From the NCBI GenBank assembly GCA_003963305.1, contig RXJR01000008.1:62001-126000 (forward strand): a stretch of DNA of 64,000 nt, given 5' to 3'. The notes beneath the pieces were generated by a model. That model was not told where the DNA came from and did not search any database. It was given only the letters and a program-made list of their open reading frames with translations. Source of the DNA: Candidatus Melainabacteria bacterium. Lineage in GTDB: Bacteria > Cyanobacteriota > Vampirovibrionia > Obscuribacterales > Obscuribacteraceae. Shown here piece by piece: positions 1 through 64,000 of the stretch; within the stretch, counting starts at the first letter, position 1, and each line of letters begins with the position of its first letter. The translations under genes were made by a program, and so were the position numbers.

Positions 1-968
1 AAGCTGGCTTTCGCCGCCCCATCCAGCTCCGAATCGTGCAGCAGTCCATCGATGCAGCCCTGCAGGCTGACGAAGACGCCATACGCAGTCACGCTCGCCA
101 CCACGCCGCCGGTCACTTGCCCGTACTTGAGCGAGCTCAAGACGGCGCCGATGCGACTGAGGTGCACGGTGCCGTTTTTGGCGTCGGTGCGAAGCACCTC
201 GAGCTCCAGTTCTTCACCGACCTTGACCAGGTCGGCGACGCGAGCGGAGCGACTCTGCGCCAGTTCATTGCGGGGCAGGAGTGCCGTCGTGCCGCCCAGG
301 TCGATGAGCGCTCCTTTCTCATCGCCGAGGATGCGTGCCACCTTGCCTTTGACCAGGGTACCGCACTTGAGAGTGGCGATGAAGTCGCGCTGCTGCTCTT
401 GCACGGCTCGCGCGTGGCTGAGGATGACATCGCCTTTGCGCCCGCTCTGGTTGTCGCAACTCGTCACTTTCACCGGAATGTCGGTGCCGACGAGGTTATT
501 CGGATTGCCGAAGAAGAGCAGTTCGCGCCGCGGAATGAAGCACTTGATACCGTCGATGGTGGCCTGGGCGCCGGCGAAGCTATCGTTGGCACGCGCGCGC
601 GACAGGGCCGTCACATGCGCTTGCGTGGTAGCCTGGCTTTTGACCAGCGCCGTCAGGTTGCTCCAGGCCGCCTGGCGTTGTTCAGTCGAGGCAACGCGCT
701 TGTGGGAGACGGTAAACTCCTCATCGCTGTCTTCTTTCTTGATCACGACGAAGCGCGATTTGTCGCCCACTTTCAGGTCACCGGCTTCGTCGAGTTCGAG
801 GAAGGCATCCGATTTGGTGCGGATGTTGACGATGAATCCGCCCCGCGTCGAGGCCATCACCTCTCCGTCGACGATATCGCCGATTTCCGGGTTGTTGAAG
901 GTGAGCCCGGCGAGCAGAGCTGCGAAGGCTGAGGTGGAAGAATTGTTGGACACTGTGATCGGTTTCAT
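1..968 (-). CDS. rpsA: S1-domain RNA-binding protein, ribosomal protein S1-like (3' end beyond window)
   Basis: Translated by hand from the reverse strand: an open frame from ATG at 968 runs off the left edge, giving about 322 residues. Several S1 (OB-fold) repeats are visible. The first starts near residue 30 (EIGDIVDGEV, then GGFIVNI); a later one has GTLVKGKVARI, GALIDLGG and LLPRNEL; the last begins YGQVTGGVVASVTAYGVFVS. This arrangement is typical of ribosomal protein S1, which holds mRNA on the 30S subunit. No clear Shine-Dalgarno lies before the ATG, as is common for rpsA. Codons are rich in C and G at the third position. It is divergent from rnpB, with a 340-base shared upstream region. 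It could also be a non-ribosomal multi-S1 protein; the missing C-terminus would help decide. Confidence 0.85.
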   Translation of the reverse strand, partial: MKPITVSNNSSTSAFAALLAGLTFNNPEIGDIVDGEVMASTRGGFIVNIRTKSDAFLELDEAGDLKVGDKSRFVVIKKEDSDEEFTVSHKRVASTEQRQAAWSNLTALVKSQATTQAHVTALSRARANDSFAGAQATIDGIKCFIPRRELLFFGNPNNLVGTDIPVKVTSCDNQSGRKGDVILSHARAVQEQQRDFIATLKCGTLVKGKVARILGDEKGALIDLGGTTALLPRNELAQSRSARVADLVKVGEELELEVLRTDAKNGTVHLSRIGAVLSSLKYGQVTGGVVASVTAYGVFVSLQGCIDGLLHDSELDGAAKAS

Positions 969-1240
969 TGGTAATAATGGTTTGTTGATTGTTTGCTGAA
1001 ACGACCACCTCTCCACGTTGGCGCTAGCATTCTTCAAATTCGAGGCACTTACCTGATTGCTGTGAGCAATCGATAGATTCGACGAGTTGTGAGAAAGGCT
1101 TTTGTTTAGTGGGTCGAGTTTTACTGGAACTGGATGTAAAGGTGGTTGTCTCGACCTTAAGTAAGTTGAAGCGCTCAAAGCAATCGACGTCTGGAGCTGG
1201 CAGAACCGGTGCAAGCTTCAAGCGGGGATTTAAGGCTCGC

Positions 1241-1270
1241 GCTAGCGGGCGCTCCTTTTGTGCCGCTAGC
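1241..1270. promoter_or_regulatory. Inverted repeat upstream of the rnpB promoter
   Basis: GCTAGCGG at 1241-1248 is matched by CCGCTAGC at 1263-1270 with a 14-base loop containing TTTT. It ends about 25 bases before the rnpB -10 box, so it covers the place where a -35 element would sit. It could be a terminator for transcription coming from the left or an operator; the sequence does not decide. Apart from this and the rnpB promoter, I see nothing in the gap 969-1307. Confidence 0.4.
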
Positions 1271-1294
1271 TCGCACCAACTCTGTCCGAGCTTC

Positions 1295-1300
1295 TATAAT
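1295..1300 (+). promoter_or_regulatory. -10 box of the rnpB promoter
   Basis: A perfect TATAAT lies seven bases before the predicted 5' end of the RNase P RNA. No good -35 match is seen 17 bases upstream. Confidence 0.6.
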
Positions 1301-1307
1301 GGGTTTT

Positions 1308-1649
1308 GAAGTAACGCAGACTGTCGCGTCCGTTTCGGCGGATGAGGAAAGTCCGGGCACCACAGGGCTGGTTGCTGGGTAACGCCCAGTGCGCGTGAGC
1401 GTGAGGATAGTGCCACAGAAATGAAGACCGCCTGACTCGTCAGGTAAGGGTGCAACGGTGCGGTAAAAGCGTCACCAGCAAAGTCGAGAGGCTTTGGCTA
1501 GGTAAACCCCGCTGAAGGTGCAAGGCGAAGGTATAGCTCAGAAATTGGTTGCCCGCCAACCTGAGTTGCCGAAGCTGCTAGAGGGTATGGGAAACCATGC
1601 TCCCAGAGAGATGACAGTCTAGAACAGAACCCGGCTTATGCGTTGCTTC
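1308..1649 (+). ncRNA. rnpB: RNase P RNA, bacterial type A
   Basis: This is the catalytic RNA that trims tRNA 5' leaders. Conserved blocks appear in the correct order: GAGGAAAGTCCGGGC near 1345 (P4 5' strand and neighbours), CCACAGAAATGAAGACCGCC near 1415-1434, GGTAAGGGTGCAACGGTGCG near 1442-1461, and the 3' block ACAGAACCCGGCTTA near 1624-1638. The ends were set by the P1 helix: GAAGTAACGCA (1308-1318) pairs with TGCGTTGCTTC (1639-1649) with one G-U pair. At 342 nt it fits type A RNAs, including cyanobacterial ones. Confidence 0.95.
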
Positions 1650-1670
1650 AATTTTCTCTGAAAAGACAAA

Positions 1671-1692
1671 AACTCGAGCCATGACTCGAGTT
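1671..1692 (+). terminator. Stem-loop after rnpB, probable terminator
   Basis: AACTCGAG (1671-1678) and CTCGAGTT (1685-1692) form an eight-base-pair hairpin 22 bases after the RNase P RNA. No strong T run follows, so termination by it is likely but not certain. Confidence 0.5.
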
Positions 1693-1922
1693 AGAGCACT
1701 GAGTGCTTCTGTTTTGTCTGTTCCAAAACCCTTGGGCAAGAGGCAGGAACGATTGGGCAAGCGCTGAAAGTGCAGTTCGTGGCGCTTGCATTGGCTATGA
1801 ATTCAGTACTTTGGGCAAGAGGCTGAATGCATGTACCATAGCGAACGTTCGTGGAATTATCGTGTCACGTGTTGTCTTCTCGAAAATCCTCCTTCTGTGT
1901 TCAACCTTAGACAGCGAATGTC

Positions 1923-2561
1923 TCAATTTTGTGAAAGAAACTGAATAGTTTTTGTGCATGGATTGCCTGTTCTGTTTCTTTCGCGGACGCAACTTTTATA
2001 GTCCTCGATTAATGCCACCATCAGGGCGTCGGTACCCTCCATGAATTGGGAGCGAACCTGCACTGCCTCTAGATAGTGTTTTTCTGCCAGATCGAACCGT
2101 TTCATAGCCTGATACAGGAAAGCCGTGTTGTGCAGTGCCGTTGCCAGATCAGCCCGATTTGTAGAGTCCTGGTTTTGTCTGTACAGAGCCAACACTTTCA
2201 GGCTCAGTGGCTCGGCTTTTTCGTATTGATGTTGCTGATAGTAGATTTCTGCCAGGAAACTTGTGCTGAAAGCGAGCTGCTGTGCGTTGGTTGAATATTG
2301 GATTGATTGTTTGAGCAGCTCTTCGGCTCTTTCATAGTTCTGGACGGCTGCCACTTCTTTCGCTTCGGCCACACATTCAGTCCAGACCTGGTTGAGGTTT
2401 GCATGGTCCAATCGCAGAGTCTGCTCGGAGTATTTGGAAGATGTTCTCTGTCTGAATATGCGGGCGTCGACAATTCTCTTGTTGCGAGCCTGTTCGTCTA
2501 AATTGGCGGACTGATCGCGTACAACTTGTTGTTTAGCCTGTTGAAGAAGAGAGTTGAACAT
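1923..2561 (-). CDS. Tetratricopeptide-repeat protein
   Basis: 212 residues without a signal peptide, so probably cytoplasmic. From about residue 70 on there are two to three TPR-like helical hairpins: a segment with YERAEELLKQS, one with YYQQHQYEKAEPLSLKVLALY, and one with ALHNTAFLYQAMKRFDLAEKHYLEAV. TPRs bind partner proteins; the partner is unknown. It is the last gene before rnpB and is separated from the GH1 gene upstream by about 410 bases, so it probably has its own promoter. No enzymatic motif is present. Confidence 0.8.
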   Translation of the reverse strand: MFNSLLQQAKQQVVRDQSANLDEQARNKRIVDARIFRQRTSSKYSEQTLRLDHANLNQVWTECVAEAKEVAAVQNYERAEELLKQSIQYSTNAQQLAFSTSFLAEIYYQQHQYEKAEPLSLKVLALYRQNQDSTNRADLATALHNTAFLYQAMKRFDLAEKHYLEAVQVRSQFMEGTDALMVALIEDYKSCVRERNRTGNPCTKTIQFLSQN

Positions 2562-2970
2562 TGCCTTGATCCGTTTTCATTGTGCCAACGCAGTCACTTT
2601 AGACAAGTGGCAGGGAATTGTTCCGGAATGATTTGTGTATTTTTTGGAAATACTGGTTGGCTGCGGCGAGTCCGAATCGTCTTTGAACGGAAGTGTCCAG
2701 GGCGTCTGCGTGGACTTCTGGTTGTACTGTTTGTTGTAGTATCTGGCGTGTTTAAAAATTGTCAGACGGTCTGGTCTTCGTTGAAAAACCAGTAATTGAC
2801 TATATTCATACGATCCGGCAGGCGACCGGAGGACCCTGTGTGAGTCCTCCGTCGACTTTCGATTGCGACATCGGAGCGATGCGCTTCTTTTGGAAATGTC
2901 TTAAACCAATGCATCGTTAAAGCAAGTCCATGGTGCCACCGCGTTCGATGGCACCATTGGTAGTTGTGGA
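2562..2970. other. Gene-free stretch between TPR protein and GH1 genes
   Basis: No convincing coding frame. It holds a hairpin, CGGAGGAC (2827-2834) with GTCCTCCG (2844-2851), 120 bases past the GH1 stop codon. This may end the GH30-ABC-GH1 transcript on the minus strand, although no T run follows it. Confidence 0.45.
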
Positions 2971-4401
2971 TCAGTGTTTGGTCAGGTACAGATACGCAAT
3001 TGTGCAGATGATCAACGCTGCCGCACAAATCACACCAGCAGGTGAGATTCCGCTCTGCCGCCTTGATTCAGCTTCTGCACAAGCGACGGCGTTGTGCTTC
3101 GCCGTGCGTGCGAACCACAAACCGCTGTCTTTGATGGTCCGTTTCTGCGTACCATAGTCGACGTGAATCAAGCCGAAGCGCCTGGAAAAACCTTCGGCCC
3201 ATTCGAAGTTGTCCATCAGGGACCAGGCGAAATAGCCTTTGACGCGTGCACCGTCTTCGATAGCCAGGCGCACTTGCTTGATGTGTTCGCGCAAGTATTC
3301 CAGCCGTTTCGCATCATGCACGCGCCCGTCAGCCGAGACGACGTCGTCGTATGCCGCACCATTTTCGGTGACATAGAGCGTCGGATAGTCATACTCTCTG
3401 GAGATTCGCGTCAGCAAGGTGCGCAGGGCAGTGGGAGTGACTTCCCATTGCATGTCGGTGTAGTGCGAGCCAGGCAGCGGATGGCTGAAGTTGCTGTTCG
3501 AGATGACGTTCCGGAAGTAATAGTTTATGCCCACGTAGTCGATCTTCTCACTGATGATGCTCAGATCATCGGCTGCCAGATCGAATATTTGGGCAGCATT
3601 TCCAGCCGGATAGTAACCCTTGAGCAGCGGATCGAGCCATTGTCCGAAGTCCCAGCGCCATGCCTCTTCGCACTTCTGCGCATCTTCAGGATGGAGCGGC
3701 TCGGGCGTCGATTGATTGAGCACAATGCCAATTTGCAGTGGGCGCGGAGCCGCCTTTCGCATGGCGATTGTAGCGAGACCGTGCGCCACAAGCAGATTGT
3801 GCGCCACCTGTGGTGCCAGTTTCTCATCGGCGATGCCGGGAGCGTGAACGGCCCAGGCATGTCCGAGATAGGCTGAGCACCACGGTTCGTTGAAGGTGGC
3901 CCAGAACTTGACGCGATTGCCGAACCGTTCCACCATTTTGGCGGCGTATTCAGCAAACAGGTGACCGACTTCTCGGTTCGCCCAACCGCCTTCGTCTTGC
4001 AGGGCTTGCGGCAGATCCCAGTGGTAGAGCGTGATGAAGGGCTCCATTCCCCGGGCTATGACAGCGTCAATCAGCTTGTCGTAGAACTCGAGCCCTTTCT
4101 CGTTGAACTGACCGCGCCCTGAGGGTTGCACGCGCGGCCAGGAAATCGAGAATCGATAGGCGCCCAGGTTGAGCTTCCTGGCCAGTGCGATATCGGCTTC
4201 ATAGCGCACGTAGTGATCGCAAGCGATGTCACCATTTTCGTTGTTCTTGACTCGACCGGGTGTGTGACTGAAGCGATCCCAGATTGACTCGCCCTTGCCG
4301 TCGGCAAAGGGCGAGCCCTCGATCTGATAGGCGGAAGTACCGGTGCCCCAGACGAAACCGTCTGGGAATCTACATCGTTCCAGTTTGCTAGTAGTGTTCA
4401 T
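2971..4401 (-). CDS. GH1 beta-glucosidase with C-terminal membrane tail
   Basis: 476 residues of glycoside hydrolase family 1, which release terminal beta-linked glucose with retention of configuration. The N-terminal signature FVWGTGTSAYQIEG is at about residues 15-28. The acid/base glutamate lies in TFNEP (about 172) and the nucleophile in TENG (about 346). Both are intact, as is the ending SLMDNFEWAEGF. After the usual family end (about residue 450) there is a tail of about 20 residues, hydrophobic and ending AYLYLTKH, that looks like a membrane anchor; this is unusual for GH1. The start overlaps the end of the ABC gene by 14 bases, so the two are translationally linked. Substrate cannot be read from sequence; context suggests glucosides released by the GH30 enzyme. 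Confidence 0.93.
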   Translation of the reverse strand: MNTTSKLERCRFPDGFVWGTGTSAYQIEGSPFADGKGESIWDRFSHTPGRVKNNENGDIACDHYVRYEADIALARKLNLGAYRFSISWPRVQPSGRGQFNEKGLEFYDKLIDAVIARGMEPFITLYHWDLPQALQDEGGWANREVGHLFAEYAAKMVERFGNRVKFWATFNEPWCSAYLGHAWAVHAPGIADEKLAPQVAHNLLVAHGLATIAMRKAAPRPLQIGIVLNQSTPEPLHPEDAQKCEEAWRWDFGQWLDPLLKGYYPAGNAAQIFDLAADDLSIISEKIDYVGINYYFRNVISNSNFSHPLPGSHYTDMQWEVTPTALRTLLTRISREYDYPTLYVTENGAAYDDVVSADGRVHDAKRLEYLREHIKQVRLAIEDGARVKGYFAWSLMDNFEWAEGFSRRFGLIHVDYGTQKRTIKDSGLWFARTAKHNAVACAEAESRRQSGISPAGVICAAALIICTIAYLYLTKH

Positions 4402-6205
4402 CGCATTCTCCTGGTGCCATCAAGCAGATGGGGCGGGCGTGCAGCAGCGGAATCTTGGGGAATTCGCGATACTGCTTGGCGGGATATACTCTCCAGGTGC
4501 CGTCGTCGAGCAGTTCGAGCACCTGGTCGTGATACTGGGCCAGTTGGGAAGGCTGACCAACCGAGATGACGGTGCTTCCCAGCGTGCCGAGAATGGCGTA
4601 GAGGAGCGCAGTCTCACCCGGTTCCACCGCATAGGTGATCTCGTCGGCAATCACACACTCGCGTTTGCCCAGCACTACTCGTGCCAGAACAAGCCTGTGA
4701 ACCTCGCTTTTCGTGAGCAGAACTTTCCAGTTTTGTTCGCTATCGAGACCACCGGACATATCAAAGACATGTCCGAGTTTGACAGATTGCAGCACTTGTT
4801 TGACGCGAGTCTCGTCGACGCCTTCCGGAACGCTGAGGAATTGCCGCAGCGAGCAGTCAGGCAGGTACGGGTCTTGAGGCAGGAACATCGTGTTTTCGAA
4901 CGAGTTGCGCTGCAGATGCCCACTGCCAGCGGTCCAGAAGCCGGCCATGACTCGCACGAGCGCCGAGGTCTGAGCCGGATGCGGTCCTGTGACAAGCAGG
5001 CTGGAGCCAGCCGGAATGCGCAGATTGAGCGCATCGACGATGGGATGCTGCGGGTTCGGTCCAAATACGCTGACGTCATTGAAGACGATTTCTTTGCCTT
5101 CAGTGACTTCAATGTGCGGTTCTGTGGGCACTTTCTGAGCATTGATATCATCGATCGCTTCGATGAATCCGCCCAGTCGATTGATGTTGGCGGCAAAGCC
5201 GCTGATGCCTGCGAACTGACCGATGAGCAGAGTCGAGCCGTTGAAGATAGCAGCAAAAGCGATGCCGGCTTCAGCAATTTTGCCGAACTCGATTTCCCCA
5301 TTGAAGTAATAGGGAGCCATGATTGCCATCGGAATTAGTGGCATGAGCAAGTTGTAGCAGGTTGTGAACAGTTGAATATTTCTGTTCACGGCCGCCACTC
5401 GAAGCAGAATGTCGATGACGTTTTTGAGCGCCGATCGAGCCTGAGCAAAGGCGATTGGTTCACCCTTGCAGAAAGCAATCGACTCGGCCTCGGCCCGGGC
5501 GCTGGCAACTTTGAAGCGCAGATCGGCTTCGTTTTTTGTCTGCTGGAAAGCGAGCCAGACAAGACTTTTGCCGATCAACACTGCAATTACCGAGCCGGCC
5601 GCAGCGTAACCAAGCACGGTGCCGGTCAGCGTTCTGGAGATGATCCACAGCACGCCGATGAAGCTGAGCACTTTGAAGAGAGAATCGATGATTGAAATCG
5701 ACAGGCCGATAGCGGAGTTGCAGAACGTATCGACGTCCTGCGTCATGCGTTGATCCGGATTGTCGATTTCGGTGTTGAGCGTCAGCTTGCGATGGGCCTG
5801 GTTCTCGTAGTACCTGCGAAACAGGTCGGTGGAGAGCCAGCTGCGCCATAGCAAAGCCAGTCGCGTGCGCAAGTAACCGTAAAAGACTTGCACAGGAGTC
5901 TGCAGTACAAGCAGCCCGACGTACAACGCCAGGTACTTGTAGAAGTCTTCGGTCGCCTTCAATTGCAGTGCGTTCGAGAACTTGCCCGCAGTATGGCCGA
6001 TGTAGATAGCCATTGCGGTGTCCGTGCACAGCAACGCCAAGACGGCTCCCAGGTGCCCGAGTGCGATCAGTCGCTTCTCAGACGCCCAGAACGGTTTGCC
6101 AATCTTGTACAGACGTTTCCACGGAAGACCTTTCTGAATTTGTGTGATTGGAACACTCCATTCAGTGCCACACCAGTGTGGTGAGGGAATTGGGCTCGAG
6201 ATCAA
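4388..6205 (-). CDS. SbmA/YddA-like ABC exporter-type protein with a decayed ATPase domain
   Basis: 605 residues. The first 330 or so form a multi-pass membrane domain of the ABC_membrane_2 type (SbmA/BacA, YddA, peroxisomal ABCD), recognisable from NPDQRMTQDVDTFC and EAESIAFCKGE. An ABC ATPase domain follows at about 365-580, but its catalytic motifs are degraded. Walker A reads GPHPAQTSA, with no lysine. The signature is replaced by LLTKSEVHRLVLARV. The H-loop histidine is Q (ISVGQPS). The Q-loop LPQDPYLP and the acidic DE of Walker B (VIADE) remain. It therefore probably does not hydrolyse ATP. The ATG at 6205 overlaps GH30 by 44 bases; no other in-frame start appears until after the first predicted membrane helix. 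Confidence 0.85.
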   Translation of the reverse strand: MISSPIPSPHWCGTEWSVPITQIQKGLPWKRLYKIGKPFWASEKRLIALGHLGAVLALLCTDTAMAIYIGHTAGKFSNALQLKATEDFYKYLALYVGLLVLQTPVQVFYGYLRTRLALLWRSWLSTDLFRRYYENQAHRKLTLNTEIDNPDQRMTQDVDTFCNSAIGLSISIIDSLFKVLSFIGVLWIISRTLTGTVLGYAAAGSVIAVLIGKSLVWLAFQQTKNEADLRFKVASARAEAESIAFCKGEPIAFAQARSALKNVIDILLRVAAVNRNIQLFTTCYNLLMPLIPMAIMAPYYFNGEIEFGKIAEAGIAFAAIFNGSTLLIGQFAGISGFAANINRLGGFIEAIDDINAQKVPTEPHIEVTEGKEIVFNDVSVFGPNPQHPIVDALNLRIPAGSSLLVTGPHPAQTSALVRVMAGFWTAGSGHLQRNSFENTMFLPQDPYLPDCSLRQFLSVPEGVDETRVKQVLQSVKLGHVFDMSGGLDSEQNWKVLLTKSEVHRLVLARVVLGKRECVIADEITYAVEPGETALLYAILGTLGSTVISVGQPSQLAQYHDQVLELLDDGTWRVYPAKQYREFPKIPLLHARPICLMAPGECDEHY

Positions 6206-7625
6206 CTTTCGCTTGCCACGAGTCCAGTTCGAGTGAGATTGTCTTTGCAGTGCCCGAGTTTGTCAGCACGACAACATTGCTGCCATCAGGGTTTTTGAAG
6301 GCCACGTGGGTGAGGTCTTTGCACTCTCCCAGTGACTGAAAACGACGTGCACCACGCCGAATGAATTTGGAGAACTGTGAGAGCGCCCAGAACTGGCCGC
6401 TGTAAGAAATCTCGTTCGTCGTCGAATTGATGGTGACCAATCCGCCGCAATTGAACGGTCCGATGTTTGGTTTGCCAGACTCGTCGAGAGCCAGGTTCCA
6501 CCCCGTCAGACCACGGCACCAGTTGCGCAGGTAGCGAGTGAAAGACTGCCCCCACATCGCCCAGTCTTTGCCGTAGTTCGGATCGTCGAAGCCCGGTCCG
6601 CCCTCGGTCCAGTAGGCGTCCACGTCGGGGTGTGCGTCATGAACCAGGCTGGCTTTGGCTGGGTCGCCGACGTAGCCGTGCCAGGCGATGGCACGACAGT
6701 ATTTCTTCAGCTCCCACTCTTCGAGCGTCGCCAGGGCGCGGCCCCAGAGGTTGAAGTTGTGGTCGATCATCCAGATCTGTGTTTTCTCACCGGACTTTTC
6801 CAGCAGCGGACCGAGATGATAGCGCACGAAGTCGACTTCGTATTCCTGCGGCCATGAGCATTGCGGCATGTTGCCGTCCTGGTCGGTGTCGACCTCGTTC
6901 TGCACCGTGAGGGCAGAGACCGGCACACCTGCTTGCTTGTAAGCTTGCAGGAACTTGAGCAGGTACTGCGCGTAGTGCGGCATCCATCGGCGCTGCATGT
7001 TGCCGCCGAGCAGGGAGCGATTGGACTTCATCCAGGCCGGCGGGCTCCAGGGCGAAGAGAAAATGAACATCTCCGGGTTTTGCTGCATCGCCTCTTTCAC
7101 CATGGGCACGATGTACTTGAGGTCATGGGCGATGGAAAAGTTCTTCAAGTCATGGTCTGCAGGATCGTCGGCGTAGCTGTAGGCGTGCGTCGAGTAGTCG
7201 CTGGAGCCGATGCAGGTGCGACAGAGATTGAGACCCGTCTGCGAAGGATGGAACAGCTCGTAGAAGAGCTTGGCGCGCGCCTCTTCAGACAGGCGGTTGA
7301 AGTTGTAGCAGGCAGCGTCCGTGAAGGCCGCGCCGAAGCCGACGATCTCCTGGAATGTGGTCGTCGGGTTGAGCACGATAGTTTCGCCGGGTGAAGCTGC
7401 GCCTGAGCGGTTCCATCGCACAGGGGCTGCAGACGCCAGGCGCTTGTCGTCGCTGGTGATAGTGACTGACACAACACCGGGCTGAGTCGATGTGTGCAGG
7501 GGAGGCAAAGTCACAGCCAGTGGCTCTGCCTGGGCAGAGGTCCGCTGGCTCTTACTTCGTCGTCGGTAGGCGTAGATGGCGCCGGCAACTGCGGCGCAGA
7601 AGAGCGCTTTCAGTTTGAAACGCAT
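6162..7625 (-). CDS. GH30 glucosylceramidase-type glycosidase, membrane-anchored
   Basis: About 487 residues of GH30, whose best known members remove glucose from glucosylceramide or cleave beta-1,6-glucans. Seen: the N-terminal substrate motif QEIVGFGAAFTDA, the acid/base glutamate in TVQNEVD (about 244), the nucleophile in YWTEGGPG (about 340), and a C-terminal beta-domain. The start at 7625 is chosen over 7688 because ACGGAG lies five bases before it and the protein then opens with a short basic stretch and a hydrophobic segment (about residues 7-20). This segment is followed by several arginines, suggesting an N-terminal membrane anchor rather than a cleaved signal. First gene of the operon with the ABC protein and GH1. 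Confidence 0.93.
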   Translation of the reverse strand: MRFKLKALFCAAVAGAIYAYRRRSKSQRTSAQAEPLAVTLPPLHTSTQPGVVSVTITSDDKRLASAAPVRWNRSGAASPGETIVLNPTTTFQEIVGFGAAFTDAACYNFNRLSEEARAKLFYELFHPSQTGLNLCRTCIGSSDYSTHAYSYADDPADHDLKNFSIAHDLKYIVPMVKEAMQQNPEMFIFSSPWSPPAWMKSNRSLLGGNMQRRWMPHYAQYLLKFLQAYKQAGVPVSALTVQNEVDTDQDGNMPQCSWPQEYEVDFVRYHLGPLLEKSGEKTQIWMIDHNFNLWGRALATLEEWELKKYCRAIAWHGYVGDPAKASLVHDAHPDVDAYWTEGGPGFDDPNYGKDWAMWGQSFTRYLRNWCRGLTGWNLALDESGKPNIGPFNCGGLVTINSTTNEISYSGQFWALSQFSKFIRRGARRFQSLGECKDLTHVAFKNPDGSNVVVLTNSGTAKTISLELDSWQAKVDLEPNSLTTLVWH

Positions 7626-7778
7626 GAGAGCTCCGTTTGTCTGGAGGTTTGATGGAAGGCGGCGCACGACCTGCGAGCGCACTCGCATGGATCCGAGGTG
7701 GAGAAGGTTATTTACTGCGGGAAGAGGTTGCTCGGACGACGCCTTGAAAGATAGAACTAGAAGAAACAGTGTTATTTG

Positions 7779-7791
7779 ATCTGTACCAGAT
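7779..7791. promoter_or_regulatory. Palindrome ATCTG-TAC-CAGAT
   Basis: A 13-base interrupted palindrome about 155 bases before the GH30 start. Size and symmetry fit a repressor or activator half-site pair; the cognate regulator is unknown. Confidence 0.3.
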
Positions 7792-7835
7792 GGGTGCCTG
7801 TGTTCGGTCTGCGAAAGTGTTACGAAAGCCGTTAC

Positions 7836-7860
7836 ATGATTCGTTTACAAAACGAATCAT
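7836..7860. promoter_or_regulatory. Perfect 11-bp inverted repeat upstream of the GH30 operon
   Basis: ATGATTCGTTT (7836-7846), ACA, then AAACGAATCAT (7850-7860). It has no mismatches and a three-base centre. It lies about 210 bases before the GH30 start codon in a non-coding region, so it is a candidate operator. The alternative is a hairpin terminator for an unseen transcript. Confidence 0.5.
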
Positions 7861-7927
7861 GCGCTCAGACGCTGCGCTAGCTGCCCGTTAACAGGTCTCT
7901 TAGATGGCACCCACGCGATCTCATATG

Positions 7928-8040
7928 CAGATCGATAATGGCGTAACTAGCATAGCAACGACAAATTCCCCGAGCATAATCCGTACTGCTCGAGGCGAAT
8001 CGCGCGCCGTTTCGGCCGCGCTTGCAAATTTGTCGATCTG
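7928..8040. ncRNA. Candidate structured RNA with branched inverted repeats
   Basis: Several nested complementary blocks: CAGATCGA (7928-7935) with TCGATCTG (8033-8040); CGACAAATT (7959-7967) with AATTTGTCG (8027-8035); and, inside the latter, two hairpins, CGAGCA/TGCTCG (7971-7976/7987-7992) and a GC-rich stem around GCGCGCCG-TTT-CGGCCGCGC (8002-8021). Together they can fold as a three-way junction on either strand. It matches no RNA family I recognise. It lies between the divergent upstream side of the GH30 operon and the 3' end of the gene at 8200. Confidence 0.4.
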
Positions 8041-8199
8041 ATTCCCAGGGCAAGAGGCTCAGATTACCCGCATACTAAGGTAATTTTGTGGCATTCTCGT
8101 GGCACTAACAGAAGACGCATGAACAGGCACTGTCATAATGTTCAGCCGCTTAATTTTCGAACTTTTCGCCCGTACTTAATTGTCTTTTTTTGAATTTGA

Positions 8200-9153
8200 T
8201 TACTCGCGCACTATTGTGTTCACGATAGTATTCAAGTCTGCATTGATAGACTCCAGATCGGCGCGGCAGAAACGTACGGAAATGCTGTAGATTCTGTGCT
8301 TATAGCCAAAATAGTAGTGCTTTTCATAGCGGTCCGGGTCGCTGGGATTAGAATTGTCCTTGATGTAATAAACCGTGGCTTCAATATTTTTCCCGTAACC
8401 GATTAGCACCGTGCGTGGTGCTTGCACCTGTACGTGCTGGTGCGTGGACCAGTAATACTTGTCTTCATCGTGTGCCGCTTCCTGAGCGCTTTCTTTATCT
8501 TGCAAGCGGAAGATTATACTTTGCCATCCGTTTTTTGTGGTGGTCAGCTCGACAAAGTCTCCCCACTGAGTGGCCATTTCTTTTGCGCCCCAGGATCTGG
8601 GATAGTAAAACATCAATCCGCACTTTCGATAGACCGACAATTTATTGGTTGGTTGAAGGGTGTAAGCGGCTCGAGCTGGCGATTTTGATACTTGAGTTTG
8701 GGCTACTTCTTCACTGACTGCCGAATCTGCGGTATTGACTGTGACGACTTCGAGCGAGTTGAGTAACTCGTCCTTTTTCACAGCTCCGCTGGCAAAAGCA
8801 GATAACTCTGGTTTGGTGACTACCACTTCTCGATAACTTTTCTGGTCAAGGTTGTAGAAGCGCACCTTGACTCGCACGGTTTGTGGAGCTGTTTCTGTTA
8901 CTTTGCGTGCGATCAGGAGAGCATCGACCTTGCAGTCGGTGGTCACGTCTTTTGAGGCGGTATTTGTGTATGTCGAAAGCACTACTTCATGAGCTGCCGG
9001 GAAGATTGCGGCATTGACTTTATAGCCCGGAGCAACCAGCTTTGCGTCTGTGATCGCTTTGCTGATAGTCTCTCCGCTAACTGCCGCAGCAGAGGTTTGC
9101 AAACAAGTATTCAACGTCGTCAAAAAGACTATAAGGGCACCAAATTTTCTCAT
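8200..9153 (-). CDS. Secreted protein of unknown function
   Basis: 317 residues. A signal peptide is clear: basic start, hydrophobic core, and probable cleavage after SAAA near residue 24. The mature part has two regions: residues 30-135 (YKVNAAIFPAAHEVV; VRVKVRFYNLD) and a C-terminal region from about 170 (LMFYYPRSWGAKEM) resembling a beta-rich domain. I do not recognise the family. GGAG lies nine bases before the ATG. The gene is divergent from the one at 9344, also encoding a secreted protein, with about 190 bases between them for both promoters. Confidence 0.8.
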   Translation of the reverse strand: MRKFGALIVFLTTLNTCLQTSAAAVSGETISKAITDAKLVAPGYKVNAAIFPAAHEVVLSTYTNTASKDVTTDCKVDALLIARKVTETAPQTVRVKVRFYNLDQKSYREVVVTKPELSAFASGAVKKDELLNSLEVVTVNTADSAVSEEVAQTQVSKSPARAAYTLQPTNKLSVYRKCGLMFYYPRSWGAKEMATQWGDFVELTTTKNGWQSIIFRLQDKESAQEAAHDEDKYYWSTHQHVQVQAPRTVLIGYGKNIEATVYYIKDNSNPSDPDRYEKHYYFGYKHRIYSISVRFCRADLESINADLNTIVNTIVRE

Positions 9154-9343
9154 TAACGCCGCTCCGCCGCTTGCTATCGATATACCCGGCTGAGCTGCTT
9201 GATCACACCTGCTTTACAGAAGTAACAGCGCCTGGCAACTTGGTTTGTGTGGGATGAGTTCAATCTGTTATTGTTACCGCACTTTCAAGCAGTCTTGAGA
9301 CAACTCATCTGCCATCGTCATTGATCTTTTGCTGGACGGCCTG

Positions 9344-10009
9344 ATGTTTTTGCTTATGCCCAAAACCGACTCAAAGAGCAGGCGCTGCTGGCATGTCATG
9401 ACCGTGTTGATGCTGGTTGTCGGCATAATCTCAATCCAGTTTAGCGGATTCCAGTCGGTAAGAGCAGAAGAAGAAGAATTCCCTACCATTGAGACGCGCT
9501 TTACTCTTGGCTTAGATTGGCTTATCACGCTGAATACTACAACTATGGATCACATGTTGAACTACCCGGGTTCACTGATTCATCCAATCACACAGGTGCG
9601 TGTTACTTATTTCACTTTCGATGGACGCAAGCAGACCTGGTCCAAAGGAAAAATTTACCAGGATCTGTGGTTTTCAAACGGCAGACCTGTGGGTTGCAGG
9701 CGCTACACAAGACTGCCTTTTCAGAACGGTTCGTACGGGGCGATTTACGTTGCCCGCACCAGAGATTGCGTCAATCAGACCAGGGCGCTTGATGGCACAA
9801 TCGTGCGCCTCTTCCTGGATCTTGCTCTCAATAATTCTGTCATTTCTTCCGTTGTGCTTCCTCTGGAGATATGCGACAACGCGGCCTCTGACCTCGGCTC
9901 TTTCAATTTCTATCAGGCTACGATGATTACTGCAGGGCGTTTGCTGATGCTTCATTTTCAATCGTATCCCAGAAATTTTGATAAGTATTTCGTTCATATA
10001 GTCAAGTAA
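9344..10009 (+). CDS. Exported protein of unknown function
   Basis: About 221 residues. A hydrophobic stretch (HVMTVLMLVVGIISIQF) ends with a likely signal peptidase site near SVRAEE, so the protein is probably secreted. The mature part is short, with aromatic-rich segments (ITQVRVTYFTFDGRK; FSNGRPVGCRRYTRLPF) and one possible disulfide pair. No family is recognised. The start could be TTG 9329, ATG 9344 or ATG 9356; none has a convincing ribosome binding site. I chose 9344 as the first ATG. The reverse-strand frame here has no features of its own. Confidence 0.6.
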   Translation: MFLLMPKTDSKSRRCWHVMTVLMLVVGIISIQFSGFQSVRAEEEEFPTIETRFTLGLDWLITLNTTTMDHMLNYPGSLIHPITQVRVTYFTFDGRKQTWSKGKIYQDLWFSNGRPVGCRRYTRLPFQNGSYGAIYVARTRDCVNQTRALDGTIVRLFLDLALNNSVISSVVLPLEICDNAASDLGSFNFYQATMITAGRLLMLHFQSYPRNFDKYFVHIVK

Positions 10010-10144
10010 CGACATGATTCTGTTTGTGCCGAAGTTTGTTCTTGCGTTAAGCAAGATCGAGGCTAGCGTTGTCGCCCTCTGCTGGTGTTATATGCGGTGC
10101 CTTGAATTGTGCTGGTTGACATGGACGGCGTACCAAAATGGCTT

Positions 10145-10162
10145 TAATAGACCGGTCTATTA
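10145..10162. promoter_or_regulatory. 18-bp perfect palindrome, TetR-type operator
   Basis: TAATAGACCGGTCTATTA reads the same on both strands. The AGACCGGTCT core is typical of operators bound by TetR-family repressors. No tetR gene is in the window and no gene starts just downstream, so its target is unclear. Confidence 0.5.
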
Positions 10163-10208
10163 TGAATTCGGAAAAATTTTTGGGAATTGAGCGAACCTTT
10201 GTTCGTGC

Positions 10209-10251
10209 CAAAAAGCCGGTGGTAATGCGCGATTTGCGCACACCACCGGCT
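10209..10251 (-). terminator. Rho-independent terminator of the lipoprotein gene
   Basis: On the minus strand AGCCGGTGGT pairs with ACCACCGGCT (10214-10223/10242-10251), with a nested TGCGC/GCGCA stem. It is followed by TTTTT, 35 bases after the stop codon at 10286. Confidence 0.85.
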
Positions 10252-10285
10252 GAATTCCGTCGCCCAGCGAAGTCAGAGGGGGCGG

Positions 10286-10879
10286 TTATTCACCGCCGCC
10301 GCCGCCATCGCCTCCGCCACCACCGCTGTCGCCGCCACTGCCGGCGTCACCGCCTCCGGTGTCACCGCCGGTGTCAGCAGGCGCCGTGTCGGTCGTGCCC
10401 GATTCGGTGCCTTCGGTGGTCGTGGTGGCCTCGGTGCCTTCGGTCGCAGCTTCGGCGTCCGCCTCGGCGTTCGCTTGCTCGGCCTGTTGCACCTCCGCTT
10501 CCGTCATCGGCTCGCCGTTGGCGTTCTCTTCGACGGTCGCTTCCTGCTCTTCGGCGATCTCTTCCTTGGTCGGCGCCGTCGTCGACTTCGACCAGGAGCC
10601 GCCGGCCGGCAGGCTGACGCGTCCGTTCGAAGAGGTCCAGGCGCTGCTCGTCGTGCTCGTTGACGAGTTCTGGCTGTTCATCAGGATCACGTAGTACCAC
10701 CAGAAACCGTCGTCATAGTAGGCGTAGCGCCCATCGTGGAGGCGCTCGACCTTGACGGTCTTCTCGTTGACGGTGACGTGCTCGTGCTTGGTGTGCTTCG
10801 AGTGCGGCTTGTTATCGCAGCCCGAAAGCGCCAGCGCCAGCAAGGGCACCGCCAGAAGGAGTGAAAGTTTGATTCTCAA
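10286..10879 (-). CDS. Lipoprotein with acidic and glycine-rich tail, unknown function
   Basis: 197 residues. The signal sequence ends in a good lipobox (LALSGC), so Cys21 is probably lipidated and the protein anchored to a membrane. A short conserved-looking segment follows with several tyrosines and tryptophans (RYAYYDDGFWWYYVIL). From about residue 105 the sequence is low complexity: Glu/Ala/Thr-rich, then almost only Gly, Asp and Ser at the end. Such tails are usually disordered. Codons are strongly C/G-ending, unlike the secreted proteins at 8.2-10.0 kb. It ends at a strong terminator. No enzymatic role can be inferred. Confidence 0.85.
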   Translation of the reverse strand: MRIKLSLLLAVPLLALALSGCDNKPHSKHTKHEHVTVNEKTVKVERLHDGRYAYYDDGFWWYYVILMNSQNSSTSTTSSAWTSSNGRVSLPAGGSWSKSTTAPTKEEIAEEQEATVEENANGEPMTEAEVQQAEQANAEADAEAATEGTEATTTTEGTESGTTDTAPADTGGDTGGGDAGSGGDSGGGGGDGGGGGE

Positions 10880-10975
10880 TTCGTCACCTGTGGGGGTTTG
10901 TGTCTGAGGGCTCTCAAGTCTGAGAGGGTTTGGTCCGCCGGGCGGTTAGTCCGACGGACATTGGCGACCTGGGGC

Positions 10976-11557
10976 TTACTTGCCGTGGTCGTGAGCGCCG
11001 GCCTGCGGATGGGTGATGCGCCAGATCAGAGCGACGAGGAGCGCCGAGACGAGGGCGATGACGTGCAGGATGATGCGATGCACCGTCGTGTCCCACTCCA
11101 CGTGCTCCAGGTTCACGAAATCCTTGAGCAGCTGCACCAGCGTGATGCCGACGACCGAAAGGGCCACCTTCACCTTGAGGATTCCGGAGTCGATGTGGTC
11201 GAGCCATTGCGGTCGATCACGGGCATCGCTGATTTCCAGCCGGCGGATGAAGATCTGGTGGTTGCCCTGGATCATCATGATGAGCAGGTTCGCCACCATG
11301 GCGATGTCCACCAGACCGACCAGCGCCACCATGATCTCCTCGCCCGTGAGCTTCGAGGAATTCATGATCAGTGCATAGTCGTCCCCGATGAACTTGGCGA
11401 CGTAAACGATGAGAGCGCAGAACAGCCCGACGTTGATCGGGTAGAGAATCCAGCGCGTCGAGAAGATCGCCCTGTCGAGGATGCTGATGCAGCGACGAGC
11501 CGTGCTAACGCACTCCTGGGCGTTGGCCGGCGGAGCGTCTTGGTGATGGTCTGCCAT
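10976..11557 (-). CDS. YqhA-like (UPF0114) inner-membrane protein
   Basis: About 193 residues. The pattern RFIFSTRW-like (AIFSTRWILYPINVGL), then three to four membrane helices, the motif LVGLVDIAMVANLLIMMIQ, and SGILKVKVALSVVGI match the UPF0114/YqhA family of small integral membrane proteins, whose function is unknown. The start at 11557 is preferred to 11623 because GGAAGGA lies seven bases upstream and the added residues do not resemble the family. A His/Asp-rich start (ADHHQDAP) and a terminal HDHGK might bind metal, but this is speculation. Separated from the lipoprotein gene by under 100 bases and probably co-transcribed with it. Confidence 0.85.
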   Translation of the reverse strand: MADHHQDAPPANAQECVSTARRCISILDRAIFSTRWILYPINVGLFCALIVYVAKFIGDDYALIMNSSKLTGEEIMVALVGLVDIAMVANLLIMMIQGNHQIFIRRLEISDARDRPQWLDHIDSGILKVKVALSVVGITLVQLLKDFVNLEHVEWDTTVHRIILHVIALVSALLVALIWRITHPQAGAHDHGK

Positions 11558-11947
11558 GTAAGTTCCTTCCAATCTAGGTTGAAGAACAAGGGTCTCTCCA
11601 TCCAGCACTTCGCTCTCAAGCACTCGATTTCGCGTCCCACATCGAAAGTTCGATGCGAGTAGTCCGGCGAAATTGAGTTGCAGCTGTTTTTTTGCTTGCT
11701 GTTTGCTTAAAAAGAGAAATGAGGAGAAGTATCTTTTGATACCACTTCAAAGCTCTTAAGACCTATAAAGGCGGGCTTCACAAACCGCTTTACAAGCGCT
11801 TACAATTCACCCAGACTCAGCTATGCCATGCGAGCTGAGGCAGTTGTTTGCGGTATCGCGGCACCGCTCATGATTCGGGTGTATTCAGTGCTGTTTGTAT
11901 GAAATGCTAGCGCTAAGTATTGCGCATTCTGTCTTATCTGCTTCTAA
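11558..11947. other. Gene-free stretch between YqhA-like and HTH genes
   Basis: No coding frame with a ribosome binding site on either strand. It should contain the promoter for the YqhA-like gene and the 3' end of the trmD transcript. I see no terminator with a T run. Confidence 0.4.
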
Positions 11948-12658
11948 TCAGGTTTTTGAGCCACCCGCAAAGAGTCGATTCCACCAGGGCTTTTTCCACC
12001 AGCTCAAGTCTGACTCCAGGGTGGCGATATTTGCCTTTAATTTTTCAATTTCTGCATCTTTGGCTTCTTGCAGAGACTTTACTTCGTCGAGCTTCTGTCT
12101 TAAGTCAGGAAGTTCGGCCATGACCTGATTGCGCTCATCCAACTGCTGTTGCAGATTGTAGATAGTTTGTCTCTCTTCGCACAATCGTTGGGTAAATTCG
12201 ATTGTCAGTGAATGCAAGATCTGGTCCAGAGAATGGCGCGTCGTCTGCAAGTACAAGCGGTCCGGATGATCTTCTGCTGTATCAGACACTTCTGTGACGA
12301 ACACAGGCTCTGATGCGTTCAACTCCGCGATTTCCTCAGTGGTCGCATCGCTCGCCAGGGTTGTCTCGTTGTTACCGCTGGCATCACACAGCGCGTTGGC
12401 GTCGTCTTCAGTTTCTGGTTGGAAAAACTCTCCCAGCCCTTCCATGGTTGTACGCGAGGCCTGCTCAGAAAGTTCTTTAGCTTTCTTGTCTAGATACTCC
12501 TGAACTTCCTCTTGATAAAGAAACCACTTCTCTTTGTTTTTCACGAAGCGGCGTTCGCCTCTGACCGCGCCGATGTCGATCATGTTGCGAATTACTTCAC
12601 GGTCAACGCCGAGAGCGTTGGCAGCTTTTTTAACGGTTACCAGAGGATGTATTTGCAA
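11948..12658 (-). CDS. MerR/excisionase-type HTH protein with long coiled coil
   Basis: About 236 residues. The N-terminal 65 residues look like a helix-turn-helix of the excisionase/MerR type (VTVKKAANALGVDREVIRNMI, then a WFLYQEEV segment). An acidic linker (about 75-135) and a long coiled coil (about 150-215: LQQQLDERNQVMAELPDLRQ) follow. The protein ends with an aromatic-basic motif WWKKPWWNRLF that could touch membrane. A TTG start at 12658 is chosen because GAGG lies eight bases upstream and the HTH then begins immediately. The longer frame from ATG 12709 adds an unusual Trp/Cys-rich stretch. It lies directly downstream of trmD. The role is unknown; a DNA-binding, polymerising or chromosome-organising protein is possible. 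Confidence 0.75.
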   Translation of the reverse strand: MQIHPLVTVKKAANALGVDREVIRNMIDIGAVRGERRFVKNKEKWFLYQEEVQEYLDKKAKELSEQASRTTMEGLGEFFQPETEDDANALCDASGNNETTLASDATTEEIAELNASEPVFVTEVSDTAEDHPDRLYLQTTRHSLDQILHSLTIEFTQRLCEERQTIYNLQQQLDERNQVMAELPDLRQKLDEVKSLQEAKDAEIEKLKANIATLESDLSWWKKPWWNRLFAGGSKT

Positions 12659-12715
12659 ATTTACCGCCTCGTATATGCACCATATACAGAACCATATCTG
12701 ACACCACAATTATAG

Positions 12716-13444
12716 CTATTTCTTATCGTTCAGCTCGTTAAGAAATTCTCGGTCCCGGGCGTCCAGGTTTGCGTGTTCCAACAGATCGGGTCGTCTCTCC
12801 AGAGTTCGTTTCAAAGCTTGCTGGCGCCGCCAGAGCGTAATTGCTTTGTGATCGCCGGAACGTAGCACCTCGGGCACTACCATGCCTCTGAATTCGGACG
12901 GTTTTGTATATTGTGGTGCCTCAAGCAGGCTGTTGTTGAATGACTCGTCTGTGGCCGAATCCAACTTCCCCAGTACCCCGGGAATCAGTCTGCCGACTGC
13001 ATCAAGCACTGTCAGAGCAGGAAGCTCTCCACCTGTGACCACAAAATCTCCAATTGAGATTTCTAGAGTTGCCGCACAGCGAATTCGCTCGTCAAAGCCT
13101 TCATAATGACCGCAAATCAAGACGATGTCTTGCACTTTCGCCAGCGTTTCCGCCATGTTCTGGCTGAACGTTTGACCCTGTGGAGTCAGCATGCAGACTG
13201 GACTGCCGTCAGCACGTTGAATGGATTCCAGGGCCGCATAGAATGGTTCGGGTTTCAGTACCATGCCGACGCCGCCACCATATGGAGTATCGTCGACTTT
13301 GCGATATTTATCTTCGCAAAAGTCACGCGGATTGTAGGTTTTTACGGCAATACGACCGGCTTTGACACCTCTGCCGATGATGCTGGTCGCGCAATAGGTC
13401 TCGATCAGCTCAGGAAATAAGGTAATGACGTGAAAAGTTAGCAT
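12716..13444 (-). CDS. trmD: tRNA (guanine-37-N1)-methyltransferase
   Basis: 242 residues, a normal length for TrmD. It makes m1G37 next to the anticodon from S-adenosylmethionine and prevents frameshifting. Family motifs of the trefoil-knot (SPOUT) fold are present: DDTPYGGGVGMVLKPEP (about 52-68), LICGHYEGFDERI (about 109-121), and SIGDFVVTGGELPALTVLD followed by LIPGVLG. The C-terminal helical domain with RRQQALKRT binds tRNA. The usual neighbours rpsP, rimM and rplS are absent here; the downstream gene is the HTH/coiled-coil protein. Confidence 0.97.
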   Translation of the reverse strand: MLTFHVITLFPELIETYCATSIIGRGVKAGRIAVKTYNPRDFCEDKYRKVDDTPYGGGVGMVLKPEPFYAALESIQRADGSPVCMLTPQGQTFSQNMAETLAKVQDIVLICGHYEGFDERIRCAATLEISIGDFVVTGGELPALTVLDAVGRLIPGVLGKLDSATDESFNNSLLEAPQYTKPSEFRGMVVPEVLRSGDHKAITLWRRQQALKRTLERRPDLLEHANLDARDREFLNELNDKK

Positions 13445-13578
13445 GCGCTCTCGTTCGCTGCTTCCAGACTTTCAATTAATCGGAGCAGTTTGTCTGGAAC
13501 TTGTAAATGTTAGCGTAGTTTCTCTTTCAGCACAAAAGTATGTTTCTTTGCAGGTTTTGCTTGAGTGGAAATTCACGG

Positions 13579-14973
13579 TCAGGAATATGAGCGATATGCC
13601 GCTACGCTGTTTCCGACTTTCAACAATGACCCCGCCAGGCTCATCGCTGGTGCGAAGCTTCTATATCTTGGCACGACAGTGAGAATGGTGCCGCCTATCA
13701 TCAAGGCGTCCGCACCAACTTCTGTGGCGGCACTGACACGCTCTCGTGTGCTGCCGTGCTGGAAGGCATTCTCCAGGAAGGGCAGGTCTTGTGTCCACAG
13801 TTCCACGCCGGCAAGTCCGGCAGCGGCTCCGCGTGCTCCAATTCCCATGCCCTCGAGAATTCGCGATTGGCGCAGCATGCTGGACGCGGTCAGGGCGGCT
13901 GAGGCTGCATATGGCACCTGGGTGAATGAGTAATGAGGCTTAAATGGCAGATCGCTTAGCTTGTATTCGGTTGTCTGTTTCGGCGCCGATACTTTATTCA
14001 TCAAGGGCCACAAATCATCGACTGGAACCATGTATCCATGACTGCCCTGATCTCCTCTTGAAACGATGCCTATGACCTTTCCTTCGGCGTTGAATGCGGG
14101 AGCGCCACTGTCTCCGCCGGGAATATTCTGGCTGGTGGTGAGTAAAATGTGATTTGGATTTTGTTTGTCAATATCTCTCGAGCCGGTGACATCGCGGATG
14201 GTATCGGTTGAAATATATCGTCCTGGTGAAAAATACTCTTTAGTCCATCCTGAGGGATGACCGATTGTGTAGATGGGCTCGCCGCCGCGCAAAAAGTTGC
14301 TGGTGTCGGCAAGTTTGACCGGTTGTGTACTGCGATTGGTATCGATGTGAACGATAGCGACATCAGCGTTTGGGCGAGTCGCTACCACTCTGCCCGGATG
14401 TTCGATGCCATCAGATGTGGTTACTCTGATTGAATCGAGATCGCTGATGACGTGATAGGCGGTGGCTATGTCTCCATGATCCGATACAAAAAAGCCTGAG
14501 CCTGTATATTCGTGATCTGCCGATTGCCCTCTGGCATGACCGAAGACTCGCACGATGCTGGCTCTGTTTTCGTTGTACAGCTTTGCCTCATCCGAGTTTA
14601 CGTGATAAATCGAAGCGTCATTTTTCTCGGCGGTGAGGTTTGATCGCAGTGTCGGGATGCGCTGTAAGTCAAGGGTCGGAGTTTGATAATTTGGAAGTTG
14701 AAAACCAGTCGGCAGTTGTGAGGTTAGAGGTGGTGTCCAGATCGGCAGGTCGATGTGCATTGGACGCCAGACTGGCGGGGGCGTCTGAGGACTTTGTATT
14801 TCGGGACTCTGCCAGCGTGGCGCTGAGTTGCCATCCTGGTTGAGTTGATTGTTCGCCGAAGGTTTTCGCTGGGAGATTTGTCCATCCAGAATCTGTTGGG
14901 CCAGATCGCCGAAATTTCCGACGGTGCCTGAAGGCGCCGCTGGTGTATCGAGGAATTTTGGAGCATCGACCAT
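13579..14973 (-). CDS. Trypsin-like (S1/HtrA-type) serine protease without PDZ domain
   Basis: 464 residues. Residues 1-115 are proline- and glutamine-rich with no signal peptide. The protease domain (about 135-325) has a complete triad: His174 in TAYHV, Asp204 in NADVAIVHID, and Ser289 in GGDSGAPAF. The spacing fits HtrA/DegP-like proteases, but no PDZ domain follows. The C-terminal 130 residues are Ala/Gly-rich helical segments (AASAALTASSML; GIGARGAAAGLAG) of unknown role. Several other proteins in this window combine an exported-type enzyme domain with a signal-less N-terminus. It is separated by about 130 bases from trmD, which is on the same strand downstream. Confidence 0.88.
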   Translation of the reverse strand: MVDAPKFLDTPAAPSGTVGNFGDLAQQILDGQISQRKPSANNQLNQDGNSAPRWQSPEIQSPQTPPPVWRPMHIDLPIWTPPLTSQLPTGFQLPNYQTPTLDLQRIPTLRSNLTAEKNDASIYHVNSDEAKLYNENRASIVRVFGHARGQSADHEYTGSGFFVSDHGDIATAYHVISDLDSIRVTTSDGIEHPGRVVATRPNADVAIVHIDTNRSTQPVKLADTSNFLRGGEPIYTIGHPSGWTKEYFSPGRYISTDTIRDVTGSRDIDKQNPNHILLTTSQNIPGGDSGAPAFNAEGKVIGIVSRGDQGSHGYMVPVDDLWPLMNKVSAPKQTTEYKLSDLPFKPHYSFTQVPYAASAALTASSMLRQSRILEGMGIGARGAAAGLAGVELWTQDLPFLENAFQHGSTRERVSAATEVGADALMIGGTILTVVPRYRSFAPAMSLAGSLLKVGNSVAAYRSYS

Positions 14974-15164
14974 TCCAGTTTCTCGAATCGGATGGCTCGA
15001 TAGTATCTGGGAGCATGGCTGTGTGCCATGGGGAGAGTACGGGGCCTGTGTGAGGTGTCTGCGACTGTCCGTGCCAGCCGGGTGCGAACAGCTGGTGAAG
15101 TGGGTGGGAGCACCGACGATGCGTTTTGGAAGGTTTCAACTACTGCATATAGGAGTAATTTGAT

Positions 15165-15218
15165 TTTAAAAAATGGTTCGGAGGCTGTTCTGCTGGTTTT
15201 GAACCAAACAGAACAGCC
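15165..15218 (-). terminator. Terminator of plsC-like gene
   Basis: GGCTGTTCTG (15183-15192) pairs perfectly with CAGAACAGCC (15209-15218), with an inner TGGTT/AACCA stem. On the minus strand a TTTTTT run follows about ten bases later. It lies 46 bases past the stop codon of the acyltransferase gene. The remaining part of the gap 14974-15263 shows nothing else. Confidence 0.7.
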
Positions 15219-15263
15219 CCTCTACCAAATCCACATCGTGGTGCGTTCGCTCAGGAAGAGACT

Positions 15264-16097
15264 TCAGGAGGCCGCGATAGCCTGGTCCAGAAGATTCTGA
15301 ATCTCGAGACGGAGCACCTCAGTGGCAGCCCGGATGTCTGTGGGCAACTGCGAAATCGAGATTGGTTTCCCGATCACCACAGTCGCACCGCAGACGGGTC
15401 CGCTTGTGTAACCCGACAAGAACTTGCGCCAGAGCTTGTTCACCATCCGTCGATAAAGGCTCGTTGCCCGAGTCGGCGGGTGGTAGTAGATTGCCACCGG
15501 CAGGAATGCCGGTTCGCCTCCATCTGTGATCATCAAGTTGGCGGCTTGCAGCGCTCGCACGGCTCCGGTGCGGAAGTCGGTCGAGCGCAGCACATTGTCG
15601 AACACCAGCTTGCCCTGCGGAAACATGAGCAGCTTGTTGATGCGACGCTGTGTCAGATATCGAGCGCATGCCTCGATAGCAGCTTGTGCTCCGGTGCTGG
15701 CCTTGCCACCCTGCACCGGAACCGTGAAGGTCCCTATCCAGGCGGCAAGGGTAGCCATACCCGGCAAGCGCGCCGCTTCTTTCAGCGCGCCGATCTGGCG
15801 ATATGACCAGGGCATGGCCACGCGTACTACCGCGAAGTCAAGCCCGTGCTGGTGGTTCGGCACGATGGCCAATCGGCCGGCATGCTGAGCATTTTCTCTG
15901 CCCAGCACTTTGACCGGACCGCAGGCGATGCGGGTGCCGATGTGGCAAAGAGCCGTGTAGAAATTTCGTCCGAACCACGATGGTTCGGGAGGCAGGTAAC
16001 CAGCGGTCCGCATGCGCTTTCCCTCGCGTACCCAGAAGAATACGCGGTAGAGCACGAAGCAGACCGTAGCAACCGCGACTGCGGATGCAATGTTCAT
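15264..16097 (-). CDS. PlsC-like lysophospholipid acyltransferase
   Basis: 277 residues. It belongs to the PlsC/AGPAT family that transfers acyl chains to lysophosphatidic acid or related lipids at the inner membrane. The N-terminal hydrophobic helix (about 3-25) is an anchor. The catalytic HX4D motif is intact (NHQHGLD, about 81-87). The third motif is FPQGKLV rather than FPEGTR, so the usual glutamate is Gln and the arginine position is altered, which may change the acceptor. A later segment, FLPVAIYYHPP, fits motif IV. AAGG lies before the ATG. The antiporter gene is 103 bases upstream on the same strand. Confidence 0.85.
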   Translation of the reverse strand: MNIASAVAVATVCFVLYRVFFWVREGKRMRTAGYLPPEPSWFGRNFYTALCHIGTRIACGPVKVLGRENAQHAGRLAIVPNHQHGLDFAVVRVAMPWSYRQIGALKEAARLPGMATLAAWIGTFTVPVQGGKASTGAQAAIEACARYLTQRRINKLLMFPQGKLVFDNVLRSTDFRTGAVRALQAANLMITDGGEPAFLPVAIYYHPPTRATSLYRRMVNKLWRKFLSGYTSGPVCGATVVIGKPISISQLPTDIRAATEVLRLEIQNLLDQAIAAS

Positions 16098-16199
16098 AGC
16101 GAATTGCCTTACTCGACGTCTTGCATTGAGATATGCAGCGCATCGAGTGCTTGGCGATTAGCACCGTATAGACGCTAATTGCTTGGCACTCTCGGCGAG

Positions 16200-17357
16200 C
16201 TACTTTTCCCAGGGCTGACGCGGATGCTCGACATCGGCGATTCGACTCATCATCGACGCACCGACTGAGCAGGTGATGAGGGACAGAAGTGAGGCGCCGA
16301 CAATAGCGGCACCCTGTCCGGATGTGATGGTGTGGGTCGTCATTCCGATCGACGCGATGGCAGCCGGCAGGCTGAGCTGTGCAGTGGCCATGAGACCGCT
16401 GGCAGCAGGCAGCTTGACGAGCTTGCTGACGACGACGTGCACGACGACGGTCGAGACGCAGATCAGCAAAGCCAACTCGATGTTGGAGGCGCTGCTGAGA
16501 AGCGCGCGCACATCCAACTTTGCACCGAGGTCGACGAAGAAGAACGGCACGAAGAAACCCTGGGCGAGACCGATCAGCTGCTTGTTGAAACGCTTCGGGT
16601 GCCCGAGAAGTGAAACCACTGTTCCGGCGGCAAACCCGGCAACGAGAACACTCGTGCCGAAAGCCGAAGCCAGACAGGCCAGCCCGATCAAAAGCACCAG
16701 CGAGATGCGCAGATCAAGCGCCCAGCCGCGGTACTTCGAGAGCTGACGGTAGTGAGAACCGACTTGCGACGACTGGAAAGCTCGCAGCGCGTAATAGGCC
16801 GCCACTGCAGCCAGTGTCACGACGACCGCTCCGGTCATCACCTTGAAGATATTGCCCGTGGACATGGCCAGGGGCAGAGCGATGATGGTCGCAGCGTCGG
16901 CGATGGCAATCCAGGTCTTGGTAAGAAACACGGTCTGCCCTGAGAGACCTCTTTCCGAGATGATCGGCAGCACCACAGACGATGAGCTGTTGCCGATGAT
17001 CAAGATGAAAATGGCCGGGCTCAGACCACTCAGTTCGCTGAGCAGAAACCCGACCGGTGTCGCGAGAGCGAAAACCAGGGCCACAGCGGTGAAGCTGTGC
17101 TTGAACGACTTGCGAAGATTCGCATCGTGAAGTGGCAGTTTGATACCTACCAGAAAAACGAGCATGGCAAAACCGACCGATGACAGAAACGCCATCGTGG
17201 GATCTGCAGGGTTGATTAGACCCAAACCTGTCTGACCGATGAGGATCCCAGCTCCGATCTCACCAACTACCAGAGGCACTGACAGTCGGCGAAAACCAGA
17301 GAGGAAGGGTCCGATCAGACCGGCGCATGCAAACAGGAAAAGTATTCCGAAGTTCAT
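16200..17357 (-). CDS. Cation:proton antiporter (CPA2/KefB-like)
   Basis: About 385 residues with 11-13 hydrophobic helices spanning nearly the whole length, as in monovalent cation:proton antiporters. Typical segments are VVGEIGAGILIGQTGLGLI near the N-terminus, FLVGIKLPLHD, and FFVPFFFVDLGAKLDV (about 260). No TrkA-N or other C-terminal nucleotide-binding domain is present, so it is the short form. It would exchange Na+ or K+ for H+ at the inner membrane. Start 17357 is preferred over 17378 because GGAAG lies six bases before it. It may be co-transcribed with the acyltransferase gene. Confidence 0.9.
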   Translation of the reverse strand: MNFGILFLFACAGLIGPFLSGFRRLSVPLVVGEIGAGILIGQTGLGLINPADPTMAFLSSVGFAMLVFLVGIKLPLHDANLRKSFKHSFTAVALVFALATPVGFLLSELSGLSPAIFILIIGNSSSSVVLPIISERGLSGQTVFLTKTWIAIADAATIIALPLAMSTGNIFKVMTGAVVVTLAAVAAYYALRAFQSSQVGSHYRQLSKYRGWALDLRISLVLLIGLACLASAFGTSVLVAGFAAGTVVSLLGHPKRFNKQLIGLAQGFFVPFFFVDLGAKLDVRALLSSASNIELALLICVSTVVVHVVVSKLVKLPAASGLMATAQLSLPAAIASIGMTTHTITSGQGAAIVGASLLSLITCSVGASMMSRIADVEHPRQPWEK

Positions 17358-17763
17358 GGCAGTCTTCCTTCTCTTCATGGGAAGGTTTGCAGCCGCTGCG
17401 AAAACAAAGCAGTGAGAATATGCCGGGTAGCTTGATGTGCAGGCTCAACTCGACATACGGCTGGGGCGGGACACCTGATTTGCAGCCGGCAATTTTGCCT
17501 GGTATCGCATCAGGTGCTATGGAACGCACGCGTATACTGAGCCGGGAGACGCTGCACGAAGGCATGTCACTGTCTGGTCAGATTCTGGCGTGAAATGTGA
17601 TGGTTGAGGCAGTTAAAGGGCTTTCTGGAGAAATTGTCGAACTTGTTACATTTCACAGACTATGGCAGTGGTGGTGCATATCCCTAGCGTCTGATGCCCC
17701 TGATGGATATAAGAATTTGTAATCAAAGACAGGACAAGTGTTCGCGCGAATAAGATCGCTTTC

Positions 17764-17850
17764 ATGAATGGTCTTGCTACGCTTTTAACCAGTTATGCAG
17801 TCGCCATTTTTGTTGCTCAGTGCAATTGTGAGTGCAATCTAAAGTGTTGA
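17764..17850 (+). CDS. Possible 28-residue Cys-rich peptide
   Basis: ATG 17764 to TGA 17850 encodes a peptide with a hydrophobic centre (LLTSYAVAIFVA) and a cysteine-rich end (CNCECNLKC). The composition is unusual for a chance frame, but no ribosome binding site precedes it and the frame is very short. It could be a small membrane peptide or pure coincidence. Confidence 0.2.
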   Translation: MNGLATLLTSYAVAIFVAQCNCECNLKC

Positions 17851-17962
17851 AACGACTATCGCCGTGCAGCTATCACACTTTGCACAACTGACGTAGCGCG
17901 CGGGAAAACAGCTAATCGATTGGCAGGCATAGCCGTGTTAAACGGCATAATTTCTCAAACAC

Positions 17963-18004
17963 CGTATGCGGTGCAGCCAAATATTATAAGCAGCACCGCA
18001 TACG
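17963..18004. repeat. 12-bp perfect inverted repeat
   Basis: CGTATGCGGTGC (17963-17974) and GCACCGCATACG (17993-18004), with an AT-rich 18-base loop. It lies 48 bases beyond the hup stem-loop. It may be a second terminator or a regulatory site; no T run follows on either strand. Confidence 0.5.
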
Positions 18005-18051
18005 ATTACGACCGGCAAATTTGTCGATTGTACGTTAAAGAGTCGCATAGC

Positions 18052-18083
18052 AGAAACGAGGTCTATCACTAGACCTCGTTTCT
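18052..18083 (-). terminator. Stem-loop after hup
   Basis: AGAAACGAGGTCTA (18052-18065) pairs with TAGACCTCGTTTCT (18070-18083): 14 bp, no mismatch, TCAC loop. It is 65 bases past the hup stop codon. The T-rich part is inside the stem. Confidence 0.65.
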
Positions 18084-18148
18084 TCAATGTGGGATGGACT
18101 GACGTTACCTTACCTAATCCAAAAAAGTTAGTTGAAAGAGATCCTAAC

Positions 18149-18565
18149 CTATCTCTTTTTTCCGCCCTTTTTGGCAGCTTTCTTAGCTGGCTTTGCAGCC
18201 TTCTTAGCAGCTGGTTTTGCAGCTTTCTTAGCAGCTGGTTTCGCTGAAGCAGCTTTAGGCTTAGCGAGCACCAAGTTTGGTTGCTTAGAACGGCCGTTAA
18301 CGATGTCTTTGAGTTCTTTACCAGCGCGGAACGCAGGTACTCTTGCGGCTGCAATCTTGAGAGGGGCCAGTGTTCTGGGATTACGGCCGGTTCTTGCTTT
18401 ACGCATGCGGCGTTCAAAAGTTCCGAAGCCAACAAGAGTTACTTTGTCGCCTTTGGCCAATGCGCCGGTGATGGTGTGAATGAATGCTGAAAGTGTGCGT
18501 GTCACTTCAGACTTAGGTTGTCCTGTAGCCTTGGCTACGTTTTCTACGAGCTCAGCTCGGTTCAT
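18149..18565 (-). CDS. hup: HU-family DNA-binding protein with histone-H1-like Lys/Ala tail
   Basis: 138 residues. The first 95 match HU: start MNRAELVENVAKATG, the turn VTLVGFGTFERRMRKARTGRNP that forms the DNA-embracing arm, and the end FRAGKELKDIVNG. HU bends and compacts DNA as a dimer. The last 40 residues are almost only Lys, Ala and Pro in repeats of the PAAKKAAK type, like histone H1 and the HU variants of some actinobacteria and Deinococcus. The tail should add non-specific DNA binding and stronger compaction. A very good AAGGAGG precedes the ATG, and a promoter is visible at 18612-18640, suggesting high expression. A frame on the same strand through the tail is only a shadow. Confidence 0.95.
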   Translation of the reverse strand: MNRAELVENVAKATGQPKSEVTRTLSAFIHTITGALAKGDKVTLVGFGTFERRMRKARTGRNPRTLAPLKIAAARVPAFRAGKELKDIVNGRSKQPNLVLAKPKAASAKPAAKKAAKPAAKKAAKPAKKAAKKGGKKR

Positions 18566-19055
18566 CGGATTTCCTCCTTATGGAAATGCTCACCCCAACC
18601 CACAAGGACGGATGATAACACCAGGTCTACGAATAGACAATAGATTTGGTCAGCAAAAGACGAAAATTTCTGATCGCGCACTTTTTCAAATCACGCTGCG
18701 GTCAATATTGCAGGTCGATCGCCTTCGAGGGGGGCTCCGAACCAGTGATGATTAGTTTGTCTCAGAAGGTCGCGCAGTTCAGAGTTTCGCGAAATTGTTC
18801 TTTCATCGTAGTCTTTCGGCGTATGCATTTTTGCACCACATTGAACATGCGATGGACACCGCATTTCAACATGACATCTCTTGATACATTTCAGTTAAAA
18901 TTTTTGTGCATTGCAATGCTTGCACGATGCGCTTTTCCGAATTTGATCGATTTTCGCGTCCGGTATCTAGCAAAGATATGCCTGCCCGAAAAGTTCTATA
19001 ATTCAATTTTGACTGTCCCTGGAAGTGAGTTCACATCTCAAAAGTAGGCTGCCTC
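18566..19055. other. Divergent control region between hup and the beta-propeller gene
   Basis: It holds the hup promoter (listed) and a TATAAT at 18997-19002 that may be the -10 box for the gene at 19056, without a recognisable -35. A 133-codon frame here has no ribosome binding site or family resemblance and was not accepted. Confidence 0.45.
18612..18640 (-). promoter_or_regulatory. Sigma-70-type promoter of hup
   Basis: On the minus strand TTGTCT (18640-18635), a 17-base spacer, then TATCAT (18617-18612). Transcription would begin near 18605, about 40 bases before the hup ATG. Confidence 0.6.
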
Positions 19056-20399
19056 ATGACAACATTGTCTGGAACTTCTAAACCGGTTTTGAGTTTTTTG
19101 ATAGCAGTCACTGCTCTCGGGCTCTCCCTGAAACCCGCGGAGTGTCAGGCTCCGGCGTCGGGACCGTCGGGCAGCAAAAATTCTGTCGTTACGCCTGCAA
19201 TTTCTAAGCCCGTCACTGTTGCGCCCAAAAACAGCACAGCAACAACAGCTCAGCCGGCACCCCTGAAAGGCAACGCTGTTCATATTGCCGACGAGGCGGC
19301 CAAGTCCATGACCAACGAGCAGATGCTAAAGGCGTCGGCCAGCGTGGTAGCGAAGTATCGCAACGGGTGGCAAATGTTTCTGCAAAATCCTTGCCGCACA
19401 GGAGTTGCACCGGCTGAGGCCACTACTTTGCCTCAAGGTCGCTTGCACTGGAGCTTTCCGGCAGAGGGTCCGATCGATTCTTCTCCTGCTGTATATAAAG
19501 GAGTCGTATATGTCGGTAGTGATGATGCAAATGTATATGCAGTAGATGAGCGTACCGGCTCTATGTTATGGCACACCAAGCTGGGCGACAAGGTGAAATC
19601 TTCCCCGGCTGTTTCTGACGGAATTCTTGTAATTGGTTGTGAGGACAAGAAACTCTACTGTCTGGACACGCGCAACGGTAAGGTTTTGTGGTCTGCAGAG
19701 TCAGGCGATCGCATTTCATCTTCCCCGGCAATTTATGAAGGTGTTGCCTACGTTGGTAGCTGGGACGGATTTTTGTATGCAGTTGATGTGAAAAGCGGAG
19801 CGATTAAATGGAAATTTCAAACCGGTGCGCGCATAACATCATCGCCATCTGTTGTTGGAGATCTGGTGCTGGTTAGTTCTCACAGTGGTTCAGTATTTGC
19901 AGTCTCTATTGCTGATGGCACTCAGGTCTGGCAGCACAAAACGGGCAATAAGATATTTGCCTCACCCATGGTTATGGGCGACACAGTATTCGTGTCGAGT
20001 TGGGACAAATATTTCTATGCACTCGACGCAGCGACAGGGCATCTGAAATGGAAATATGCCGGGGCCGAGAGTTTCAGTATTTCACCTGTAGGAGCGAACG
20101 GAAAAGTTTTCGTGGGCAATGATGACTTGAAAATGTATTGTCTCAATGCCGCCACTGGAAAAATGCTCTGGAAAACTGGAATCAACAGTCCTGTTCCATT
20201 GCTCTCATCCTCTCCGGGGCTGCTCGGAAACATGCTCTATATGGGAAGTTCGGACTCGTATGTATATGCGATCGATACTCGTAACGGCGGAATCAAATGG
20301 AAGTACAAAACGCAGCGACCTATTTGTAGCTCACCGGCAATATCATCGACTGGCGTGTGCATAGGCAGCCAGGATGGAAATCTCTATTCCATTGACTAG
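19056..20399 (+). CDS. Exported PQQ-type beta-propeller protein (BamB-like repeats)
   Basis: 447 residues. A signal peptide (cleavage near AECQA, about residue 32) is followed by a Pro/Thr/Ser-rich linker to about 100. Seven or eight blades then repeat the pattern of SSPAVYKGVVYVGSDDANVYAVDERTGSMLWHTK. Each blade has the WK/WH and YVGS...YAxD signatures of PQQ_2 propellers. It resembles BamB and PQQ-repeat proteins, but the tryptophan-docking residues of true quinoprotein dehydrogenases are not evident, so it is more likely a periplasmic scaffold than an enzyme. It converges on the M23 gene, whose stop codon is only four bases away. Confidence 0.88.
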   Translation: MTTLSGTSKPVLSFLIAVTALGLSLKPAECQAPASGPSGSKNSVVTPAISKPVTVAPKNSTATTAQPAPLKGNAVHIADEAAKSMTNEQMLKASASVVAKYRNGWQMFLQNPCRTGVAPAEATTLPQGRLHWSFPAEGPIDSSPAVYKGVVYVGSDDANVYAVDERTGSMLWHTKLGDKVKSSPAVSDGILVIGCEDKKLYCLDTRNGKVLWSAESGDRISSSPAIYEGVAYVGSWDGFLYAVDVKSGAIKWKFQTGARITSSPSVVGDLVLVSSHSGSVFAVSIADGTQVWQHKTGNKIFASPMVMGDTVFVSSWDKYFYALDAATGHLKWKYAGAESFSISPVGANGKVFVGNDDLKMYCLNAATGKMLWKTGINSPVPLLSSSPGLLGNMLYMGSSDSYVYAIDTRNGGIKWKYKTQRPICSSPAISSTGVCIGSQDGNLYSID

Positions 20400-20403
20400 T
20401 CGG

Positions 20404-21165
20404 TCAGTTCTCCACTGATGGAGGCGGTGATTTTGCAGGCTTCTTCACTTCAGGCAAATCAACGTCATCGGTGTCGGTTGCTTTAGCCTCCAGTTGTTGA
20501 AGCTGCTGTTTCTTCGCTGCAAGTGCGGCTTGACCGCGCGCTGTTTTAAGAGCTTGAACGTATTTGGGCACTGTCGTTAGATACTTCATCGGTTCGATGT
20601 ACTCGTTCGTATCCTCTTTGATGACAGTGTAATGAACATGAACACCAGTAGACCGCCCGGTCGAACCGGCGTACCCAATCACTCGACCGCGAGTCACCCA
20701 CTGACCCGGCAAGACGCTGTATGCATTCAAGTGTCCGGTGATTGAGCGAACGCCGGGATAAGGATGGTAAACCTCAACAGCAACTCCGAGTGCGCCACGC
20801 CAGCCGACTCGCGTTACGTATCCGTCGAGTAACTCGTAAACACGATCGTTGAGTTTAGCGCCTAAATCAACACCGCTGTGGAAGTCGCCTTTTCCTGTTA
20901 CAGGGTGAATTCGAAAACCAGCTTTGGATGTGACCACTCCCATTCCTACAGGTGTGTACATCATGTCGTCGCGCATTGGCGAAATTAAAACCTGAGGGGC
21001 ATAGTACCCCTGAAAATAGTAGGCCTGCGCTGGCGGCGTGCCGCAAAAACCAGCGAACCCGGCAGTAAATAGAGCGAGAAAAAAATTCTCCGGTCGATAA
21101 GCAAACAGTCGTTGCTTATCGGAAGACAGTCTTTGCAGCAAGCTGCCCGACTTATCTGTGAGCAT
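20404..21165 (-). CDS. M23 family peptidoglycan endopeptidase
   Basis: About 253 residues. A hydrophobic export signal lies at about residues 28-48, ending near PPAQA. The LytM/M23 domain (about 80-205) has both zinc-binding signatures: HSGVDLGA (His and Asp ligands) and GVHVHYTV (catalytic and ligand histidines), with the GHLNAYSV segment between. It should cut peptide cross-links in the cell wall. A coiled-coil stretch (AALAAKKQQLQQLEAKA) and a Pro-rich end follow. Start 21165 is chosen because GGGAAG lies seven bases before it; the alternative ATG at 21198 has its Shine-Dalgarno too far away. Confidence 0.9.
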   Translation of the reverse strand: MLTDKSGSLLQRLSSDKQRLFAYRPENFFLALFTAGFAGFCGTPPAQAYYFQGYYAPQVLISPMRDDMMYTPVGMGVVTSKAGFRIHPVTGKGDFHSGVDLGAKLNDRVYELLDGYVTRVGWRGALGVAVEVYHPYPGVRSITGHLNAYSVLPGQWVTRGRVIGYAGSTGRSTGVHVHYTVIKEDTNEYIEPMKYLTTVPKYVQALKTARGQAALAAKKQQLQQLEAKATDTDDVDLPEVKKPAKSPPPSVEN

Positions 21166-21295
21166 ACGACGGCTTCCCTCGGCGCTGATCCTGTTCATAT
21201 TGTACGAGCAACCGTCACTCCTTGCTTGAACTTGACTTCCGGGACAGTGTTATCCTTGTGTGCGGCATAATTTTTGAACTGATGGGGCAAATCAC

Positions 21296-22102
21296 TTGGG
21301 CACCTACACCTTAGCTGGACTGGTATGCATTTTTGTTATCGTCGCAGTCGCTGTTGGTGGCTTGCTCGCAGTTAGACGCTGGATACAAGCGACCGACTTG
21401 AAGGTACATCATGACGTTACCGACCCTCTTTCGCAGGTTGTTGGAATGATGTTTGCAGTTTTGATCGGTTTTATGGTTAGCGATGCCATGCAGCGATTTG
21501 AAGAGGCTCGTGCCACCGTTCAGCAGGAAGCTGCCTCCCTCGCCGATATTTTTAACCTGGCAGGCGGCATGCCCAAACCGGCTCGAGACCAGTTGCGTTC
21601 GACATGCATAACTTACGCTGAGCAAATCATTAATACCGAATGGCCGCTATTGGCTCAAAGACAAATTAGCGTTCCGACCATCAGGACATATCGGTCTCTC
21701 TGGCAGCAGTGCGTCACTTTTCATCCGAACGATCAAGCCGAAAGCAACATACAACAGGTACTTCTTGGTTCTTTGACCGATATGAGCGACGCTCGTCGTC
21801 TGCGTATTGAAGCTCTCCATAATGGTCTGCCTCTGGCGCTCTGGTGGGTGCTTCTGGCGGGTGGGTTGGCGACAATCATATTCACCTATTTCTTCGGCAT
21901 TAAAAACACGAAGCTTCAAGTCGTCATGACCGCGATTGTGACGCTGGTAATTTGTCTGAATATCTTTCTTCTCGCCAGTTTCGACGATCCTTTCGGCGGC
22001 GACGTCATGGTTCATCCGACAGCCTTCGAAGCTGACTTGATGATGTTCAAAACTCAGTGGGATCCAAGCAAGGATGCAGAACAGGACGTGGTAAAGCCTT
22101 AG
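21296..22102 (+). CDS. DUF4239 membrane protein (bestrophin-like)
   Basis: 268 residues from a TTG start, with GGGG eight bases before it. Two N-terminal helices (about 5-25 and 48-62), then SDAMQRFEEARATVQQEAASL, a soluble middle part, and two C-terminal helices (about 185-205, 212-232). This matches the DUF4239 family, predicted to resemble bestrophin anion channels; function is not established. No partner gene is obvious. A small hairpin GACCCG/CGGGTC follows at 22136-22160. Confidence 0.8.
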   Translation: MGTYTLAGLVCIFVIVAVAVGGLLAVRRWIQATDLKVHHDVTDPLSQVVGMMFAVLIGFMVSDAMQRFEEARATVQQEAASLADIFNLAGGMPKPARDQLRSTCITYAEQIINTEWPLLAQRQISVPTIRTYRSLWQQCVTFHPNDQAESNIQQVLLGSLTDMSDARRLRIEALHNGLPLALWWVLLAGGLATIIFTYFFGIKNTKLQVVMTAIVTLVICLNIFLLASFDDPFGGDVMVHPTAFEADLMMFKTQWDPSKDAEQDVVKP

Positions 22103-22199
22103 CCAGGATTCGTCTCAACTGATTCAATTATCTTAGACCCGCTTTGCTCCGCTTCGGGTCAGTCGGCGCCACTCTGGGCATATAAAGGCAGAGGAAATT

Positions 22200-23618
22200 A
22201 TGGAACCGAACGACTCACCTAAGTTAGTAATCAGGTACAAAGAAGACCAGGCTCGTGCTGCCTTGTTTCTTGCAATTGCCCTGGCGCCGATCTGGGGCAT
22301 CTGGGCCCTGTATGTCTGCAGCTGGTTGGCCAAAGCTGTGATCCAGGGTGGGTTCGTGGGCTATGAAGACCTGTTCTGTTTGTTGCTCTTTTATTTGAGC
22401 CTGGTTGCGCTTGGCTCGTTTACCGTGCTGGTTTGTCTCGATAACAAGTTTGCGCTTACTGAGGATGGTCTGGAATTACCACGGCGTTTTTTGTTTGATC
22501 TGGCTCTTTTAAGGAAGCGGCCATGGTCGCATCTTGATCTTATTGAGTTCAAGAATGACGAATTGATTATGCGCTTCGGCAATACGTTGCAGAAGGGGCA
22601 GGTGCGGTTTCGCTTAGCAGGAGTGAAAACCTCAGATCTTAAGGACCTCGTTGTCGCAGTCCGTTCTAACGCCCCTGAGACCCGCTGTGTTTTTGATCGC
22701 AGAGCTGTTGAAATGGGCATCCCGGGCATTCAAGCAAATCCCTCAGATGAGAGCTTCACTGCTATTTGGGAGCGTGACCTGGCCAGTCGCTTCGGCAGTA
22801 CCGCCTTTGTGCCGCTGGAAGCGAAGACGAAATTGCAAAACGGTCGTCTGACGGTAATCGGGCAGATTTCCTTTGGTGGCTTGTCGGCTGTTTATCTGTG
22901 TAAGGACAATCTTGGTGAGACGGTCATTCTCAAAGAAGCCGTCGTTCCCCTCAATGCAGATGCTGCCAGCAAAGAAAAGGCGCTTGAGATGTTTAAGCGT
23001 GAAGCTAAAATCTTGCAGGCGTTATCGCATCAAAATATTGCTCGGGTACTGGACCACTTTGTCGAGAATGGTCGTGATTACCTGGTTATAGAGCACATCA
23101 ATGGTGTGGATTTGCGTGCATACGTGAAGGAACACGGACCTCAGCCGGAGCGATTGATCATGCGCTGGGCTCTGGAAGTAGCAGATATCCTCGCCTATCT
23201 TCACACTCAGAACCCACCCATCATTCATCGCGACGTGACACCCGACAATCTGGTTTTGGATCGCACAGGCTCTATCAAACTGATTGATTTTGGAGCCGCC
23301 AATGAATTCATTGCCACCGCCACCGGTACACTCGTCGGCAAGCAATCATATATTTCGCCCGAGCAGTTTCGAGGAAAAGCTGTGCCTCAAAGCGATATTT
23401 ACGCGCTGGGCTGCACTCTTTATTATCTTGCCATCGGGTCCGACCCTGAGGCTCTGTCACAGTCCAGTTTGCCAGGCGATAATGCGGCGAAGATGCCGGC
23501 TTTGAACAAACTGATCAAAGATTGTACAGCTATGGAATTGGAAGATCGCTTACAGAATATGGAAGCGGTTGCCGCGGAGGCACGACAGTACATTTTCAAT
23601 CTGCAGCAGCAAGGCTAA
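22200..23618 (+). CDS. Membrane-bound Ser/Thr protein kinase
   Basis: 472 residues. Two membrane helices at the N-terminus (about 20-48, 60-80), a 130-residue soluble segment resembling a PH-like membrane-associated domain, then a Hanks-type kinase from about 215. Glycine loop is GQISFGGLSAVY; the lysine is in VILKEAV; the catalytic loop is HRDVTPDN (about 342-349); the metal site is DFG (about 363); SPEQF and SDIYALG follow. All catalytic residues are present, so it should be active on cytoplasmic targets. AGAGGAAA lies before the ATG. It stops three bases before the next kinase gene, so both are one operon. Confidence 0.93.
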   Translation: MEPNDSPKLVIRYKEDQARAALFLAIALAPIWGIWALYVCSWLAKAVIQGGFVGYEDLFCLLLFYLSLVALGSFTVLVCLDNKFALTEDGLELPRRFLFDLALLRKRPWSHLDLIEFKNDELIMRFGNTLQKGQVRFRLAGVKTSDLKDLVVAVRSNAPETRCVFDRRAVEMGIPGIQANPSDESFTAIWERDLASRFGSTAFVPLEAKTKLQNGRLTVIGQISFGGLSAVYLCKDNLGETVILKEAVVPLNADAASKEKALEMFKREAKILQALSHQNIARVLDHFVENGRDYLVIEHINGVDLRAYVKEHGPQPERLIMRWALEVADILAYLHTQNPPIIHRDVTPDNLVLDRTGSIKLIDFGAANEFIATATGTLVGKQSYISPEQFRGKAVPQSDIYALGCTLYYLAIGSDPEALSQSSLPGDNAAKMPALNKLIKDCTAMELEDRLQNMEAVAAEARQYIFNLQQQG

Positions 23619-23621
23619 TTT

Positions 23622-25436
23622 ATGCAAGAAGAGGCACCGTCTCGCGAAAACGATGTGAAATTGAAGGAGCAGGTTGAGCCGGTAGAGCTTGTCGTTTCCG
23701 GTGATTCCTCATTGGAGCCGTCGATTTCATTGGACCAGTCGAGCCAGGCGCTATCTGAATCTCAGTTGGATCGCGATCGTGAATGTGTGGATCCTTCCGA
23801 GAGTCTTTACAATCATTCGACCGCCGGCATGGCCTTTCAGGGTGCAGGAGGGGCGGCGTTGCAGGTGGCCGGATCGGCTGCCTATCAGCCCGGTATGGCC
23901 AGTTCATCATCAGCCTGGGATCGTCCGTTCGATGTCAACCGGGCCGGCTTTTCACCAACAGTGGTGGCATCTTTTCAAGCCATTCTGATCAGTGTTTTTG
24001 TTCTTATTTTGTTTGCTATTTTCATGCAAACCGTTCAGACCATGGGCGTCACTGATTGGTTCACAGAGCCGTATGCTGCCAATACATACATTCCGCCGCA
24101 GTTCTTAGGCTTGACTCTTAAGAACATCGGCAATCTGGATCAGGTGCTGGCTTTTTTGCCTTTTGCTTTTGTGGGTTGTTGTTTGTTGTCCGGTCTGGTT
24201 GTCTACATCGCCCGTGAATCGCGGTCCAGGGATATTGATTGGACTGATTCTCACCTCATGTTGGAGCATTCCGGTCCGCTTACTCTGGCTGTTCGCTGGT
24301 CTGCCATCGAGCTGGTTCAGCAATTTTCCATATGGGATATTTTCAACGGCAAGCAGCCAGCCTTCCTGATCAGAACGCGTGAAGGCAATCAATTCAAGTT
24401 GAAACTCTCTGATATCAGCAAGAAGCACAACATCGGAACTTTTTTCAGTTTGATCAAAACAAGCGCGCCAAAAGCTGCTTTGCATGTTGATCCGGGCTTT
24501 GCATCCGACAACTCTTATACTGAGCTCTGGCTCAAGTATTTTTCAGTGCCTGCCGAACGCCAGAAAACCGGTATGTTGGAGAACTGCATGCTTCTCGATA
24601 CGGGGCGTTATGAAATTATTGGTACTGTAGGTGGTGGCGGGCAGGGCACCGCCTATCTTGCTAATGTCTGCGTTGCCGGTACGCACCGAAGCGAAACAGA
24701 CGAAAATCACATTGTTTCCATCGATCCGGCTAACCTTGTTTTGAATGAGCAAGTTGTTTTAAAAGAGTATGTTCTGCCTGTGCATCGAGGGCAGCTTACA
24801 GCTGAGCGAACTGCTGAGAAGTTAAGAGCTGAAGCCGAGATTCTGCAAAAGTTGGATCACCCTCAGATAGTCAAGTTGAAAGACGCTTTTGTTGAAGACT
24901 TCCGTGGCTACCTTGTTCTTGAATACGTATCGGGTGAGTCCCTGAAGACTCTGGTCGAAAGGCTGGGCGCTCAGCCGGAAACGCTAGTTATCGACTGGGC
25001 TTTGCGCACCTGCGATATTCTCGAATACATGCACGGTCAGTCACCACCTGTAGTGCACAGAGATATTACTCCCGACAACTTGATGTTGCAGGAAGATGGA
25101 ACAGTAAAAATTGTCGATTTCAACGTTGCTTATCAGGTCGATTCGTCTGCAACTTCAACTGTGGTTGGCAAGCATGCTTACATCCCGGCCGAACAGTTTC
25201 GTGGCAAAGCTGTTCCTCAAAGTGACATCTATTCGCTTGGCGGAACACTGTTCTTCCTCCTGACAGGAAAAGAACCAACTCCTATTACTCAATCGCACCC
25301 CAGGCGTGTTGTCTCAACTATTTCAGATGAGATGGATGCCATAGTGGCCAGAGCAACTTGCTCTTCGTTGTCCGAACGTTATGCGGATATCACCGAGCTA
25401 AGAGCCGATTTGCAAAAATTGGCGAAGCGCGCATAA
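23622..25436 (+). CDS. Second membrane Ser/Thr protein kinase, DFG changed to DFN
   Basis: 604 residues. A low-complexity acidic N-terminus (1-105), two membrane helices (about 115-140, 175-197), a soluble segment, then a Hanks-type kinase from about 330. The glycine loop is GTVGGGGQGTAY, followed by an insertion of about 30 residues before the lysine in VVLKEYV. The catalytic loop is HRDITPDN (about 480). The metal-binding motif is DFN (IVDFNVAY, about 498) instead of DFG. The aspartate that holds magnesium is kept, so activity is possible but may be altered. The activation segment has AEQFRGKAVPQSDIYSLGG, nearly the same as its neighbour, pointing to an old gene duplication. Confidence 0.92.
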   Translation: MQEEAPSRENDVKLKEQVEPVELVVSGDSSLEPSISLDQSSQALSESQLDRDRECVDPSESLYNHSTAGMAFQGAGGAALQVAGSAAYQPGMASSSSAWDRPFDVNRAGFSPTVVASFQAILISVFVLILFAIFMQTVQTMGVTDWFTEPYAANTYIPPQFLGLTLKNIGNLDQVLAFLPFAFVGCCLLSGLVVYIARESRSRDIDWTDSHLMLEHSGPLTLAVRWSAIELVQQFSIWDIFNGKQPAFLIRTREGNQFKLKLSDISKKHNIGTFFSLIKTSAPKAALHVDPGFASDNSYTELWLKYFSVPAERQKTGMLENCMLLDTGRYEIIGTVGGGGQGTAYLANVCVAGTHRSETDENHIVSIDPANLVLNEQVVLKEYVLPVHRGQLTAERTAEKLRAEAEILQKLDHPQIVKLKDAFVEDFRGYLVLEYVSGESLKTLVERLGAQPETLVIDWALRTCDILEYMHGQSPPVVHRDITPDNLMLQEDGTVKIVDFNVAYQVDSSATSTVVGKHAYIPAEQFRGKAVPQSDIYSLGGTLFFLLTGKEPTPITQSHPRRVVSTISDEMDAIVARATCSSLSERYADITELRADLQKLAKRA

Positions 25437-25453
25437 GCACGTAGATTAAAGTC

Positions 25454-25487
25454 TGCGAGAGGAGTCGGAACCTCCTCGCACAATTTT
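25454..25487 (+). terminator. Terminator of the kinase operon
   Basis: TGCGAGAGGAG and CTCCTCGCA pair with a bulge around a TCGGAA loop, followed by CAATTTT, 18 bases after the second kinase stop codon. Confidence 0.65.
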
Positions 25488-26066
25488 GAAGCTGAGCGGA
25501 TCTTTTTCACGTGACATGCGCGGTTGACTCGTCAGGTGATAGCGCAAAGTCCGCTACTGATTGCGGTGCTGTTTGAGTGGGAATTGTCCTGTTTGGAGAG
25601 CATCTCGAACTGCTGCTCCGGTTTACGCCAAACCCAGTGTTCATCAGTATTTTAACGGACCTCGGCATACGGGCTTGAGTGTGCCTGTAACAGTTCGCTT
25701 GGTTCGTGCATAGGCCCATGCTCTGCCCTTGTTGACATCCTGCGCTAGGTTACGCGATTGTGAACATCCAGGCGCCCACATTCCTGCGTCCCCGCACCTT
25801 GTGCCGCAAGGCGTCCACTGTGTAGCTTCAAATTACCCCTTTCTTTTCGTCAGCAAAAAACACCGACACCAAACCCGTTTCCTGACAAACATCTCGGACT
25901 TTGACTGCAACCAGACACCTGGTTGAGTCGAGCCCACCCAACAACCCATCCGGCAGGCAGGTCGCGTGACACCAAGAACGGTGCTGCGGCTTGCTCACTT
26001 TTGTCCTCAGCGATGCCAACCAGCATCGTGATCTGGACCGCCGGTCTAAGACTAGGAGAGTCAACC
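25488..26066. other. Gene-free stretch upstream of beta-amylase
   Basis: A coding frame extends upstream of the beta-amylase ATG to 25923 but lacks a ribosome binding site and family similarity, so it is taken as leader. TTGACA at 25731-25736 is a possible -35 box, without a convincing -10. No other structure was recognised. Confidence 0.4.
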
Positions 26067-27548
26067 ATGACAAAGAACACAATCGCTGTCATGGCGCCCC
26101 TTCTTGTTGCTGACCCGGCGGCGGGTCTCAACCAGGACGAATGGCGCCATGCTTGGAGCAAATTCGACGAACAGCTCGCCACCGCAAAGCGCCTCGGCGC
26201 TCAGGCTGTTTCGGTCGACATCTGGTGGGGTCTTGTTGAGAAGGTTGAGCGGCAGTACGACTGGTCGTACTACGACACCATCTCCGACCACATCATCAAC
26301 GCGGGACTCAAGTGGGTTCCCATCATGTCGCTGCACCAGTGCGGCGGCAACATCGGTGACACTGTCAACGTGCCCCTGCCTGCCTGGATCTGGACGAAGC
26401 TTGGTTCAAAGCTTGTTTCGCGCGATGTCAATGCCGTCAAGTACGTCAGCGAGCAAGGTAACAGCAGCCCTGAATACGTTTCCTGCTGGGCCACCAATCT
26501 GGTTCTCGACGATTACACTGCCTTCTTCGCCGCCTTCCAGAATCACTTCGCCGGCAAGGCCAGCCACATCGCTGAAATCAACATCAGCCTCGGTCCCGCT
26601 GGTGAGCTGCGTTTCCCCTCGTACAACAGCCATGACAAGAACACCGACTACCCGACTCGGGGTGCACTGCAGTGCTACTCCGAGCTGGCGCGGAAGTCTT
26701 TCGTGGACTACGTGATGACCAAGTACGGTGACCGCGACGGCGTGCGTCAGGCATGGGGCGAGTTCGAGAACATCGAGCCGCCGGTCGATGCCGAAGCGTT
26801 CTTCGCGCACAAGGTCCACGTCAACACCAGGTACGGACAGGACCTGTTCGACTGGTACACGTCGTCATTGTACGAGCATGGCCGCAAGGTCATGACGGCT
26901 GCCCTGGGCGTCTTCTCTGCTGACAGTGCGCCATTCGTCGGTATCGACCTCGGAGCCAAGGTTCCGGGTGTTCACTGGCGCATGGGGCACGTGGAGGGAG
27001 ACCGCATCGTTCTCTCCGACCGTCTGGCTGAACTCAACGCCGGGCTGGTGCGCACGAGCGACTGGAACAACGATGAGAGCCACGGCTACCGGAACATCAT
27101 CAGTCTGTTCCGGCACTTTCAGTGCATCAAGCCCGGTACGCGTGTGGTCTTGCACTTCACGTGTCTAGAGATGGCTGATGGTGAAAACGAGTCCCTGGCG
27201 TTCCAGTTGGTTCGCTGGGTCGGTGCCGAGGCGAAGCGCCAGGGTGTGGTGATCAAGGGCGAGAACGCTCTCAATTACACCCTCTACAACGTGGAGGCGT
27301 GGCAGCGTCTGCGTTCAGCCATGTCGCTGTACGCGGGTCTGACCATCCTTCGCATCAACGATGTCACTGACAACGATGTGGCTCGTCGCGAGTTTCAGGA
27401 AACAACCAAACTCGCGGCGACCACTGAGAGTCCTGCACCGACCGTTGACGTCATGCAGGGCTGTGAGTGCATCGTTCGCTGGCCGATCAACCAGGTCCTT
27501 CACTTCATCCGAGCTGCGTGCCGTACACAGGCCGCGGCAGGCATGTAA
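26067..27548 (+). CDS. Beta-amylase (GH14)
   Basis: 493 residues, similar in length to plant and Bacillus beta-amylases. The enzyme releases maltose from the non-reducing ends of starch or glycogen. Motifs: AVSVDIWWGLVE (about 50-61), SLHQCGGNIGD (about 90-100), the catalytic acid in GPAGELRFPS (about 180) and the catalytic base in the CLEMADGE region (about 370). No signal peptide, so it probably acts on internal glycogen. AGGAGAG lies six bases before ATG 26067. GC-rich codons set it apart from the flanking kinases. Bacterial GH14 is sporadic, so transfer is possible. A small gene follows 57 bases later. Confidence 0.95.
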   Translation: MTKNTIAVMAPLLVADPAAGLNQDEWRHAWSKFDEQLATAKRLGAQAVSVDIWWGLVEKVERQYDWSYYDTISDHIINAGLKWVPIMSLHQCGGNIGDTVNVPLPAWIWTKLGSKLVSRDVNAVKYVSEQGNSSPEYVSCWATNLVLDDYTAFFAAFQNHFAGKASHIAEINISLGPAGELRFPSYNSHDKNTDYPTRGALQCYSELARKSFVDYVMTKYGDRDGVRQAWGEFENIEPPVDAEAFFAHKVHVNTRYGQDLFDWYTSSLYEHGRKVMTAALGVFSADSAPFVGIDLGAKVPGVHWRMGHVEGDRIVLSDRLAELNAGLVRTSDWNNDESHGYRNIISLFRHFQCIKPGTRVVLHFTCLEMADGENESLAFQLVRWVGAEAKRQGVVIKGENALNYTLYNVEAWQRLRSAMSLYAGLTILRINDVTDNDVARREFQETTKLAATTESPAPTVDVMQGCECIVRWPINQVLHFIRAACRTQAAAGM

Positions 27549-27605
27549 CCCAGGGCGCCTCGAAAGAGACGCCTGCATCCAACTGTAAGTTAGTTAGGAG
27601 GCTTT

Positions 27606-27848
27606 ATGTCTACCACACAGTGCGTTCTGCGCGAGGTCGCTCGCGGTGATCACCAGTACGTCCCGGTCACGGACGTCATCAGCCGGATGGGTGCGCTCAT
27701 TCCGGGCGAGACCATCTTCGTCGGCGAGTTCCGCGGTCAGGTCGAGCGCCTCGGTCCTTACGGGTCCGACGAGCGCGTCATCTGCCTTCCCGTGTCCAGC
27801 CTGACCACGACTCGGGCGACGGGCGACGAGCAGCTCTCGGTTCACTGA
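27606..27848 (+). CDS. Small protein of unknown function downstream of beta-amylase
   Basis: 80 residues, preceded by a strong AGGAGG and sharing the GC-rich codon use of the beta-amylase gene, so it is very likely real. The sequence (VLREVARGDHQYVPVTDVISRMG; FVGEFRGQVERLGPYGSD) suggests a small beta-barrel or SH3-like fold, but no family is recognised. It ends before a terminator. Its position suggests a role with the amylase, which cannot be tested from sequence. Confidence 0.75.
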   Translation: MSTTQCVLREVARGDHQYVPVTDVISRMGALIPGETIFVGEFRGQVERLGPYGSDERVICLPVSSLTTTRATGDEQLSVH

Positions 27849-27859
27849 ACCGACCAAAG

Positions 27860-27912
27860 ATGTGGAGGGTGAGTGTGGTGCGCAAGCACCCACTCGCCTC
27901 ATCCACATTTTT
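27860..27912 (+). terminator. Terminator of the beta-amylase operon
   Basis: ATGTGGA (27860-27866) pairs with TCCACAT (27902-27908) around a second GAGTG/CACTC stem, followed by TTTTT. It lies 11 bases past the stop codon. The rest of the gap to 28292 contains AT-rich sequence and presumably the promoter of the repeat protein, which I could not place. Confidence 0.8.
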
Positions 27913-28292
27913 CGGTGTCAGATCTACTTGTCTATACAGTAAGTTTTTTTTGACGACTGTTATACTATAAGTTTTAGTGTTAATCCGGGTGGTTATCCTG
28001 AGCCGGCTAACTGCATAACCAAATTTGTCACACAATTTTCCTGCTTTATTACAATCGCTCCGGTATGTTGATACCACAATCCGGTTCGACGGCAGGCTAA
28101 TACCGCAGTTGATCTGATTGTTCGAATTAAAGTGCCGCTACCGAGCTTGCCCTGAGTAAAAAATCATCTGCAACCGTTGCGCACTATATTTGGTGCCCAC
28201 ATTCAGGTTGTTGTGATTCAGTTGAGTGTTCGTTCAAGGATTGTCCGAGAGACTGCTGCGAATGCATTGAAACCGATTTTAAGGAGATAGAA

Positions 28293-29009
28293 ATGAGCAA
28301 ATTTGATACTTCAGCGGAAGGCGCAATGAACGATCCTCACGTTGCAGCAGGCTTTGCTGATCATCAGGTAGCAATGTCGCAGAATCAGTGGTCGTCAATG
28401 CAGAGCGCAGTTAAATCTGCCTCCGATCTTTCATTTACCAGAGCGCGGCAGGCCGACAGCGGATATCTCGACTGTGAGCCGCTTGGTGAAGGCGCAAGAG
28501 ATGGTGCGGCAGCAGCATGTGTAGGAAAGGGCGCAAGAGCTATTGGAGAAGCTGCAAGCGCTATTGGCGACAGTGCCAGAGCAATCGGAGCAGGTGCCAG
28601 AGCCCTCGGTGACGCGGCTGGCACTCCTGACGAGCTGCGATCCATCGGAGCGGCAGCCCGGGGCATCGGTGACGCGGCTGGCATTCCTGACGAGCTGCGT
28701 TCTATCGGAGCGGCAGCCAGGGCTATCGGTGATGCAGCCAGTGCGGTCGACGACATTGGTCGTGCTTTGAATCATGATGGAGCTATTACAGACCTCGTCC
28801 ATCGTGAGCGCGTCGGCGATGGCATCAAGGGGCACGATCTGACCCTGTCCATGTACGGTGATGGCGGTGGTTATCTTGAATTCCCTGAAGTGCACGGCCC
28901 AATAGGTTTTGTTCCAGAAAGTCAGAAGGGGCGATGGGAGCATCACTCCAGGCATCAGGATGGTGAAGACCCGATGTGCACTGCCTGGGAAATGGGAGGC
29001 AAACGCTAA
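28293..29009 (+). CDS. Repeat protein with 20-residue Ala/Gly/Ile repeats, unknown function
   Basis: 238 residues, AAGGAGATAG before the ATG. Residues 75-155 are built of short repeats of the type ARAIGDAA (11-residue spacing), including two copies of a 20-residue unit GDAAGxPDELRSIGAAARxI. Hydrophobic positions repeat as in amphipathic helices, reminiscent of apolipoprotein- or LEA-like helices that lie on membranes. The C-terminal 60 residues (LTLSMYGDGGGYLEFPEVHG) have different composition. No signal peptide. Function unknown. It ends at a strong terminator shared with convergent gatB. Confidence 0.8.
   Translation: MSKFDTSAEGAMNDPHVAAGFADHQVAMSQNQWSSMQSAVKSASDLSFTRARQADSGYLDCEPLGEGARDGAAAACVGKGARAIGEAASAIGDSARAIGAGARALGDAAGTPDELRSIGAAARGIGDAAGIPDELRSIGAAARAIGDAASAVDDIGRALNHDGAITDLVHRERVGDGIKGHDLTLSMYGDGGGYLEFPEVHGPIGFVPESQKGRWEHHSRHQDGEDPMCTAWEMGGKR
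28608..28740 (+). repeat. 60-bp tandem repeat within a coding region
   Basis: GGTGACGCGGCTGGCA recurs at 28608 and 28668, exactly 60 bases apart, with a diverged third start (GGTGATGCAGCCA) at 28728. The two full units differ at only a few positions, so the duplication is recent. Length is a multiple of three, so the frame is kept. Confidence 0.85.
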
Positions 29010-29031
29010 GTTTTACGATTTTATATGGAAG

Positions 29032-29070
29032 GGAAGCGCCACTACTTGTAGTGGCGCTTCCTCGGCTTTT
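29032..29070. terminator. Bidirectional terminator between convergent genes
   Basis: GGAAGCGCCACTAC (29032-29045) pairs with GTAGTGGCGCTTCC (29048-29061); CTCGGCTTTT follows on the plus strand. It lies between the stop codons of the repeat protein and gatB. Confidence 0.8.
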
Positions 29071-29079
29071 AGCATCATT

Positions 29080-30534
29080 CTAGTCCGGCTCTGGTAACTC
29101 GCCGTCAAGGAGCTTGTTGATGAGCTGCGGATTCGCTTTGCCTTTGGTTGCTTTCATAACAAGACCGAGAAAGTATGGACGCAATTTGTCTGGTTTTTTC
29201 TTGTAGTCCTCGACTTGGGCAGGTGAGCTGACAACTATTTCCTGAACGATCTTTCTAAGTTCGTCTTCGGATAGAGCCTGCCCCAGTCCCTTGTCTTTGA
29301 TCAGTTTTTTTACGTCACCTGCAGTGCCCAACAATTCTGGCAAAAGCTGCTTGAATGCTACGTTGGATGTGAGAGTGCCTTCCGCTACAGCTGCAATTAG
29401 ATCTCTTAAATTCTCCGGCGTGATGGTAAGTTCTGAGAATTCTTTCTTGTTGTCGCGCATGTAGAACGCAATTGCATTTGTTAGCAGGTTGGCGGATTTC
29501 TCGGCGTCGACGCCGAGGTCAAGCACGCGGTCGTAGAAGTCGGACATGGCGCGCGACTCGGCCAGGATGCCCGCGTTGTATTCAGACAGTCCATGCTTGC
29601 TGATGTAGCGCTGGCGCCTTTGCTCCGGCAGTTCCGGCAGAGAGGCTCTGATTTCATCGACCCAGTTTTTGTCGATTGCCAGTGGTACTAAATCTGGTTC
29701 TGGGAAATAGCGATAGTCGTGTGAGTCTTCTTTCGATCGCATCGAGAATGTGGCTTGTTTGGCTTCGTTCCACAGTCTCGTCTCTTGAACGACTCTTTCT
29801 CCACTATCGAGCAATTGCGCCTGTCTCTCTATTTCCGATTCGATGGCATCACGAACAGACTTGAAACTATTCATGTTTTTGATTTCGGTTCTGGTGCCGA
29901 ATTTTTCTTGACCGACAGGGCGAATTGAGACGTTTGCATCGCAGCGGAAGCTTCCTTCCTCAAGATTTCCATCGCAAACTCCGATGTAGCGCAGAATATT
30001 TCTCAGTTCAGTCAGATAATCACGTGCTTCTTCGGCGCTGCGTATGTCAGGCTCAGAGACGATTTCCAGAAGTGGTACGCCCGAGCGATTGTAATCCGCA
30101 TTGCTGTGTGTCGAACCGTGCAGCCCGGCAGCGCCTGCGTGGACGAGCTTGCCTGCGTCTTCTTCCAGATGAGCTCGGTTGATGCGAATCTTTTTGCCGT
30201 TGATTGATAGGTGCCCATTCTGACAGACAGGGCGGTCCAGCTGCGAGATCTGGTATCCCTTGGGTAGGTCGGGATAAAAATAGTTTTTGCGATCGAATCT
30301 ACTATCCTCGGCGATCTGGCAATTGAGTGCCAGTCCGGTTCTTATGCCGAATTCGACTGCTTTCTTGTTGAGAACGGGAAGAACACCGGGCATGCCTACA
30401 CAAACAGCGCAGGCATGGTCGTTTGGGGCGCCGCCAAAATCAGTCGGACAGCCGCAAAACAGCTTGGTTTTCGTTTTCAGCTGGGCGTGCACTTCCAGTC
30501 CGATTACTGGCTCGTATTTCAACTTTTCGGTCAT
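29080..30534 (-). CDS. gatB: Aspartyl/glutamyl-tRNA amidotransferase subunit B
   Basis: 484 residues, the normal length. GatB is the kinase/transamidation subunit of GatCAB, which converts Glu-tRNA(Gln) to Gln-tRNA(Gln). Signatures: YEPVIGLEVHAQLKTKTKLFCGC at the start, DLPKGYQISQ, RAHLEEDAGK and the zinc-site region; the C-terminal YqeY/GatB helical domain starts near residue 330 (LPELPEQRRQRYISKHGL) and ends with GLVMKATKGKANP. Its ATG overlaps the stop codon of mlaD by four bases, so it is the last gene of the mla operon. Confidence 0.97.
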   Translation of the reverse strand: MTEKLKYEPVIGLEVHAQLKTKTKLFCGCPTDFGGAPNDHACAVCVGMPGVLPVLNKKAVEFGIRTGLALNCQIAEDSRFDRKNYFYPDLPKGYQISQLDRPVCQNGHLSINGKKIRINRAHLEEDAGKLVHAGAAGLHGSTHSNADYNRSGVPLLEIVSEPDIRSAEEARDYLTELRNILRYIGVCDGNLEEGSFRCDANVSIRPVGQEKFGTRTEIKNMNSFKSVRDAIESEIERQAQLLDSGERVVQETRLWNEAKQATFSMRSKEDSHDYRYFPEPDLVPLAIDKNWVDEIRASLPELPEQRRQRYISKHGLSEYNAGILAESRAMSDFYDRVLDLGVDAEKSANLLTNAIAFYMRDNKKEFSELTITPENLRDLIAAVAEGTLTSNVAFKQLLPELLGTAGDVKKLIKDKGLGQALSEDELRKIVQEIVVSSPAQVEDYKKKPDKLRPYFLGLVMKATKGKANPQLINKLLDGELPEPD

Positions 30535-31841
30535 TTCGAAGATTCCTTATCGGGATTCGTATCGCCACCTGGCACTGCAGCTGGAGCGGGGGCCGGATTT
30601 TCCGGGTCGGCTTTGCCTTTTTTGATCAACTCTTTGGCTTTGTTGTCGTTTTCTTTCTGTACTTCCAGCCCTTGATTGACAGTCTCGATGTGACCGGGTC
30701 TGCCCACGATCATATGCAGGAGCGGAGCCCGTTTGTCGAGCACCTGGCTCATCTGCAGGGCTGCGAAATTGATATGTGTGGCGGCAGTTCTCACCTTTTC
30801 TGACGTGCTCATCAGGTTGTCTTTCAGATCTTTGTTTGCCAGCACTTTGTTCAGATTGGCCATTGATTCTTTCGCGTCTGCCAGAATCTGTTTCACATCA
30901 CTGCGCACGCCCTGGTCATCAGAGAGTTTGCCGACTCGCTCGACGGCACTTTTGATATTCTCAGTCGAAACGTTGAGCTTGTTGAGCATCGTGATCACAT
31001 CGTCCCGAGTGCCTTTGTCGCCGACTACACTGGTTAATTCATGAATGGCCGCCTGAATGTTGGCAGACGTTTCTTTGGCTTTCTCGGCTGTCTCCTTCAG
31101 GTCAGACGATAGCGCTGGATTGTCGAGCAGGCGATTGACCTTGCGAGAGGTCGTACGCCAGTCGTCAGCCAATGCGTCGATTCGACGGAATGAGGTTTTG
31201 GAATTGACACGCAAATCGTTAGCCAGATTATCGAAAGTCTGAAACGATTCTTCACCGCGTCCAAAAAATCCTTTGGCATTTTTGGCTGCCGCCTTGGTAT
31301 CAGAAGCGGCATCACCAAATTTTTTCGACGTTTCGCTCAGACTGTCAGCCGCTTTGGCGATGCGTTCTGCTTTGGCATCGAAATCGATTTGACCGATATT
31401 GGTGGCGATTTTGTTGAGAATCAACTCGGTTCGCACCGGGTCTACACCGGTCTGGATGTCTGATTCGGCTACGACTTCTTTGGATGCGTCGGTGCCTTCA
31501 GGTAGTTTCACTTCGATGTATTTTGCGCCGACCAGCCCCAGGGTTTGAATGGTGTAAATGGACCCCTTGTAGACCGTCGCTTCTTCGCTGTTGATTTTTA
31601 GAATGACATCAACAACTCCGTCTTTTAGTTTGATTTTTTCGACAACGCCGACCCGCACTCCGTTGATATTCACTGGTGCATTAGTGTTCAGACCTGCCAC
31701 ATCGTGAAACGTTACAGTGAAGCGCTGTGGCGGCTTGGAGGCTATGTTCTTGAGCCAGGTCCAACCATAGGTGAGGAGCATCACCGCGATTGTTGTGATG
31801 AAGCCTACATACATAGCTAGATTTGGTCTACTGGAATCCAT
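30531..31841 (-). CDS. mlaD: MlaD-like MCE-domain lipid transport protein
   Basis: 436 residues. One N-terminal membrane helix (about 9-27), then an MCE domain (about 40-120: FHDVAGLNTNAPVNINGVRV and LVGAKYIEVKLPEG), followed by about 250 residues of long helices and coiled coil, and a Pro/Ala/Lys end. MCE proteins form hexameric tunnels in the periplasm that pass phospholipids between membranes; long helical tails like this occur in the cyanobacterial and plant TGD2-type members. It lies directly after the ATPase and permease of the same system and overlaps gatB. Confidence 0.92.
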   Translation of the reverse strand: MDSSRPNLAMYVGFITTIAVMLLTYGWTWLKNIASKPPQRFTVTFHDVAGLNTNAPVNINGVRVGVVEKIKLKDGVVDVILKINSEEATVYKGSIYTIQTLGLVGAKYIEVKLPEGTDASKEVVAESDIQTGVDPVRTELILNKIATNIGQIDFDAKAERIAKAADSLSETSKKFGDAASDTKAAAKNAKGFFGRGEESFQTFDNLANDLRVNSKTSFRRIDALADDWRTTSRKVNRLLDNPALSSDLKETAEKAKETSANIQAAIHELTSVVGDKGTRDDVITMLNKLNVSTENIKSAVERVGKLSDDQGVRSDVKQILADAKESMANLNKVLANKDLKDNLMSTSEKVRTAATHINFAALQMSQVLDKRAPLLHMIVGRPGHIETVNQGLEVQKENDNKAKELIKKGKADPENPAPAPAAVPGGDTNPDKESSK

Positions 31842-31894
31842 TAGTTTCTTCGTTTCTGCTCGGGGGGTTCTCTGTTGTGTTGCGGGTTTGGGAT

Positions 31895-32665
31895 TTAGAC
31901 GTTTGCTGCCAGCATCGGGCCTTCCTTGGTAGCATTGGCGAACTGTTTCATGTATGGATTTTCAGAGATTACTGCTTCATCGGGTCGTCCTTCCCATACG
32001 ATCTTACCTGCGTGCATAAGAATTACCCTGTGTGCTGTACGTGTCCATGTCGAATGTTGATGTGTGACTACGATCGAAGCTGCATGAAGTTCGGTTTCGA
32101 GTGTGATCATGTAATCTTCGATGACGGTTGATATGACCGGGTCCAATCCCGTAGTCGGTTCATCGTAGAAAATAATTTCCGGATCGTTGACTATAGCTCG
32201 GGCAAAGCTGGTTCGTTTTTGTTGCCCACCTGAAAGGTTGCTGGGATAAGCCTGTGCGAATCCTTCCAGCCCGACCAGTTTCAATGTGTCATTGATTTTC
32301 TTTTGTTGCTCGGCTCTTGTCATTTTTAAGCTTCGCAGCGGCAGTCTCAAATTCTCCTCGACGCTGAGCGAGTTGAGCAGGGCTGATCCCTGGAAAACCA
32401 AGCCGTATTTGTCTGACGCCAGTTCGATAGTGCCGCTGTCGGGTTGGATGAGACCGCACAAGAGTTTCAAGATTGTAGATTTGCCGCAGCCTGATGGTCC
32501 GATGATGCCAAGCGTCTCGCCCGCATAGACGTCAAAGCTGAGGCCACGTAAAACATGGCGATTTCCGAACGATTTGTGCAAATCGCGCACCTTGATCATG
32601 GCTCGTCCCCGCTCAGATTGCGGGCGCGGACCTTTGAAAGATTCGCCACTGGAACTTTGCGTCAT
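31895..32665 (-). CDS. mlaF: MlaF-like ABC ATPase of the lipid transporter
   Basis: About 256 residues. Complete ABC ATPase: Walker A GPSGCGKST, Q-loop FQGSALLNSLSVEENL, signature NLSGGQQKR, Walker B IIFYDEPTTGLDP and the H-loop histidine in VVTHQHS. The segment LLNSLSVEENL is typical of Mla/TGD3-type ATPases. It powers lipid movement through MlaE/MlaD. The start at 32665 follows the mlaE stop codon by one base with GAGG just before; the longer frame from 32698 overlaps mlaE and looks like its shadow. Confidence 0.93.
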   Translation of the reverse strand: MTQSSSGESFKGPRPQSERGRAMIKVRDLHKSFGNRHVLRGLSFDVYAGETLGIIGPSGCGKSTILKLLCGLIQPDSGTIELASDKYGLVFQGSALLNSLSVEENLRLPLRSLKMTRAEQQKKINDTLKLVGLEGFAQAYPSNLSGGQQKRTSFARAIVNDPEIIFYDEPTTGLDPVISTVIEDYMITLETELHAASIVVTHQHSTWTRTAHRVILMHAGKIVWEGRPDEAVISENPYMKQFANATKEGPMLAANV

Positions 32666-32666
32666 G

Positions 32667-33488
32667 TTACCTCGGAGCGTAGGTGAGAGAGGTAACAACG
32701 TAGTTGAAGATGAAGATCATAGTCATCGTCCAGACAATTGTCCGTGTTGTGGCTATACCCACGTCTTCTGCGCCACCGCGCGTGTGCAGACCGATAGCAC
32801 ATGAGAACATGACGATAATGGTGGCATTGATCCAGGATTTTAAAAAGTGGACGTAGAAGTCTCTGTCTAGAATAGTCTGCCTGACTGAGTCCAGGAAGGT
32901 GCTGGGTGGTACGTTTGCGGCTGTCTGGGCGATCCAGATTCCGGCGATCAGTCCGACTGCCATAGCATAGACAGAAAGTACAGGCATCATGCAAAATGCG
33001 GCTACGTAGCGCGGCACTACGAGGAACTGCACTGGGTCGATGCGCATTACTCGAAGGGCGTCGATCTGCTCTGTGATCATCATTGTTGTCAACTCGGCAG
33101 CAATCGAGCTGCCCACTCTGCCGGCTACCATTACTCCAGCGGTAATCGGACCGATCTCGCGAACCAGAGCTAGCGAGACCACGCCGCCGATGGCTGTGTC
33201 CGCACCGAACAAAACTAATTCTCGTGAAATCTGCAAAGACATGGCGAAGCCCGTGAACAGTGCGGTTAATGCCACGACGACCACCGATTTGACGCCTATC
33301 ATGTAACACTGCCTGATTGTCTCTTCCTTGTCGATCTTACCGGTGAAGATGTATTTCAGTGTGCGGCCGAACATGAGCATTACCTGACCAATTACTTCCC
33401 AGCCTACGGCAAACTGCGAAACCACGAAGGTCAGCACTGGAATGCGAAAAGGCTTTTTCGGTTTGGCTGGAGAAACAGTTGAAGTCAT
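32667..33488 (-). CDS. mlaE: MlaE-like permease of the lipid transporter
   Basis: 273 residues with five to six membrane helices. The family motif REIGPITAGVMVAGRVGSSIAAELTTM (about 115-140), followed by MRIDPVQFLVVPR, is diagnostic for MlaE/TGD1 permeases. It sits in the inner membrane and works with MlaF and MlaD. No good ribosome binding site was seen before the ATG. First gene of mlaE-mlaF-mlaD-gatB. Confidence 0.95.
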   Translation of the reverse strand: MTSTVSPAKPKKPFRIPVLTFVVSQFAVGWEVIGQVMLMFGRTLKYIFTGKIDKEETIRQCYMIGVKSVVVVALTALFTGFAMSLQISRELVLFGADTAIGGVVSLALVREIGPITAGVMVAGRVGSSIAAELTTMMITEQIDALRVMRIDPVQFLVVPRYVAAFCMMPVLSVYAMAVGLIAGIWIAQTAANVPPSTFLDSVRQTILDRDFYVHFLKSWINATIIVMFSCAIGLHTRGGAEDVGIATTRTIVWTMTMIFIFNYVVTSLTYAPR

Positions 33489-33924
33489 GGGTCAATTTTA
33501 CTTGCTTTGACAGGGCCTACCAAGCGATTTGAACTGGCAGCCGTCATAGCGTCACGCAAATACAGGTATTTTCTCACTAATGTAGTAATCATTGACAACC
33601 GGTTGCCAGGCGCATCTTGCGCGCACAAGAGATAACGACGACCGTCGCCCGTTATTGTTTCCGGTTCTTCTGCTGCACCGTCTGTAGTATCAACAGTTTC
33701 TTAAGTGTTGTTTGAGCGAGATCTGTTTCTTGCGTCCGGGATATCAGCATTCAGGTGGTTTGACCAGAGCCTTCAGTTTGAGCATGGTGGAAACCGCAAG
33801 CCGAAACGCCCACAGAGCTTGGCTTGCGATCTGTTGGGCGGCATGAGGGGTGATTTCCCCATCGACTTCTAGAACGACAAAGTTAATCTATTGGAGGCTG
33901 ATGAATTGAGGAATCACTGACCAG
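33489..33924. other. Divergent gap between mlaE and an unknown gene
   Basis: Contains TTGACA (33592-33597) overlapping the palindrome CAACCGGTTG (33596-33605), a possible repressed promoter, and an inverted repeat CGCAAGCC/GGCTTGCG (33795-33802/33821-33828). No gene is supported. Confidence 0.4.
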
Positions 33925-34614
33925 ATGAGACCAATGGACATTTTTTCGGAGAAGAGCAGCATCCGTGATGGACGGCTCGACAAAGCTTGCAGCTCAGCTC
34001 TCGTTTACGAGGCGCACTCACTGTCCATCCAGAGTCAGTTCCACCGGGCAGACAATAAGCACGATCCCAAGAATCCCAACGGCAAGCCGGTAGATGGCGA
34101 TTTCAACAGTGCAGTTGGCTTCGGCAAACGCGATCAGATGGCGCTGGCTTCCCTGGTGTTCTGCAACCCCTTGATGATGCTCGGTATGGGCGCCGCGCTT
34201 GGTGTGTCAGACACGATTCGGATGAATCGGGAGCAGGCGCTCAAGGAAGCCCCAATGCGCCGATTGAGGCAGGTAGCGCTGGAGTCGCGCCAGGAGCCGA
34301 AAGATGAGCGCACTCTGCTTTCTGTTCCTACCGACAGCCTGGCTACGAGAATGAACTTCCGTCCGGAAAGCACTTCGTCGCGTAAGTCAAAGCTGGAATT
34401 CAAAAATCGTCAGGAAAATGTCTTGTACCCGGCTGAATTTCGTAAACCGGATCCGGAGCGCTCATGGGTCAAGGCCAGTAAATTGCTCAAGCGAAAACAA
34501 CAGCTCGTCGACCAACTGGCAAAATGCCGTGGCTTCTTGCCTTTGAATCTGGTTTCAGCACTGGCTGCAAAGATCGAACTGCTCGATAAAGAACTGAAAA
34601 AGATGGGCTGTTAA
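33925..34614 (+). CDS. Protein of unknown function
   Basis: 229 residues, no signal peptide. One hydrophobic stretch (ALASLVFCNPLMMLGMGAAL, about 74-93) may be a membrane helix. The rest is polar and basic, with a C-terminal helical, probably coiled-coil part (LLKRKQQLVDQLAKCRGF; LAAKIELLDKELKKMG). No family is recognised. TTGGAGG upstream stands before a three-codon ORF (ATG AAT TGA), and a second GAGG lies 13 bases before the chosen ATG, so translation may be coupled to that mini-ORF. Confidence 0.65.
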   Translation: MRPMDIFSEKSSIRDGRLDKACSSALVYEAHSLSIQSQFHRADNKHDPKNPNGKPVDGDFNSAVGFGKRDQMALASLVFCNPLMMLGMGAALGVSDTIRMNREQALKEAPMRRLRQVALESRQEPKDERTLLSVPTDSLATRMNFRPESTSSRKSKLEFKNRQENVLYPAEFRKPDPERSWVKASKLLKRKQQLVDQLAKCRGFLPLNLVSALAAKIELLDKELKKMGC

Positions 34615-34666
34615 CCCATCTCCTCAGTGGTCGCGCTGCCTGGCGGACATCTTGCAACGTTATTCT

Positions 34667-34936
34667 CTAGAACCAGCGGTGGAATCGGTTGTCCCATCTG
34701 CGCATTGCGCGTTGCTGGTCGCGAATAGCTTCACGCCGTTCGTGCCGCAGCTCCCGGATCACACCGCGTCTGTTATCGTAGTAGCCGTTGTTGTAGTAGC
34801 CATTGTTGTAATAGCCGTAAGGCATGGCTTCTCGATTCCAGTAGCCGCGATGGTGATCGTGGCTTTGTGCGGCAGGCATGAAAAAGGCGCTGCTGCCGAT
34901 TACCGCGAGTGCTGCGGCCATTATCTGTTTCTTCAT
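34667..34936 (-). CDS. Small secreted Tyr/Asn-repeat protein
   Basis: 89 residues. Signal peptide with cleavage near AAQS (about residue 25), then a GYYNNGYYNNGYYDN repeat and a strongly basic, helical C-terminus (RELRHERREAIRDQQRAMRR). The mature protein is about 65 residues. GAGGAGG precedes the ATG. Tyr/Asn/Gly-rich repeats are seen in small envelope or matrix proteins; the function here is unknown. Convergent with the gene at 33925. Confidence 0.8.
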   Translation of the reverse strand: MKKQIMAAALAVIGSSAFFMPAAQSHDHHRGYWNREAMPYGYYNNGYYNNGYYDNRRGVIRELRHERREAIRDQQRAMRRWDNRFHRWF

Positions 34937-35119
34937 TTTGATCCTCCTCGCATCTTTCCACTGGTGAGCAGTCCGATGTAAATCTTTCAGGCTCTGGTGC
35001 GTTGTTTCCTCACCACGGGTTTGAAGACGCGATTGATTTATGATTTGGTTCCTACTTAGAGATCCGGAACATTGAATGTAAACGAGCGTCGGCCGGTAAG
35101 TAGGTTTGGAGGAACATTC

Positions 35120-36214
35120 TTGAAGCGCTCCGGAATATCGGCGACGATCATCGCTGGCTCGCTCTGGCTCTTCGATTCAGCCGTTTGCCTGGCTGAACAG
35201 CCGGTGCCCAGACCGGCACCCGATTTTCGCAAAGAGCAAAGTACCTTTCGCTCCGCATCTGGTGGCGAGACGGAACGAGCAATCTTTACAAAACGGGCTG
35301 CTGTTCCTGCCGATTCTGATAATGAAAGTAGTTCAGTGTCCGATCGAAGTGGCTACAGTCGCGCTCCGCTCAATGGGCAGGTGAGCAGAGAAGATGCTCT
35401 GGCCGCCAACAGCTTGTTTGGTGGAAAGGTCGGTGCTCTCATTAATACACCGCCTGTGGTGACCGGAGCTGTTTCGAAAACTGTACCGCCTGAAATGTTC
35501 AAAGCCTGGTTGGAGAAGGCTCATCCTGGTGTACTCCTGACTGTCGGCAATAGTCCCGGTAACGTTCTCGAGGTGAAAGGGCGGTGGGATGATTCCGGGC
35601 GCACATTGCGCGCCCTCGGCATACAATATGAACGCATCGGCAGTGGCGAACTGCGCGACTGTCCGCTCGAAAATGTAAAAGTGCTAGTCATTAATTGCGC
35701 CGGCACTGCGCCCAAAGATTCATATCAGCGCATTCGCGACTTTGTTGCTCGGGGCGGGTATTTGCTCGCTACTGACTGGGCCCTCGACAACCTGGTGGAG
35801 AAGGCTTTCCCCGGTTACATCGAATATGATCGCAAAAAAAATGAAGAGGCTATTTATGATGCCTACGTAGTCAACCCAGAGCCTGTCCTGTTTGCAAACG
35901 CCGTCACTAATGCTCACTGGAAAATGGACGAAGCTTCTCATCTTCTGCGAGTTTTAAAGCCCGGCAGCGTTCGGGTGCTGGCGCGCAGTCATAAACTGGA
36001 GCACGAAGATCCTGGTGGGCAGGGCGTTCTGGCGGTCGTGTTCCCATTTGGCAGAGGCTATGTGATGCACATGACCGGTCACTTCGACAACAATGGTTTT
36101 TTCAAATTCACAAATTCCCTTCCCGACCCCGCACCGGTTATCGGGATCAGTTTGAGGCAGGCGCTCGCCTCAAATTTTGTCGTGGCAGGGTTGACCGGCA
36201 CGAAGATTCCATGA
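35120..36214 (+). CDS. Exported protein with a glutamine-amidotransferase-like fold (ThuA/DUF4159-like)
   Basis: 364 residues from a TTG start at 35120, chosen because GGAGG lies seven bases upstream and a signal peptide begins at once (cleavage near VCLAEQ). After a disordered Ser-rich part (to about 120) a domain of about 200 residues has alternating strands: VKVLVINCAGTAP, the segment DFVARGGYLLATDWALDN and the end VVFPFGRGYVMHMTGHFDNNG. This resembles class I glutamine amidotransferase-like/ThuA or DUF4159 domains. No nucleophilic cysteine elbow is evident, so it may bind rather than catalyse. Confidence 0.7.
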   Translation: MKRSGISATIIAGSLWLFDSAVCLAEQPVPRPAPDFRKEQSTFRSASGGETERAIFTKRAAVPADSDNESSSVSDRSGYSRAPLNGQVSREDALAANSLFGGKVGALINTPPVVTGAVSKTVPPEMFKAWLEKAHPGVLLTVGNSPGNVLEVKGRWDDSGRTLRALGIQYERIGSGELRDCPLENVKVLVINCAGTAPKDSYQRIRDFVARGGYLLATDWALDNLVEKAFPGYIEYDRKKNEEAIYDAYVVNPEPVLFANAVTNAHWKMDEASHLLRVLKPGSVRVLARSHKLEHEDPGGQGVLAVVFPFGRGYVMHMTGHFDNNGFFKFTNSLPDPAPVIGISLRQALASNFVVAGLTGTKIP

Positions 36215-36266
36215 ATGCAACTGTGCTAACCTAGCCTGGCACTTTGCTGGGGTGGTCGCGCATCAA

Positions 36267-37346
36267 ATGAGTTCGAGCAATAAAAATTCTGATCAACCTG
36301 CTCCCGTCCGGCTTGGTCTAATTGGGCTTGGATTTGCGGGCACGGTTTTGCATCTGCCGTCTCTGAGCCGTAATTCTCGGGCCAGAATTGTTGCCGTCAG
36401 TGATCTTTCCGAATCGAAGTTATCTCAGTTCTCCGCCGACTTCCCTGACTTGCATGTGCGCAAAGAACTTGACTATCGCAGCATCATCCACGATCCAACC
36501 ATAGATGCGGTGTTGATAGCTTCACCTACACCTTCGCACGCCGCTATTGCCGTCGATGCTCTCAAGGCGAATAAGCACGTTTTCTGCGAAAAGCCGATCA
36601 GCAATACTATTGCTGATGCTCAGAAAATGATTGATGAGGCTGAGCGTCATCCTGACTTGATTTTGATGATTGGTCAGGTGCTGAGGTTCTGGCCTGAGTA
36701 TGTTCAGATTAAAAAGCAGATTGAATACGGAAAGATTGGTAAGCCTATCATCGCACGCACTTATCGCGCTAATCCTATGCCGGCATCTCAGTTTTATGAG
36801 AAGGATGAACTGAGCGGTGGTGTGATTGTCGATCTGGGCTTACATGACATAGATTTTTTGTCGTGGGCGCTGGGTCCAGTCAAATCAGTGTTTGCGCAGG
36901 GAGGCAATCTTTCTGGGAGAGGCGATGTAATTGATTACGCTCAAATCCACTTCAATTTTGTAAGCGGCGCAATTGCTTACATGGAAGCGAATTGGGCTCT
37001 GCCTGAGAATTTCCCGTTCAGCACGGCTATCGAAATCACCGGCACTGGTGGCATGATTGCTGCTGATAACTGCGACTCACGCGCTTCGTATCAATTGACA
37101 CTGAAAGGGCAGAAGCGCTTTACGGCAGCGATTGCGGAGTTGAACGGATATCACTATGAGCAAGAGGCATTTTTAAAGGCAGTGCAAAACAAAAGGGAGA
37201 CGCCGATGAATGCCGCTGCCGCTCTCTACTCTTTGCGTCTGGCGATGGCCGCTAAGGAATCAATTAAGACCGGCAAGTTGATTGTTATGGATGAAGCAAC
37301 AAAGACTGCGAGCGCTTCGGCGAGTTTAAACGAGGTCGCCAAATGA
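36267..37346 (+). CDS. Gfo/Idh/MocA family oxidoreductase
   Basis: About 359 residues. N-terminal Rossmann fold with the dinucleotide motif GLIGLGFAG (about 16-24), then the conserved CEKPIS segment whose lysine is catalytic (about 112), and a C-terminal beta-sheet domain including GGVIVDLGLHDIDFL with the usual histidine. The family oxidises sugars, inositols or similar polyols with NAD(P). A GTG start at 36252 is also possible. Its stop codon overlaps the next oxidoreductase gene by four bases (ATGA), so the two act together, perhaps on successive steps or as a hetero-oligomer. Confidence 0.9.
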   Translation: MSSSNKNSDQPAPVRLGLIGLGFAGTVLHLPSLSRNSRARIVAVSDLSESKLSQFSADFPDLHVRKELDYRSIIHDPTIDAVLIASPTPSHAAIAVDALKANKHVFCEKPISNTIADAQKMIDEAERHPDLILMIGQVLRFWPEYVQIKKQIEYGKIGKPIIARTYRANPMPASQFYEKDELSGGVIVDLGLHDIDFLSWALGPVKSVFAQGGNLSGRGDVIDYAQIHFNFVSGAIAYMEANWALPENFPFSTAIEITGTGGMIAADNCDSRASYQLTLKGQKRFTAAIAELNGYHYEQEAFLKAVQNKRETPMNAAAALYSLRLAMAAKESIKTGKLIVMDEATKTASASASLNEVAK

Positions 37347-38359
37347 TCAGATTCGGATTGATTAGTTTTGCTCACATGCATGCTGACAGTTATGCCTGGG
37401 TCTTGCGACAGATTGAGGAGGATGGCGGAGAGGCTCGTCTGGTGGCGGCGTTTGACGACAATTTCGAACGTCTCGAACTGAAATCCAGGCAGTTCAAAAT
37501 AGAAAATGTTTTTCAGGACTGCAATCAGTTGCTATCCAGGGCTGATCTGGACGCAGTTATCATTTCCTCTGAGAATGCCAGACATGAAGAACATGTGTTG
37601 GCTGCAATCAAAGCCGGTAAACACATAATTTGCGAGAAGCCGATTACTGTCTCAAATCAGTCGATTGAGAGACTGCAGTCTGCATTCAGTCAGTCGAAGC
37701 AGCGTATATTTTTCCAGACAGCGTTCCCTATGAGATACGATGCCACGGTGGCGGAGGCCAAGCGAACACTGGATGCCGGAACACTTGGCGCAATCAAGGC
37801 TATTTCCGCAACCAATCACGGTACCTATCCCGGCGGGTGGTTTGCTGATCCTCTTCAATCGGGAGGTGGCGCGGTCATGGATCACACCGTTCATGTGGCT
37901 GACTTGATCAGGTTTTTCACGAATGATGAATTCGCATCTGTCAGGGCTTTTCGTGGTGACAATTTGCATCCCAATATTTCTGTAGAAGATAATGCTCTGC
38001 TCTATGCTCGCCTGAAACGCTCCAATATTCCTGTTTCCATCGATTGCAGCTGGTCTCGCATGCAGGGATGGCCAATCTGGGGCGACGTCAAATTGGAGTT
38101 GGTCTGTGAGCAGGGGGTGCTCAAAATTGATTGTTTCAATCCGCACCTCGACCTGGTTTCAGATGGAAGGTTTAGTTGGCATGGAATGTCCGAAGACCTG
38201 AACAAAAAAATGATTCTTGGTTTCTGCCGCGCTGTGTCTGAAAGTTGTGAACCGACAGCATCTTTCAGTGATGGTGCTGCGGCTGCCGCCGTCGCTTTTG
38301 CCGCCTACAAATCGCTCGAGAACGGTGAGACGGCAAGTGTCTGTGCAATTGAACAGTGA
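37343..38359 (+). CDS. Second Gfo/Idh/MocA family oxidoreductase
   Basis: 338 residues. The N-terminus is variant: RFGLISFAHMHADSYAW instead of the glycine-rich GxGxxG loop, a form seen in a subfamily of these enzymes. CEKPITV (about 98) and GGGAVMDHTVHVADLIRFF (about 174-192) are typical. NAD(P)-dependent sugar or polyol oxidation is expected; substrate unknown. Translation is coupled to the preceding oxidoreductase, and its stop codon overlaps a possible GTG start of the GGDEF gene, making a three-gene operon. Confidence 0.88.
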   Translation: MIRFGLISFAHMHADSYAWVLRQIEEDGGEARLVAAFDDNFERLELKSRQFKIENVFQDCNQLLSRADLDAVIISSENARHEEHVLAAIKAGKHIICEKPITVSNQSIERLQSAFSQSKQRIFFQTAFPMRYDATVAEAKRTLDAGTLGAIKAISATNHGTYPGGWFADPLQSGGGAVMDHTVHVADLIRFFTNDEFASVRAFRGDNLHPNISVEDNALLYARLKRSNIPVSIDCSWSRMQGWPIWGDVKLELVCEQGVLKIDCFNPHLDLVSDGRFSWHGMSEDLNKKMILGFCRAVSESCEPTASFSDGAAAAAVAFAAYKSLENGETASVCAIEQ

Positions 38360-38412
38360 AAACCCGCCCCTCTGGGTATATATATTGTCACGGGGAATTC
38401 GAGGCTCCGGTT

Positions 38413-40392
38413 ATGACAGACGGTCCAAAGCAAATCAAAGAGGCACAGCCACGCACCGAAGATTCCGGCGGTGTGCTTTCCGGAGCTACTGATATGCTGC
38501 AAGCTGCGGCATACTCATCCGTGCAGCAGCCTTTGAATGGCATTACTCAATTAGTGCGTCACCTGACTCCGATTCATGTAGATGCGCCCCACTTGTTCAG
38601 CGCGCCTTCTCATGACAACATGTGGACCAGTACGGGTAATATAGCCGGCAGCGTGGCAGACTTTTTTGTGCTTTCCAAAGGTGTTGGCGGACTGCGTAGC
38701 TCCGTCATGGGAAGAGCCGCATCAGTGCCTATTCTCGAGGCTGGAACGACGGGCGCGTTGTTTGAACTGGCGCAACCTGTGAATGATCATGATTTTGCTG
38801 CTAACAAGCTTAAAAGTGCGGCACTCGGGTTCGGCACCTTTGCCACTATGGACGGTGCAGGGCTGGGGCTGAAGCGCATGTCTGTAGTTAGAGAAGCTCC
38901 AGGGTTGATCGGAGCTGTTGGTGTTAATGGAGTAGCAGGTGCGGCCGGTGGTTTTACTCATTCCATTCTCGGTGCGGAATTGAATGGGAAGACACCGACT
39001 TACAATGAAATCAGAAATGATGTTGCTTCTTACGCCGCATTCGGCGCTATGTTTGGTGCTCTAGACCATGGCACAAATGTCGGCAAGACAGCGATTACTA
39101 ACAGGATCAATGAAAGAATCTCCAAAGGTGAGCCGATCTTCTCAATCGGTCCGGTGGAGGTTCATCCCCGAGATTTCTATAAAACTGCCCGTGAAAGTGC
39201 GCAGGTAGATGCTTTGACAGGGTTGAAGAACAAAGCTGGCGGCATGGATGTTTTGAAAACGGAAATTGCTCGCAGTGGCAGGTCTGATGAACCGTTGTCC
39301 ATGACATACATGGATCTCGATGGGTTCAAGGGTGTAAACGACAAGTTTGGACACAACCAGGGCGATCTGGTTTTGAAAGAAGTGGCCGATTTTCTCAAGG
39401 ACTACTATAAACGCGCTACAGATGTGCCGATTCGGGAAGGCGGCGATGAGTTTATGGTGGTTATGCCTAACACGGCGCGTGTTCATGCTGATTCACTTGC
39501 GGCCGGGCTGGAGAGCACGATGCGTCTGGGTGTTGCCAAAGAAGCTCCTGGAGTGGAGCTTTTGGCAAACAATTACTCAGCGCGCATCGAAAAGATTCAG
39601 AATATGCCTCTTGCTACGGTGAGCGGCGAAGGACAGACGCTGAGCGATCTGGCTGAGCAACTCTTGTTTGCTCGTATGCCGTTGACCGGTGAACATGTCA
39701 CGCCTCAAAGTGTTGCAAGTGAAGTGGCCAGGCTGAAGCTTCGAACCGGACTCTCTGAGTCGGAAAATCTGGCCGGGCGCACTCTGCAGGTTTACAACGA
39801 AAGCGACCTGGCAACGTTTGCCAGCCAGGCTAGTTACGGCTTCCTGCCACAGATAGGGCAGTTGTTGAAAGTGAAAGGTTATGCAACTGAAGCCCAGATC
39901 CATGAGGCGCTGCAGGTTCAGGCGGAGGCTCCCGCTGGTCAAAAACCACTTCTGGGGCAGATCTTAGTCGAAAAAGGATATGCGAAACCGGAGCAGATAG
40001 AAGATGTTTTTCGCGACCAGATGATTGCGAAAGAAGCGCTCAGTCGCATTCTCGAGTCAACTCCCGGTATCGACATGTCAAAGGTAGGCATCAAGCCATT
40101 CCGCGTTCCGGAGCGTATGTACGTGCCTGCCGACATGACCCTGATGCGATATCAGATCCCGGATGTGGCCAGACCGGCACTCAGTCCCAACGGCATCAGA
40201 CGGCTGAATCCATATGAGGCGCCGGTACCGGGCGAACTGGTCGTTGGTACCAGCACGGGCGTAGTTGAGTACAAAAGAGGCGAGTCTGTCACTGATTTCA
40301 AACAGCGCGGCGACGAGTTGATGTTTGAAAAGAAGGCGGAAAGAAAGCAAAAAGGGCTTCGCAAGGACCGTGTCGTAGAGTCAATGAGTTGA
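38413..40392 (+). CDS. GGDEF diguanylate cyclase with GspE-N-like C-terminal domain
   Basis: About 659 residues. Residues 1-250 are Gly/Ala-rich hydrophobic helices of unknown family. A GGDEF domain follows (about 260-420), with LTGLKNKAGG, MDLDGFKGVNDKFGHNQGD and the intact signature REGGDEFMVV (about 340), so it can make cyclic di-GMP. After about 465 come two repeats like the N-terminal domain of type II secretion/pilus ATPases (LLKVKGYATEAQIHEALQVQ; LGQILVEKGYAKPEQIEDVF), a fold that binds c-di-GMP in MshE. Start 38413 has GAGG nine bases upstream; a GTG at 38356 overlapping the previous stop codon (GTGA) is a real alternative. Confidence 0.85.
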   Translation: MTDGPKQIKEAQPRTEDSGGVLSGATDMLQAAAYSSVQQPLNGITQLVRHLTPIHVDAPHLFSAPSHDNMWTSTGNIAGSVADFFVLSKGVGGLRSSVMGRAASVPILEAGTTGALFELAQPVNDHDFAANKLKSAALGFGTFATMDGAGLGLKRMSVVREAPGLIGAVGVNGVAGAAGGFTHSILGAELNGKTPTYNEIRNDVASYAAFGAMFGALDHGTNVGKTAITNRINERISKGEPIFSIGPVEVHPRDFYKTARESAQVDALTGLKNKAGGMDVLKTEIARSGRSDEPLSMTYMDLDGFKGVNDKFGHNQGDLVLKEVADFLKDYYKRATDVPIREGGDEFMVVMPNTARVHADSLAAGLESTMRLGVAKEAPGVELLANNYSARIEKIQNMPLATVSGEGQTLSDLAEQLLFARMPLTGEHVTPQSVASEVARLKLRTGLSESENLAGRTLQVYNESDLATFASQASYGFLPQIGQLLKVKGYATEAQIHEALQVQAEAPAGQKPLLGQILVEKGYAKPEQIEDVFRDQMIAKEALSRILESTPGIDMSKVGIKPFRVPERMYVPADMTLMRYQIPDVARPALSPNGIRRLNPYEAPVPGELVVGTSTGVVEYKRGESVTDFKQRGDELMFEKKAERKQKGLRKDRVVESMS

Positions 40393-40439
40393 GCTGTGAG
40401 GATTCTGGTCTGAACGCTGCGAAGCCAGTCTGCGGCAAT

Positions 40440-40479
40440 CGGATCACACTGATACCGTGCCTGGTATCACTGTGATCCG
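40440..40479. terminator. Bidirectional terminator between convergent genes
   Basis: CGGATCACACTGATACC and GGTATCACTGTGATCCG pair over 17 positions with one mismatch and a six-base loop, between stop codons of the GGDEF gene (+) and the EF-hand-like gene (-). T runs are absent. Confidence 0.65.
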
Positions 40480-40526
40480 AGCCTGATCAACTGGTTGGCA
40501 GTTGGATTGTTCCCAGCCCCTGCCTG

Positions 40527-41807
40527 TTATAAGTCTGAACCATCGAAGAGTTTGGCCAGCACTTGATTGTTTCTGAGGTTCAGGTCCAGATTTAGTTTCT
40601 GTCCTACTCTCAGTTCGCCGCCCTTGCGTCGCTGATCCGCCACCCACAATTGATGTGACACTTCTTTCAGTTCTGCGCGGCTGAAGTCTTTGTGACCGGC
40701 GAGAGTCAGTAGTCTCTCCGCTGCATGAGCGTATGACTCGCCTTTGCCAACTGTTAGAGCTGCGTTGATTTTATCGTCGTGGAGTTTTTGACGAGCGCCT
40801 TCTTGCATTCTGGCTCGGTCGGCTGCTTCTCTGAGGTCGGCTGCTTCTCTGAAGCCGGATGCTTCTCTACGACTGCCTTCGAGTTCAGGGTAGTAGGGAG
40901 CGAGTGAGCGTCTGTGCTCGTTCACTCGCTCAGTGGCACCGACTTGATTTACGGTTTTCTCTCTTGTAACCCCCTGTTCTCGCTCGTAATCCTTCTGCAT
41001 TTGCTCCTGGCGAGGCGGCAAATTCTCGATCGAGACCGGTGTTTCGGCACGTGCAGCGCGTTTTTGGTTCTGGACTACATTTGGATCCAGTCCGCTTTCT
41101 CTCTCGAATTTATCCAGTGCCTCTTTATTGAAATCGTTAAAGCTGAAGGTCGGTTGGTTCTTTTGCAAGGTCAAGATCGTTTGTTTGTCTTCCGGAGTCA
41201 ACGTTCGGGCGACGGCCTTGTCTCCAGCGAGCGCTGCATCGAATGTGCCGCCGACAATGTTGCCGTCTTTATCCTTGCTCAATTTGTCATAGAGTGAAAC
41301 ACCATCTTTGCCTGGAGCATGCAAGTTCATGATGGCGCGCTGTTGCTCTACACCATCATTTATGTCCTGGTCTGCGATAGCTTTTGAATTGCCGCCGTAC
41401 CAGGTTTCTCCCCAGGTGCTGTAATTGCGAATGGTGTCGTAGTTCTTTTGAATGTTTGCAATGAAGGCAGCTTGCACTTCATTGACGTCGCGTCGGTTCT
41501 TGTAGAGGTCCAGTTCTCCCGTCTCCAGTCTGCCATTGCCGCTTGTGTCGATCTTAGAAAAGTTGGATTGCGCTTCAAAAAGTGATACTGTTGGTAATAC
41601 CTTGTCGTCTTCCAATCGCTTTGTTATTGCGGCACTGTAGCCCTTTGTTTCCTCAGGGGTGTGCTTGTCGCGAAAGGCGTTTACTTCGCCCATTGCTTTA
41701 GCATATGCTTCTTTGTCACCTGTTCTTACCGCTGATTCAATGCGATCTGCTGTTTGGTTTGCTGATTTAGAAACATCTTCTGCCGGGTTGCGACTTGGAT
41801 TTGCCAT
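40527..41807 (-). CDS. EF-hand-like protein with possible LysM-like end
   Basis: 426 residues, AAAGGAAA before the ATG, no signal peptide. An EF-hand-type loop is seen in FSKIDTSGNGRLETGELDLY (about 82-101), with Asp, Ser, Asn and Glu at the calcium positions. A second weaker one is KDKDGNIVGGTFD (about 179-191). A short Ala-rich repeat (GFREAADLREAADRARMQEG) lies near 325. The last 60 residues (GESYAHAAERLLTLAGHKDF ... LRVGQKLNLD) resemble the LysM type of peptidoglycan binding, weakly. Calcium-regulated wall binding would fit, but how it leaves the cell is not apparent. Function unproven. Confidence 0.7.
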   Translation of the reverse strand: MANPSRNPAEDVSKSANQTADRIESAVRTGDKEAYAKAMGEVNAFRDKHTPEETKGYSAAITKRLEDDKVLPTVSLFEAQSNFSKIDTSGNGRLETGELDLYKNRRDVNEVQAAFIANIQKNYDTIRNYSTWGETWYGGNSKAIADQDINDGVEQQRAIMNLHAPGKDGVSLYDKLSKDKDGNIVGGTFDAALAGDKAVARTLTPEDKQTILTLQKNQPTFSFNDFNKEALDKFERESGLDPNVVQNQKRAARAETPVSIENLPPRQEQMQKDYEREQGVTREKTVNQVGATERVNEHRRSLAPYYPELEGSRREASGFREAADLREAADRARMQEGARQKLHDDKINAALTVGKGESYAHAAERLLTLAGHKDFSRAELKEVSHQLWVADQRRKGGELRVGQKLNLDLNLRNNQVLAKLFDGSDL

Positions 41808-42129
41808 GGGTAATTTCCTTTGGTGCAGGGCGACTTGGCTTGGGTGAACTCACAATAATGTTGTCAACGTGAAAAAAGTATGAGTAAGCAGCGCAATCAA
41901 TTTATATAGATGTTCGATTTCGCTGACAGCCGGTTTGAGGCGATCGAGGCTGTTTATAAAGGTGGGAGAAGTGTTCCACCCTGCTGTTCAGGGGCTTCTC
42001 ACAAAAATCTCACGTCACTGAGAGTACTTTTTGTCTAATCCGATTTTTGATTAGTCCTGTTCGCTGCAATGAAAATGCAAGAACTTCGACCTAGTATCTG
42101 TTTAAGTCATTATTCGAGTGTGAATTGAA
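41808..42129. other. Divergent gap between EF-hand-like and GH75-like genes
   Basis: Control region for both genes. A short inverted repeat GGTGG/CCACC occurs near 41961-41980. No promoter boxes were recognised with confidence. Confidence 0.35.
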
Positions 42130-43305
42130 ATGGTTTTGCACAGTTCCTTACACCGCACAGAGGCGATCTCTGCCCCACATATGGCTGCAGGCGATCGTTC
42201 TCAACCTTTGATCCATCAAATTACTCTCGACGATCACAGCCGGTTCCGTGATGCAAATTCAGTGTCGGCGACTGGTTCTGAGCGCACACATCTTGCCCAC
42301 GCTGATTTGAAAATTACTGATCTTGAAAAGGATAAATCCGTTCTGTTGGATAAGGCAAGTACGCCAGACGATCGGGCAAAAGCTGCCAGAGAACTGTACG
42401 AAAGCGGCATTACTGAATTCAAATATAAAGACGAACAAGGGGCTGAGAAGACATACAAAATTTCCGAGACTGTTACAGAAGGGAAAAAACAACTTAAGAC
42501 TGACGATGGAAATGGCTTCGAGACAACCTTTGAATATGTTCAGGATGAGCACGGTAACTGGATCTTCGTGCCTCGACAGAGTGCAGGTGGGCTCTCCCCT
42601 GCTGCCCAGATGGGCGAACGTGGCTCACATGCTGGTGGCGCGCGTGGTGGCGGCGCTGGTATGAGCGGTGGCGGCGAGCGTGTGCCCAGCGTTAGACCCC
42701 GTGGTATGAGCTATTCTGCGCCGGACGCCAATGGCGTCGGACACTACGATGCTCCATCTGGCGGAAGATCATTCACGCCAGGCGGCGTTGATTCGCATGT
42801 ATGGCAAGGAATTCAGAACACGGATGGATCTGTAGCAATAAGATTCCGCGGCTGTCAGGTTGACACTGACGGAGCTGGCGCCCGTAACCACCCGGAGGAC
42901 GCCACGCGTCAGAACCAGACCAGCTTGAAGCTGTCAAACGGGGAATCGCTCAATACCGACACGGATAATTTCTTTGTCTTGCCCCCGAGCGTCGCCAGAG
43001 CCTACCATATCAAGAAAGGAGACCTTGGTTGGCTGGTTGATGAAAAAACCGGTAAGGCTGTGCCCGTGGTTTTCGGCGATGCCGGACCGGAAGGAAAGTT
43101 TGGCGAAGCTTCAGTGCATGCGCTTAAATCTCTTGGATTTACGAATGTCAGTGGACGCAACGGCGTAGACAAATCGCAGCCGTTCAAAGTCGTTTTTGTT
43201 CCGGGTTCCGGCGACGGTACAGGCGACATCGCCAGAGATTCACAGGCCATGGCTGCTAAGTTGGAGCGAACAGGCAAGGCTGGCGGGGCGACACAGCTCT
43301 CTTGA
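42130..43305 (+). CDS. GH75 chitosanase-like protein
   Basis: 391 residues. Residues 1-150 are polar and helical with no signal peptide, followed by a Gly/Arg-rich linker (about 165-200). The C-terminal domain (about 225-385) resembles GH75 chitosanase: DGSVAIRFRGCQVDTDGAG, FFVLPPSVARAYHIKKGDLG, and VVFGDAGPEGKFGEAS. In that last motif Asp317 and Glu326 are nine residues apart, the spacing of the two catalytic residues (Asp160/Glu169) reported for fungal GH75. It should therefore cut chitosan, or a related polymer. GH75 is mainly fungal, with some actinobacterial members. The call is based on motif recognition only. Confidence 0.7.
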   Translation: MVLHSSLHRTEAISAPHMAAGDRSQPLIHQITLDDHSRFRDANSVSATGSERTHLAHADLKITDLEKDKSVLLDKASTPDDRAKAARELYESGITEFKYKDEQGAEKTYKISETVTEGKKQLKTDDGNGFETTFEYVQDEHGNWIFVPRQSAGGLSPAAQMGERGSHAGGARGGGAGMSGGGERVPSVRPRGMSYSAPDANGVGHYDAPSGGRSFTPGGVDSHVWQGIQNTDGSVAIRFRGCQVDTDGAGARNHPEDATRQNQTSLKLSNGESLNTDTDNFFVLPPSVARAYHIKKGDLGWLVDEKTGKAVPVVFGDAGPEGKFGEASVHALKSLGFTNVSGRNGVDKSQPFKVVFVPGSGDGTGDIARDSQAMAAKLERTGKAGGATQLS

Positions 43306-43387
43306 GATTGGCTCGCTGCTGGTGCGTTTCGGCGCTTAACGCCGCAGGCATATGTTGATACACTCAGTGTATTCACACGTGAGCCCG

Positions 43388-45247
43388 ATGCAATTCAATT
43401 TCAAGCTCTCACAGAAGGCCCTTATCCTCATTGCTGTGCCACTGATATTTGAAGTGGTGTTTATTGCCGCGATGGCCTGGCTTGTTTACAGTGCTGAGCA
43501 AGAAGCGCAGCGCGAGCTGATGTCGAAGGAAATTGTGTCTACGGCCGACAACATCGCCAGCCTCACCGAAGAGGCGTTCATCTCTCTTTATGCATATAAC
43601 AAAGAGGAAGATCCAAGGGCGTTGGCTCGCTATCACGCCAGGATGAGCAACATCAAAGACAGCCTCAACCAGCTGATTAAGATGACGAGCAACAAGCCGG
43701 CCGAACAAGAATTGGCTCAGAAGGCCATGAAAAGTTATGAGGAGGGTGAAGACGTTGGACGTTATGTTCTCGGTATCATTGAACGACACGAACACATCGA
43801 CAAAGTCGACGATCAGGCCGCCAGCCAGCCGCCGCTGAGAATGCGTGTTTTCAAAGTTTCACGCGAACTGACATCACTAATTCACAGGTTGGCGAGGCTC
43901 GAGCGCGACCAGAGCGGGGTTCTGTCACTGCGAACTTTTCGCGATATGGAGCTTCCAGTTCTGGTGGCAGCTCTGACGTTGAGTATAGTTATCGCCGTCG
44001 CGCTGGCCCTCTTTTTCAATGCGGGCACGTCGCGAAGATTGCGTGTGCTCATGGATAATTCCAATCGGCTTGCAAGAGGCGCACCACTTGCTAAAAGACT
44101 GGATGGGCATGACGAATTGGCTGAGTTGGATAGCGTCTTTCATACGATGGCCGACGTACTTCGACAGGCGATGATGAAAGAACGTGCCATCGTTGAAAAT
44201 GCTGTCGACGTCATCTGCACGGTCGACGAAAAACTCTACTTCAAGTCGGTCAGCCCCGCAGCCCGAGAGGTGTTCGGCAAAGAGCCGGAAGACCTGGCTG
44301 GGCTGAGATTGGCTTCCTTAATCGTTGCTGATGATATCGAGCGCGCTACCGAGGATTTCGAGAAAGTGCGCAGCCAGCCCGAGTCACAATTTTTTGAGAA
44401 TCGCGTCAAGCGTGGCGACCAGATGGTAGACGTGCGCTGGTCGGTGAACTGGTCGGCTGAGGAGAAAGTCTATTACTGCGTGGTTTCAGATATCACTGCT
44501 CGGCGTGAGGTGGAACGTCTGAAGCAAGAGTTCGTTTCTATGATGAGTCATGATCTGCGCACTCCTTTGATGTCTATTCAGGCGTCTCTCTCATTGCTGT
44601 CAGCGGGTGCCTCCGGTGAATTGCCTGCCTCTGCCAAACGTAATGTGCTGGATGCGGAACGGAACATTTCGTACATCATTAGTTTGATCAACAGTTTGAT
44701 CGATGTAGAACGCATGGATTCAGCCAGACTCCAGGTTTACCTGGCTCCTACGGAACTTTTGCCGCTGTTGGAAGCTGCTGTTCAGGCAGTGCGAAGTTTG
44801 GCTGCTAATAAGGGGATCGCGCTGGAATGCAGCAAGGTCGATCCGGATGTCGAAGTAAATGCCGATGGCGACCGCATTATTCAAGTGTTGATCAATCTCG
44901 TCTCCAATGCCATCAAATTCTCTTCGCGTGATACCACGATCAAGTTAATCGCCATTTTTAATGGAGATGGCAATGTCGAAATTCAAGTCAGTGACCAGGG
45001 TAGAGGCATTCCCGCAAGCGACATCGATTCTGTCTTCGAGCGCTTCAAGCAAGTGAAAACTTCCGACGCGACCAAACATAAAGGTTCCGGTCTTGGTCTT
45101 GCTATCTGCAAGTCGATCGTTGAGGCCCACGGCGGCAAAATCGGTGTGCGTAGTGTCGAGGGTGAGGGCACCACTTTCTGGTTTACACTGCCGCTTGTTG
45201 GTGATTCAGTGGAGACGCCGGCCGATCAAATATCTTCTATCTTGTAG
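43388..45247 (+). CDS. Membrane histidine kinase (HAMP-PAS-HisKA-HATPase)
   Basis: About 619 residues. First membrane helix at about 12-34, an extracytoplasmic region to about 185, second helix at about 190-212, a HAMP-like linker (LMDNSNRLARGAPL), a PAS domain (about 265-375), the dimerisation/phosphoacceptor segment MMSHDLRTPLMS with the histidine (about 390), and an ATPase domain with N box (LINLVSNAIKFSS), G1 (SDQGRGIPAS) and G2 (GSGLGLAIC). Complete and likely active. An ATG at 43352 would add 12 residues. It faces the response regulator gene tail to tail, overlapping it by 22 bases. Confidence 0.93.
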   Translation: MQFNFKLSQKALILIAVPLIFEVVFIAAMAWLVYSAEQEAQRELMSKEIVSTADNIASLTEEAFISLYAYNKEEDPRALARYHARMSNIKDSLNQLIKMTSNKPAEQELAQKAMKSYEEGEDVGRYVLGIIERHEHIDKVDDQAASQPPLRMRVFKVSRELTSLIHRLARLERDQSGVLSLRTFRDMELPVLVAALTLSIVIAVALALFFNAGTSRRLRVLMDNSNRLARGAPLAKRLDGHDELAELDSVFHTMADVLRQAMMKERAIVENAVDVICTVDEKLYFKSVSPAAREVFGKEPEDLAGLRLASLIVADDIERATEDFEKVRSQPESQFFENRVKRGDQMVDVRWSVNWSAEEKVYYCVVSDITARREVERLKQEFVSMMSHDLRTPLMSIQASLSLLSAGASGELPASAKRNVLDAERNISYIISLINSLIDVERMDSARLQVYLAPTELLPLLEAAVQAVRSLAANKGIALECSKVDPDVEVNADGDRIIQVLINLVSNAIKFSSRDTTIKLIAIFNGDGNVEIQVSDQGRGIPASDIDSVFERFKQVKTSDATKHKGSGLGLAICKSIVEAHGGKIGVRSVEGEGTTFWFTLPLVGDSVETPADQISSIL

Positions 45248-45900
45248 CCCAGTCCATGTATGGTTTTGATCGGGCATTCGCCGCTGCTGGTCGTTACTTT
45301 TTTGCGCAGAGTCTTGATGTAGGTGCGAATCGTGTCGTCGGACGCTTCCGAGTCTGAATCCCAGACGGCGTTGAGCAGGGCTTTGGAGCTGAACACCTGG
45401 TTCGGCCTGCGCATCATGTAATCGAGAAGGGCATATTCTTTCGGCAAAAGTTGAATGTCACGCCCCTCATTTTTGACTTTGAAAGTGCTTGTTTCAAGCG
45501 AGAGATTGGCGCATGAAATAACCTGAGGTTGCAGTCCCGGGGTTCGTCTGATCAAAGCTCGCACCCTGGCGGCCAGCTCTTTTACGTGGAAAGGTTTGGT
45601 GACGTAATCGTCTGCCCCTGAATCCAGACCAAGTTCTTTATTTTCAATTGAATCTTTCCCGGTCAGGAAAATAATAGGTGTGATGCCGCCCCTGGAGCGG
45701 AAAGACTTGCATATCTCCAGCCCGGACCCGTCCGGCAAGCCCCAGTCGAGAATGATCACATCGTATTGATAGGCTGCTAAAAAGTGGTTGGCGTCAGATG
45801 CATCGTTGGCAACGTCTACGGTAAATTTTTCAAAGACCAGCCATTCCTTTACTTTTGCCGCCAGTTCGACGTCGTCTTCTATGATCAGAATTTTTGCCAT
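45226..45900 (-). CDS. OmpR-family response regulator
   Basis: 224 residues. Receiver domain (1-118) with the acidic pair EDD (8-10), the phosphorylated Asp52 in ILDWGLPDG and the lysine in VTKPFH. Winged-helix DNA-binding domain from about 128, with LLPKEYALLDYMMRRPNQVFSS and TYIKTLRKK. It probably works with the histidine kinase that overlaps its 3' end in the opposite direction; convergent order is unusual for a cognate pair. No strong ribosome binding site is seen. Confidence 0.95.
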   Translation of the reverse strand: MAKILIIEDDVELAAKVKEWLVFEKFTVDVANDASDANHFLAAYQYDVIILDWGLPDGSGLEICKSFRSRGGITPIIFLTGKDSIENKELGLDSGADDYVTKPFHVKELAARVRALIRRTPGLQPQVISCANLSLETSTFKVKNEGRDIQLLPKEYALLDYMMRRPNQVFSSKALLNAVWDSDSEASDDTIRTYIKTLRKKVTTSSGECPIKTIHGLGYKIEDI

Positions 45901-46013
45901 AAGCTGCTCAAAAATTTCACTCCCAACATTGGCTATACCTTTTAGCGGGCGATGCTAACCGTGCTTAGATAAGGGGAAATCTTGTGATACTATTCATTAT
46001 AGTTGGTTGTGGC

Positions 46014-46065
46014 AAAAAATGGTGGCGTATGTGGGGTCACTAGGACCGTCACAACGCCACCATTT
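46014..46065 (-). terminator. Terminator of the ParB-like gene
   Basis: On the minus strand AAATGGTGGCG pairs with CGCCACCATTT (46017-46027/46055-46065) and runs into TTTTTT, five bases past the stop codon at 46070. It is a strong rho-independent terminator closing the S41/Bat region. Confidence 0.85.
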
Positions 46066-46069
46066 GAGT

Positions 46070-46411
46070 TCAGTCGCCGACCACGATGGCTTCGATGAAA
46101 CCAGCGTCGGCGAGCTTCGCAGCCATGACGCGATGGCGACCGTCTTCGATGGTGTAGCCACCACCGGCGCGGCGGTGCAGCACGACGCGAACCATATCGA
46201 GATTGCGCTCGAAACGGTCACGCATATCATCGATCTGCTGTCCGTCGCGGCGCAGCAGCTTCTCCCAGGTAGCGTCGGAGATGTAAATCTCGTTGAGCGC
46301 CACCCAGACAGTCGCTTCCTTGTTCTGGCAGTCGTTGTCGCGATCGTCGAAACGATCGTAACCGCGGCTGCGGTAATCGCGGTCAAAGCGGGTGTTGCGG
46401 GACTTGCCCAT
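46070..46411 (-). CDS. Small ParB/sulfiredoxin-like domain protein
   Basis: 113 residues. The N-terminal 30 are Arg/Asp-rich (RSRGYDRFDDRDND), probably disordered. The rest contains the ParB/Srx signature EDGRHRVMAAKLAD (about 92-105), a fold that in ParB binds CTP and in others has nuclease or kinase-like activity. It lacks the HTH and dimer domains of true ParB, so it is not a partitioning protein. AGAAGGAGG precedes the ATG. A strongly structured 5' leader with a 7-codon ORF lies upstream. Codons are GC-rich as in the Bat operon. Confidence 0.8.
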   Translation of the reverse strand: MGKSRNTRFDRDYRSRGYDRFDDRDNDCQNKEATVWVALNEIYISDATWEKLLRRDGQQIDDMRDRFERNLDMVRVVLHRRAGGGYTIEDGRHRVMAAKLADAGFIEAIVVGD

Positions 46412-46432
46412 GATGCCTCCTTCTCCGGGGGC

Positions 46433-46540
46433 ACCTGGTGCACTGCAGCGACGCGGGATTGCGCCGCTCCTAGTCCAGTCGTGTCGGCATCAGGCGGGCT
46501 GGGGTGAAGCGCGCCTGCAGTGCCGACTCATGCACCAGGT
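46433..46540 (-). promoter_or_regulatory. Structured leader upstream of the ParB-like gene
   Basis: TGCACCAGGT (46531-46540) is fully complementary to ACCTGGTGCA (46433-46442), and CTGCAGTG (46515-46522) to CACTGCAG (46441-46448). The long stem would begin right after the stop codon of the 7-codon ORF and end about ten bases before the ribosome binding site of the ParB-like gene. This arrangement is what a leader-peptide attenuator looks like. Confidence 0.45.
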
Positions 46541-46543
46541 CCC

Positions 46544-46567
46544 CTAGAATAGGTTTGGACTGGTCAT
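46544..46567 (-). CDS. Possible 7-residue leader peptide
   Basis: ATG 46567 to TAG 46544 encodes MTSPNLF. The best ribosome binding site of the region (AAAGGAGGT) stands four bases before the ATG, and no longer gene uses it. It precedes the structured leader of the ParB-like gene. An alternative is that a sequencing error hides a longer gene in the overlapping frame 46470-46721. Confidence 0.4.
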   Translation of the reverse strand: MTSPNLF

Positions 46568-46627
46568 GGTTACCTCCTTTCGGTTTGGTGGCACCGCCGG
46601 TGGCAGTGTCATGGTTTCTCCACTGGA

Positions 46628-46665
46628 TTGCACCCCGCCTCAATCTGAATTTCAGCGGGGTGCAA
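46628..46665 (-). terminator. Stem-loop after the S41 peptidase gene
   Basis: TTGCACCCCGC (46628-46638) pairs with GCGGGGTGCAA (46655-46665), 90 bases past the S41 stop codon. No T run, so it may be a partial terminator or a processing site between the peptidase and ParB-like genes. Confidence 0.55.
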
Positions 46666-46754
46666 TGCCGATGAAGATGGCAAGAAAGGTCACAGAGAAC
46701 CTTACTAGCAATCTTCAGCATGGGTGGCTTGGGCTATGTTGGTTGTGCGCCGGC

Positions 46755-48320
46755 CTATTTGCCGTCGCGGGACTTTTTGAAGTCGTCTTCGTTCTTCTTG
46801 CGCAGTTCGTCGCGCTTCTTTTGCAGTTGCGACCGCGCATCAAGCATCGACTTGACTTGCGTCTGCGCTGCTTTCAGCTGAGCGTCGGTGCTGGCATCGT
46901 CTTCATCGAAGTTGGCAGGCTGCTTCACCTCGATGTTGGGAATCACACCCACCCAGTCCATCGCCTCTCCGCCGGGCAGGAATTCGAAGCTCGTGACGTG
47001 CATGCTGCGACCGAATGGCAGCTTGAACACCACTTGCCCGACGCCCTTACCACCCGTCGGCATGCCGATCACAATGGCTCGGTGCGTGGCTTGCAGTGCG
47101 CCGGCGAGAATTTCCGAAGCGCTGTAGCTGTCGCCGTCGACCAGCACCACAACCGGCATGTCTTTCGGCAGCAGGTTGAGCATGCGTTCCTCGGGCTTCA
47201 TGCCGGTAGAGTCCGGATTGGCGCTGGAAGTCTGCGTGCGCAGGGCGAAGTTGGGCTGCACTGCGAGGCGCAGCGTTACCAGGTCATCGTCGTGGCGTTC
47301 GTGCTGTTCGAGGATGGTGCCGTCTTCCAGGAAGAACTCGGCCATCGCTTCCACGTATTGCAGGTTGCCGCCATGGTTGCCGCGCAAATCGAGGATGAGC
47401 GCTTTGCCTTTGGCCGCTTTGGTCAGGGCGTTGAACATCTCCTTCACCGAGAACTGCGACATGAAGTTGTCCAGCTTGATGTAGGAGACTCCGTCGCCGA
47501 GGTCTCTGGAGTGCACCACTGGCACGATGTAGTCGTTGCGGACGATCGTGACGTTGAACTTTTCAGTGGCACCACGTTCGATTGACAGAACCACGGGCAC
47601 ACCGTTGTCGCCATGAAGCAGAGCGACGGCTTCCTCAAGGCTCTTACCCTCGACCGACTTGCCGTCAATGGCGACGATGCGGTCCTTCTTGCGCAGGTTC
47701 TCTCGAGCAGCGGGGCTGCCGTCGATCACCATGGCGATGAAGAAGGGATGTTCTTTCGAGATTGCCTTCGCACCAAGCGTGGTGACCACCAGCCCGGTAC
47801 CGGCAAACGTCGGTTTCTCGCTTGTTTCCTCTGCCTTGGTGTTCACAGGCAGGAAGTAATAGTCGAAGCGCTGATTCAAGCTTCGCACCATCTCCAGACA
47901 GGCAGCGTCTGCACCAGCTTCGGTGTCGAGCTTGCCGTCTTTGGCGTGTTTGTTCTCCCATTCGGCCACCCACTTGGCGCGAACAGCAGCGTCGGTAAGG
48001 GCGATGTGTCTGTCGCGAAGGGCTTCGAAAGTGGCTTTGTACAGTGCGGCCCCATCGAACTTCGCCGGAGTTGCCGACGGCGCGTTCGACGTTGCCTGAC
48101 CAGCCGTACTTGAGCCGGGTTGGGCGCCTGGCAGGGCAGCCGGAGGAGCGGGCTTCTGCACCCGGGTACCGTCGGCCTTCTGCACCCGGGTACCGTCGGC
48201 CTTCTGCACAAGAATTGAGTCGTTGACAGCGTAGCTCTGCGGAACTGAAGGTCCGCAAGCAAGCGTAAGCATCATCACCGCTGCCGTGGCGATGAAGCGC
48301 GCGATTTTATTGGTTTTCAT
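46755..48320 (-). CDS. S41 C-terminal processing peptidase (Ctp/Tsp-like)
   Basis: About 521 residues. Export signal with a possible lipobox (TLAC at about 19-22, not a perfect match). Residues 40-60 hold a tandem VQKADGTR repeat, then a Pro/Ser-rich linker. A PDZ-like domain spans about 190-265 (VIDGSPAARENLRKKDRIVAIDGKSV), followed by the S41 protease core: YIKLDNF, LILDLRGNHGG, the catalytic serine in DGDSYSASE, and the lysine in GMPTGGKGVGQ. It degrades or matures periplasmic proteins. Start 48320 has GGGAG eight bases upstream. Last large gene of the Bat operon, separated by a hairpin. Confidence 0.92.
   Translation of the reverse strand: MKTNKIARFIATAAVMMLTLACGPSVPQSYAVNDSILVQKADGTRVQKADGTRVQKPAPPAALPGAQPGSSTAGQATSNAPSATPAKFDGAALYKATFEALRDRHIALTDAAVRAKWVAEWENKHAKDGKLDTEAGADAACLEMVRSLNQRFDYYFLPVNTKAEETSEKPTFAGTGLVVTTLGAKAISKEHPFFIAMVIDGSPAARENLRKKDRIVAIDGKSVEGKSLEEAVALLHGDNGVPVVLSIERGATEKFNVTIVRNDYIVPVVHSRDLGDGVSYIKLDNFMSQFSVKEMFNALTKAAKGKALILDLRGNHGGNLQYVEAMAEFFLEDGTILEQHERHDDDLVTLRLAVQPNFALRTQTSSANPDSTGMKPEERMLNLLPKDMPVVVLVDGDSYSASEILAGALQATHRAIVIGMPTGGKGVGQVVFKLPFGRSMHVTSFEFLPGGEAMDWVGVIPNIEVKQPANFDEDDASTDAQLKAAQTQVKSMLDARSQLQKKRDELRKKNEDDFKKSRDGK
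48154..48201 (-). repeat. 24-bp direct repeat in the S41 gene
   Basis: Two identical 24-base units (48154-48177 and 48178-48201) followed by a partial third encode the VQKADGTR repeat after the signal sequence. Such repeats change copy number easily. Confidence 0.85.
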
Positions 48321-48494
48321 GATAGAAGCTCCCACTGCGAAGTTGTGCTTCGCGGGAAAAGGTCACTTCAAGCCGCGTCCGCCGATGTCCGAACAGTCGG
48401 CATCCATGCGCTTCCAACCGGTTGGATGGAGAGCGCAGGAATGCCTCTGCTCGCACGCGACTGCGTACGCGGGGTCTCGTGCCTCTAGTTAGAA

Positions 48495-48544
48495 AGCCGC
48501 CGGCGCGCGTGCACCAGATGTGCACGCACTCCACGCCGACGGCT
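48495..48544 (-). terminator. Long stem-loop between BatD-like and S41 genes
   Basis: Three consecutive stems, AGCCG/CGGCT, CGGCG/CGCCG and CGTGCAC/GTGCACG, around a five-base loop. It begins 18 bases past the BatD-like stop codon. No T run; partial termination or mRNA processing is likely. Confidence 0.65.
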
Positions 48545-48562
48545 TGAAAAGACTTGGTCCGC

Positions 48563-49684
48563 CTATTCGGGCTGCGGAACGATCTGCTTGATCTGAGCGA
48601 TGAGCTCAGCTCGTTCGGCTGCCGACAGCAATTCGCTGCTGTCGCCGCCTTGTTTGGCCACGTAGAGCGCTGTGTCGCACTTCTTCAGGGCACTGACCAC
48701 GAGGTCGTGGTTGGGCGAGTCTTTGAGCATTTCGCTCACTTCCTCGCGAGTGCGGGTGCCGGCACCCAGGTAGCCCTTGAGCGCGTCGACGATGAGGCGA
48801 TACTGGCTTTCGCCGTAGCCTCCAGCTTCGCCGTCCTTGAACACCTTGTTGAGGGTCGACCAGGCCAGCTCGTTGGGCGGAATCTTGCGACCGGGGCGCT
48901 TGCGCCACAGCCACGTGCCCAGCGCCGTCAGCAGGCAGAAGCCTATCAGGCCGCCGCCGCCGTAGATGAGCGACCTGGTTGCCCAGGGCAGCATCACCGC
49001 GGCTGGTTGCATGTTGCCTTCGTTGAGGGTTTCGCCGTTGTCCAGAGTGTTCGATCTCGTCACCATGAAATCGGGCGTAGTGAGCACTTTCCAGTCGGGC
49101 TTTTGTGTGGCGGCGACGACCGAGGTGGCGTAACGCAGGTCGATGTTGAAGGCAACGCTCGGCTTGGGCACGAACGTCTGCACCTTCAGGTCGATCGTAT
49201 AGAGCGTCTTGCCGTCACGTTGGGTCGTCGAAATCGAGACCGGGTTCTTCAGGGCCAGACGGAACTGGTCTGTGCCGTCGAACTTGAGGATGTCCCTCTG
49301 CAGCGTGTTGAAGTCGATGGTGACACCGTCCTCCACGAGCAGAAGGATGCGCACATCGACAACGCCGCCGATGCGGTTGCCGAACTGCTGCTTGTTACCG
49401 ACCCAGATCTTGATCTTGCCGTTCTCGCACGATTTGAGAACCGGGTTTTCCGGCTTCGGGTCGGCTGCAGGGGCAGGCGGCGTGTAGTCGAACCCCTCAT
49501 CGGGGTAGCCACTGGCCGAAACAGACGGGTCGACTGCCTGCACCACACTCGGTGCGGAGCAGGAGGTAGACTGGGGCGCCGACGATGTCGCGTCTTGGGC
49601 GAGCACGACGGCCGGCGCAGAAAGGAGGCTTGCGGCAGTGAGGGCAAGAGCCATCACAGGCAGCCTGAGTTTGATACTGATCAT
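48563..49684 (-). CDS. BatD-like membrane protein of the Bat operon
   Basis: 373 residues. Signal peptide (cleavage near VLAQD, about residue 30), an extracytoplasmic beta-rich domain (about 85-225, for example IGGVVDVRILLLVEDGV), one membrane helix (about 245-263, SLIYGGGGLIGFCLLTALG), and a cytoplasmic helical domain (about 275-370). This layout is that of BatD/oxygen-tolerance proteins, though sequence identity to them is not obvious to me. AGGAG before the ATG. It lies directly after the DUF58 gene. Probably assembles with the VWA proteins in the envelope. Confidence 0.75.
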   Translation of the reverse strand: MISIKLRLPVMALALTAASLLSAPAVVLAQDATSSAPQSTSCSAPSVVQAVDPSVSASGYPDEGFDYTPPAPAADPKPENPVLKSCENGKIKIWVGNKQQFGNRIGGVVDVRILLLVEDGVTIDFNTLQRDILKFDGTDQFRLALKNPVSISTTQRDGKTLYTIDLKVQTFVPKPSVAFNIDLRYATSVVAATQKPDWKVLTTPDFMVTRSNTLDNGETLNEGNMQPAAVMLPWATRSLIYGGGGLIGFCLLTALGTWLWRKRPGRKIPPNELAWSTLNKVFKDGEAGGYGESQYRLIVDALKGYLGAGTRTREEVSEMLKDSPNHDLVVSALKKCDTALYVAKQGGDSSELLSAAERAELIAQIKQIVPQPE

Positions 49685-49695
49685 GACTGCTCCTG

Positions 49696-50613
49696 TTACC
49701 GGCGGTGACCGCCAAAGAGAAGCATCATCTTCGGAACGGCTGCATCACCTTCCTCTGTGCTGAACACGGCAGTTTCGCAGTGAGCAGCTTTGAGGTCGGC
49801 GAGCAACGCGTCGCGATGACGCTTGTGGTTTGCCGCAAATTCTGCGCGCGACTTCTCGGACAACCAGATGGTCTTCCATTTGCCGCTGCGCATGTCTTTG
49901 AGCGTGTAAGGACCCCATCCTTTGGGCAGCTCACGTTCGCGCTGGTCTTCGATCACGACACAGACGATGTCGTGCACCAGCGACGCGCGTTTGAGGGCCG
50001 CCTTCTCGTCTTCGCTCAGGTCGAGGAAGTCGGAGAGGATGAAAACCAGAGCACGATGGCGAGGCAGACTTCTCAGGCTCTTCACCAGGCCGCTGCCTTC
50101 GCCATCGCTTGCTGCAGCCGTTTCGATCACGTCAGCGACGATCGGGTAGAGCGCGCGCTTGGCGTTGACGGGGTTGCGCTTCTGCAGCAAGCGCTTCTCC
50201 GAGTAGGCCATGAAGCCCACTTTGTCTTGGGTCTTGCCGGCAGACTTGATGGCGGAGCCCGCCAGTTCAGCCGCCAGAATTCGCTTGGTGGCACGGGCAG
50301 TGCCGAAGTCCATGGTTTTCTTCACGTCGACCAGGACGAAAACGTTGATTTCTCGAGGTTCCAGGTATTGGGTGACGAGCATCGTTTGACCACCGGTCTG
50401 AGCCGTTGCCGGCCAGTCGATGTCGCGCGGATCGTCTCCCGGCTCGTATTCGACACGAGCCATCACGTCGTGACCACTGGAACCACGAGACTTGCTTCTG
50501 CGCTCGCCGCCGCCTGGCATGATCGTTTGCGACCGCCAGCGCACGGGGATTGCACAGGAGGCAATCTTGCGGATGACACCGCTGATTGTCTCCTGAGTCT
50601 CTTGAGTTCTCAT
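49696..50613 (-). CDS. DUF58 protein of the MoxR/Bat system
   Basis: 305 residues, no membrane helices. The DUF58 signature is GSSGHDVMARVEYEPGDDPRDIDWPATAQTG (about 43-73), followed by a VWA-like fold (VFVLVDVKKTMDFG; ALVFILSDFLDLSEDEKAAL). DUF58 proteins are constant partners of MoxR ATPases and are thought to present clients to them. The VWA metal site is incomplete: DVKKT instead of DxSxS. GAGGAG precedes the ATG. Confidence 0.9.
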   Translation of the reverse strand: MRTQETQETISGVIRKIASCAIPVRWRSQTIMPGGGERRSKSRGSSGHDVMARVEYEPGDDPRDIDWPATAQTGGQTMLVTQYLEPREINVFVLVDVKKTMDFGTARATKRILAAELAGSAIKSAGKTQDKVGFMAYSEKRLLQKRNPVNAKRALYPIVADVIETAAASDGEGSGLVKSLRSLPRHRALVFILSDFLDLSEDEKAALKRASLVHDIVCVVIEDQRERELPKGWGPYTLKDMRSGKWKTIWLSEKSRAEFAANHKRHRDALLADLKAAHCETAVFSTEEGDAAVPKMMLLFGGHRR

Positions 50614-50652
50614 GTGAATCTCCTCGAAAGTTCAGGTAAACGAAAGGACCAT

Positions 50653-50669
50653 CGCGAGTTTCGCTCGCG
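50653..50669 (-). other. Intercistronic hairpin before the DUF58 gene
   Basis: CGCGAG (50653-50658) and CTCGCG (50664-50669) with a five-base loop, between MoxR and DUF58 genes. One of several small stem-loops in the gaps of this operon. Confidence 0.5.
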
Positions 50670-50763
50670 GTGCTTAAACCAGTACGGTTCGCTGTGTTTT
50701 CTCAACTACAGCTCCCTGCATTGACCCAAGCACCACTGCTTGGTCCGCGATGGTCCAGGCGCG

Positions 50764-51825
50764 TTACTTGCTTGCGCTCGTATCGACTACCTTGACGCGC
50801 TCGAGAACCTTCTTCACGACCTTGTCGGTGGTGACACCGTCGTGGATGGCCGCATCGGTGAGGATGATGCGGTGCCGCGCGATGTGCGGGAAGACCCGCT
50901 TCACGTGCGACGGTTCGATGTGGTCGTCGCCGTTCAGGAAGGCGTAGGCGGCGGCGGCATGCAGCGTGGCGATTTCGCAACGCGGCGAAGCGCCGAAGGC
51001 GATCTGCTCGCGCAGCGCCTTGGCGTCTTTGCCGTGCACGGCATCGAACGACCGCACTTCTTCGTCGTTCTCCGGGTCGCCGGGGCGGGTGCCGCGGGTC
51101 AGGTCGACGATGTACTCGACGAGCGGCAGGGTGGCCTGGCTGCACAGCTCGAGCACCTTCACCTGCATCTCGAGGAGTTCTTCCACCGAGACGACCTTCT
51201 TCACCTTCGACTGCGCCTTGCGCCCGTGCACTGCGACGTTGCGCAGCATGGCGATCTCGTTTTCGCGCGAGACGTACTTCATGTTCAGCTTCATCAGGAA
51301 GCGGTCGAGAGTGGCTTCGGGCACCGGGAAGACGCCTTCGTTCTCGACCGGGTTCTGCGTCGCCAGCATGATGAACAGCTGCTGCAGGTTGTAGGTCGTG
51401 TCGCCGATCGTCACCTGGCGCTCCTGCATCGCTTCCAGCAGAGCCGAGAGCGTCTTGGGCGTGGTGCGGTTGATTTCGTCGGCGAGCAGGATGTTGGAGC
51501 CGACGATGGCGCCGACTTTCTTGACGAAGTCCTGCAACTTCTGGTTGAACACCTCGACGCCGGTGATATCGGTGGGCTTCAGGTCAGGCGTCATCTGGAT
51601 GCGCGCCGACTTGGAACCGTCGATGCCGGCCCGCAGGGTGTTGACGAGGGTGGTCTTGGCGGTGCCGGGAACGGCTTCGAGAAGCACGTGCCCGTCCGCC
51701 AGGAGGCAGACGATGATCATGGTTTTTTCTTCGTCGTAACCAGAGACGACGGTGTCCAGCTCCGCGCGCAGCGCGATCGCCTTGGACTGCAGTTCTTTGA
51801 TGTCTTTCACTTTGAAAGGCTCCAT
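50764..51825 (-). CDS. MoxR-type AAA+ ATPase
   Basis: 353 residues from ATG 51825; the longer upstream frame is not MoxR-like. Walker A is AVPGTAKTT, Walker B LLADEINR, with sensor and arginine-finger segments (NPVENEGVFPVPEATLDRFLM) as in MoxR. The C-terminal lid has RGASPRC-like FGASPRCEIATLHAAAAYA. MoxR ATPases act as chaperones that activate or insert cofactors in VWA-linked complexes. No ribosome binding site is visible before this ATG, which is unusual for the operon; a hairpin lies at 51879-51900. Confidence 0.94.
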   Translation of the reverse strand: MEPFKVKDIKELQSKAIALRAELDTVVSGYDEEKTMIIVCLLADGHVLLEAVPGTAKTTLVNTLRAGIDGSKSARIQMTPDLKPTDITGVEVFNQKLQDFVKKVGAIVGSNILLADEINRTTPKTLSALLEAMQERQVTIGDTTYNLQQLFIMLATQNPVENEGVFPVPEATLDRFLMKLNMKYVSRENEIAMLRNVAVHGRKAQSKVKKVVSVEELLEMQVKVLELCSQATLPLVEYIVDLTRGTRPGDPENDEEVRSFDAVHGKDAKALREQIAFGASPRCEIATLHAAAAYAFLNGDDHIEPSHVKRVFPHIARHRIILTDAAIHDGVTTDKVVKKVLERVKVVDTSASK

Positions 51826-51878
51826 GTGGTGGGAACGACACGACCGGTACCGCCGGCCTGGCTTGTCGCTCCCAGTTA

Positions 51879-51900
51879 GAAGCACCGCGTGCGGTGCTTC
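51879..51900 (-). other. Intercistronic hairpin before the MoxR gene
   Basis: GAAGCACCGC (51879-51888) and GCGGTGCTTC (51891-51900), ten base pairs without mismatch. No T run follows. It lies in the 119-base gap between a VWA gene and MoxR. Confidence 0.65.
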
Positions 51901-51944
51901 GAGGCTTCTAGGTTGGGGTTGGAAGAAACGTGTGCGCAGCGGTC

Positions 51945-53027
51945 TTACGAACGCCGTTGAAAGCGTTGCAAGATGGCGCCGCGCAAAATCAATCCGAACA
52001 AGAGCACAAGGGCAAGCCCCAGCGGATACTGGTAAACGTGCTTGTCGTGTGTCTGTGCTTTGCTGCCCGTGAGCTTCGAAGCCCACTGAACATTCAAGGG
52101 CTGACGCGGGTCAAGACGCACGTAGGTGCCGTCCGTTGCCTCCCTCAGTTTTTCAAGATTGCCTTCTTCGATGCCGGTTGTCACCGTGGCTTTCTTGTCG
52201 TCCTGGATGTAGCCGGTCATCTGACCGGTCTCCGGGTTGTAGACCGGAATCGGAACCGGTGTGTCCGAGCCCACGCCGACGATGACGACGCGAATGCCGC
52301 GTGCTTTGATTTCATCGAGCACCTTGCTGAGAGCAGCCTGGTCGCCCGTGAAACCGCCATCGCTGAAGAGCACGATCACCTTCTGGACGTTCGACTCTTT
52401 GGCGTTGTCGAAGATCTGCAACGCCATTGACAGACCCTCGGCATAGTCGGAACCACCGCCGGGAGCGTTGCCGACGTTCATCCAGTTGTCGATCACCCAG
52501 CGCAACGATGCGAAGTCGTCGGTCAGGTCTGCCTGGTCGAAGCCGTTGCCGCAGTAAGTGGCGATGCCCATCTGGTTGCCCACGATGGCGGGCATGATTT
52601 GCCCTGTCATCACCTGCTTCACGACCTCGAGGCGCGTGCCGTAAGGTCCGGGTACTTCCGCTGCCGGCACACCTTTCTTGGGCGGCATCACCGGACGGAA
52701 GTCTTCTGCGTTCATGCTCTTCGAGACGTCGGAGACGACAACGACGCGCAGGCTGCCCGACGGCACCGTATCTGGTGCACGAGGCATGATCGGTCCGGCG
52801 GCGGCGATGACGAGCATGGCCATGGCTACGACCCAGGCCAGCGCAACGCCCGCCTGGGTCCGCACCGAAGGCTTGGCGCTGTACTTGTCGACCAGCCGCT
52901 CTTCACCGTATGCCTTGCGAGCATTGCGGCGAGCCTGGTAGGCGAGGAGAAGCGCGCCGGCAGTCAGTGGTATCACACCGGCCAGCGCGAATAAGAGATA
53001 CGGTCTGAGGAAGCTTAGCGTTTCCAT
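51945..53027 (-). CDS. BatA/BatB-type VWA membrane protein
   Basis: 360 residues. Two N-terminal membrane helices (about 9-28, 60-78), a VWA domain (about 92-300) and a C-terminal helix (about 338-355). The metal-ion site is DVSKS (VVVSDVSKSMNAEDF), matching DxSxS, with the later Asp in FSDGGFTG. VWA domains bind partners through a metal. AGGAGG seven bases before the ATG; 11 bases separate it from the TPR gene upstream. Bat proteins are linked to oxidative and envelope stress in Bacteroidetes and spirochaetes. Confidence 0.92.
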   Translation of the reverse strand: METLSFLRPYLLFALAGVIPLTAGALLLAYQARRNARKAYGEERLVDKYSAKPSVRTQAGVALAWVVAMAMLVIAAAGPIMPRAPDTVPSGSLRVVVVSDVSKSMNAEDFRPVMPPKKGVPAAEVPGPYGTRLEVVKQVMTGQIMPAIVGNQMGIATYCGNGFDQADLTDDFASLRWVIDNWMNVGNAPGGGSDYAEGLSMALQIFDNAKESNVQKVIVLFSDGGFTGDQAALSKVLDEIKARGIRVVIVGVGSDTPVPIPVYNPETGQMTGYIQDDKKATVTTGIEEGNLEKLREATDGTYVRLDPRQPLNVQWASKLTGSKAQTHDKHVYQYPLGLALVLLFGLILRGAILQRFQRRS

Positions 53028-53038
53028 CGGTAAGCCTC

Positions 53039-53623
53039 CTAAATGTTGTTCCGGTCACCCTTGCCAGGCATGTTGCCAGGTTCGGTGCCGGGAACTTGCT
53101 GGTTGCTCGGCTGACCCTTGCCTTTGCCCTTGCCCTTGCCTTCTTGCTGAGCCATGGCCGGGTTGTTCTTGAAGAGGAGCTCGAGGTCGTACTGGGTGTA
53201 GCGAGCCTCTGCTTCCATCTCCTGCGCCCGGGAGAGCAGCATGTCGTTGTAGTCGTTGCCGGGGTTCAGCATGAGCGACTCTTTGAAGGCCTGGAGGGCA
53301 GCAGGACCCTGCTTCAGCTGCAAGAGGGCTTTCGCCTTCTGGAAGCTGGCACGGGCTGCCACGTTGCGGTCAGGTGCCGGGTAGAAGAAGTCGTGTAAGG
53401 CAGTTTCGTTGGCCGCGGCGGTTTTGTAAGTCGCCAGCGACTGGTCGAAAAGTTTCACTGCCCCCTTCATGTCGCCAGCCTCGTAGGCTTGAAGACCGGC
53501 GTTGAAGCTGTCGACCGGGACGTTCGTCCAGGTCGCGAGGTAGAGACCGCCCAGCATCATCAAGGCTCCTAACAGTGAGCCGAGACCGAGCCAGCGGTTT
53601 CGTTTCTTGCGAAAGATTTTCAT
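53039..53623 (-). CDS. BatC-like TPR membrane protein
   Basis: 194 residues. One membrane helix (about 13-31), then TPR-like helices (FNAGLQAYEAGDMKGAVKLFDQSL; ASFQKAKALLQLKQGPAALQAF), and a Lys/Gly-rich end with (GK)n and a disordered tail. In Bat operons a TPR protein between two VWA proteins corresponds to BatC or the TPR part of BatB. It lies 17 bases after one VWA gene and 11 before the next. Confidence 0.85.
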   Translation of the reverse strand: MKIFRKKRNRWLGLGSLLGALMMLGGLYLATWTNVPVDSFNAGLQAYEAGDMKGAVKLFDQSLATYKTAAANETALHDFFYPAPDRNVAARASFQKAKALLQLKQGPAALQAFKESLMLNPGNDYNDMLLSRAQEMEAEARYTQYDLELLFKNNPAMAQQEGKGKGKGKGQPSNQQVPGTEPGNMPGKGDRNNI

Positions 53624-53640
53624 GATTGTCTCACTTGTAG

Positions 53641-54669
53641 TTAGGCGTCATCACGGACCAAGACGGTCGATCCGAGGTAGAGCAAGCCCAGAATCAACGC
53701 CAGACCGAGAAACCACTCGCTGATGTCGCGTTGCGACACCACCGGGTCGACCTGGGTGGTCGTTTTCTCGAGCCGGTCGATGGTAGCGAAACCGTCCTGC
53801 ATGGCCTGGGTGTCGCCAACCGGAATCACCATGCCGCCTGCCTCTTCGGCGAGACGCTGCAGGTCGGGTTTGGAACCGCTTCCCCAGGATTCACCAACAC
53901 CGAGCACGTAGAGCTTGATGTGCTCTTTCTTCAGCAACTCGACGAGTTCTCCGAAGCGCTTGGTGTTTATGGAGTCTTCTCCGTCGGTGACCATGATCAA
54001 GACTCGCGTCTCGTCAGGTTTGGTGATCTCCAGCAGGTGGTTGATGCCGCCCTGGATGCCGCCGACGTTCTGGTTGGAGTCGTCGGGACCGCTGAAGTTC
54101 GTACCACCGGCGTTGTACTTGACGATCAGGTAGAGCTTGCGGTTGATCGTGTTCAGGTCCAGGGTGAGTGGCCACACGTAGTAAGGCTGGTCGTTGAAGA
54201 GCATCAGTCCGATGCGGTCGCCCTTGCGGTTCGGGCTGTTGACGAAGAGTGATGCTCCTGCCTGTGCAGCATCTGCACGGGTGGGTGCTTTTGGTTCCAC
54301 AGGCGTGCCGTCGCCAGCCACAGGGTTGGGCTTGGCGGGAGGGGTGCCGGTGAAATCCTGTTGGTTCTTGACGGTCAACTTCGAGTCCATCGAACCCGAG
54401 ACGTCGACGTCGAGCAAGTAATTGCGCGTCCGGACGGTGGTCTTCTCGCTGTACTCGGTCAACTGAGGACCGGAGAGAGCGGCGACGAGCACCAACCAGA
54501 AGGCAACAAACAGAGTCATGGGCAGTCGCCCCAGCAGTGGCACCACGCGCAAGCGCGAATGGAGCTCCACTTGAGGATGCCCGAGAGTGTCTCTGCGTCT
54601 GCCTGCCAGCCACAAGATGGGGACAAGCAAGAGGGCTAACGCAAAGAACCCTGGCGAAGCGAAGTTCAT
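53641..54669 (-). CDS. BatA-type VWA membrane protein, first gene of the Bat operon
   Basis: 342 residues. N-terminal helix with a short BatA-like leader (FASPGFFALALLLVPILWLAGR), a second helix at about 50-70, a VWA domain (about 85-310) with an intact metal site (LDVDVSGSMDSK) and a later Asp (VTDGEDSINTK), and a last helix (about 318-335). A very strong AAAGGAGG lies six bases before the ATG. Its paralogue is two genes downstream. The operon continues for at least seven genes to 46755. Confidence 0.93.
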   Translation of the reverse strand: MNFASPGFFALALLLVPILWLAGRRRDTLGHPQVELHSRLRVVPLLGRLPMTLFVAFWLVLVAALSGPQLTEYSEKTTVRTRNYLLDVDVSGSMDSKLTVKNQQDFTGTPPAKPNPVAGDGTPVEPKAPTRADAAQAGASLFVNSPNRKGDRIGLMLFNDQPYYVWPLTLDLNTINRKLYLIVKYNAGGTNFSGPDDSNQNVGGIQGGINHLLEITKPDETRVLIMVTDGEDSINTKRFGELVELLKKEHIKLYVLGVGESWGSGSKPDLQRLAEEAGGMVIPVGDTQAMQDGFATIDRLEKTTTQVDPVVSQRDISEWFLGLALILGLLYLGSTVLVRDDA

Positions 54670-55674
54670 TTGAGACCTCCTTTCAGAGCCGGGTCGACGG
54701 GGGCATTCAGCTCCGCCATCGATTGCTCAGATAGTGTCCATGCAGCTCCAACTGGAACCGGCGAAGTAAAGCGGACTGGGCCACGCCTTGTCTAAGGTGT
54801 AAACCGGAAAACGCTCTATAACGCTGATGGCTGTAGGCTGTGCTGTCTGGAGAAGGAAAAGGAAAAGTGACGAACTTAGCCTAGGAAAGGGCCAGATCTA
54901 AAGCAAATGAATAAAGAAATGGTTAGTAGTTACTTCGCGCGCACTATGAGTACCAGTTAAGTTCTCAGCCATTCTTTCAGGCTTATAACTTCACAGGTGA
55001 TCGGTGGAGAGCCTCATGGAGTGTCACTGTTACAGTTCTAGCCCGGCAATGTTTCAAAATTGCTTCGCGTGTTGCCAAGACCCGACCGGGTGATCAACAC
55101 CTTTAGCGCAACGACGCTAAATCGTCCATTTCGACCGTGCCAGTCTGGTGTTGCAAGAAAAACTGTTCTTGGCATGAACCAGCGAAAAATGAACGTAGTT
55201 TGTCGAGCGATATCGTTGCCATATGCTATCGATAACTAGCACATTTGAAACGCCTGAAAACCTGTCGACGCAAGGAATCAGGCCCGGTCGGCGTTTTACA
55301 ATTAGCTGGTCTTCGCGCGAGAACTCTCGCAGACTCTTCTCAAGCATGCCATCGCGCCGCGCAGACCCTTCTCCGGTATTTCCTGCGGGGCGGATGTTCT
55401 AGAACGAAAAGATCTCTTTGAGATCTTCTTTCTATTGCTAAAGCATTCATAAAACCTTTAGCTTTGAAGCATATCCAACCCCTCTTTCAAAAAACGAAAC
55501 TTTTTACCCGAATCCCCAGTTAACTTCAGCGAAATTGACACCAGATGCAGTGCTTTCAGGCATGAATTTGGTGCCGGTTTCGCGTAACTGTCGGTTTTCA
55601 TAACCCTCATCCCAACTGCACGTCACGAACGATTTCGAGCGTGTGGCTGGTTTGACTAAAACAAGGAAACTACC
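54670..55674. other. Divergent gene-free stretch between Bat operon and ZIP gene
   Basis: 1 kb without a supported gene. It includes hairpins TTTAGCG/CGCTAAA (55102-55108/55115-55121) and AAGATCT/AGATCTT (55409-55415/55421-55427), and the folded leader before the ZIP gene (listed). Frames of up to 76 codons have no ribosome binding site. Confidence 0.45.
55517..55590 (+). promoter_or_regulatory. Long imperfect hairpin in the leader of the ZIP gene
   Basis: Nested complementary blocks in register: CAGTT/AACTG (55517-55521/55586-55590), GCGAAA/TTTCGC (55529-55534/55578-55583), CACCA/TGGTG (55539-55543/55569-55573) and ATGC/GCAT at the top. The regular internal loops and location 85 bases before a metal transporter start suggest an RNA switch. 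It does not match the Mn or NiCo riboswitches as I know them. Confidence 0.4.
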
Positions 55675-56514
55675 ATGAGCAGCAATTCTCTCTATGCGCT
55701 GGTGAGCGTTTCGCTCGTCAGCTTGCTCGCTCTGGCAGGTCTTCTGGCAATCCCAGTCAAACCTGCTCAGATGCGTCGCATCGTCTTCGTGCTCGTCGCG
55801 CTCGGTACCGGCACCATGCTCGGTAACGCGATCGTGCATTTGATTCCCGAGTCGTTCGAATTCGTCGACAAGGGCGCTATCGCCGGAACGACCGTGTCCA
55901 TCCTCATCCTCGCCGGCATGACCTTCTGTTTCGTGATGGAGAAGGTGCTCAAGTTGCACTGCCATCACGGCACCGAGCACGTTCATGAGGATAAGGACTG
56001 CCATGCGCACGAGTGCGAAGAGGAAGATGATGACGAAGGTCATCACACTCACGCGCACGTGCATGGCATTCACCCCACCGGTCACATGAGCATGATCTCG
56101 CACATGGTCGACAACCTCACTGACGGCATGCTGATTGGGTCGATGTACCTGATTAGCATTCCTGCTGGTGTTGCCACCACGCTGGCCATCTTGATGCATG
56201 AACTCCCCATGGAGTTCGGCAGCTTCGGTGTGCTGGTCAAGGCTGGCTTCAGCAAGCACGGTGCGGTGCTCGTCAACCTGGCTTCTGCGATTGTGGCGCT
56301 GGCAGGCACCATTCTCGTCCTCGTGCTGGGCAACAAGGTGCAGGCTCTGCCTGTTTACCTGACGCCTATCTGCGGGGGCATGGTGCTCTACATCACGATG
56401 ACGGCTCTGATTCCGCGCATGCTGAAGGAGACCCATCCTCTGCGTTCGCTGCTTCAGGTCGGCATCGCCAGCATCGGCGTCATCATCATGATCTTGCTCA
56501 AGATCTACGAGTAA
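55675..56514 (+). CDS. ZIP-family metal transporter
   Basis: 279 residues with about eight membrane helices. The cytoplasmic loop after helix 3 is very rich in His, Asp and Glu (HEDKDCHAHECEEEDDDEGH, about 103-122), typical of ZIP metal-sensing loops. Metal-site motifs in helices 4 and 5 are HMVDNLTDGMLIG (about 143-155) and HELPMEFG (about 179-186). In classic ZIPs the latter is HExPHE, so one His is replaced by Met. It would bring zinc, iron or manganese into the cytoplasm. AAGGAAA precedes the ATG. Ends at a strong terminator. Confidence 0.93.
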   Translation: MSSNSLYALVSVSLVSLLALAGLLAIPVKPAQMRRIVFVLVALGTGTMLGNAIVHLIPESFEFVDKGAIAGTTVSILILAGMTFCFVMEKVLKLHCHHGTEHVHEDKDCHAHECEEEDDDEGHHTHAHVHGIHPTGHMSMISHMVDNLTDGMLIGSMYLISIPAGVATTLAILMHELPMEFGSFGVLVKAGFSKHGAVLVNLASAIVALAGTILVLVLGNKVQALPVYLTPICGGMVLYITMTALIPRMLKETHPLRSLLQVGIASIGVIIMILLKIYE

Positions 56515-56611
56515 GCGCCTGGCAGGCACACGTCATCCTTACGGAGGCTGTGCCTGTACGCGTGCTGCTCATCGGTCTGCAAAAAACTTGCCTTACGTGT
56601 AAACGAAGGCG

Positions 56612-56651
56612 CCATGCGTGGTTGAGGTAACTCGCCCCGCATGGTTTTTTT
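56612..56651 (+). terminator. Terminator of the ZIP gene
   Basis: CCATGCG (56612-56618) pairs with CGCATGG (56638-56644) and is followed directly by seven T residues. Confidence 0.85.
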
Positions 56652-56660
56652 GCGCCATGT

Positions 56661-56684
56661 TGTACTATTTGTTATCGTAGTACA
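56661..56684. promoter_or_regulatory. Inverted repeat TGTACTA-N10-TAGTACA
   Basis: A perfect 7-bp pair with a ten-base centre, ten bases past the ZIP terminator. It resembles a dimeric regulator site. No gene starts nearby: the rest of 56685-56982 has no supported feature. Confidence 0.4.
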
Positions 56685-56982
56685 GTCATTCTTCTTTTGG
56701 AGACCCTGGAAGGCGTTTGTACGGTCTTGTTGCCTCGGCGTATGATATTCCTCAGTTTGTCTCCAGTAACCACGCCCGCAGGACCTTACAGCGCTCTCTC
56801 TTGAGTCCAGGAGTGCCGGTAGTGTGATTGTGTATCATGGCGCGTTTCTCCCGAAATTGGCTTTCGCTAATAACTATAAGCCATAATAGGTATTTGAAAA
56901 AAATGTGTGTTGCCGACCAGCTTGAGGAGAGGTTCCTCGCGCCGGTCGGCACAACACAGTTGGTTCAGGAGCTGGCGTCTTG

Positions 56983-57294
56983 TTAGAAGACTTCCGCCTC
57001 GTAAAAGAACGGTCCAGCAGCCCTTACCTTGTCGGCCGGTTGTTCGAGCTCATCGTGCTGACGCTCGAATCCTTCGAACTTGCCGGGCAGTCCCTGGGCA
57101 GCCTGAAGAGTGTCCGTGTAGATGATGAACATCCCCAGCAGGAAGCCGACCTTGACTGCAACGAGCCCGGTGTGGCGACCGCCGTGGGTGCGGATGAATG
57201 ACCGGACTGTCTTTTCGAGAGAGGCTCTCTCGGCTGGGGTGCCCTCGTAGCGCGGCGGACCGACGTAGAGGACCTGGTAGAGGTTGGTAGGCAT
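56983..57294 (-). CDS. Small protein of unknown function ending the PrkA operon
   Basis: 103 residues from ATG 57294 (an ATG at 57303 is also possible; neither has a ribosome binding site). It starts PTNLYQVLYVGPPRYEG, has basic residues (SFIRTHGGRHTG), then a hydrophobic stretch (LVAVKVGFLLGMFIIYTDTL) that may be a membrane helix or a buried strand. C-terminal part polar. No family recognised. GC-rich codons as in its upstream neighbours support a real gene. The gap before it holds a three-way-junction-like element that could control its translation. Confidence 0.65.
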   Translation of the reverse strand: MPTNLYQVLYVGPPRYEGTPAERASLEKTVRSFIRTHGGRHTGLVAVKVGFLLGMFIIYTDTLQAAQGLPGKFEGFERQHDELEQPADKVRAAGPFFYEAEVF

Positions 57295-57318
57295 GGCGCA
57301 CATCCGATTTCTCGGTCG

Positions 57319-57377
57319 TTCCCAGAAGCAATTTGCTTCGCTTCTGCGTGCTTCTCACGCAGAGGTGTTGCTGGGAA
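57319..57377 (-). promoter_or_regulatory. Three-way-junction element before the small gene
   Basis: Outer stem TTCCCAG/CTGGGAA (57319-57325/57371-57377) encloses two hairpins: GAAGC/GCTTC (57325-57339) and CTGCGTG/CACGCAG (57344-57350/57356-57362). All stems are perfect. It ends 24 bases before the start of the small gene. Confidence 0.5.
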
Positions 57378-57422
57378 GGCATTGCGCTCGAGCCAGCCCT
57401 TGACCGGCCCGAGAATGATCGT

Positions 57423-57815
57423 CTACTGCTTCAAGGTGCCGTGACGCAGCTTGTCCCAGAGCAGGTCCTTGCGAACCGCGGCTGTGGCACCTGCTTTCAG
57501 CATCTGTTCGTTGAGCGAATCGGCTCCGCTTATGGCGACCACCGGCAGACCGAGACGCACCAGATAAGGTGTTATGTCCCAGCCGTTCATGTTGCCGCCT
57601 TTGATTCTGCCGTCCAGCAGAGCCAGGTCGTACTCGCCCTTTGTGAGGGTGCTTTCCGTGCCGGTCGGGTTCATGAGGATGACCTTGTCTCCTTCCACCC
57701 TCACCCGCACGAAATGCACAAGCTCGCCGCCCAGACGGTCGATGAGAATCTGGAGGATTTCTCCAAAGTAGAACTCGTCGTCGAGCAGGAGTACTTTCTT
57801 GCCGGCTATTTCCAC
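57423..57815 (-). CDS. Stand-alone receiver-domain protein
   Basis: 130 residues from a GTG start with GAGGAG eight bases upstream; the longer frame to 58352 runs through the neighbouring gene and is a shadow. CheY-like receiver: acidic pair LLLDDE (12-13), phosphoacceptor Asp68 in ALLDGR, Ser96 in VVAISG, Lys116 in AAVRKD. The acceptor is about 14 residues later than usual because of an insertion in the second strand region (VRVRVEGDKVILMNPTGT). There is no output domain, so it may relay or titrate phosphate, or act by protein contact. It lies inside the PrkA-SpoVR operon. Confidence 0.85.
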   Translation of the reverse strand: MEIAGKKVLLLDDEFYFGEILQILIDRLGGELVHFVRVRVEGDKVILMNPTGTESTLTKGEYDLALLDGRIKGGNMNGWDITPYLVRLGLPVVAISGADSLNEQMLKAGATAAVRKDLLWDKLRHGTLKQ

Positions 57816-57881
57816 GGCAGCTGCTCCTCTTTGATGTGTTAAAGCCAAAAAATGAGCCTGAAATGCAAAAAAGAATTGAGA

Positions 57882-57907
57882 AACGGTGGTGCCTGAGCAC
57901 CACCGTT
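57882..57907 (-). terminator. Stem-loop between chagasin-like and receiver genes
   Basis: AACGGTGGTGC (57882-57892) pairs perfectly with GCACCACCGTT (57897-57907). On the minus strand TTTCTCAATTCTTTTTT follows, so it can terminate part of the transcription inside the operon. Confidence 0.75.
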
Positions 57908-57931
57908 CCCAACTCTCAGCCGCGCCCGACG

Positions 57932-58477
57932 TTACTTGACGTCGAACGAAGCCTTGAACTTCTTGCCGTTCGGGAGCACCGTCGAGCCGCCCGTTCCGCC
58001 GTACCAGCCGCGGTAGCGGTTGACCTCGTGGAACTCGATGTCGGCCGGCCCGCTGTGACGCACCTCGAACACGAACGTGCGCGAGCCGTACTGCGGGTTG
58101 TTGCCGTTCTGCATGAACTGCCCGGTCGACTTCAGCTTGAAGCTGCCGTCGAGAGGCTGAACGACGTCCCACTCGGCGCCGGAGTACTGGTCTTCGTCGA
58201 GGACGATGTGGATCTCCTCGCCGATGCGGATGCCGCCGAACTTCTTGCCGTTGTCGCCCATGCGCACCGTGGTGACATAGACGTTGGTGGCAGCGGTGGT
58301 GGCAGCCTGGGTGAGCGAATCGGCGTCCAGCGGACCGGCGCACGACTCGCACGAATCCAGGTCATCCGAGCACGTGGCGCAGAGCTGGTGGGCGAACGCC
58401 GAGGTGATACCGCCACACTTGGTGCACTTGCCGGGAACGGCAAGCGAATTCTTCTTGCTGCAAGGATCGCAGAGCAT
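57932..58477 (-). CDS. Four-CxxC zinc-ribbon protein with chagasin-like (I42) domain
   Basis: 181 residues from ATG 58477, AAGGAGG upstream. The N-terminal 50 residues contain four CxxC pairs (Cys3/6, 18/21, 33/36, 43/46), enough for two zinc sites. The C-terminal part (about 70-181) resembles the chagasin/I42 family of cysteine-protease inhibitors: GEEIHIVLDEDQYSGAEWDV corresponds to the NPTTGY-W loop region, GSRTFVFEVRHSGPADIEF to the GxxxF segment, and NRYRGWYGG to the RPW loop. The exact inhibitor motifs are not kept, so it may have a changed target. No signal peptide, unlike most bacterial chagasins. Part of the PrkA operon. Confidence 0.7.
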   Translation of the reverse strand: MLCDPCSKKNSLAVPGKCTKCGGITSAFAHQLCATCSDDLDSCESCAGPLDADSLTQAATTAATNVYVTTVRMGDNGKKFGGIRIGEEIHIVLDEDQYSGAEWDVVQPLDGSFKLKSTGQFMQNGNNPQYGSRTFVFEVRHSGPADIEFHEVNRYRGWYGGTGGSTVLPNGKKFKASFDVK

Positions 58478-58491
58478 GGTTGGGGTCCTCC

Positions 58492-59193
58492 TTAGCGCTT
58501 GCTCTTGCAGCCGGTGCAAGAGCAGACGAACGTGACCGAGGGCCGCTCCGGCGGAGTCAGGCTGACCAGGTCGTTGCAGTCGGGCGGCAGCTCGGGCACC
58601 ACCATCTTCGACAGGCTGCCGGCAAGGGCCGCCATGTGGTCGGGAATGGTGCGCAGCTGGAACTCGAGCTCGTACTCGATGTCGGGCGGCTGGTGACCCA
58701 CGATCTCGGGGTCCTTGGCCAGCCGGGCGACGACGAAGAGCAGGCCGGGCTCGTTGGGGATTTGCTTGGGCTCGAGCGTGCTGGGCTCGCTGCCGTCACC
58801 TGCTTCGGCGACGTCGGTGGACGGCGCTTCCAGCAGGGTGATGCCGTCGTTGACGGACTTCTCGGCAGGAACGTTGACCACCGTCTTGTCGGCGGGGTCG
58901 CGGAACATGAGCAGGTTGCCCTCGGCATCGCGCTCGAGGTACTGCACGCCCTTCTCGATCTTGGCCGCGATGAGCAGCTTGCCGTCCTGGTAGACGAGCA
59001 GCTCCGCACCGAGGCGAGACATCACGCGCAGACCGACCGCTCCGTGCGGAACGGCGCAGTACGTGACACCGGAGTGCTCGAGGTTGTACTCGAGCGGACG
59101 CGTCCACAGCTTCTTGCCGGGCTCATTCAGACTGTCGGTCCGATGAACCACGTCGATGCTGAGGGTGCGCCCAATGCTGTCTGTCATCTTCAT
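58492..59193 (-). CDS. PrkA-operon protein of unknown function with C-terminal cysteine motif
   Basis: 233 residues from ATG 59193, AAGGAG seven bases upstream. The first 95 residues are beta-rich (IGRTLSIDVVHRTD; AVGLRVMSRLGAELLVYQDG), the middle is acidic and probably flexible (about 110-135), and the last part (LLFVVARLAKDPEIVGHQPP; YELEFQLRTIPDHM) is again structured. The C-terminus, FVCSCTGCKSKR, has a C-x-C-x-x-C arrangement that may bind metal. I recognise no family. Codon use and close spacing (14 bases to the next gene) place it firmly in the operon. Confidence 0.75.
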   Translation of the reverse strand: MKMTDSIGRTLSIDVVHRTDSLNEPGKKLWTRPLEYNLEHSGVTYCAVPHGAVGLRVMSRLGAELLVYQDGKLLIAAKIEKGVQYLERDAEGNLLMFRDPADKTVVNVPAEKSVNDGITLLEAPSTDVAEAGDGSEPSTLEPKQIPNEPGLLFVVARLAKDPEIVGHQPPDIEYELEFQLRTIPDHMAALAGSLSKMVVPELPPDCNDLVSLTPPERPSVTFVCSCTGCKSKR

Positions 59194-59261
59194 TGGGGTT
59201 CTCCTTTTCGAATTTAGCTGCACCACAAGTGGTGCGTTTAAACACTGGAATGGAACGAGAA

Positions 59262-59301
59262 GAGGGGCTCAGCCACGCTTTTCAGCGCAACCAAGCCCCT
59301 C
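59262..59301 (-). terminator. Stem-loop after spoVR
   Basis: GAGGGGCT (59262-59269) pairs with AGCCCCTC (59294-59301), with an inner GCGCTGAAAAGC-type hairpin, 22 bases past the spoVR stop codon. A smaller hairpin GCACCAC/GTGGTGC (59220-59235) follows just before the next ribosome binding site. No T run; partial termination or processing is likely. Confidence 0.6.
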
Positions 59302-59323
59302 ACGCCGGGAGTTCAGCCAAGCC

Positions 59324-61117
59324 TCAGCTCAGCCAGCGCTCCTTGACGTTCTCGCCATCCTCGGTGAAATACTCGTACGGACGCGGCGGACCAAGCGGAC
59401 GACCACGCTGGTCGGTCTTGATCTCCATCGTCAGGAGTCGTACGGGAGAAGCGACGCCGCGCAGACGCCAGAAGAACTTCAGGGTATCGCGGCACTCGGA
59501 CTGCAGGAGCGGCCCGAAGTTCTCGTCGAAGGTGTGCAGCAGCGTCCAGCTGTTGTCACCGAACTTGCCCGTGTCGACCAGCTGGATGTTGGGCACCCAG
59601 TGACCGGCCGTGCGGAAGACGATCTGGCGACGCGCCTTGTGCTTGTCCGTGTCGAAGCTGTAGACCGTCTGCAGAACAGAACCGATCTGCTTGAGAGTCT
59701 GCGCCGGCACCGGGAAGATGGGCGTGCCCATCGACTGGTGGTACTCCTGGCTGGACTCCTGCACTTCCGACCACTGCCCGAGAATCTGAGCCAGACCCTC
59801 GAGGTTCATCGGCAGCTTCTTGTGGATCAAAGCCGGACTCCAGCCGTTCTTGGCCAGCGTCTCGTTGATGATGCGCATCACCCGGTAGACCCACTCCAGG
59901 GCCTGCTCGTTGATGTACTCGAACAGCTCCTCGTTGACGAACTCGTCCATGAAGCGGCTGTCGTCGTAGTGCCGGCGCACCTCCATCATCTTGTCACGGT
60001 TGCGCACCGCGACTTCGACGAGCTTGGCGCGCTTGCCCTCCACCGGCATGCCGTCCTTGTCCTTGGTCATCTTGAACTGCTTGACCTGGACGGTGCCCTC
60101 GTCCTTGCCGTACTTGCGGTCGATGTAGCGCCAGACATGCTGCCCGAGGGCATAGGGGTCCGTGTACCACATCATCGGCATCTGGTCGTGCATGGTCCAC
60201 GACTGGGCGAGGTCGAAGCGGTATTCGAAGGGCAGGTCGATCTCAGGCTGCAGGAGCAGTTCCCGCTGCCAGTACGACGCCCAGCCCTCGTTCATGAACT
60301 TCGTCCGGCCCTGGGGCTGGAAGTAGAGCGAGCGGTCGCGCACGATGCTGATCAGCATGCGCACTTCCTCGGGCAGGTTGGGCGTGTTCTCGGGGTCCAT
60401 GAGGAACCCGAGCAGGTCGGCCGTGGGCTGGATCGGGTAGCGCTTGAGCTGCGCTTCGATCATGTCGCCCTGGATCTTCAGCTGACGCTTGACCGAGGCC
60501 GACACCTCACCTTCCTGCTTCTCCCGACGACGCACCTCGACGAGCTGCGCCTTGAGCTGATCGCGCAGCTCCTTGTCGGTGAACTTGCCCGGAATCGTCG
60601 GCAGCCAGCCGACGTAGTTCTCGATCGCATGGATGGCGTCCATGTAGTACTCGACGGTCTCCCAGCCCCACTCCGGGTTCTGGACGAGACCTTCGATCTT
60701 GTTGCGACCGAGCTTGAAACGCTTGAGCACCGTCTCCGGCTGCGTCTCCGCGAACATCTTGTTGTTCTTGAAGAAGTCGACGTGGCCCCACACGGCGTGA
60801 GCCATGACGTGGAGCTGCATCGGCATGGAGTTGGTGCTCGAGAGGTAGCACACGGACGGGTCGGTGTTGAGCACCATCTCGTAGATGTGGCCGCCGTAGC
60901 CGTTCTGACGGTTCTTCTCCGCCTCCTTGCCCTTGTTCCAGTAGTGGTAGTCACCCGGAACGCCGACGAAGGGGAGAATCTGCGTGATCTGAGCGTCGTG
61001 CATGTACCAGTAGTCGATCAGATAGGTCGACAGACCCATCCGCTCGCCGGCCCGACGCATGCGCTCATCATAAATCATCAACTCGGCCATCTCGGCCGCG
61101 TAAGTGTTGTCACTCAT
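59324..61117 (-). CDS. spoVR: SpoVR/YcgB family protein
   Basis: 597 residues, longer than E. coli YcgB (about 510). The family signature CYLSSTNSMPMQLHVMAHAVWGHVDFFKNN is at about 94-123, preceded by NRQNGYGGHIYEMVLNTDPS. Further typical segments are NEGWASYWQRELL and SHDRSFVRNYL-like stretches near the middle. SpoVR is needed for spore cortex formation in Bacillus, but in non-sporulating bacteria it is a stress protein expressed with PrkA and YeaH; its activity is unknown. AAGGAGG precedes the ATG, which is two bases past the DUF444 stop codon, so the two are co-translated. No spore genes are seen. Confidence 0.95.
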   Translation of the reverse strand: MSDNTYAAEMAELMIYDERMRRAGERMGLSTYLIDYWYMHDAQITQILPFVGVPGDYHYWNKGKEAEKNRQNGYGGHIYEMVLNTDPSVCYLSSTNSMPMQLHVMAHAVWGHVDFFKNNKMFAETQPETVLKRFKLGRNKIEGLVQNPEWGWETVEYYMDAIHAIENYVGWLPTIPGKFTDKELRDQLKAQLVEVRRREKQEGEVSASVKRQLKIQGDMIEAQLKRYPIQPTADLLGFLMDPENTPNLPEEVRMLISIVRDRSLYFQPQGRTKFMNEGWASYWQRELLLQPEIDLPFEYRFDLAQSWTMHDQMPMMWYTDPYALGQHVWRYIDRKYGKDEGTVQVKQFKMTKDKDGMPVEGKRAKLVEVAVRNRDKMMEVRRHYDDSRFMDEFVNEELFEYINEQALEWVYRVMRIINETLAKNGWSPALIHKKLPMNLEGLAQILGQWSEVQESSQEYHQSMGTPIFPVPAQTLKQIGSVLQTVYSFDTDKHKARRQIVFRTAGHWVPNIQLVDTGKFGDNSWTLLHTFDENFGPLLQSECRDTLKFFWRLRGVASPVRLLTMEIKTDQRGRPLGPPRPYEYFTEDGENVKERWLS

Positions 61118-61119
61118 GA

Positions 61120-62688
61120 TTAGGCCTCCTTCTGGCGATCCTTGTCGAGGATCTGCTTGAAAGCGTCGGGGACGTCAGCCAGAGTTGCAGCCCTGGCCAT
61201 ACCGACGTACTGCTTCACTTCGGCCGGCAGCCCGAGAAGAGCCCGACCGGCGATGTCCCAACCGCCGCCACGGCTCCACGAAGTGACGCACTCCAGGTAG
61301 CCGGCGTAGTTGAAGGGCGCGGTGATGATGCGCGTCCACCACTCCTGGATCACCTTCTCGCCGTCGAAAAGCTGACCATCGGTGGCATGGAACATGTAGC
61401 GGTTCCACTCGCTGGCCGGGAACGGACCTGCCGAGACGTTGGTCTGCTTGCAGGTGGCGCCGTTCTCCGCGATGCGGTAGAGCAGATCCCAGGCGGGAAC
61501 CGCAACCGTGCCGCCGCTCGCGCCGATCTTGAAGAACTCTTCCTCCGTGTTCCAGAGGTAGTCCTGCGCGTCGTGCGAGATCTTGACGATCGCCACCTGC
61601 TTGTACTTCGTACGCAGGAAGAGAACGCAGATGAAGAAGTACGCCTTGGCGACGATGATCGGGTCACCGTCCATGGAGCCGGAACGGTCGAGGATGAGCC
61701 CGACCATCGCCTTGCTGTCCGGATCCTCGCGCTCCTCGATGCGGTTGAAACGCAGGTCGGTGTTGTGGAAGGGCACCTCGTCGATGCTCGGGATGAGCTC
61801 GCCGTCGCGCTCCTTCGCGTACACGTAACCCTCGATGCGCTGGCGCAGCGCCTCGTTGATGGTGTACGGAGCCACCGTCTTGTCGGTGTTCTCCGCCAGG
61901 TAGTCGTTGACGTAGCCGACCAGCCACTTGCGGTAGCCGGCGGCATCGGTGACCAGGTCGAGCGGGTTGGCGCTCTCGACGGCGGTGAGGAACTCCTCGA
62001 TCTGCGGTCCGACCATCTGGTAGATGGGCTGAGGCAGAACCGGGAAGCTGTCATCCGAAGCCGTCGCGTAGAACACGTAGGCCTCGAACGCCGCCTGGCA
62101 CTTGCCTTCGAAGTCGTCGACGAAGTTGCCGGGCTGGCTGTTCTTCATCGCCGAGGCGCGCTTGAGGCGGGCCACTGCGGTCTCGTGCTTGTTCATGCGG
62201 GCACGCGGACCGACCTGGCTGACGCCGCGACGCTTGTGCGTGCGCACCATCGACTCGGCGAACATCTTCTTGAGCATGTTCGGCAGGCCGAGCGCCTCGA
62301 AGAACATCTCGATGAACTCTTCGAAGCTCACCTCGATGAACTCGCCGGGGTCCTGACCGGGCTCGCCCTTGCCGCCGCCGCCCTGACCGTTCTGGTCACG
62401 ACCGGGACGCCAGATCGGCTCCTTTTCGGGGTCGACCGGAATGCGAATCTTGCCGGGCTTGGAGATGATCGGGTTGTCGCCGATGATGTCTCCGATCTTG
62501 CCCTTGGCCTTCTTCTTCTGACGGTCCCGGTACCGGTCTCGCGACGGACCCGTGGGGTCGCCGGAGTCAGGCGGGGGACTGATGTTGTTGCGATTGGCCA
62601 GAATCGGGGCCTCGGTCAGGCTGGCGGCGTCTGCGCCGACTGCCATGACGAAGCGATTCTTGGCCGAATCCTTTTTGGTTCGAGCCAT
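61120..62688 (-). CDS. DUF444 (YeaH/YhbH) VWA-like protein
   Basis: 522 residues, about 100 more than YeaH. The N-terminus is polar, with the YeaH-type segment DRYRDRQKKKAKGKIGDI (about 50-67). A VWA-like fold begins near 320: VGLILDRSGSMDGDP has an intact metal site (DxSxS), and YFFICVLFLRTKYKQVAIV and SGGTVAVPAWDLLY follow. Family members are encoded with PrkA and SpoVR in many bacteria and are induced by starvation. AGGAGGT precedes the ATG. A 175-base gap with a hairpin separates it from prkA. Confidence 0.95.
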   Translation of the reverse strand: MARTKKDSAKNRFVMAVGADAASLTEAPILANRNNISPPPDSGDPTGPSRDRYRDRQKKKAKGKIGDIIGDNPIISKPGKIRIPVDPEKEPIWRPGRDQNGQGGGGKGEPGQDPGEFIEVSFEEFIEMFFEALGLPNMLKKMFAESMVRTHKRRGVSQVGPRARMNKHETAVARLKRASAMKNSQPGNFVDDFEGKCQAAFEAYVFYATASDDSFPVLPQPIYQMVGPQIEEFLTAVESANPLDLVTDAAGYRKWLVGYVNDYLAENTDKTVAPYTINEALRQRIEGYVYAKERDGELIPSIDEVPFHNTDLRFNRIEEREDPDSKAMVGLILDRSGSMDGDPIIVAKAYFFICVLFLRTKYKQVAIVKISHDAQDYLWNTEEEFFKIGASGGTVAVPAWDLLYRIAENGATCKQTNVSAGPFPASEWNRYMFHATDGQLFDGEKVIQEWWTRIITAPFNYAGYLECVTSWSRGGGWDIAGRALLGLPAEVKQYVGMARAATLADVPDAFKQILDKDRQKEA

Positions 62689-62773
62689 GACTAATACCTC
62701 CTATAGATTCTCACGGTGTGAGTAGAAACGTTGTGCAAAAAAGCCAAAACGCTGGTAAAGCAGACCCCGAGGC

Positions 62774-62801
62774 AAAAGGGACCGGTCTTTCGACCAGTCC
62801 C
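62774..62801 (-). terminator. Stem-loop with GAAA loop after prkA
   Basis: On the minus strand GGGACTGGTC-GAAA-GACCGGTCCC (62778-62801, one G-U pair) followed by TTTTG. It lies about 60 bases past the prkA stop codon and may reduce transcription into the rest of the operon. Confidence 0.75.
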
Positions 62802-62863
62802 TCCGCCCCGGGAATCTACTTATAGAGCAGCCTCAACTTCCCCGCACAAGCGAGGTCGTCAGA

Positions 62864-64000
62864 TTACCGCTCGACCAGGAAGTCCGAGTTCTCCTCGGCC
62901 TCACGCAGCAGCTCCTCGGCGCTCCAGTCGGAGAAGCCGTACTGCTTGACCAGACGGTCCTTCGCGTCGCCGATCTTCCGACGGTCCTCGTCGGTGCGAG
63001 CGTTGGAGCTGGTGAACAGGCGGGCGCCGGCGCGCACCTTCTTCAGAACCGAGCGCTCGATGCAGCGCCGCACCGCCTCGTGGCAGGTGTAGGGCACGTT
63101 CGGCGTCCGCTTCTCGGTCAGGTGCTGGTTGACAGCCGCCAGGATCTCGGCGCGGAACTTCGGAGCCTCGGCGCTCGTCACGCCCCAGTCCGGATCCGTC
63201 TCGATCTCCCGCATGAAGGTCTCGTCGCCACCCACGGGACCGCGCGCGTAGCCACCGGTGCCGCGCACCGCCTGGTTCAGCGCGAAGGCGCGGATGTTGT
63301 CGAGGTACTTCTGCCACGTGTTCTCGCACTCCTCGGGGAAGCTCTCGATGAGCGAAGCGAGGACGATGTCACGCAGCGTCTTCTTGCGCACCTCGTCGAG
63401 GTCGTTGGCGATCAGGCCGAGCAGCCGCTCGAGCGCCTTCTCGTCGGTGACGTTCGACTTGAACCACTCGCGCAGGCGCTCGCGCACCAGGCGGCTGGTC
63501 ACGGTGTTGCCCTTGCCCACCACCTCGGCAGCGACCGAGTTGATGATCTTGGCGGTCTCACGGGGCGACATGCCCTGCAGACCCTCGCGCGCCGAAGCCG
63601 ACTCGCGCAGGTCGTGCACCGTGAGCTTCATGCCCATGCCCTTGGCACGCAGATCGCGACCGTCGTAGGCCTCGACCTTCATGTTGCGGGTGACCTGGGG
63701 GTTGTCCTCGAGACGGGTGAGGATCTCCAGGTGGGCGAGGTAGTCGAACACGTCGGGGTCGACGTGCACGCCGGAGGCGGCGAACTCGGACGAGCCCCAG
63801 ATCTTCTCGACGACACGACGGGCTGCCGACTTCTCCACCGGGTAGGGGAACCAGATCCGGTAGAAACGGTCGAGGTACGGCTCGTTCTCCTTGATGCCGA
63901 CGAACTTGTTGTACTCCGACTCGTTGGAGTTGATGATGACGATGCCGTCGAAGCCGACCGAGCCGCCCAGCGGGTTGGGCAGACGCACGCGGCGACCCTG
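62864..64000 (-). CDS. prkA: PrkA serine protein kinase, C-terminal part (5' end beyond window)
   Basis: About 378 residues are in the window and the frame is open to the right edge. Recognised from NPLGGSVGFDGIVIINSNESEYNKF, then the PrkA C-terminal domain (DRFYRIWFPYPV; ETAKIINSVAAEVV; YLDNIRAFALNQAV). PrkA/YeaG has an AAA+ core (missing here) and a kinase-like C-terminal region; it reacts to nutrient and nitrogen stress and has been reported as a protein kinase and as an AAA+ protease. First visible gene of the operon continuing leftward to 56983. Confidence 0.95.
   Translation of the reverse strand, partial: QGRRVRLPNPLGGSVGFDGIVIINSNESEYNKFVGIKENEPYLDRFYRIWFPYPVEKSAARRVVEKIWGSSEFAASGVHVDPDVFDYLAHLEILTRLEDNPQVTRNMKVEAYDGRDLRAKGMGMKLTVHDLRESASAREGLQGMSPRETAKIINSVAAEVVGKGNTVTSRLVRERLREWFKSNVTDEKALERLLGLIANDLDEVRKKTLRDIVLASLIESFPEECENTWQKYLDNIRAFALNQAVRGTGGYARGPVGGDETFMREIETDPDWGVTSAEAPKFRAEILAAVNQHLTEKRTPNVPYTCHEAVRRCIERSVLKKVRAGARLFTSSNARTDEDRRKIGDAKDRLVKQYGFSDWSAEELLREAEENSDFLVER

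Follow-up and report, generated by a model that had tools for sequence, protein, structure and literature searches.

A candidate translational attenuator with a very short leader reading frame upstream of a ParB-like gene in Obscuribacteraceae

The ParB-like gene and its leader

The window analysed here is a stretch of 64,000 nucleotides from contig RXJR01000008.1 of a Candidatus Melainabacteria genome, and all coordinates are those of the window unless a locus is named. On its minus strand, a gene for a small ParB-like protein is preceded by a very short leader ORF and by two sequence arms that can pair over a long range. In describing the RNA we use four segments: segment 1 is formed by the leader codons, segment 2 by the stop codon and about 15 nt that follow it, segment 3 by the arm just 5′ of the main Shine–Dalgarno sequence, and segment 4 by that Shine–Dalgarno sequence itself. 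The features are listed below in the order of transcription.

46572..46580, minus strand: leader Shine–Dalgarno sequence AAAGGAGGT, read from the sequence
46544..46612, minus strand: possible 22-codon in-frame leader MTLPPAVPPNRKEVTMTSPNLF, with its own GGAG and an upstream ATG at 46612
46544..46567, minus strand: leader ORF MTSPNLF with stop TAG (ATG ACC AGT CCA AAC CTA TTC TAG)
46529..46546, minus strand: segment 2, the leader stop codon and 5′ arm of the long-range stem
46427..46444, minus strand: segment 3, the 3′ arm of the long-range stem, the end of which has the main Shine–Dalgarno sequence as alternative partner
46416..46421, minus strand: segment 4, AGGAGG, the Shine–Dalgarno sequence of the ParB-like gene
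46070..46411, minus strand: regulated gene, encoding a 113-residue stand-alone ParB/sulfiredoxin-like domain protein, with its ATG at 46411
46014..46064, minus strand: terminator-like hairpin AATGGTGGCGT...ACGCCACCATT followed by a T run, the downstream end of the unit, identified by eye

The leader Shine–Dalgarno sequence and the seven-codon frame reported in a preliminary description of this DNA are both present, exact to the base, when the minus strand is read. The same reading confirms the perfect pairing reported there: the leader TAG is followed by GGG and then, three bases past the stop, by ACCTGGTGCA (46540–46531), whose perfect complement is TGCACCAGGT (46442–46433); the latter lies 21 nt from the ATG of the ParB-like gene. 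A second pairing, of CACTGCAG with CTGCAGTG, is possible as had been proposed, but different inner helices appear in the fold of lowest energy. The 221-nt region folds with an energy of −98.6 kcal/mol (z = −3.96), and none of 200 dinucleotide shuffles is equally stable. Helix 2:3 has an energy of −29.6 kcal/mol, with 16 of its pairs in the lowest-energy fold, and helix 3:4 one of −8.8 kcal/mol. The terminator-like hairpin at the downstream end is absent from our terminator scan because its loop exceeds the limit of the scan. Tandem in-frame starts, consisting of an upstream ATG with its own Shine–Dalgarno sequence, occur also in four related loci (L005, L006, L008 and L031), and would lengthen the leader to 12–22 codons.

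The ParB-like proteins have a variable N-terminus and a DGRHR motif that is invariant in all 21 aligned sequences; the distant relative L025, which is outside the alignment, has DGKHR in its place. The closest profile is phrog_1033 (E 4e-8 for the protein of locus L011 and 1.3e-4 for the window protein). Matches to Pfam and NCBIfam are below the cut-offs, and a profile search of the PDB returned a ParB chain at E 0.13. The AlphaFold2 model has a mean pLDDT of 76, and its best Foldseek matches are ParB, KorB, sulfiredoxin and SbnI, with query TM scores of 0.52–0.59, two of them with E <0.001. The protein is thus predicted to have a ParB/Srx fold, for which the support from sequence is weak to moderate.

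Conservation of the leader and covariation of the stem

The ParB-like gene is present in 22 of 60 genomes in a search of relatives and in 29 of 50 genomes of the family, with the genome of the window counted in both cases. It was found in none of the 385 other genomes of a sample of the phylum, and the matches from that sample include no other known carrier from the family. We oriented 36 loci. Two of these repeat the upstream sequence of another, L027 that of L002 (contig PLZS01000128.1, a Candidatus Melainabacteria MAG) and L035 that of L014, leaving 34 that are distinct. L014 and L035 are on contigs of nearly the same size, their upstream sequences are identical, and their genomes (G028 and G066) belong to different genera, which suggests cross-contamination of MAGs.

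Leaders were chosen by hand from the ORF list of the 34 distinct loci. In 29 of them there is a leader ORF of 3–14 codons behind a Shine–Dalgarno sequence of AAGGA/AAGGAG type. Two distant relatives (L022 and L026) have a leader with a weak Shine–Dalgarno sequence, and no leader was found in three others (L019, L024 and L025). The peptides include MTSPNLF, MTSPRLNSLF, MTAILRM, MTTRLSRM, MTATKLSRR, MKLAR, MTL, MEMLWRQALFL and MKKEKQVAPS, and the 29 stop codons are TAG in 25 cases, TGA in three and TAA in one. The distance from leader stop to main start is 56–222 nt, and the offset between leader and main gene, modulo 3, is 0 in 17 loci, 1 in five and 2 in seven. Since all three possible offsets are represented, the leader is not part of a longer gene from which a frameshift has separated it, which the preliminary description had named as grounds for giving up its proposal. 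The reading as a frameshifted or broken gene fails for the same reason, and programmed bypass is rejected with it, given these frames and the stop-to-start distances.

Six leaders encode a peptide of the type WRxxLF (W-R-x-x-L/P-F), namely L009, L014, L020 and L021 of the 29, together with L022 and L026. Trp, Arg and Phe are invariant in all six. The codons for Arg vary (CGC, CGG, CGA, CGA, AGA, AGA) while the residues are kept, a pattern that points to selection on the peptide itself, which in this group would hence be translated. Peptide conservation is absent outside this group of six, and no common stall signal is visible; this variation makes a single nascent-chain signal unlikely.

The leader stop lies at the foot of the stem, the opposite arm of which adjoins the main Shine–Dalgarno sequence. 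Only two kinds of lowest-energy fold are seen among the 29 loci. In 23 of them helix 2:3 is formed, with 12–16 pairs, and 1–6 nt of segment 4 are paired to leader codons; in the remaining six (L003, L004, L010, L020, L034 and L036) helix 3:4 is formed, and helix 1:2 is also present in four of these. At least one base of the main Shine–Dalgarno sequence is paired in the lowest-energy fold of every one of the 29 loci.

Covariation was assessed by an alignment-free swap test, in which arm 2 of each of 26 loci was paired with arm 3 of the other loci that differ from it at no fewer than 7 of 18 positions (the near-copies L030 and L034 were left out, as was L036). The mean energy of helix 2:3 is −26.0 kcal/mol for native and −15.5 kcal/mol for swapped arms. 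The native value is reached by only 8 of 550 swaps between divergent loci, and the native pairing is better than all of its swaps in 21 of the 26 loci. In the best duplexes, the positions from +5 to +12, counted from the first base of the stop codon, each show three to six pair types, and single positions alternate among G-C, C-G, A-U and U-A across loci. Stem 2:3 therefore covaries. For helix 3:4, which is constrained by the fixed Shine–Dalgarno sequence, 126 of 550 swaps match the native value and support is moderate; the numbers for helix 1:2 (200 of 550) and helix 1:4 (211 of 550) lend these two little support. The preliminary description had regarded a lack of conservation of leader and stem in relatives as fatal to its proposal, and had put forward covariation as a check; both the ORF and the stem are conserved, and the arm swaps bear out the stem.

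No known Rfam family matches the element above its gathering score in the window, in 20 relatives or in L010. The only match in the window at gathering thresholds is the bacterial RNase P class A RNA at 1308–1653 on the plus strand, distant from the element. In the 20 relatives, searched with E up to 0.1, there are three matches, all below the gathering scores and outside the element; the upstream region of L010, searched with E up to 3, gave two eukaryotic families far below gathering, one of which overlaps the stem.

Predicted effect of ribosome position

The cost of opening the main Shine–Dalgarno sequence was calculated for a ribosome at each leader codon, by folding only the RNA 3′ of the leading edge of the ribosome. 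Footprints of 12, 14 and 17 nt were modelled, with 14 nt as the standard setting. At this setting the median cost over the 29 loci is 7.4 kcal/mol in free RNA (range 2.4–16.3), 2.5 kcal/mol for the best leader position, and 10.7 kcal/mol for a ribosome at the last codon. In 28 of 29 loci, the last codon is over 2 kcal/mol costlier than the minimum (29 loci with the 12-nt footprint and 28 with the 17-nt footprint). The corresponding values for the window locus are 7.8 (free), 1.4 (best, at codon 2) and 9.8 kcal/mol (last leader codon). Free RNA is not costlier to open than the best stalled state in two of the 29 loci at the standard setting, in four with the 17-nt footprint, and in four in a first run.

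The preliminary description proposed that a ribosome finishing or stalling on the leader would open the stem. The model predicts this opening of the long stem when the ribosome stands at the final leader codon; a ribosome held early or midway, however, is predicted to leave the long stem intact and the main Shine–Dalgarno sequence free. Finishing and stalling are thus not equivalent in the model: their predicted outcomes are opposite, with a ribosome at the last codon turning the main gene off and a hold early or midway turning it on. The long stem is itself the predicted anti-sequester, and the main Shine–Dalgarno sequence would be covered by the 3′ arm or by the last leader codons. By the folding model, then, a ribosome stalled within the leader frees the main Shine–Dalgarno sequence, and the predicted structures include mutually exclusive pairings, one of which hides it.

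As a control, the segment from the leader start to the main Shine–Dalgarno sequence was shuffled 12 times in each of 27 loci (the near-copies L030 and L034 were left out). The difference between last and best positions is reached by 7 of 324 shuffles, and 25 of the 27 loci exceed all 12 of their own; the exceptions are L009, clearly (6 of 12 shuffles reach the native value), and L013, weakly (1 of 12). The difference between free RNA and best position is a weaker signal, reached by 43 of 324 shuffles and exceeding all own shuffles in 15 of 27 loci, and in L006, L011 and L005 it is no better than in shuffles (10, 11 and 9 of 12 reach it). A chance origin of the stem is rejected on the evidence of the shuffled folds, the switch shuffles and the arm swaps. 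A scan of 51 other ORFs in the window (at least 110 residues long, chosen by length and not all real genes) yielded three combinations of leader and start, with a switch of at most 0.7 kcal/mol. In this set, longer ORFs that overlap the ParB-like gene had taken its place; on its own in the same scan, the gene gives 8.4 kcal/mol.

The position at which the main gene is predicted to be on depends on the leader. In the 11 loci with leaders of up to 7 codons it is codon 1 or 2, which in the model suggests that general or start-codon translation stress is sensed. In the 17 loci with leaders of 9–14 codons it lies 4–8 codons before the stop (4–7 in 12 of them). In the four WRxxLF leaders that were modelled it falls 1–5 codons past the Trp codon, suggesting a sequence-specific stall after that codon. 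Sensing of Trp starvation by these leaders is a weak candidate: a ribosome with the Trp codon in its A site is predicted to leave the main Shine–Dalgarno sequence at a cost of 8.1–14.6 kcal/mol, and the minimum comes 1–5 codons after Trp enters the P site. Transcription attenuation is rejected: a scan of the window for loops of 3–8 nt found no terminator-like site between leader and gene, and the 3:4 hairpin covers the Shine–Dalgarno sequence and is not placed before a T run.

Interpretation, known systems and upstream neighbourhood

The layout of a translational attenuator, which the preliminary description had recognised, is backed by the comparative evidence and by the predicted folds, and we consider it probable that leader and stem form such an attenuator, working in the manner of ermC or toiL. 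Segment 2 would pair with segment 3, the CU-rich end of which can pair instead with segment 4; segment 1 may pair with segment 2 or partly cover segment 4. While a ribosome is held in the early or middle part of the leader, segment 1 would be kept away and segment 2 left free, so that 2:3 forms and the ParB-like gene is on; a ribosome at the leader end would cover segment 2, so that 3:4 forms and the gene is off. The data show conservation, the covariation of helix 2:3 and the energetics of the switch, whereas translation of the leader, stalling on it, the direction of regulation in the cell and an inducer are inferred.

Other explanations must be weighed against this one. In the simplest, which is possible if rather doubtful, there is no stall signal at all: completed translation of the leader would keep segment 2 covered and the gene repressed, and the gene would come on whenever the leader is not initiated. 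This would suit some loci with leaders of 7–9 codons, where opening the free RNA costs little (L011 2.4, L033 3.3, L012 3.7 and L007 4.1 kcal/mol) and the last leader codon costs 9.1–13.8 kcal/mol; it would also suit the free-versus-best difference, which does not rise above shuffles in every locus, and the group in which the peptides vary freely (MKLAR, MNLTR, MNLPR). It does not, however, explain why the WRxxLF residues are kept in six loci, and in L009, L010, L013, L015, L016 and L020 the free RNA is predicted to be at least as closed as the last-codon state, so that the gene would not come on in RNA free of ribosomes.

ParB-like proteins bind nucleic acids, and the stem or hairpins could therefore be a protein binding site, for example for autoregulation by the ParB-like protein, with the short ORF incidental or serving to keep ribosomes on the mRNA. 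That the element was met only before the ParB-like gene (the 51 window ORFs being where else it was searched for) fits this idea, but the arm sequences differ between groups while their pairing is kept, unlike a sequence-specific site, and a leader stop at the start of the 5′ arm together with a strong leader Shine–Dalgarno sequence sits poorly with an incidental ORF; we judge it improbable. There is even less to be said for coupling, re-initiation or a shunt, in which the stem would bring the leader stop beside the main start and terminating ribosomes would pass on. In its favour, the stem has the leader stop at one of its feet and, just past the other, the main start. However, the main gene has its own Shine–Dalgarno sequence and start codon, the leader stop and the main start are 56–222 nt apart, and by the model a ribosome at the leader end would melt the stem and leave the main Shine–Dalgarno sequence closed, which makes this reading very unlikely.

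The preferred reading, a translational attenuator, has several known counterparts, which are cited here from partial texts. In ermC and ermB, a stalled leader ribosome rearranges the RNA and exposes the main Shine–Dalgarno sequence (excerpts of PMC5118997). They share with the present element a short leader ORF and, by its predicted folds, a main Shine–Dalgarno sequence within an inhibitory RNA structure that a stalled ribosome would rearrange; they differ from it in the regulated gene, which here is ParB/Srx-like and not a 23S rRNA methyltransferase; in the leaders, which here are only 3–14 codons long and terminate at the base of the stem; and in the free RNA, which here is weakly closed in several loci. 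Ribosomes stalled on the toiL uORF, which lies upstream of topAI-yjhQ in E. coli, make the ribosome-binding site of the following gene accessible, and start-codon stalls caused by tetracycline or retapamulin suffice for induction; stalls at several positions act, including a termination stall by erythromycin, and there is Rho termination downstream (excerpts of PMC12121999). The likeness is a short upstream ORF whose stalled ribosome opens the site of the next gene, which here is a prediction; the difference is that a ribosome at the leader end is here predicted to close the main site. The vga(A) uORF and a four-codon tetracycline-resistance leader are read out by start-codon stalling (same excerpts). 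As in these, a ribosome on the start codon would probably be the signal in its own right; the genes controlled there confer antibiotic resistance, whereas there is no sign here of a resistance function.

According to the same partial texts, comparable attenuators mostly precede antibiotic-resistance genes, or a toxin-antitoxin pair (PMC5118997, PMC12121999). Among the literature matches listed, seen as excerpts, no such leader is reported before a ParB-like gene or in this lineage, nor is such control of a ParB/Srx-type protein, and as far as can be seen from them the element is therefore a new family within the known translational attenuators. If the reading is right, a poorly studied lineage contains a conserved attenuator with unusually short leaders, and there is a testable entry to the role of small ParB/Srx-fold proteins, as the cause of stalling on the leader should show when the protein is needed.

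One subgroup has an additional RNA, multi-branched and with a conserved core, in the interval that separates the leader from the preceding gene; it is located immediately 5′ of the leader Shine–Dalgarno sequence. Its positions, in the coordinates of each locus, are as follows.

L010, 1894-2005, minus strand: multi-branched RNA
L015, 1273-1368, plus strand: multi-branched RNA
L016, 1242-1372, plus strand: multi-branched RNA
L018, 1922-2045, minus strand: multi-branched RNA

The pattern is GUCACC...GGUGGC...GGGCUGAGAACCC, comprising a GUCACC..GGUGGC hairpin and a stem ending in GGG-CUGAGAA-CCC. It forms a three-way junction in L010 and L015, to which L016 and L018 add a further hairpin; a degenerate version in L017 falls outside the pattern. 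Of 50 family genomes, 4 contain the pattern, each a single time and always before the ParB-like gene. It matches no Rfam family at gathering score, and the alignments were too poor for a covariance model. Speculatively, this RNA may be a sensor that gates translation of the leader. A wider proposal, which we think unlikely though worth stating, is that the whole is a family-specific sensor of translation stress that reads ribosome position on a minimal leader (down to 3 codons) and controls a stand-alone ParB/Srx-fold protein as a new kind of effector for such stress, with the multi-branched RNA of the one subgroup as an unrecognised ligand-binding element gating leader translation.

Five of the 12 loci inspected, namely the window (46755–48335), L004, L009, L014 and L020, have a gene for an S41-type peptidase as their neighbour on the upstream side, assigned by Pfam in the window and by eye in the other four. 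Terminator-like hairpins seen by eye suggest that the peptidase and ParB-like genes are separate units, so no function is inferred from the peptidase. In the window, a perfect 12-bp hairpin without a T run, ATTGCACCCCGC...GCGGGGTGCAAT, is found at 46627–46666, between the S41 gene and the leader.

Follow-up and report, generated by a model that had tools for sequence, protein, structure and literature searches.

The window, a stretch of 64,000 nucleotides, ends in a group of minus-strand genes that encode members of the PrkA, DUF444 and SpoVR families, behind which lie two smaller genes (Table 1). PrkA, DUF444 and SpoVR are widespread and are linked to starvation and sporulation. The last gene of the group codes for a protein, here termed Zn-I42, in which a module of four CxxC pairs precedes a domain resembling chagasin. 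The prkA gene is cut by the window end, and a second copy lies beyond it; in the genome from which the window stems, the two prkA genes are arranged in tandem and have diverged (L082 5368-7602 and 7577-9763), as is also the case in relatives, and their products could possibly form a mixed AAA+ ring. For the companion protein encoded between SpoVR and Zn-I42, no match was found in Pfam, and since the structural matches to its model were all of a generic beta-sandwich kind (Z no higher than 6.1), no fold is claimed for it.

Table 1. Features of the Zn-I42 locus, with positions in the window; residue numbers refer to the Zn-I42 protein
Feature	Position	Strand	Description
Terminator-like hairpin, 14 pairs	57879..57910	(-)	directly 3' of the Zn-I42 stop codon
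Zn-I42 gene	57932..58477	(-)	181 aa; ATG at 58477, stop at 57932-57934
Four-CxxC module (predicted zinc sites), residues 1-50	58328..58477	(-)	conserved Cys in every aligned copy of the cassette; weak match to DZR_2 (PF18912)
Linker, residues 51-66			variable
Chagasin-fold (I42-like) domain, residues 67-181	57935..58279	(-)	PF09394, profile of orthologues and predicted structure; beta-rich
L2-equivalent loop EDQYSGAEW, residues 95-103	58169..58195	(-)	replaces NPTTGxxW; from alignment and column entropy
L4-equivalent loop QNGNNPQYGSRT, residues 123-134	58076..58111	(-)	replaces GxGG; from alignment and column entropy
L6-equivalent loop HEVNRYRGWYG, residues 150-160	57998..58030	(-)	replaces RPW; by position only, 158-163 of low model confidence
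Shine-Dalgarno sequence AAGGAGG	58478..58494	(-)	overlaps the TAA stop codon of the companion gene upstream; direct reading
Companion gene (cluster 6)	58492..59190	(-)	beta-rich product, C-terminal Cys/His cluster (CSCTGC); between SpoVR and Zn-I42 genes
Hairpin, 18 pairs, T-rich tail	59262-59301	(-)	between SpoVR and companion genes; possible attenuator or partial terminator
SpoVR (PF04293)	59324..61117	(-)	Pfam match
DUF444, YeaH family (PF04285)	61120..62688	(-)	Pfam match
prkA (YeaG family)	62867..64000	(-)	cut by the window end; second prkA beyond the window

Since the Shine-Dalgarno sequence of the Zn-I42 gene overlaps the stop codon of the companion gene, translation of the two is likely coupled. 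The hairpin directly behind the Zn-I42 gene makes it likely that the operon ends there, and the one between SpoVR and the companion gene raises the possibility that the two distal genes may also be controlled separately. Such terminator-like hairpins are only suggestive, because three sites of this kind compare with a mean of 1.6 in shuffled sequences.

Genomic context and conservation

Where the contig reaches far enough, the gene order is prkA1-prkA2-DUF444-SpoVR-companion-Zn-I42. Of nine named loci, eight keep this order; the remaining one (L033) encodes a Zn-I42 protein without SpoVR. In 50 genomes of the Obscuribacteraceae, full-length relatives of Zn-I42 were present at 22 places in 21 genomes, and of these 22 copies, 20 follow SpoVR at a short distance and on its strand; no SpoVR gene adjoins the two others (G017 and G060). 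Among the SpoVR genes without Zn-I42, those of G032 and G065 run into the end of a contig, and those of G015 and of contig 478 of G009, for which the sequence behind the operon is visible, truly stand without it, so that the protein is not essential to the module. SpoVR occurs as two diverged types, each of which is accompanied by its own type of Zn-I42 (genome G033 has both pairs), and a counterpart of the companion protein is present in the diverged operon type as well.

When presence was scored per genome, Zn-I42 and SpoVR were found together in 17 genomes, Zn-I42 alone in 4, SpoVR alone in 3 and neither in 26 (Fisher p 7e-7); adding two genomes in which SpoVR adjoins the Zn-I42 gene changed these numbers to 19, 2, 3 and 26 (p 9e-9). 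As the genomes are related, both p values serve only as a guide. In the controls E. coli, Bacillus subtilis, Thermus composti and Haloferax volcanii, SpoVR was present and an I42 match absent; thus, the addition of Zn-I42 to the operon looks lineage-specific.

The relatives were retrieved with a pattern derived from seven sequences; an alignment of 14 sequences was too diverse, and a scan of contigs with the single protein found none. Candidatus Obscuribacter phosphatis and further members of the Obscuribacterales are among the named carriers, so the window can be assigned to the non-photosynthetic relatives of cyanobacteria. Outside the family, a search of 386 genomes of the phylum yielded, besides the genome of the window itself, only two matches, both to the chagasin-like part alone. 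No relatives were found in viral contigs, and there is thus no sign of a phage gene. Over 14 sequences, identity to the protein of the window drops to 27%, with G16, G77, W103, E151 and seven of the eight cysteines remaining invariant, and dN/dS over the whole gene was 0.16-0.25 in three pairs. The open reading frame is a real gene under purifying selection.

A four-CxxC module joined to a chagasin-like domain

The N terminus of Zn-I42 (MLCDPCSKKN...) was read directly, and no hydrophobic stretch or export signal is visible in it. As the zinc module begins right at the N terminus, a signal peptide would have no space in front of it. The CxxC pairs of the translated reading frame are located at residues 3/6, 18/21, 33/36 and 43/46, and in the alignment of the 14 orthologues the one cysteine that is not invariant is nearly so (His in one sequence). 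The description given in the earlier note, a cytoplasmic protein without signal peptide carrying four CxxC pairs as two predicted zinc sites, thus agrees with the N terminus and with the conservation of the cysteines. In the diverged type of Zn-I42, another residue stands in for one cysteine, and four of four sequences share a histidine within a nearby insert, which would fit a zinc site retained with another ligand.

That the module binds zinc is itself inferred from these predicted sites. Over residues 14-56, the spacing of the CxxC pairs resembles that of the double zinc ribbon DZR_2 (PF18912), but with hmmscan the protein scored 18 bits, below the curated cut-off of 27. Within the Obscuribacteraceae, the same four-CxxC module heads unrelated domains and is also found as standalone proteins of 60-90 residues; it is a lineage-specific building block. 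In one set of proteins (L020, L021 and L092), the domain behind the cassette shows, in its C-terminal part, a weak resemblance to the subtilisin propeptide I9 (E about 0.1). This resemblance was not confirmed, the match being far below the cut-off and finding no support in a search of PDB sequences. In others (L098, L100, L105 and L106; L050, L104, L107 and L109), it is joined to long, apparently helical domains or stands alone.

The likeness of residues 67-181 to chagasin was examined at several levels. In a six-frame search of the genome, PF09394 (Inhibitor_I42) matched residues 84-153 with a borderline 27.5 bits (cut-off 27.2), hmmscan of the protein gave 26.1 bits (E 1.1e-5), just under the same cut-off, and the orthologues that match reach 22-26 bits. 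When a profile of 14 orthologues was compared with PDB sequences, chagasin and related ICPs filled the first five ranks (E 0.003 to 0.09). An AlphaFold model, computed from the protein of the window and nine relatives, had a mean pLDDT of 77.8 overall and block means of 85-94 over residues 71-150, with values below 50 in the linker (52-65) and in part of the last loop (158-163). With the domain model as query, Foldseek returned 12 matches with E <=0.001, every one an I42 inhibitor. VIA-align placed it on chagasin 2nnr with a Z of 13.5 over 103 residues at 2.3 A; each of its top 12 rows was an I42 inhibitor or a scaffold derived from such an inhibitor, and the first unrelated row had a Z of 7.5. 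Taken together, these results make the chagasin (I42) fold of residues 67-181 well supported for a prediction. The earlier note had proposed a chagasin-like domain, and the predicted structure does not lack that fold, its best matches in both structural searches being I42 proteins; as to PF09394, the assignment stands in the six-frame search and falls just short with hmmscan.

The loops of Zn-I42 and the canonical I42 proteins

In chagasin, a parasite protease inhibitor, three loops plug the active site of papain-like peptidases. These loops carry the motifs NPTTG, GxGG and RPW/F (PMC2607524). The Zn-I42 domain shares with chagasin and the ICPs of MEROPS family I42 (PF09394; 2nnr, 3m88 and 2wgn) the Ig-like fold and the three loops in the same places, but differs from them in the motifs, in the zinc module in front, in the lack of an export signal and in its location in a SpoVR operon. 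The family consensus at the respective places is EDQYSGxEW (L2), NPQYGxR (L4) and R…W with other spacing (L6), in line with the earlier remark that the inhibitor loops are correctly positioned and their motifs different. Neither NPTTG at L2 nor RP[WFY] at L6 was present in any of the 12 Zn-I42 sequences tested, and GxGG was likewise absent from L4 in all 12; the two GxGG matches that did occur (L002 and L007) fall outside this loop. Mean column entropy was 1.35, 1.46 and 1.57 bits for the three loops versus 1.86 bits for the remaining domain. The loop segments, being the more conserved, thus have the appearance of a functional surface directed at another target, and given their other consensus they should grip a partner other than the active site of a papain-like peptidase.

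The conservation of the loops also bears on the proposal that the protein works through its zinc module, which would bind nucleic acid, store zinc or act as a redox switch, and that the chagasin-fold domain serves solely for structural support or dimerization. The fusion of the cassette to several unrelated domains, its occurrence alone, and a dN/dS lower in the module than in the chagasin-fold domain in two of three pairs are all compatible with this proposal. However, the higher conservation of the loops relative to the remaining domain is what is expected of a working surface, and in hmmscan the protein gave no match above cut-off to nucleic-acid-binding zinc families. A protein working through its zinc module is therefore regarded as unlikely.

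The Obscuribacteraceae also possess separate, canonical I42 proteins. In their genomes, eight further I42 domains (L113-L119 and L126) score up to 75.7 bits with PF09394, and motifs of the type of NPTTGYSW, GSGG and ARPW are retained in most of them. As some of these domains are themselves divergent, the motif contrast between them and Zn-I42 is strong but not absolute. Several of the proteins have N termini of the signal or lipoprotein type. The I42 domains of L114 and L118 form the end of longer proteins.

The genome of the window encodes one C1-like peptidase (L027 892-2979; 695 aa) in which Cys, His and Asn motifs can be recognized and a signal peptide is not obvious. A hydrolase-like motif, GHSAGA, was noted in the C-terminal half of this protein. 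Across the family, C1 peptidases were detected in 3 of 50 genomes versus 21 of 50 for Zn-I42. Since no C1 peptidase was detected in the seven genomes with canonical I42 proteins either, co-occurrence does not discriminate and was dropped as a test of an inhibitor role. A true but diverged cytoplasmic inhibitor, which would protect the cell from a papain-like (C1) cysteine peptidase or control its own, is consistent with the chagasin fold, with the retained places of the three loops and with the presence of a C1-like peptidase in the genome. It is nevertheless improbable in view of the motifs missing from all three loops of every sequence tested; the scarcity of C1 peptidases weighs little in the same direction, as genomes with canonical I42 proteins share it.

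A possible role in the PrkA-DUF444-SpoVR module

In E. coli, two components of the module, yeaG and yeaH, jointly take part in the adaptation to nitrogen starvation (PMC4664914), and across species YcgB, YeaH and YeaG form a cluster (PMC2375023). The operon of the window contains all three families of this E. coli triplet (YeaG-YeaH-YcgB) in conserved order, but adds to it a second, tandem prkA and two beta-rich genes with Cys-rich tails or modules.

One might suppose that Zn-I42 is an inhibitor or regulator of a peptidase from some other class, such as a proteolytic activity of PrkA itself, as a limited ATP-dependent protease activity has been reported for B. subtilis PrkA (as cited in PMC13001217) and as the cassette also heads the domain weakly resembling I9; however, PrkA of B. 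anthracis, which is required for sporulation, was devoid of protease activity when purified, the activity described earlier may be due to a contaminant (PMC13001217), and the I9 resemblance is, as stated above, not confirmed, so that this role is hardly likely. A precedent would be BsuPI (IPI) of B. subtilis, an intracellular, Ig-like inhibitor of subtilisin that is linked to peptidase control (PMC3901451). BsuPI was not among the structural matches listed for the Zn-I42 domain, which excludes nothing. To our knowledge, no zinc module is known for it.

On balance, we lean slightly toward Zn-I42 being a cytoplasmic accessory or adaptor subunit of the PrkA-DUF444-SpoVR stress and starvation module, with the chagasin-fold domain as its binding domain. 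That the chagasin fold was recruited as an intracellular adaptor of this machine, its peptidase-binding loop face being re-specified for a component or a substrate, is proposed more tentatively and at somewhat less than even likelihood. The module, consisting of PrkA (AAA+), DUF444 (VWA-type) and SpoVR, would have gained Zn-I42 as an additional subunit in the cytoplasm; the loops, kept in place and conserved, would hold either one of the module's components or a protein on which the module acts. The four-CxxC module, a lineage-specific cassette that heads unrelated domains as well, would probably supply a shared docking surface. Location in the operon suggests co-expression, which is not contact; contact of Zn-I42 with PrkA, DUF444, SpoVR or the companion protein, and with it the adaptor role, is what we infer. 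The word "adaptor" is used here in a loose sense.

The most fitting description of Zn-I42 is therefore that of an I42-fold zinc protein encoded in the PrkA-DUF444-SpoVR operon; by its motifs it does not qualify as an I42 inhibitor, though it may still inhibit some peptidase. The variant peptidase inhibitor implied by the earlier note is not upheld, given the loss of the canonical motifs, the existence of separate canonical I42 proteins and the membership of the gene in this operon, which the note does not mention; the protein is probably not an ordinary protease inhibitor but a new binding partner of a stress machine. In the collection of papers searched, none joined chagasin with a zinc ribbon, and none Obscuribacter with SpoVR. 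It appears that an inhibitor fold was probably turned to another use, and its unconverted relatives in the same bacterial family allow comparison. An operon of PrkA, DUF444 and SpoVR with two added small proteins of the binding type, one of them having a loop-binding fold that is well understood, provides a concrete handle, namely to find what the re-specified loops hold. If Zn-I42 is indeed an adaptor, its binding partner would reveal a target of the YeaG-YeaH-SpoVR system.
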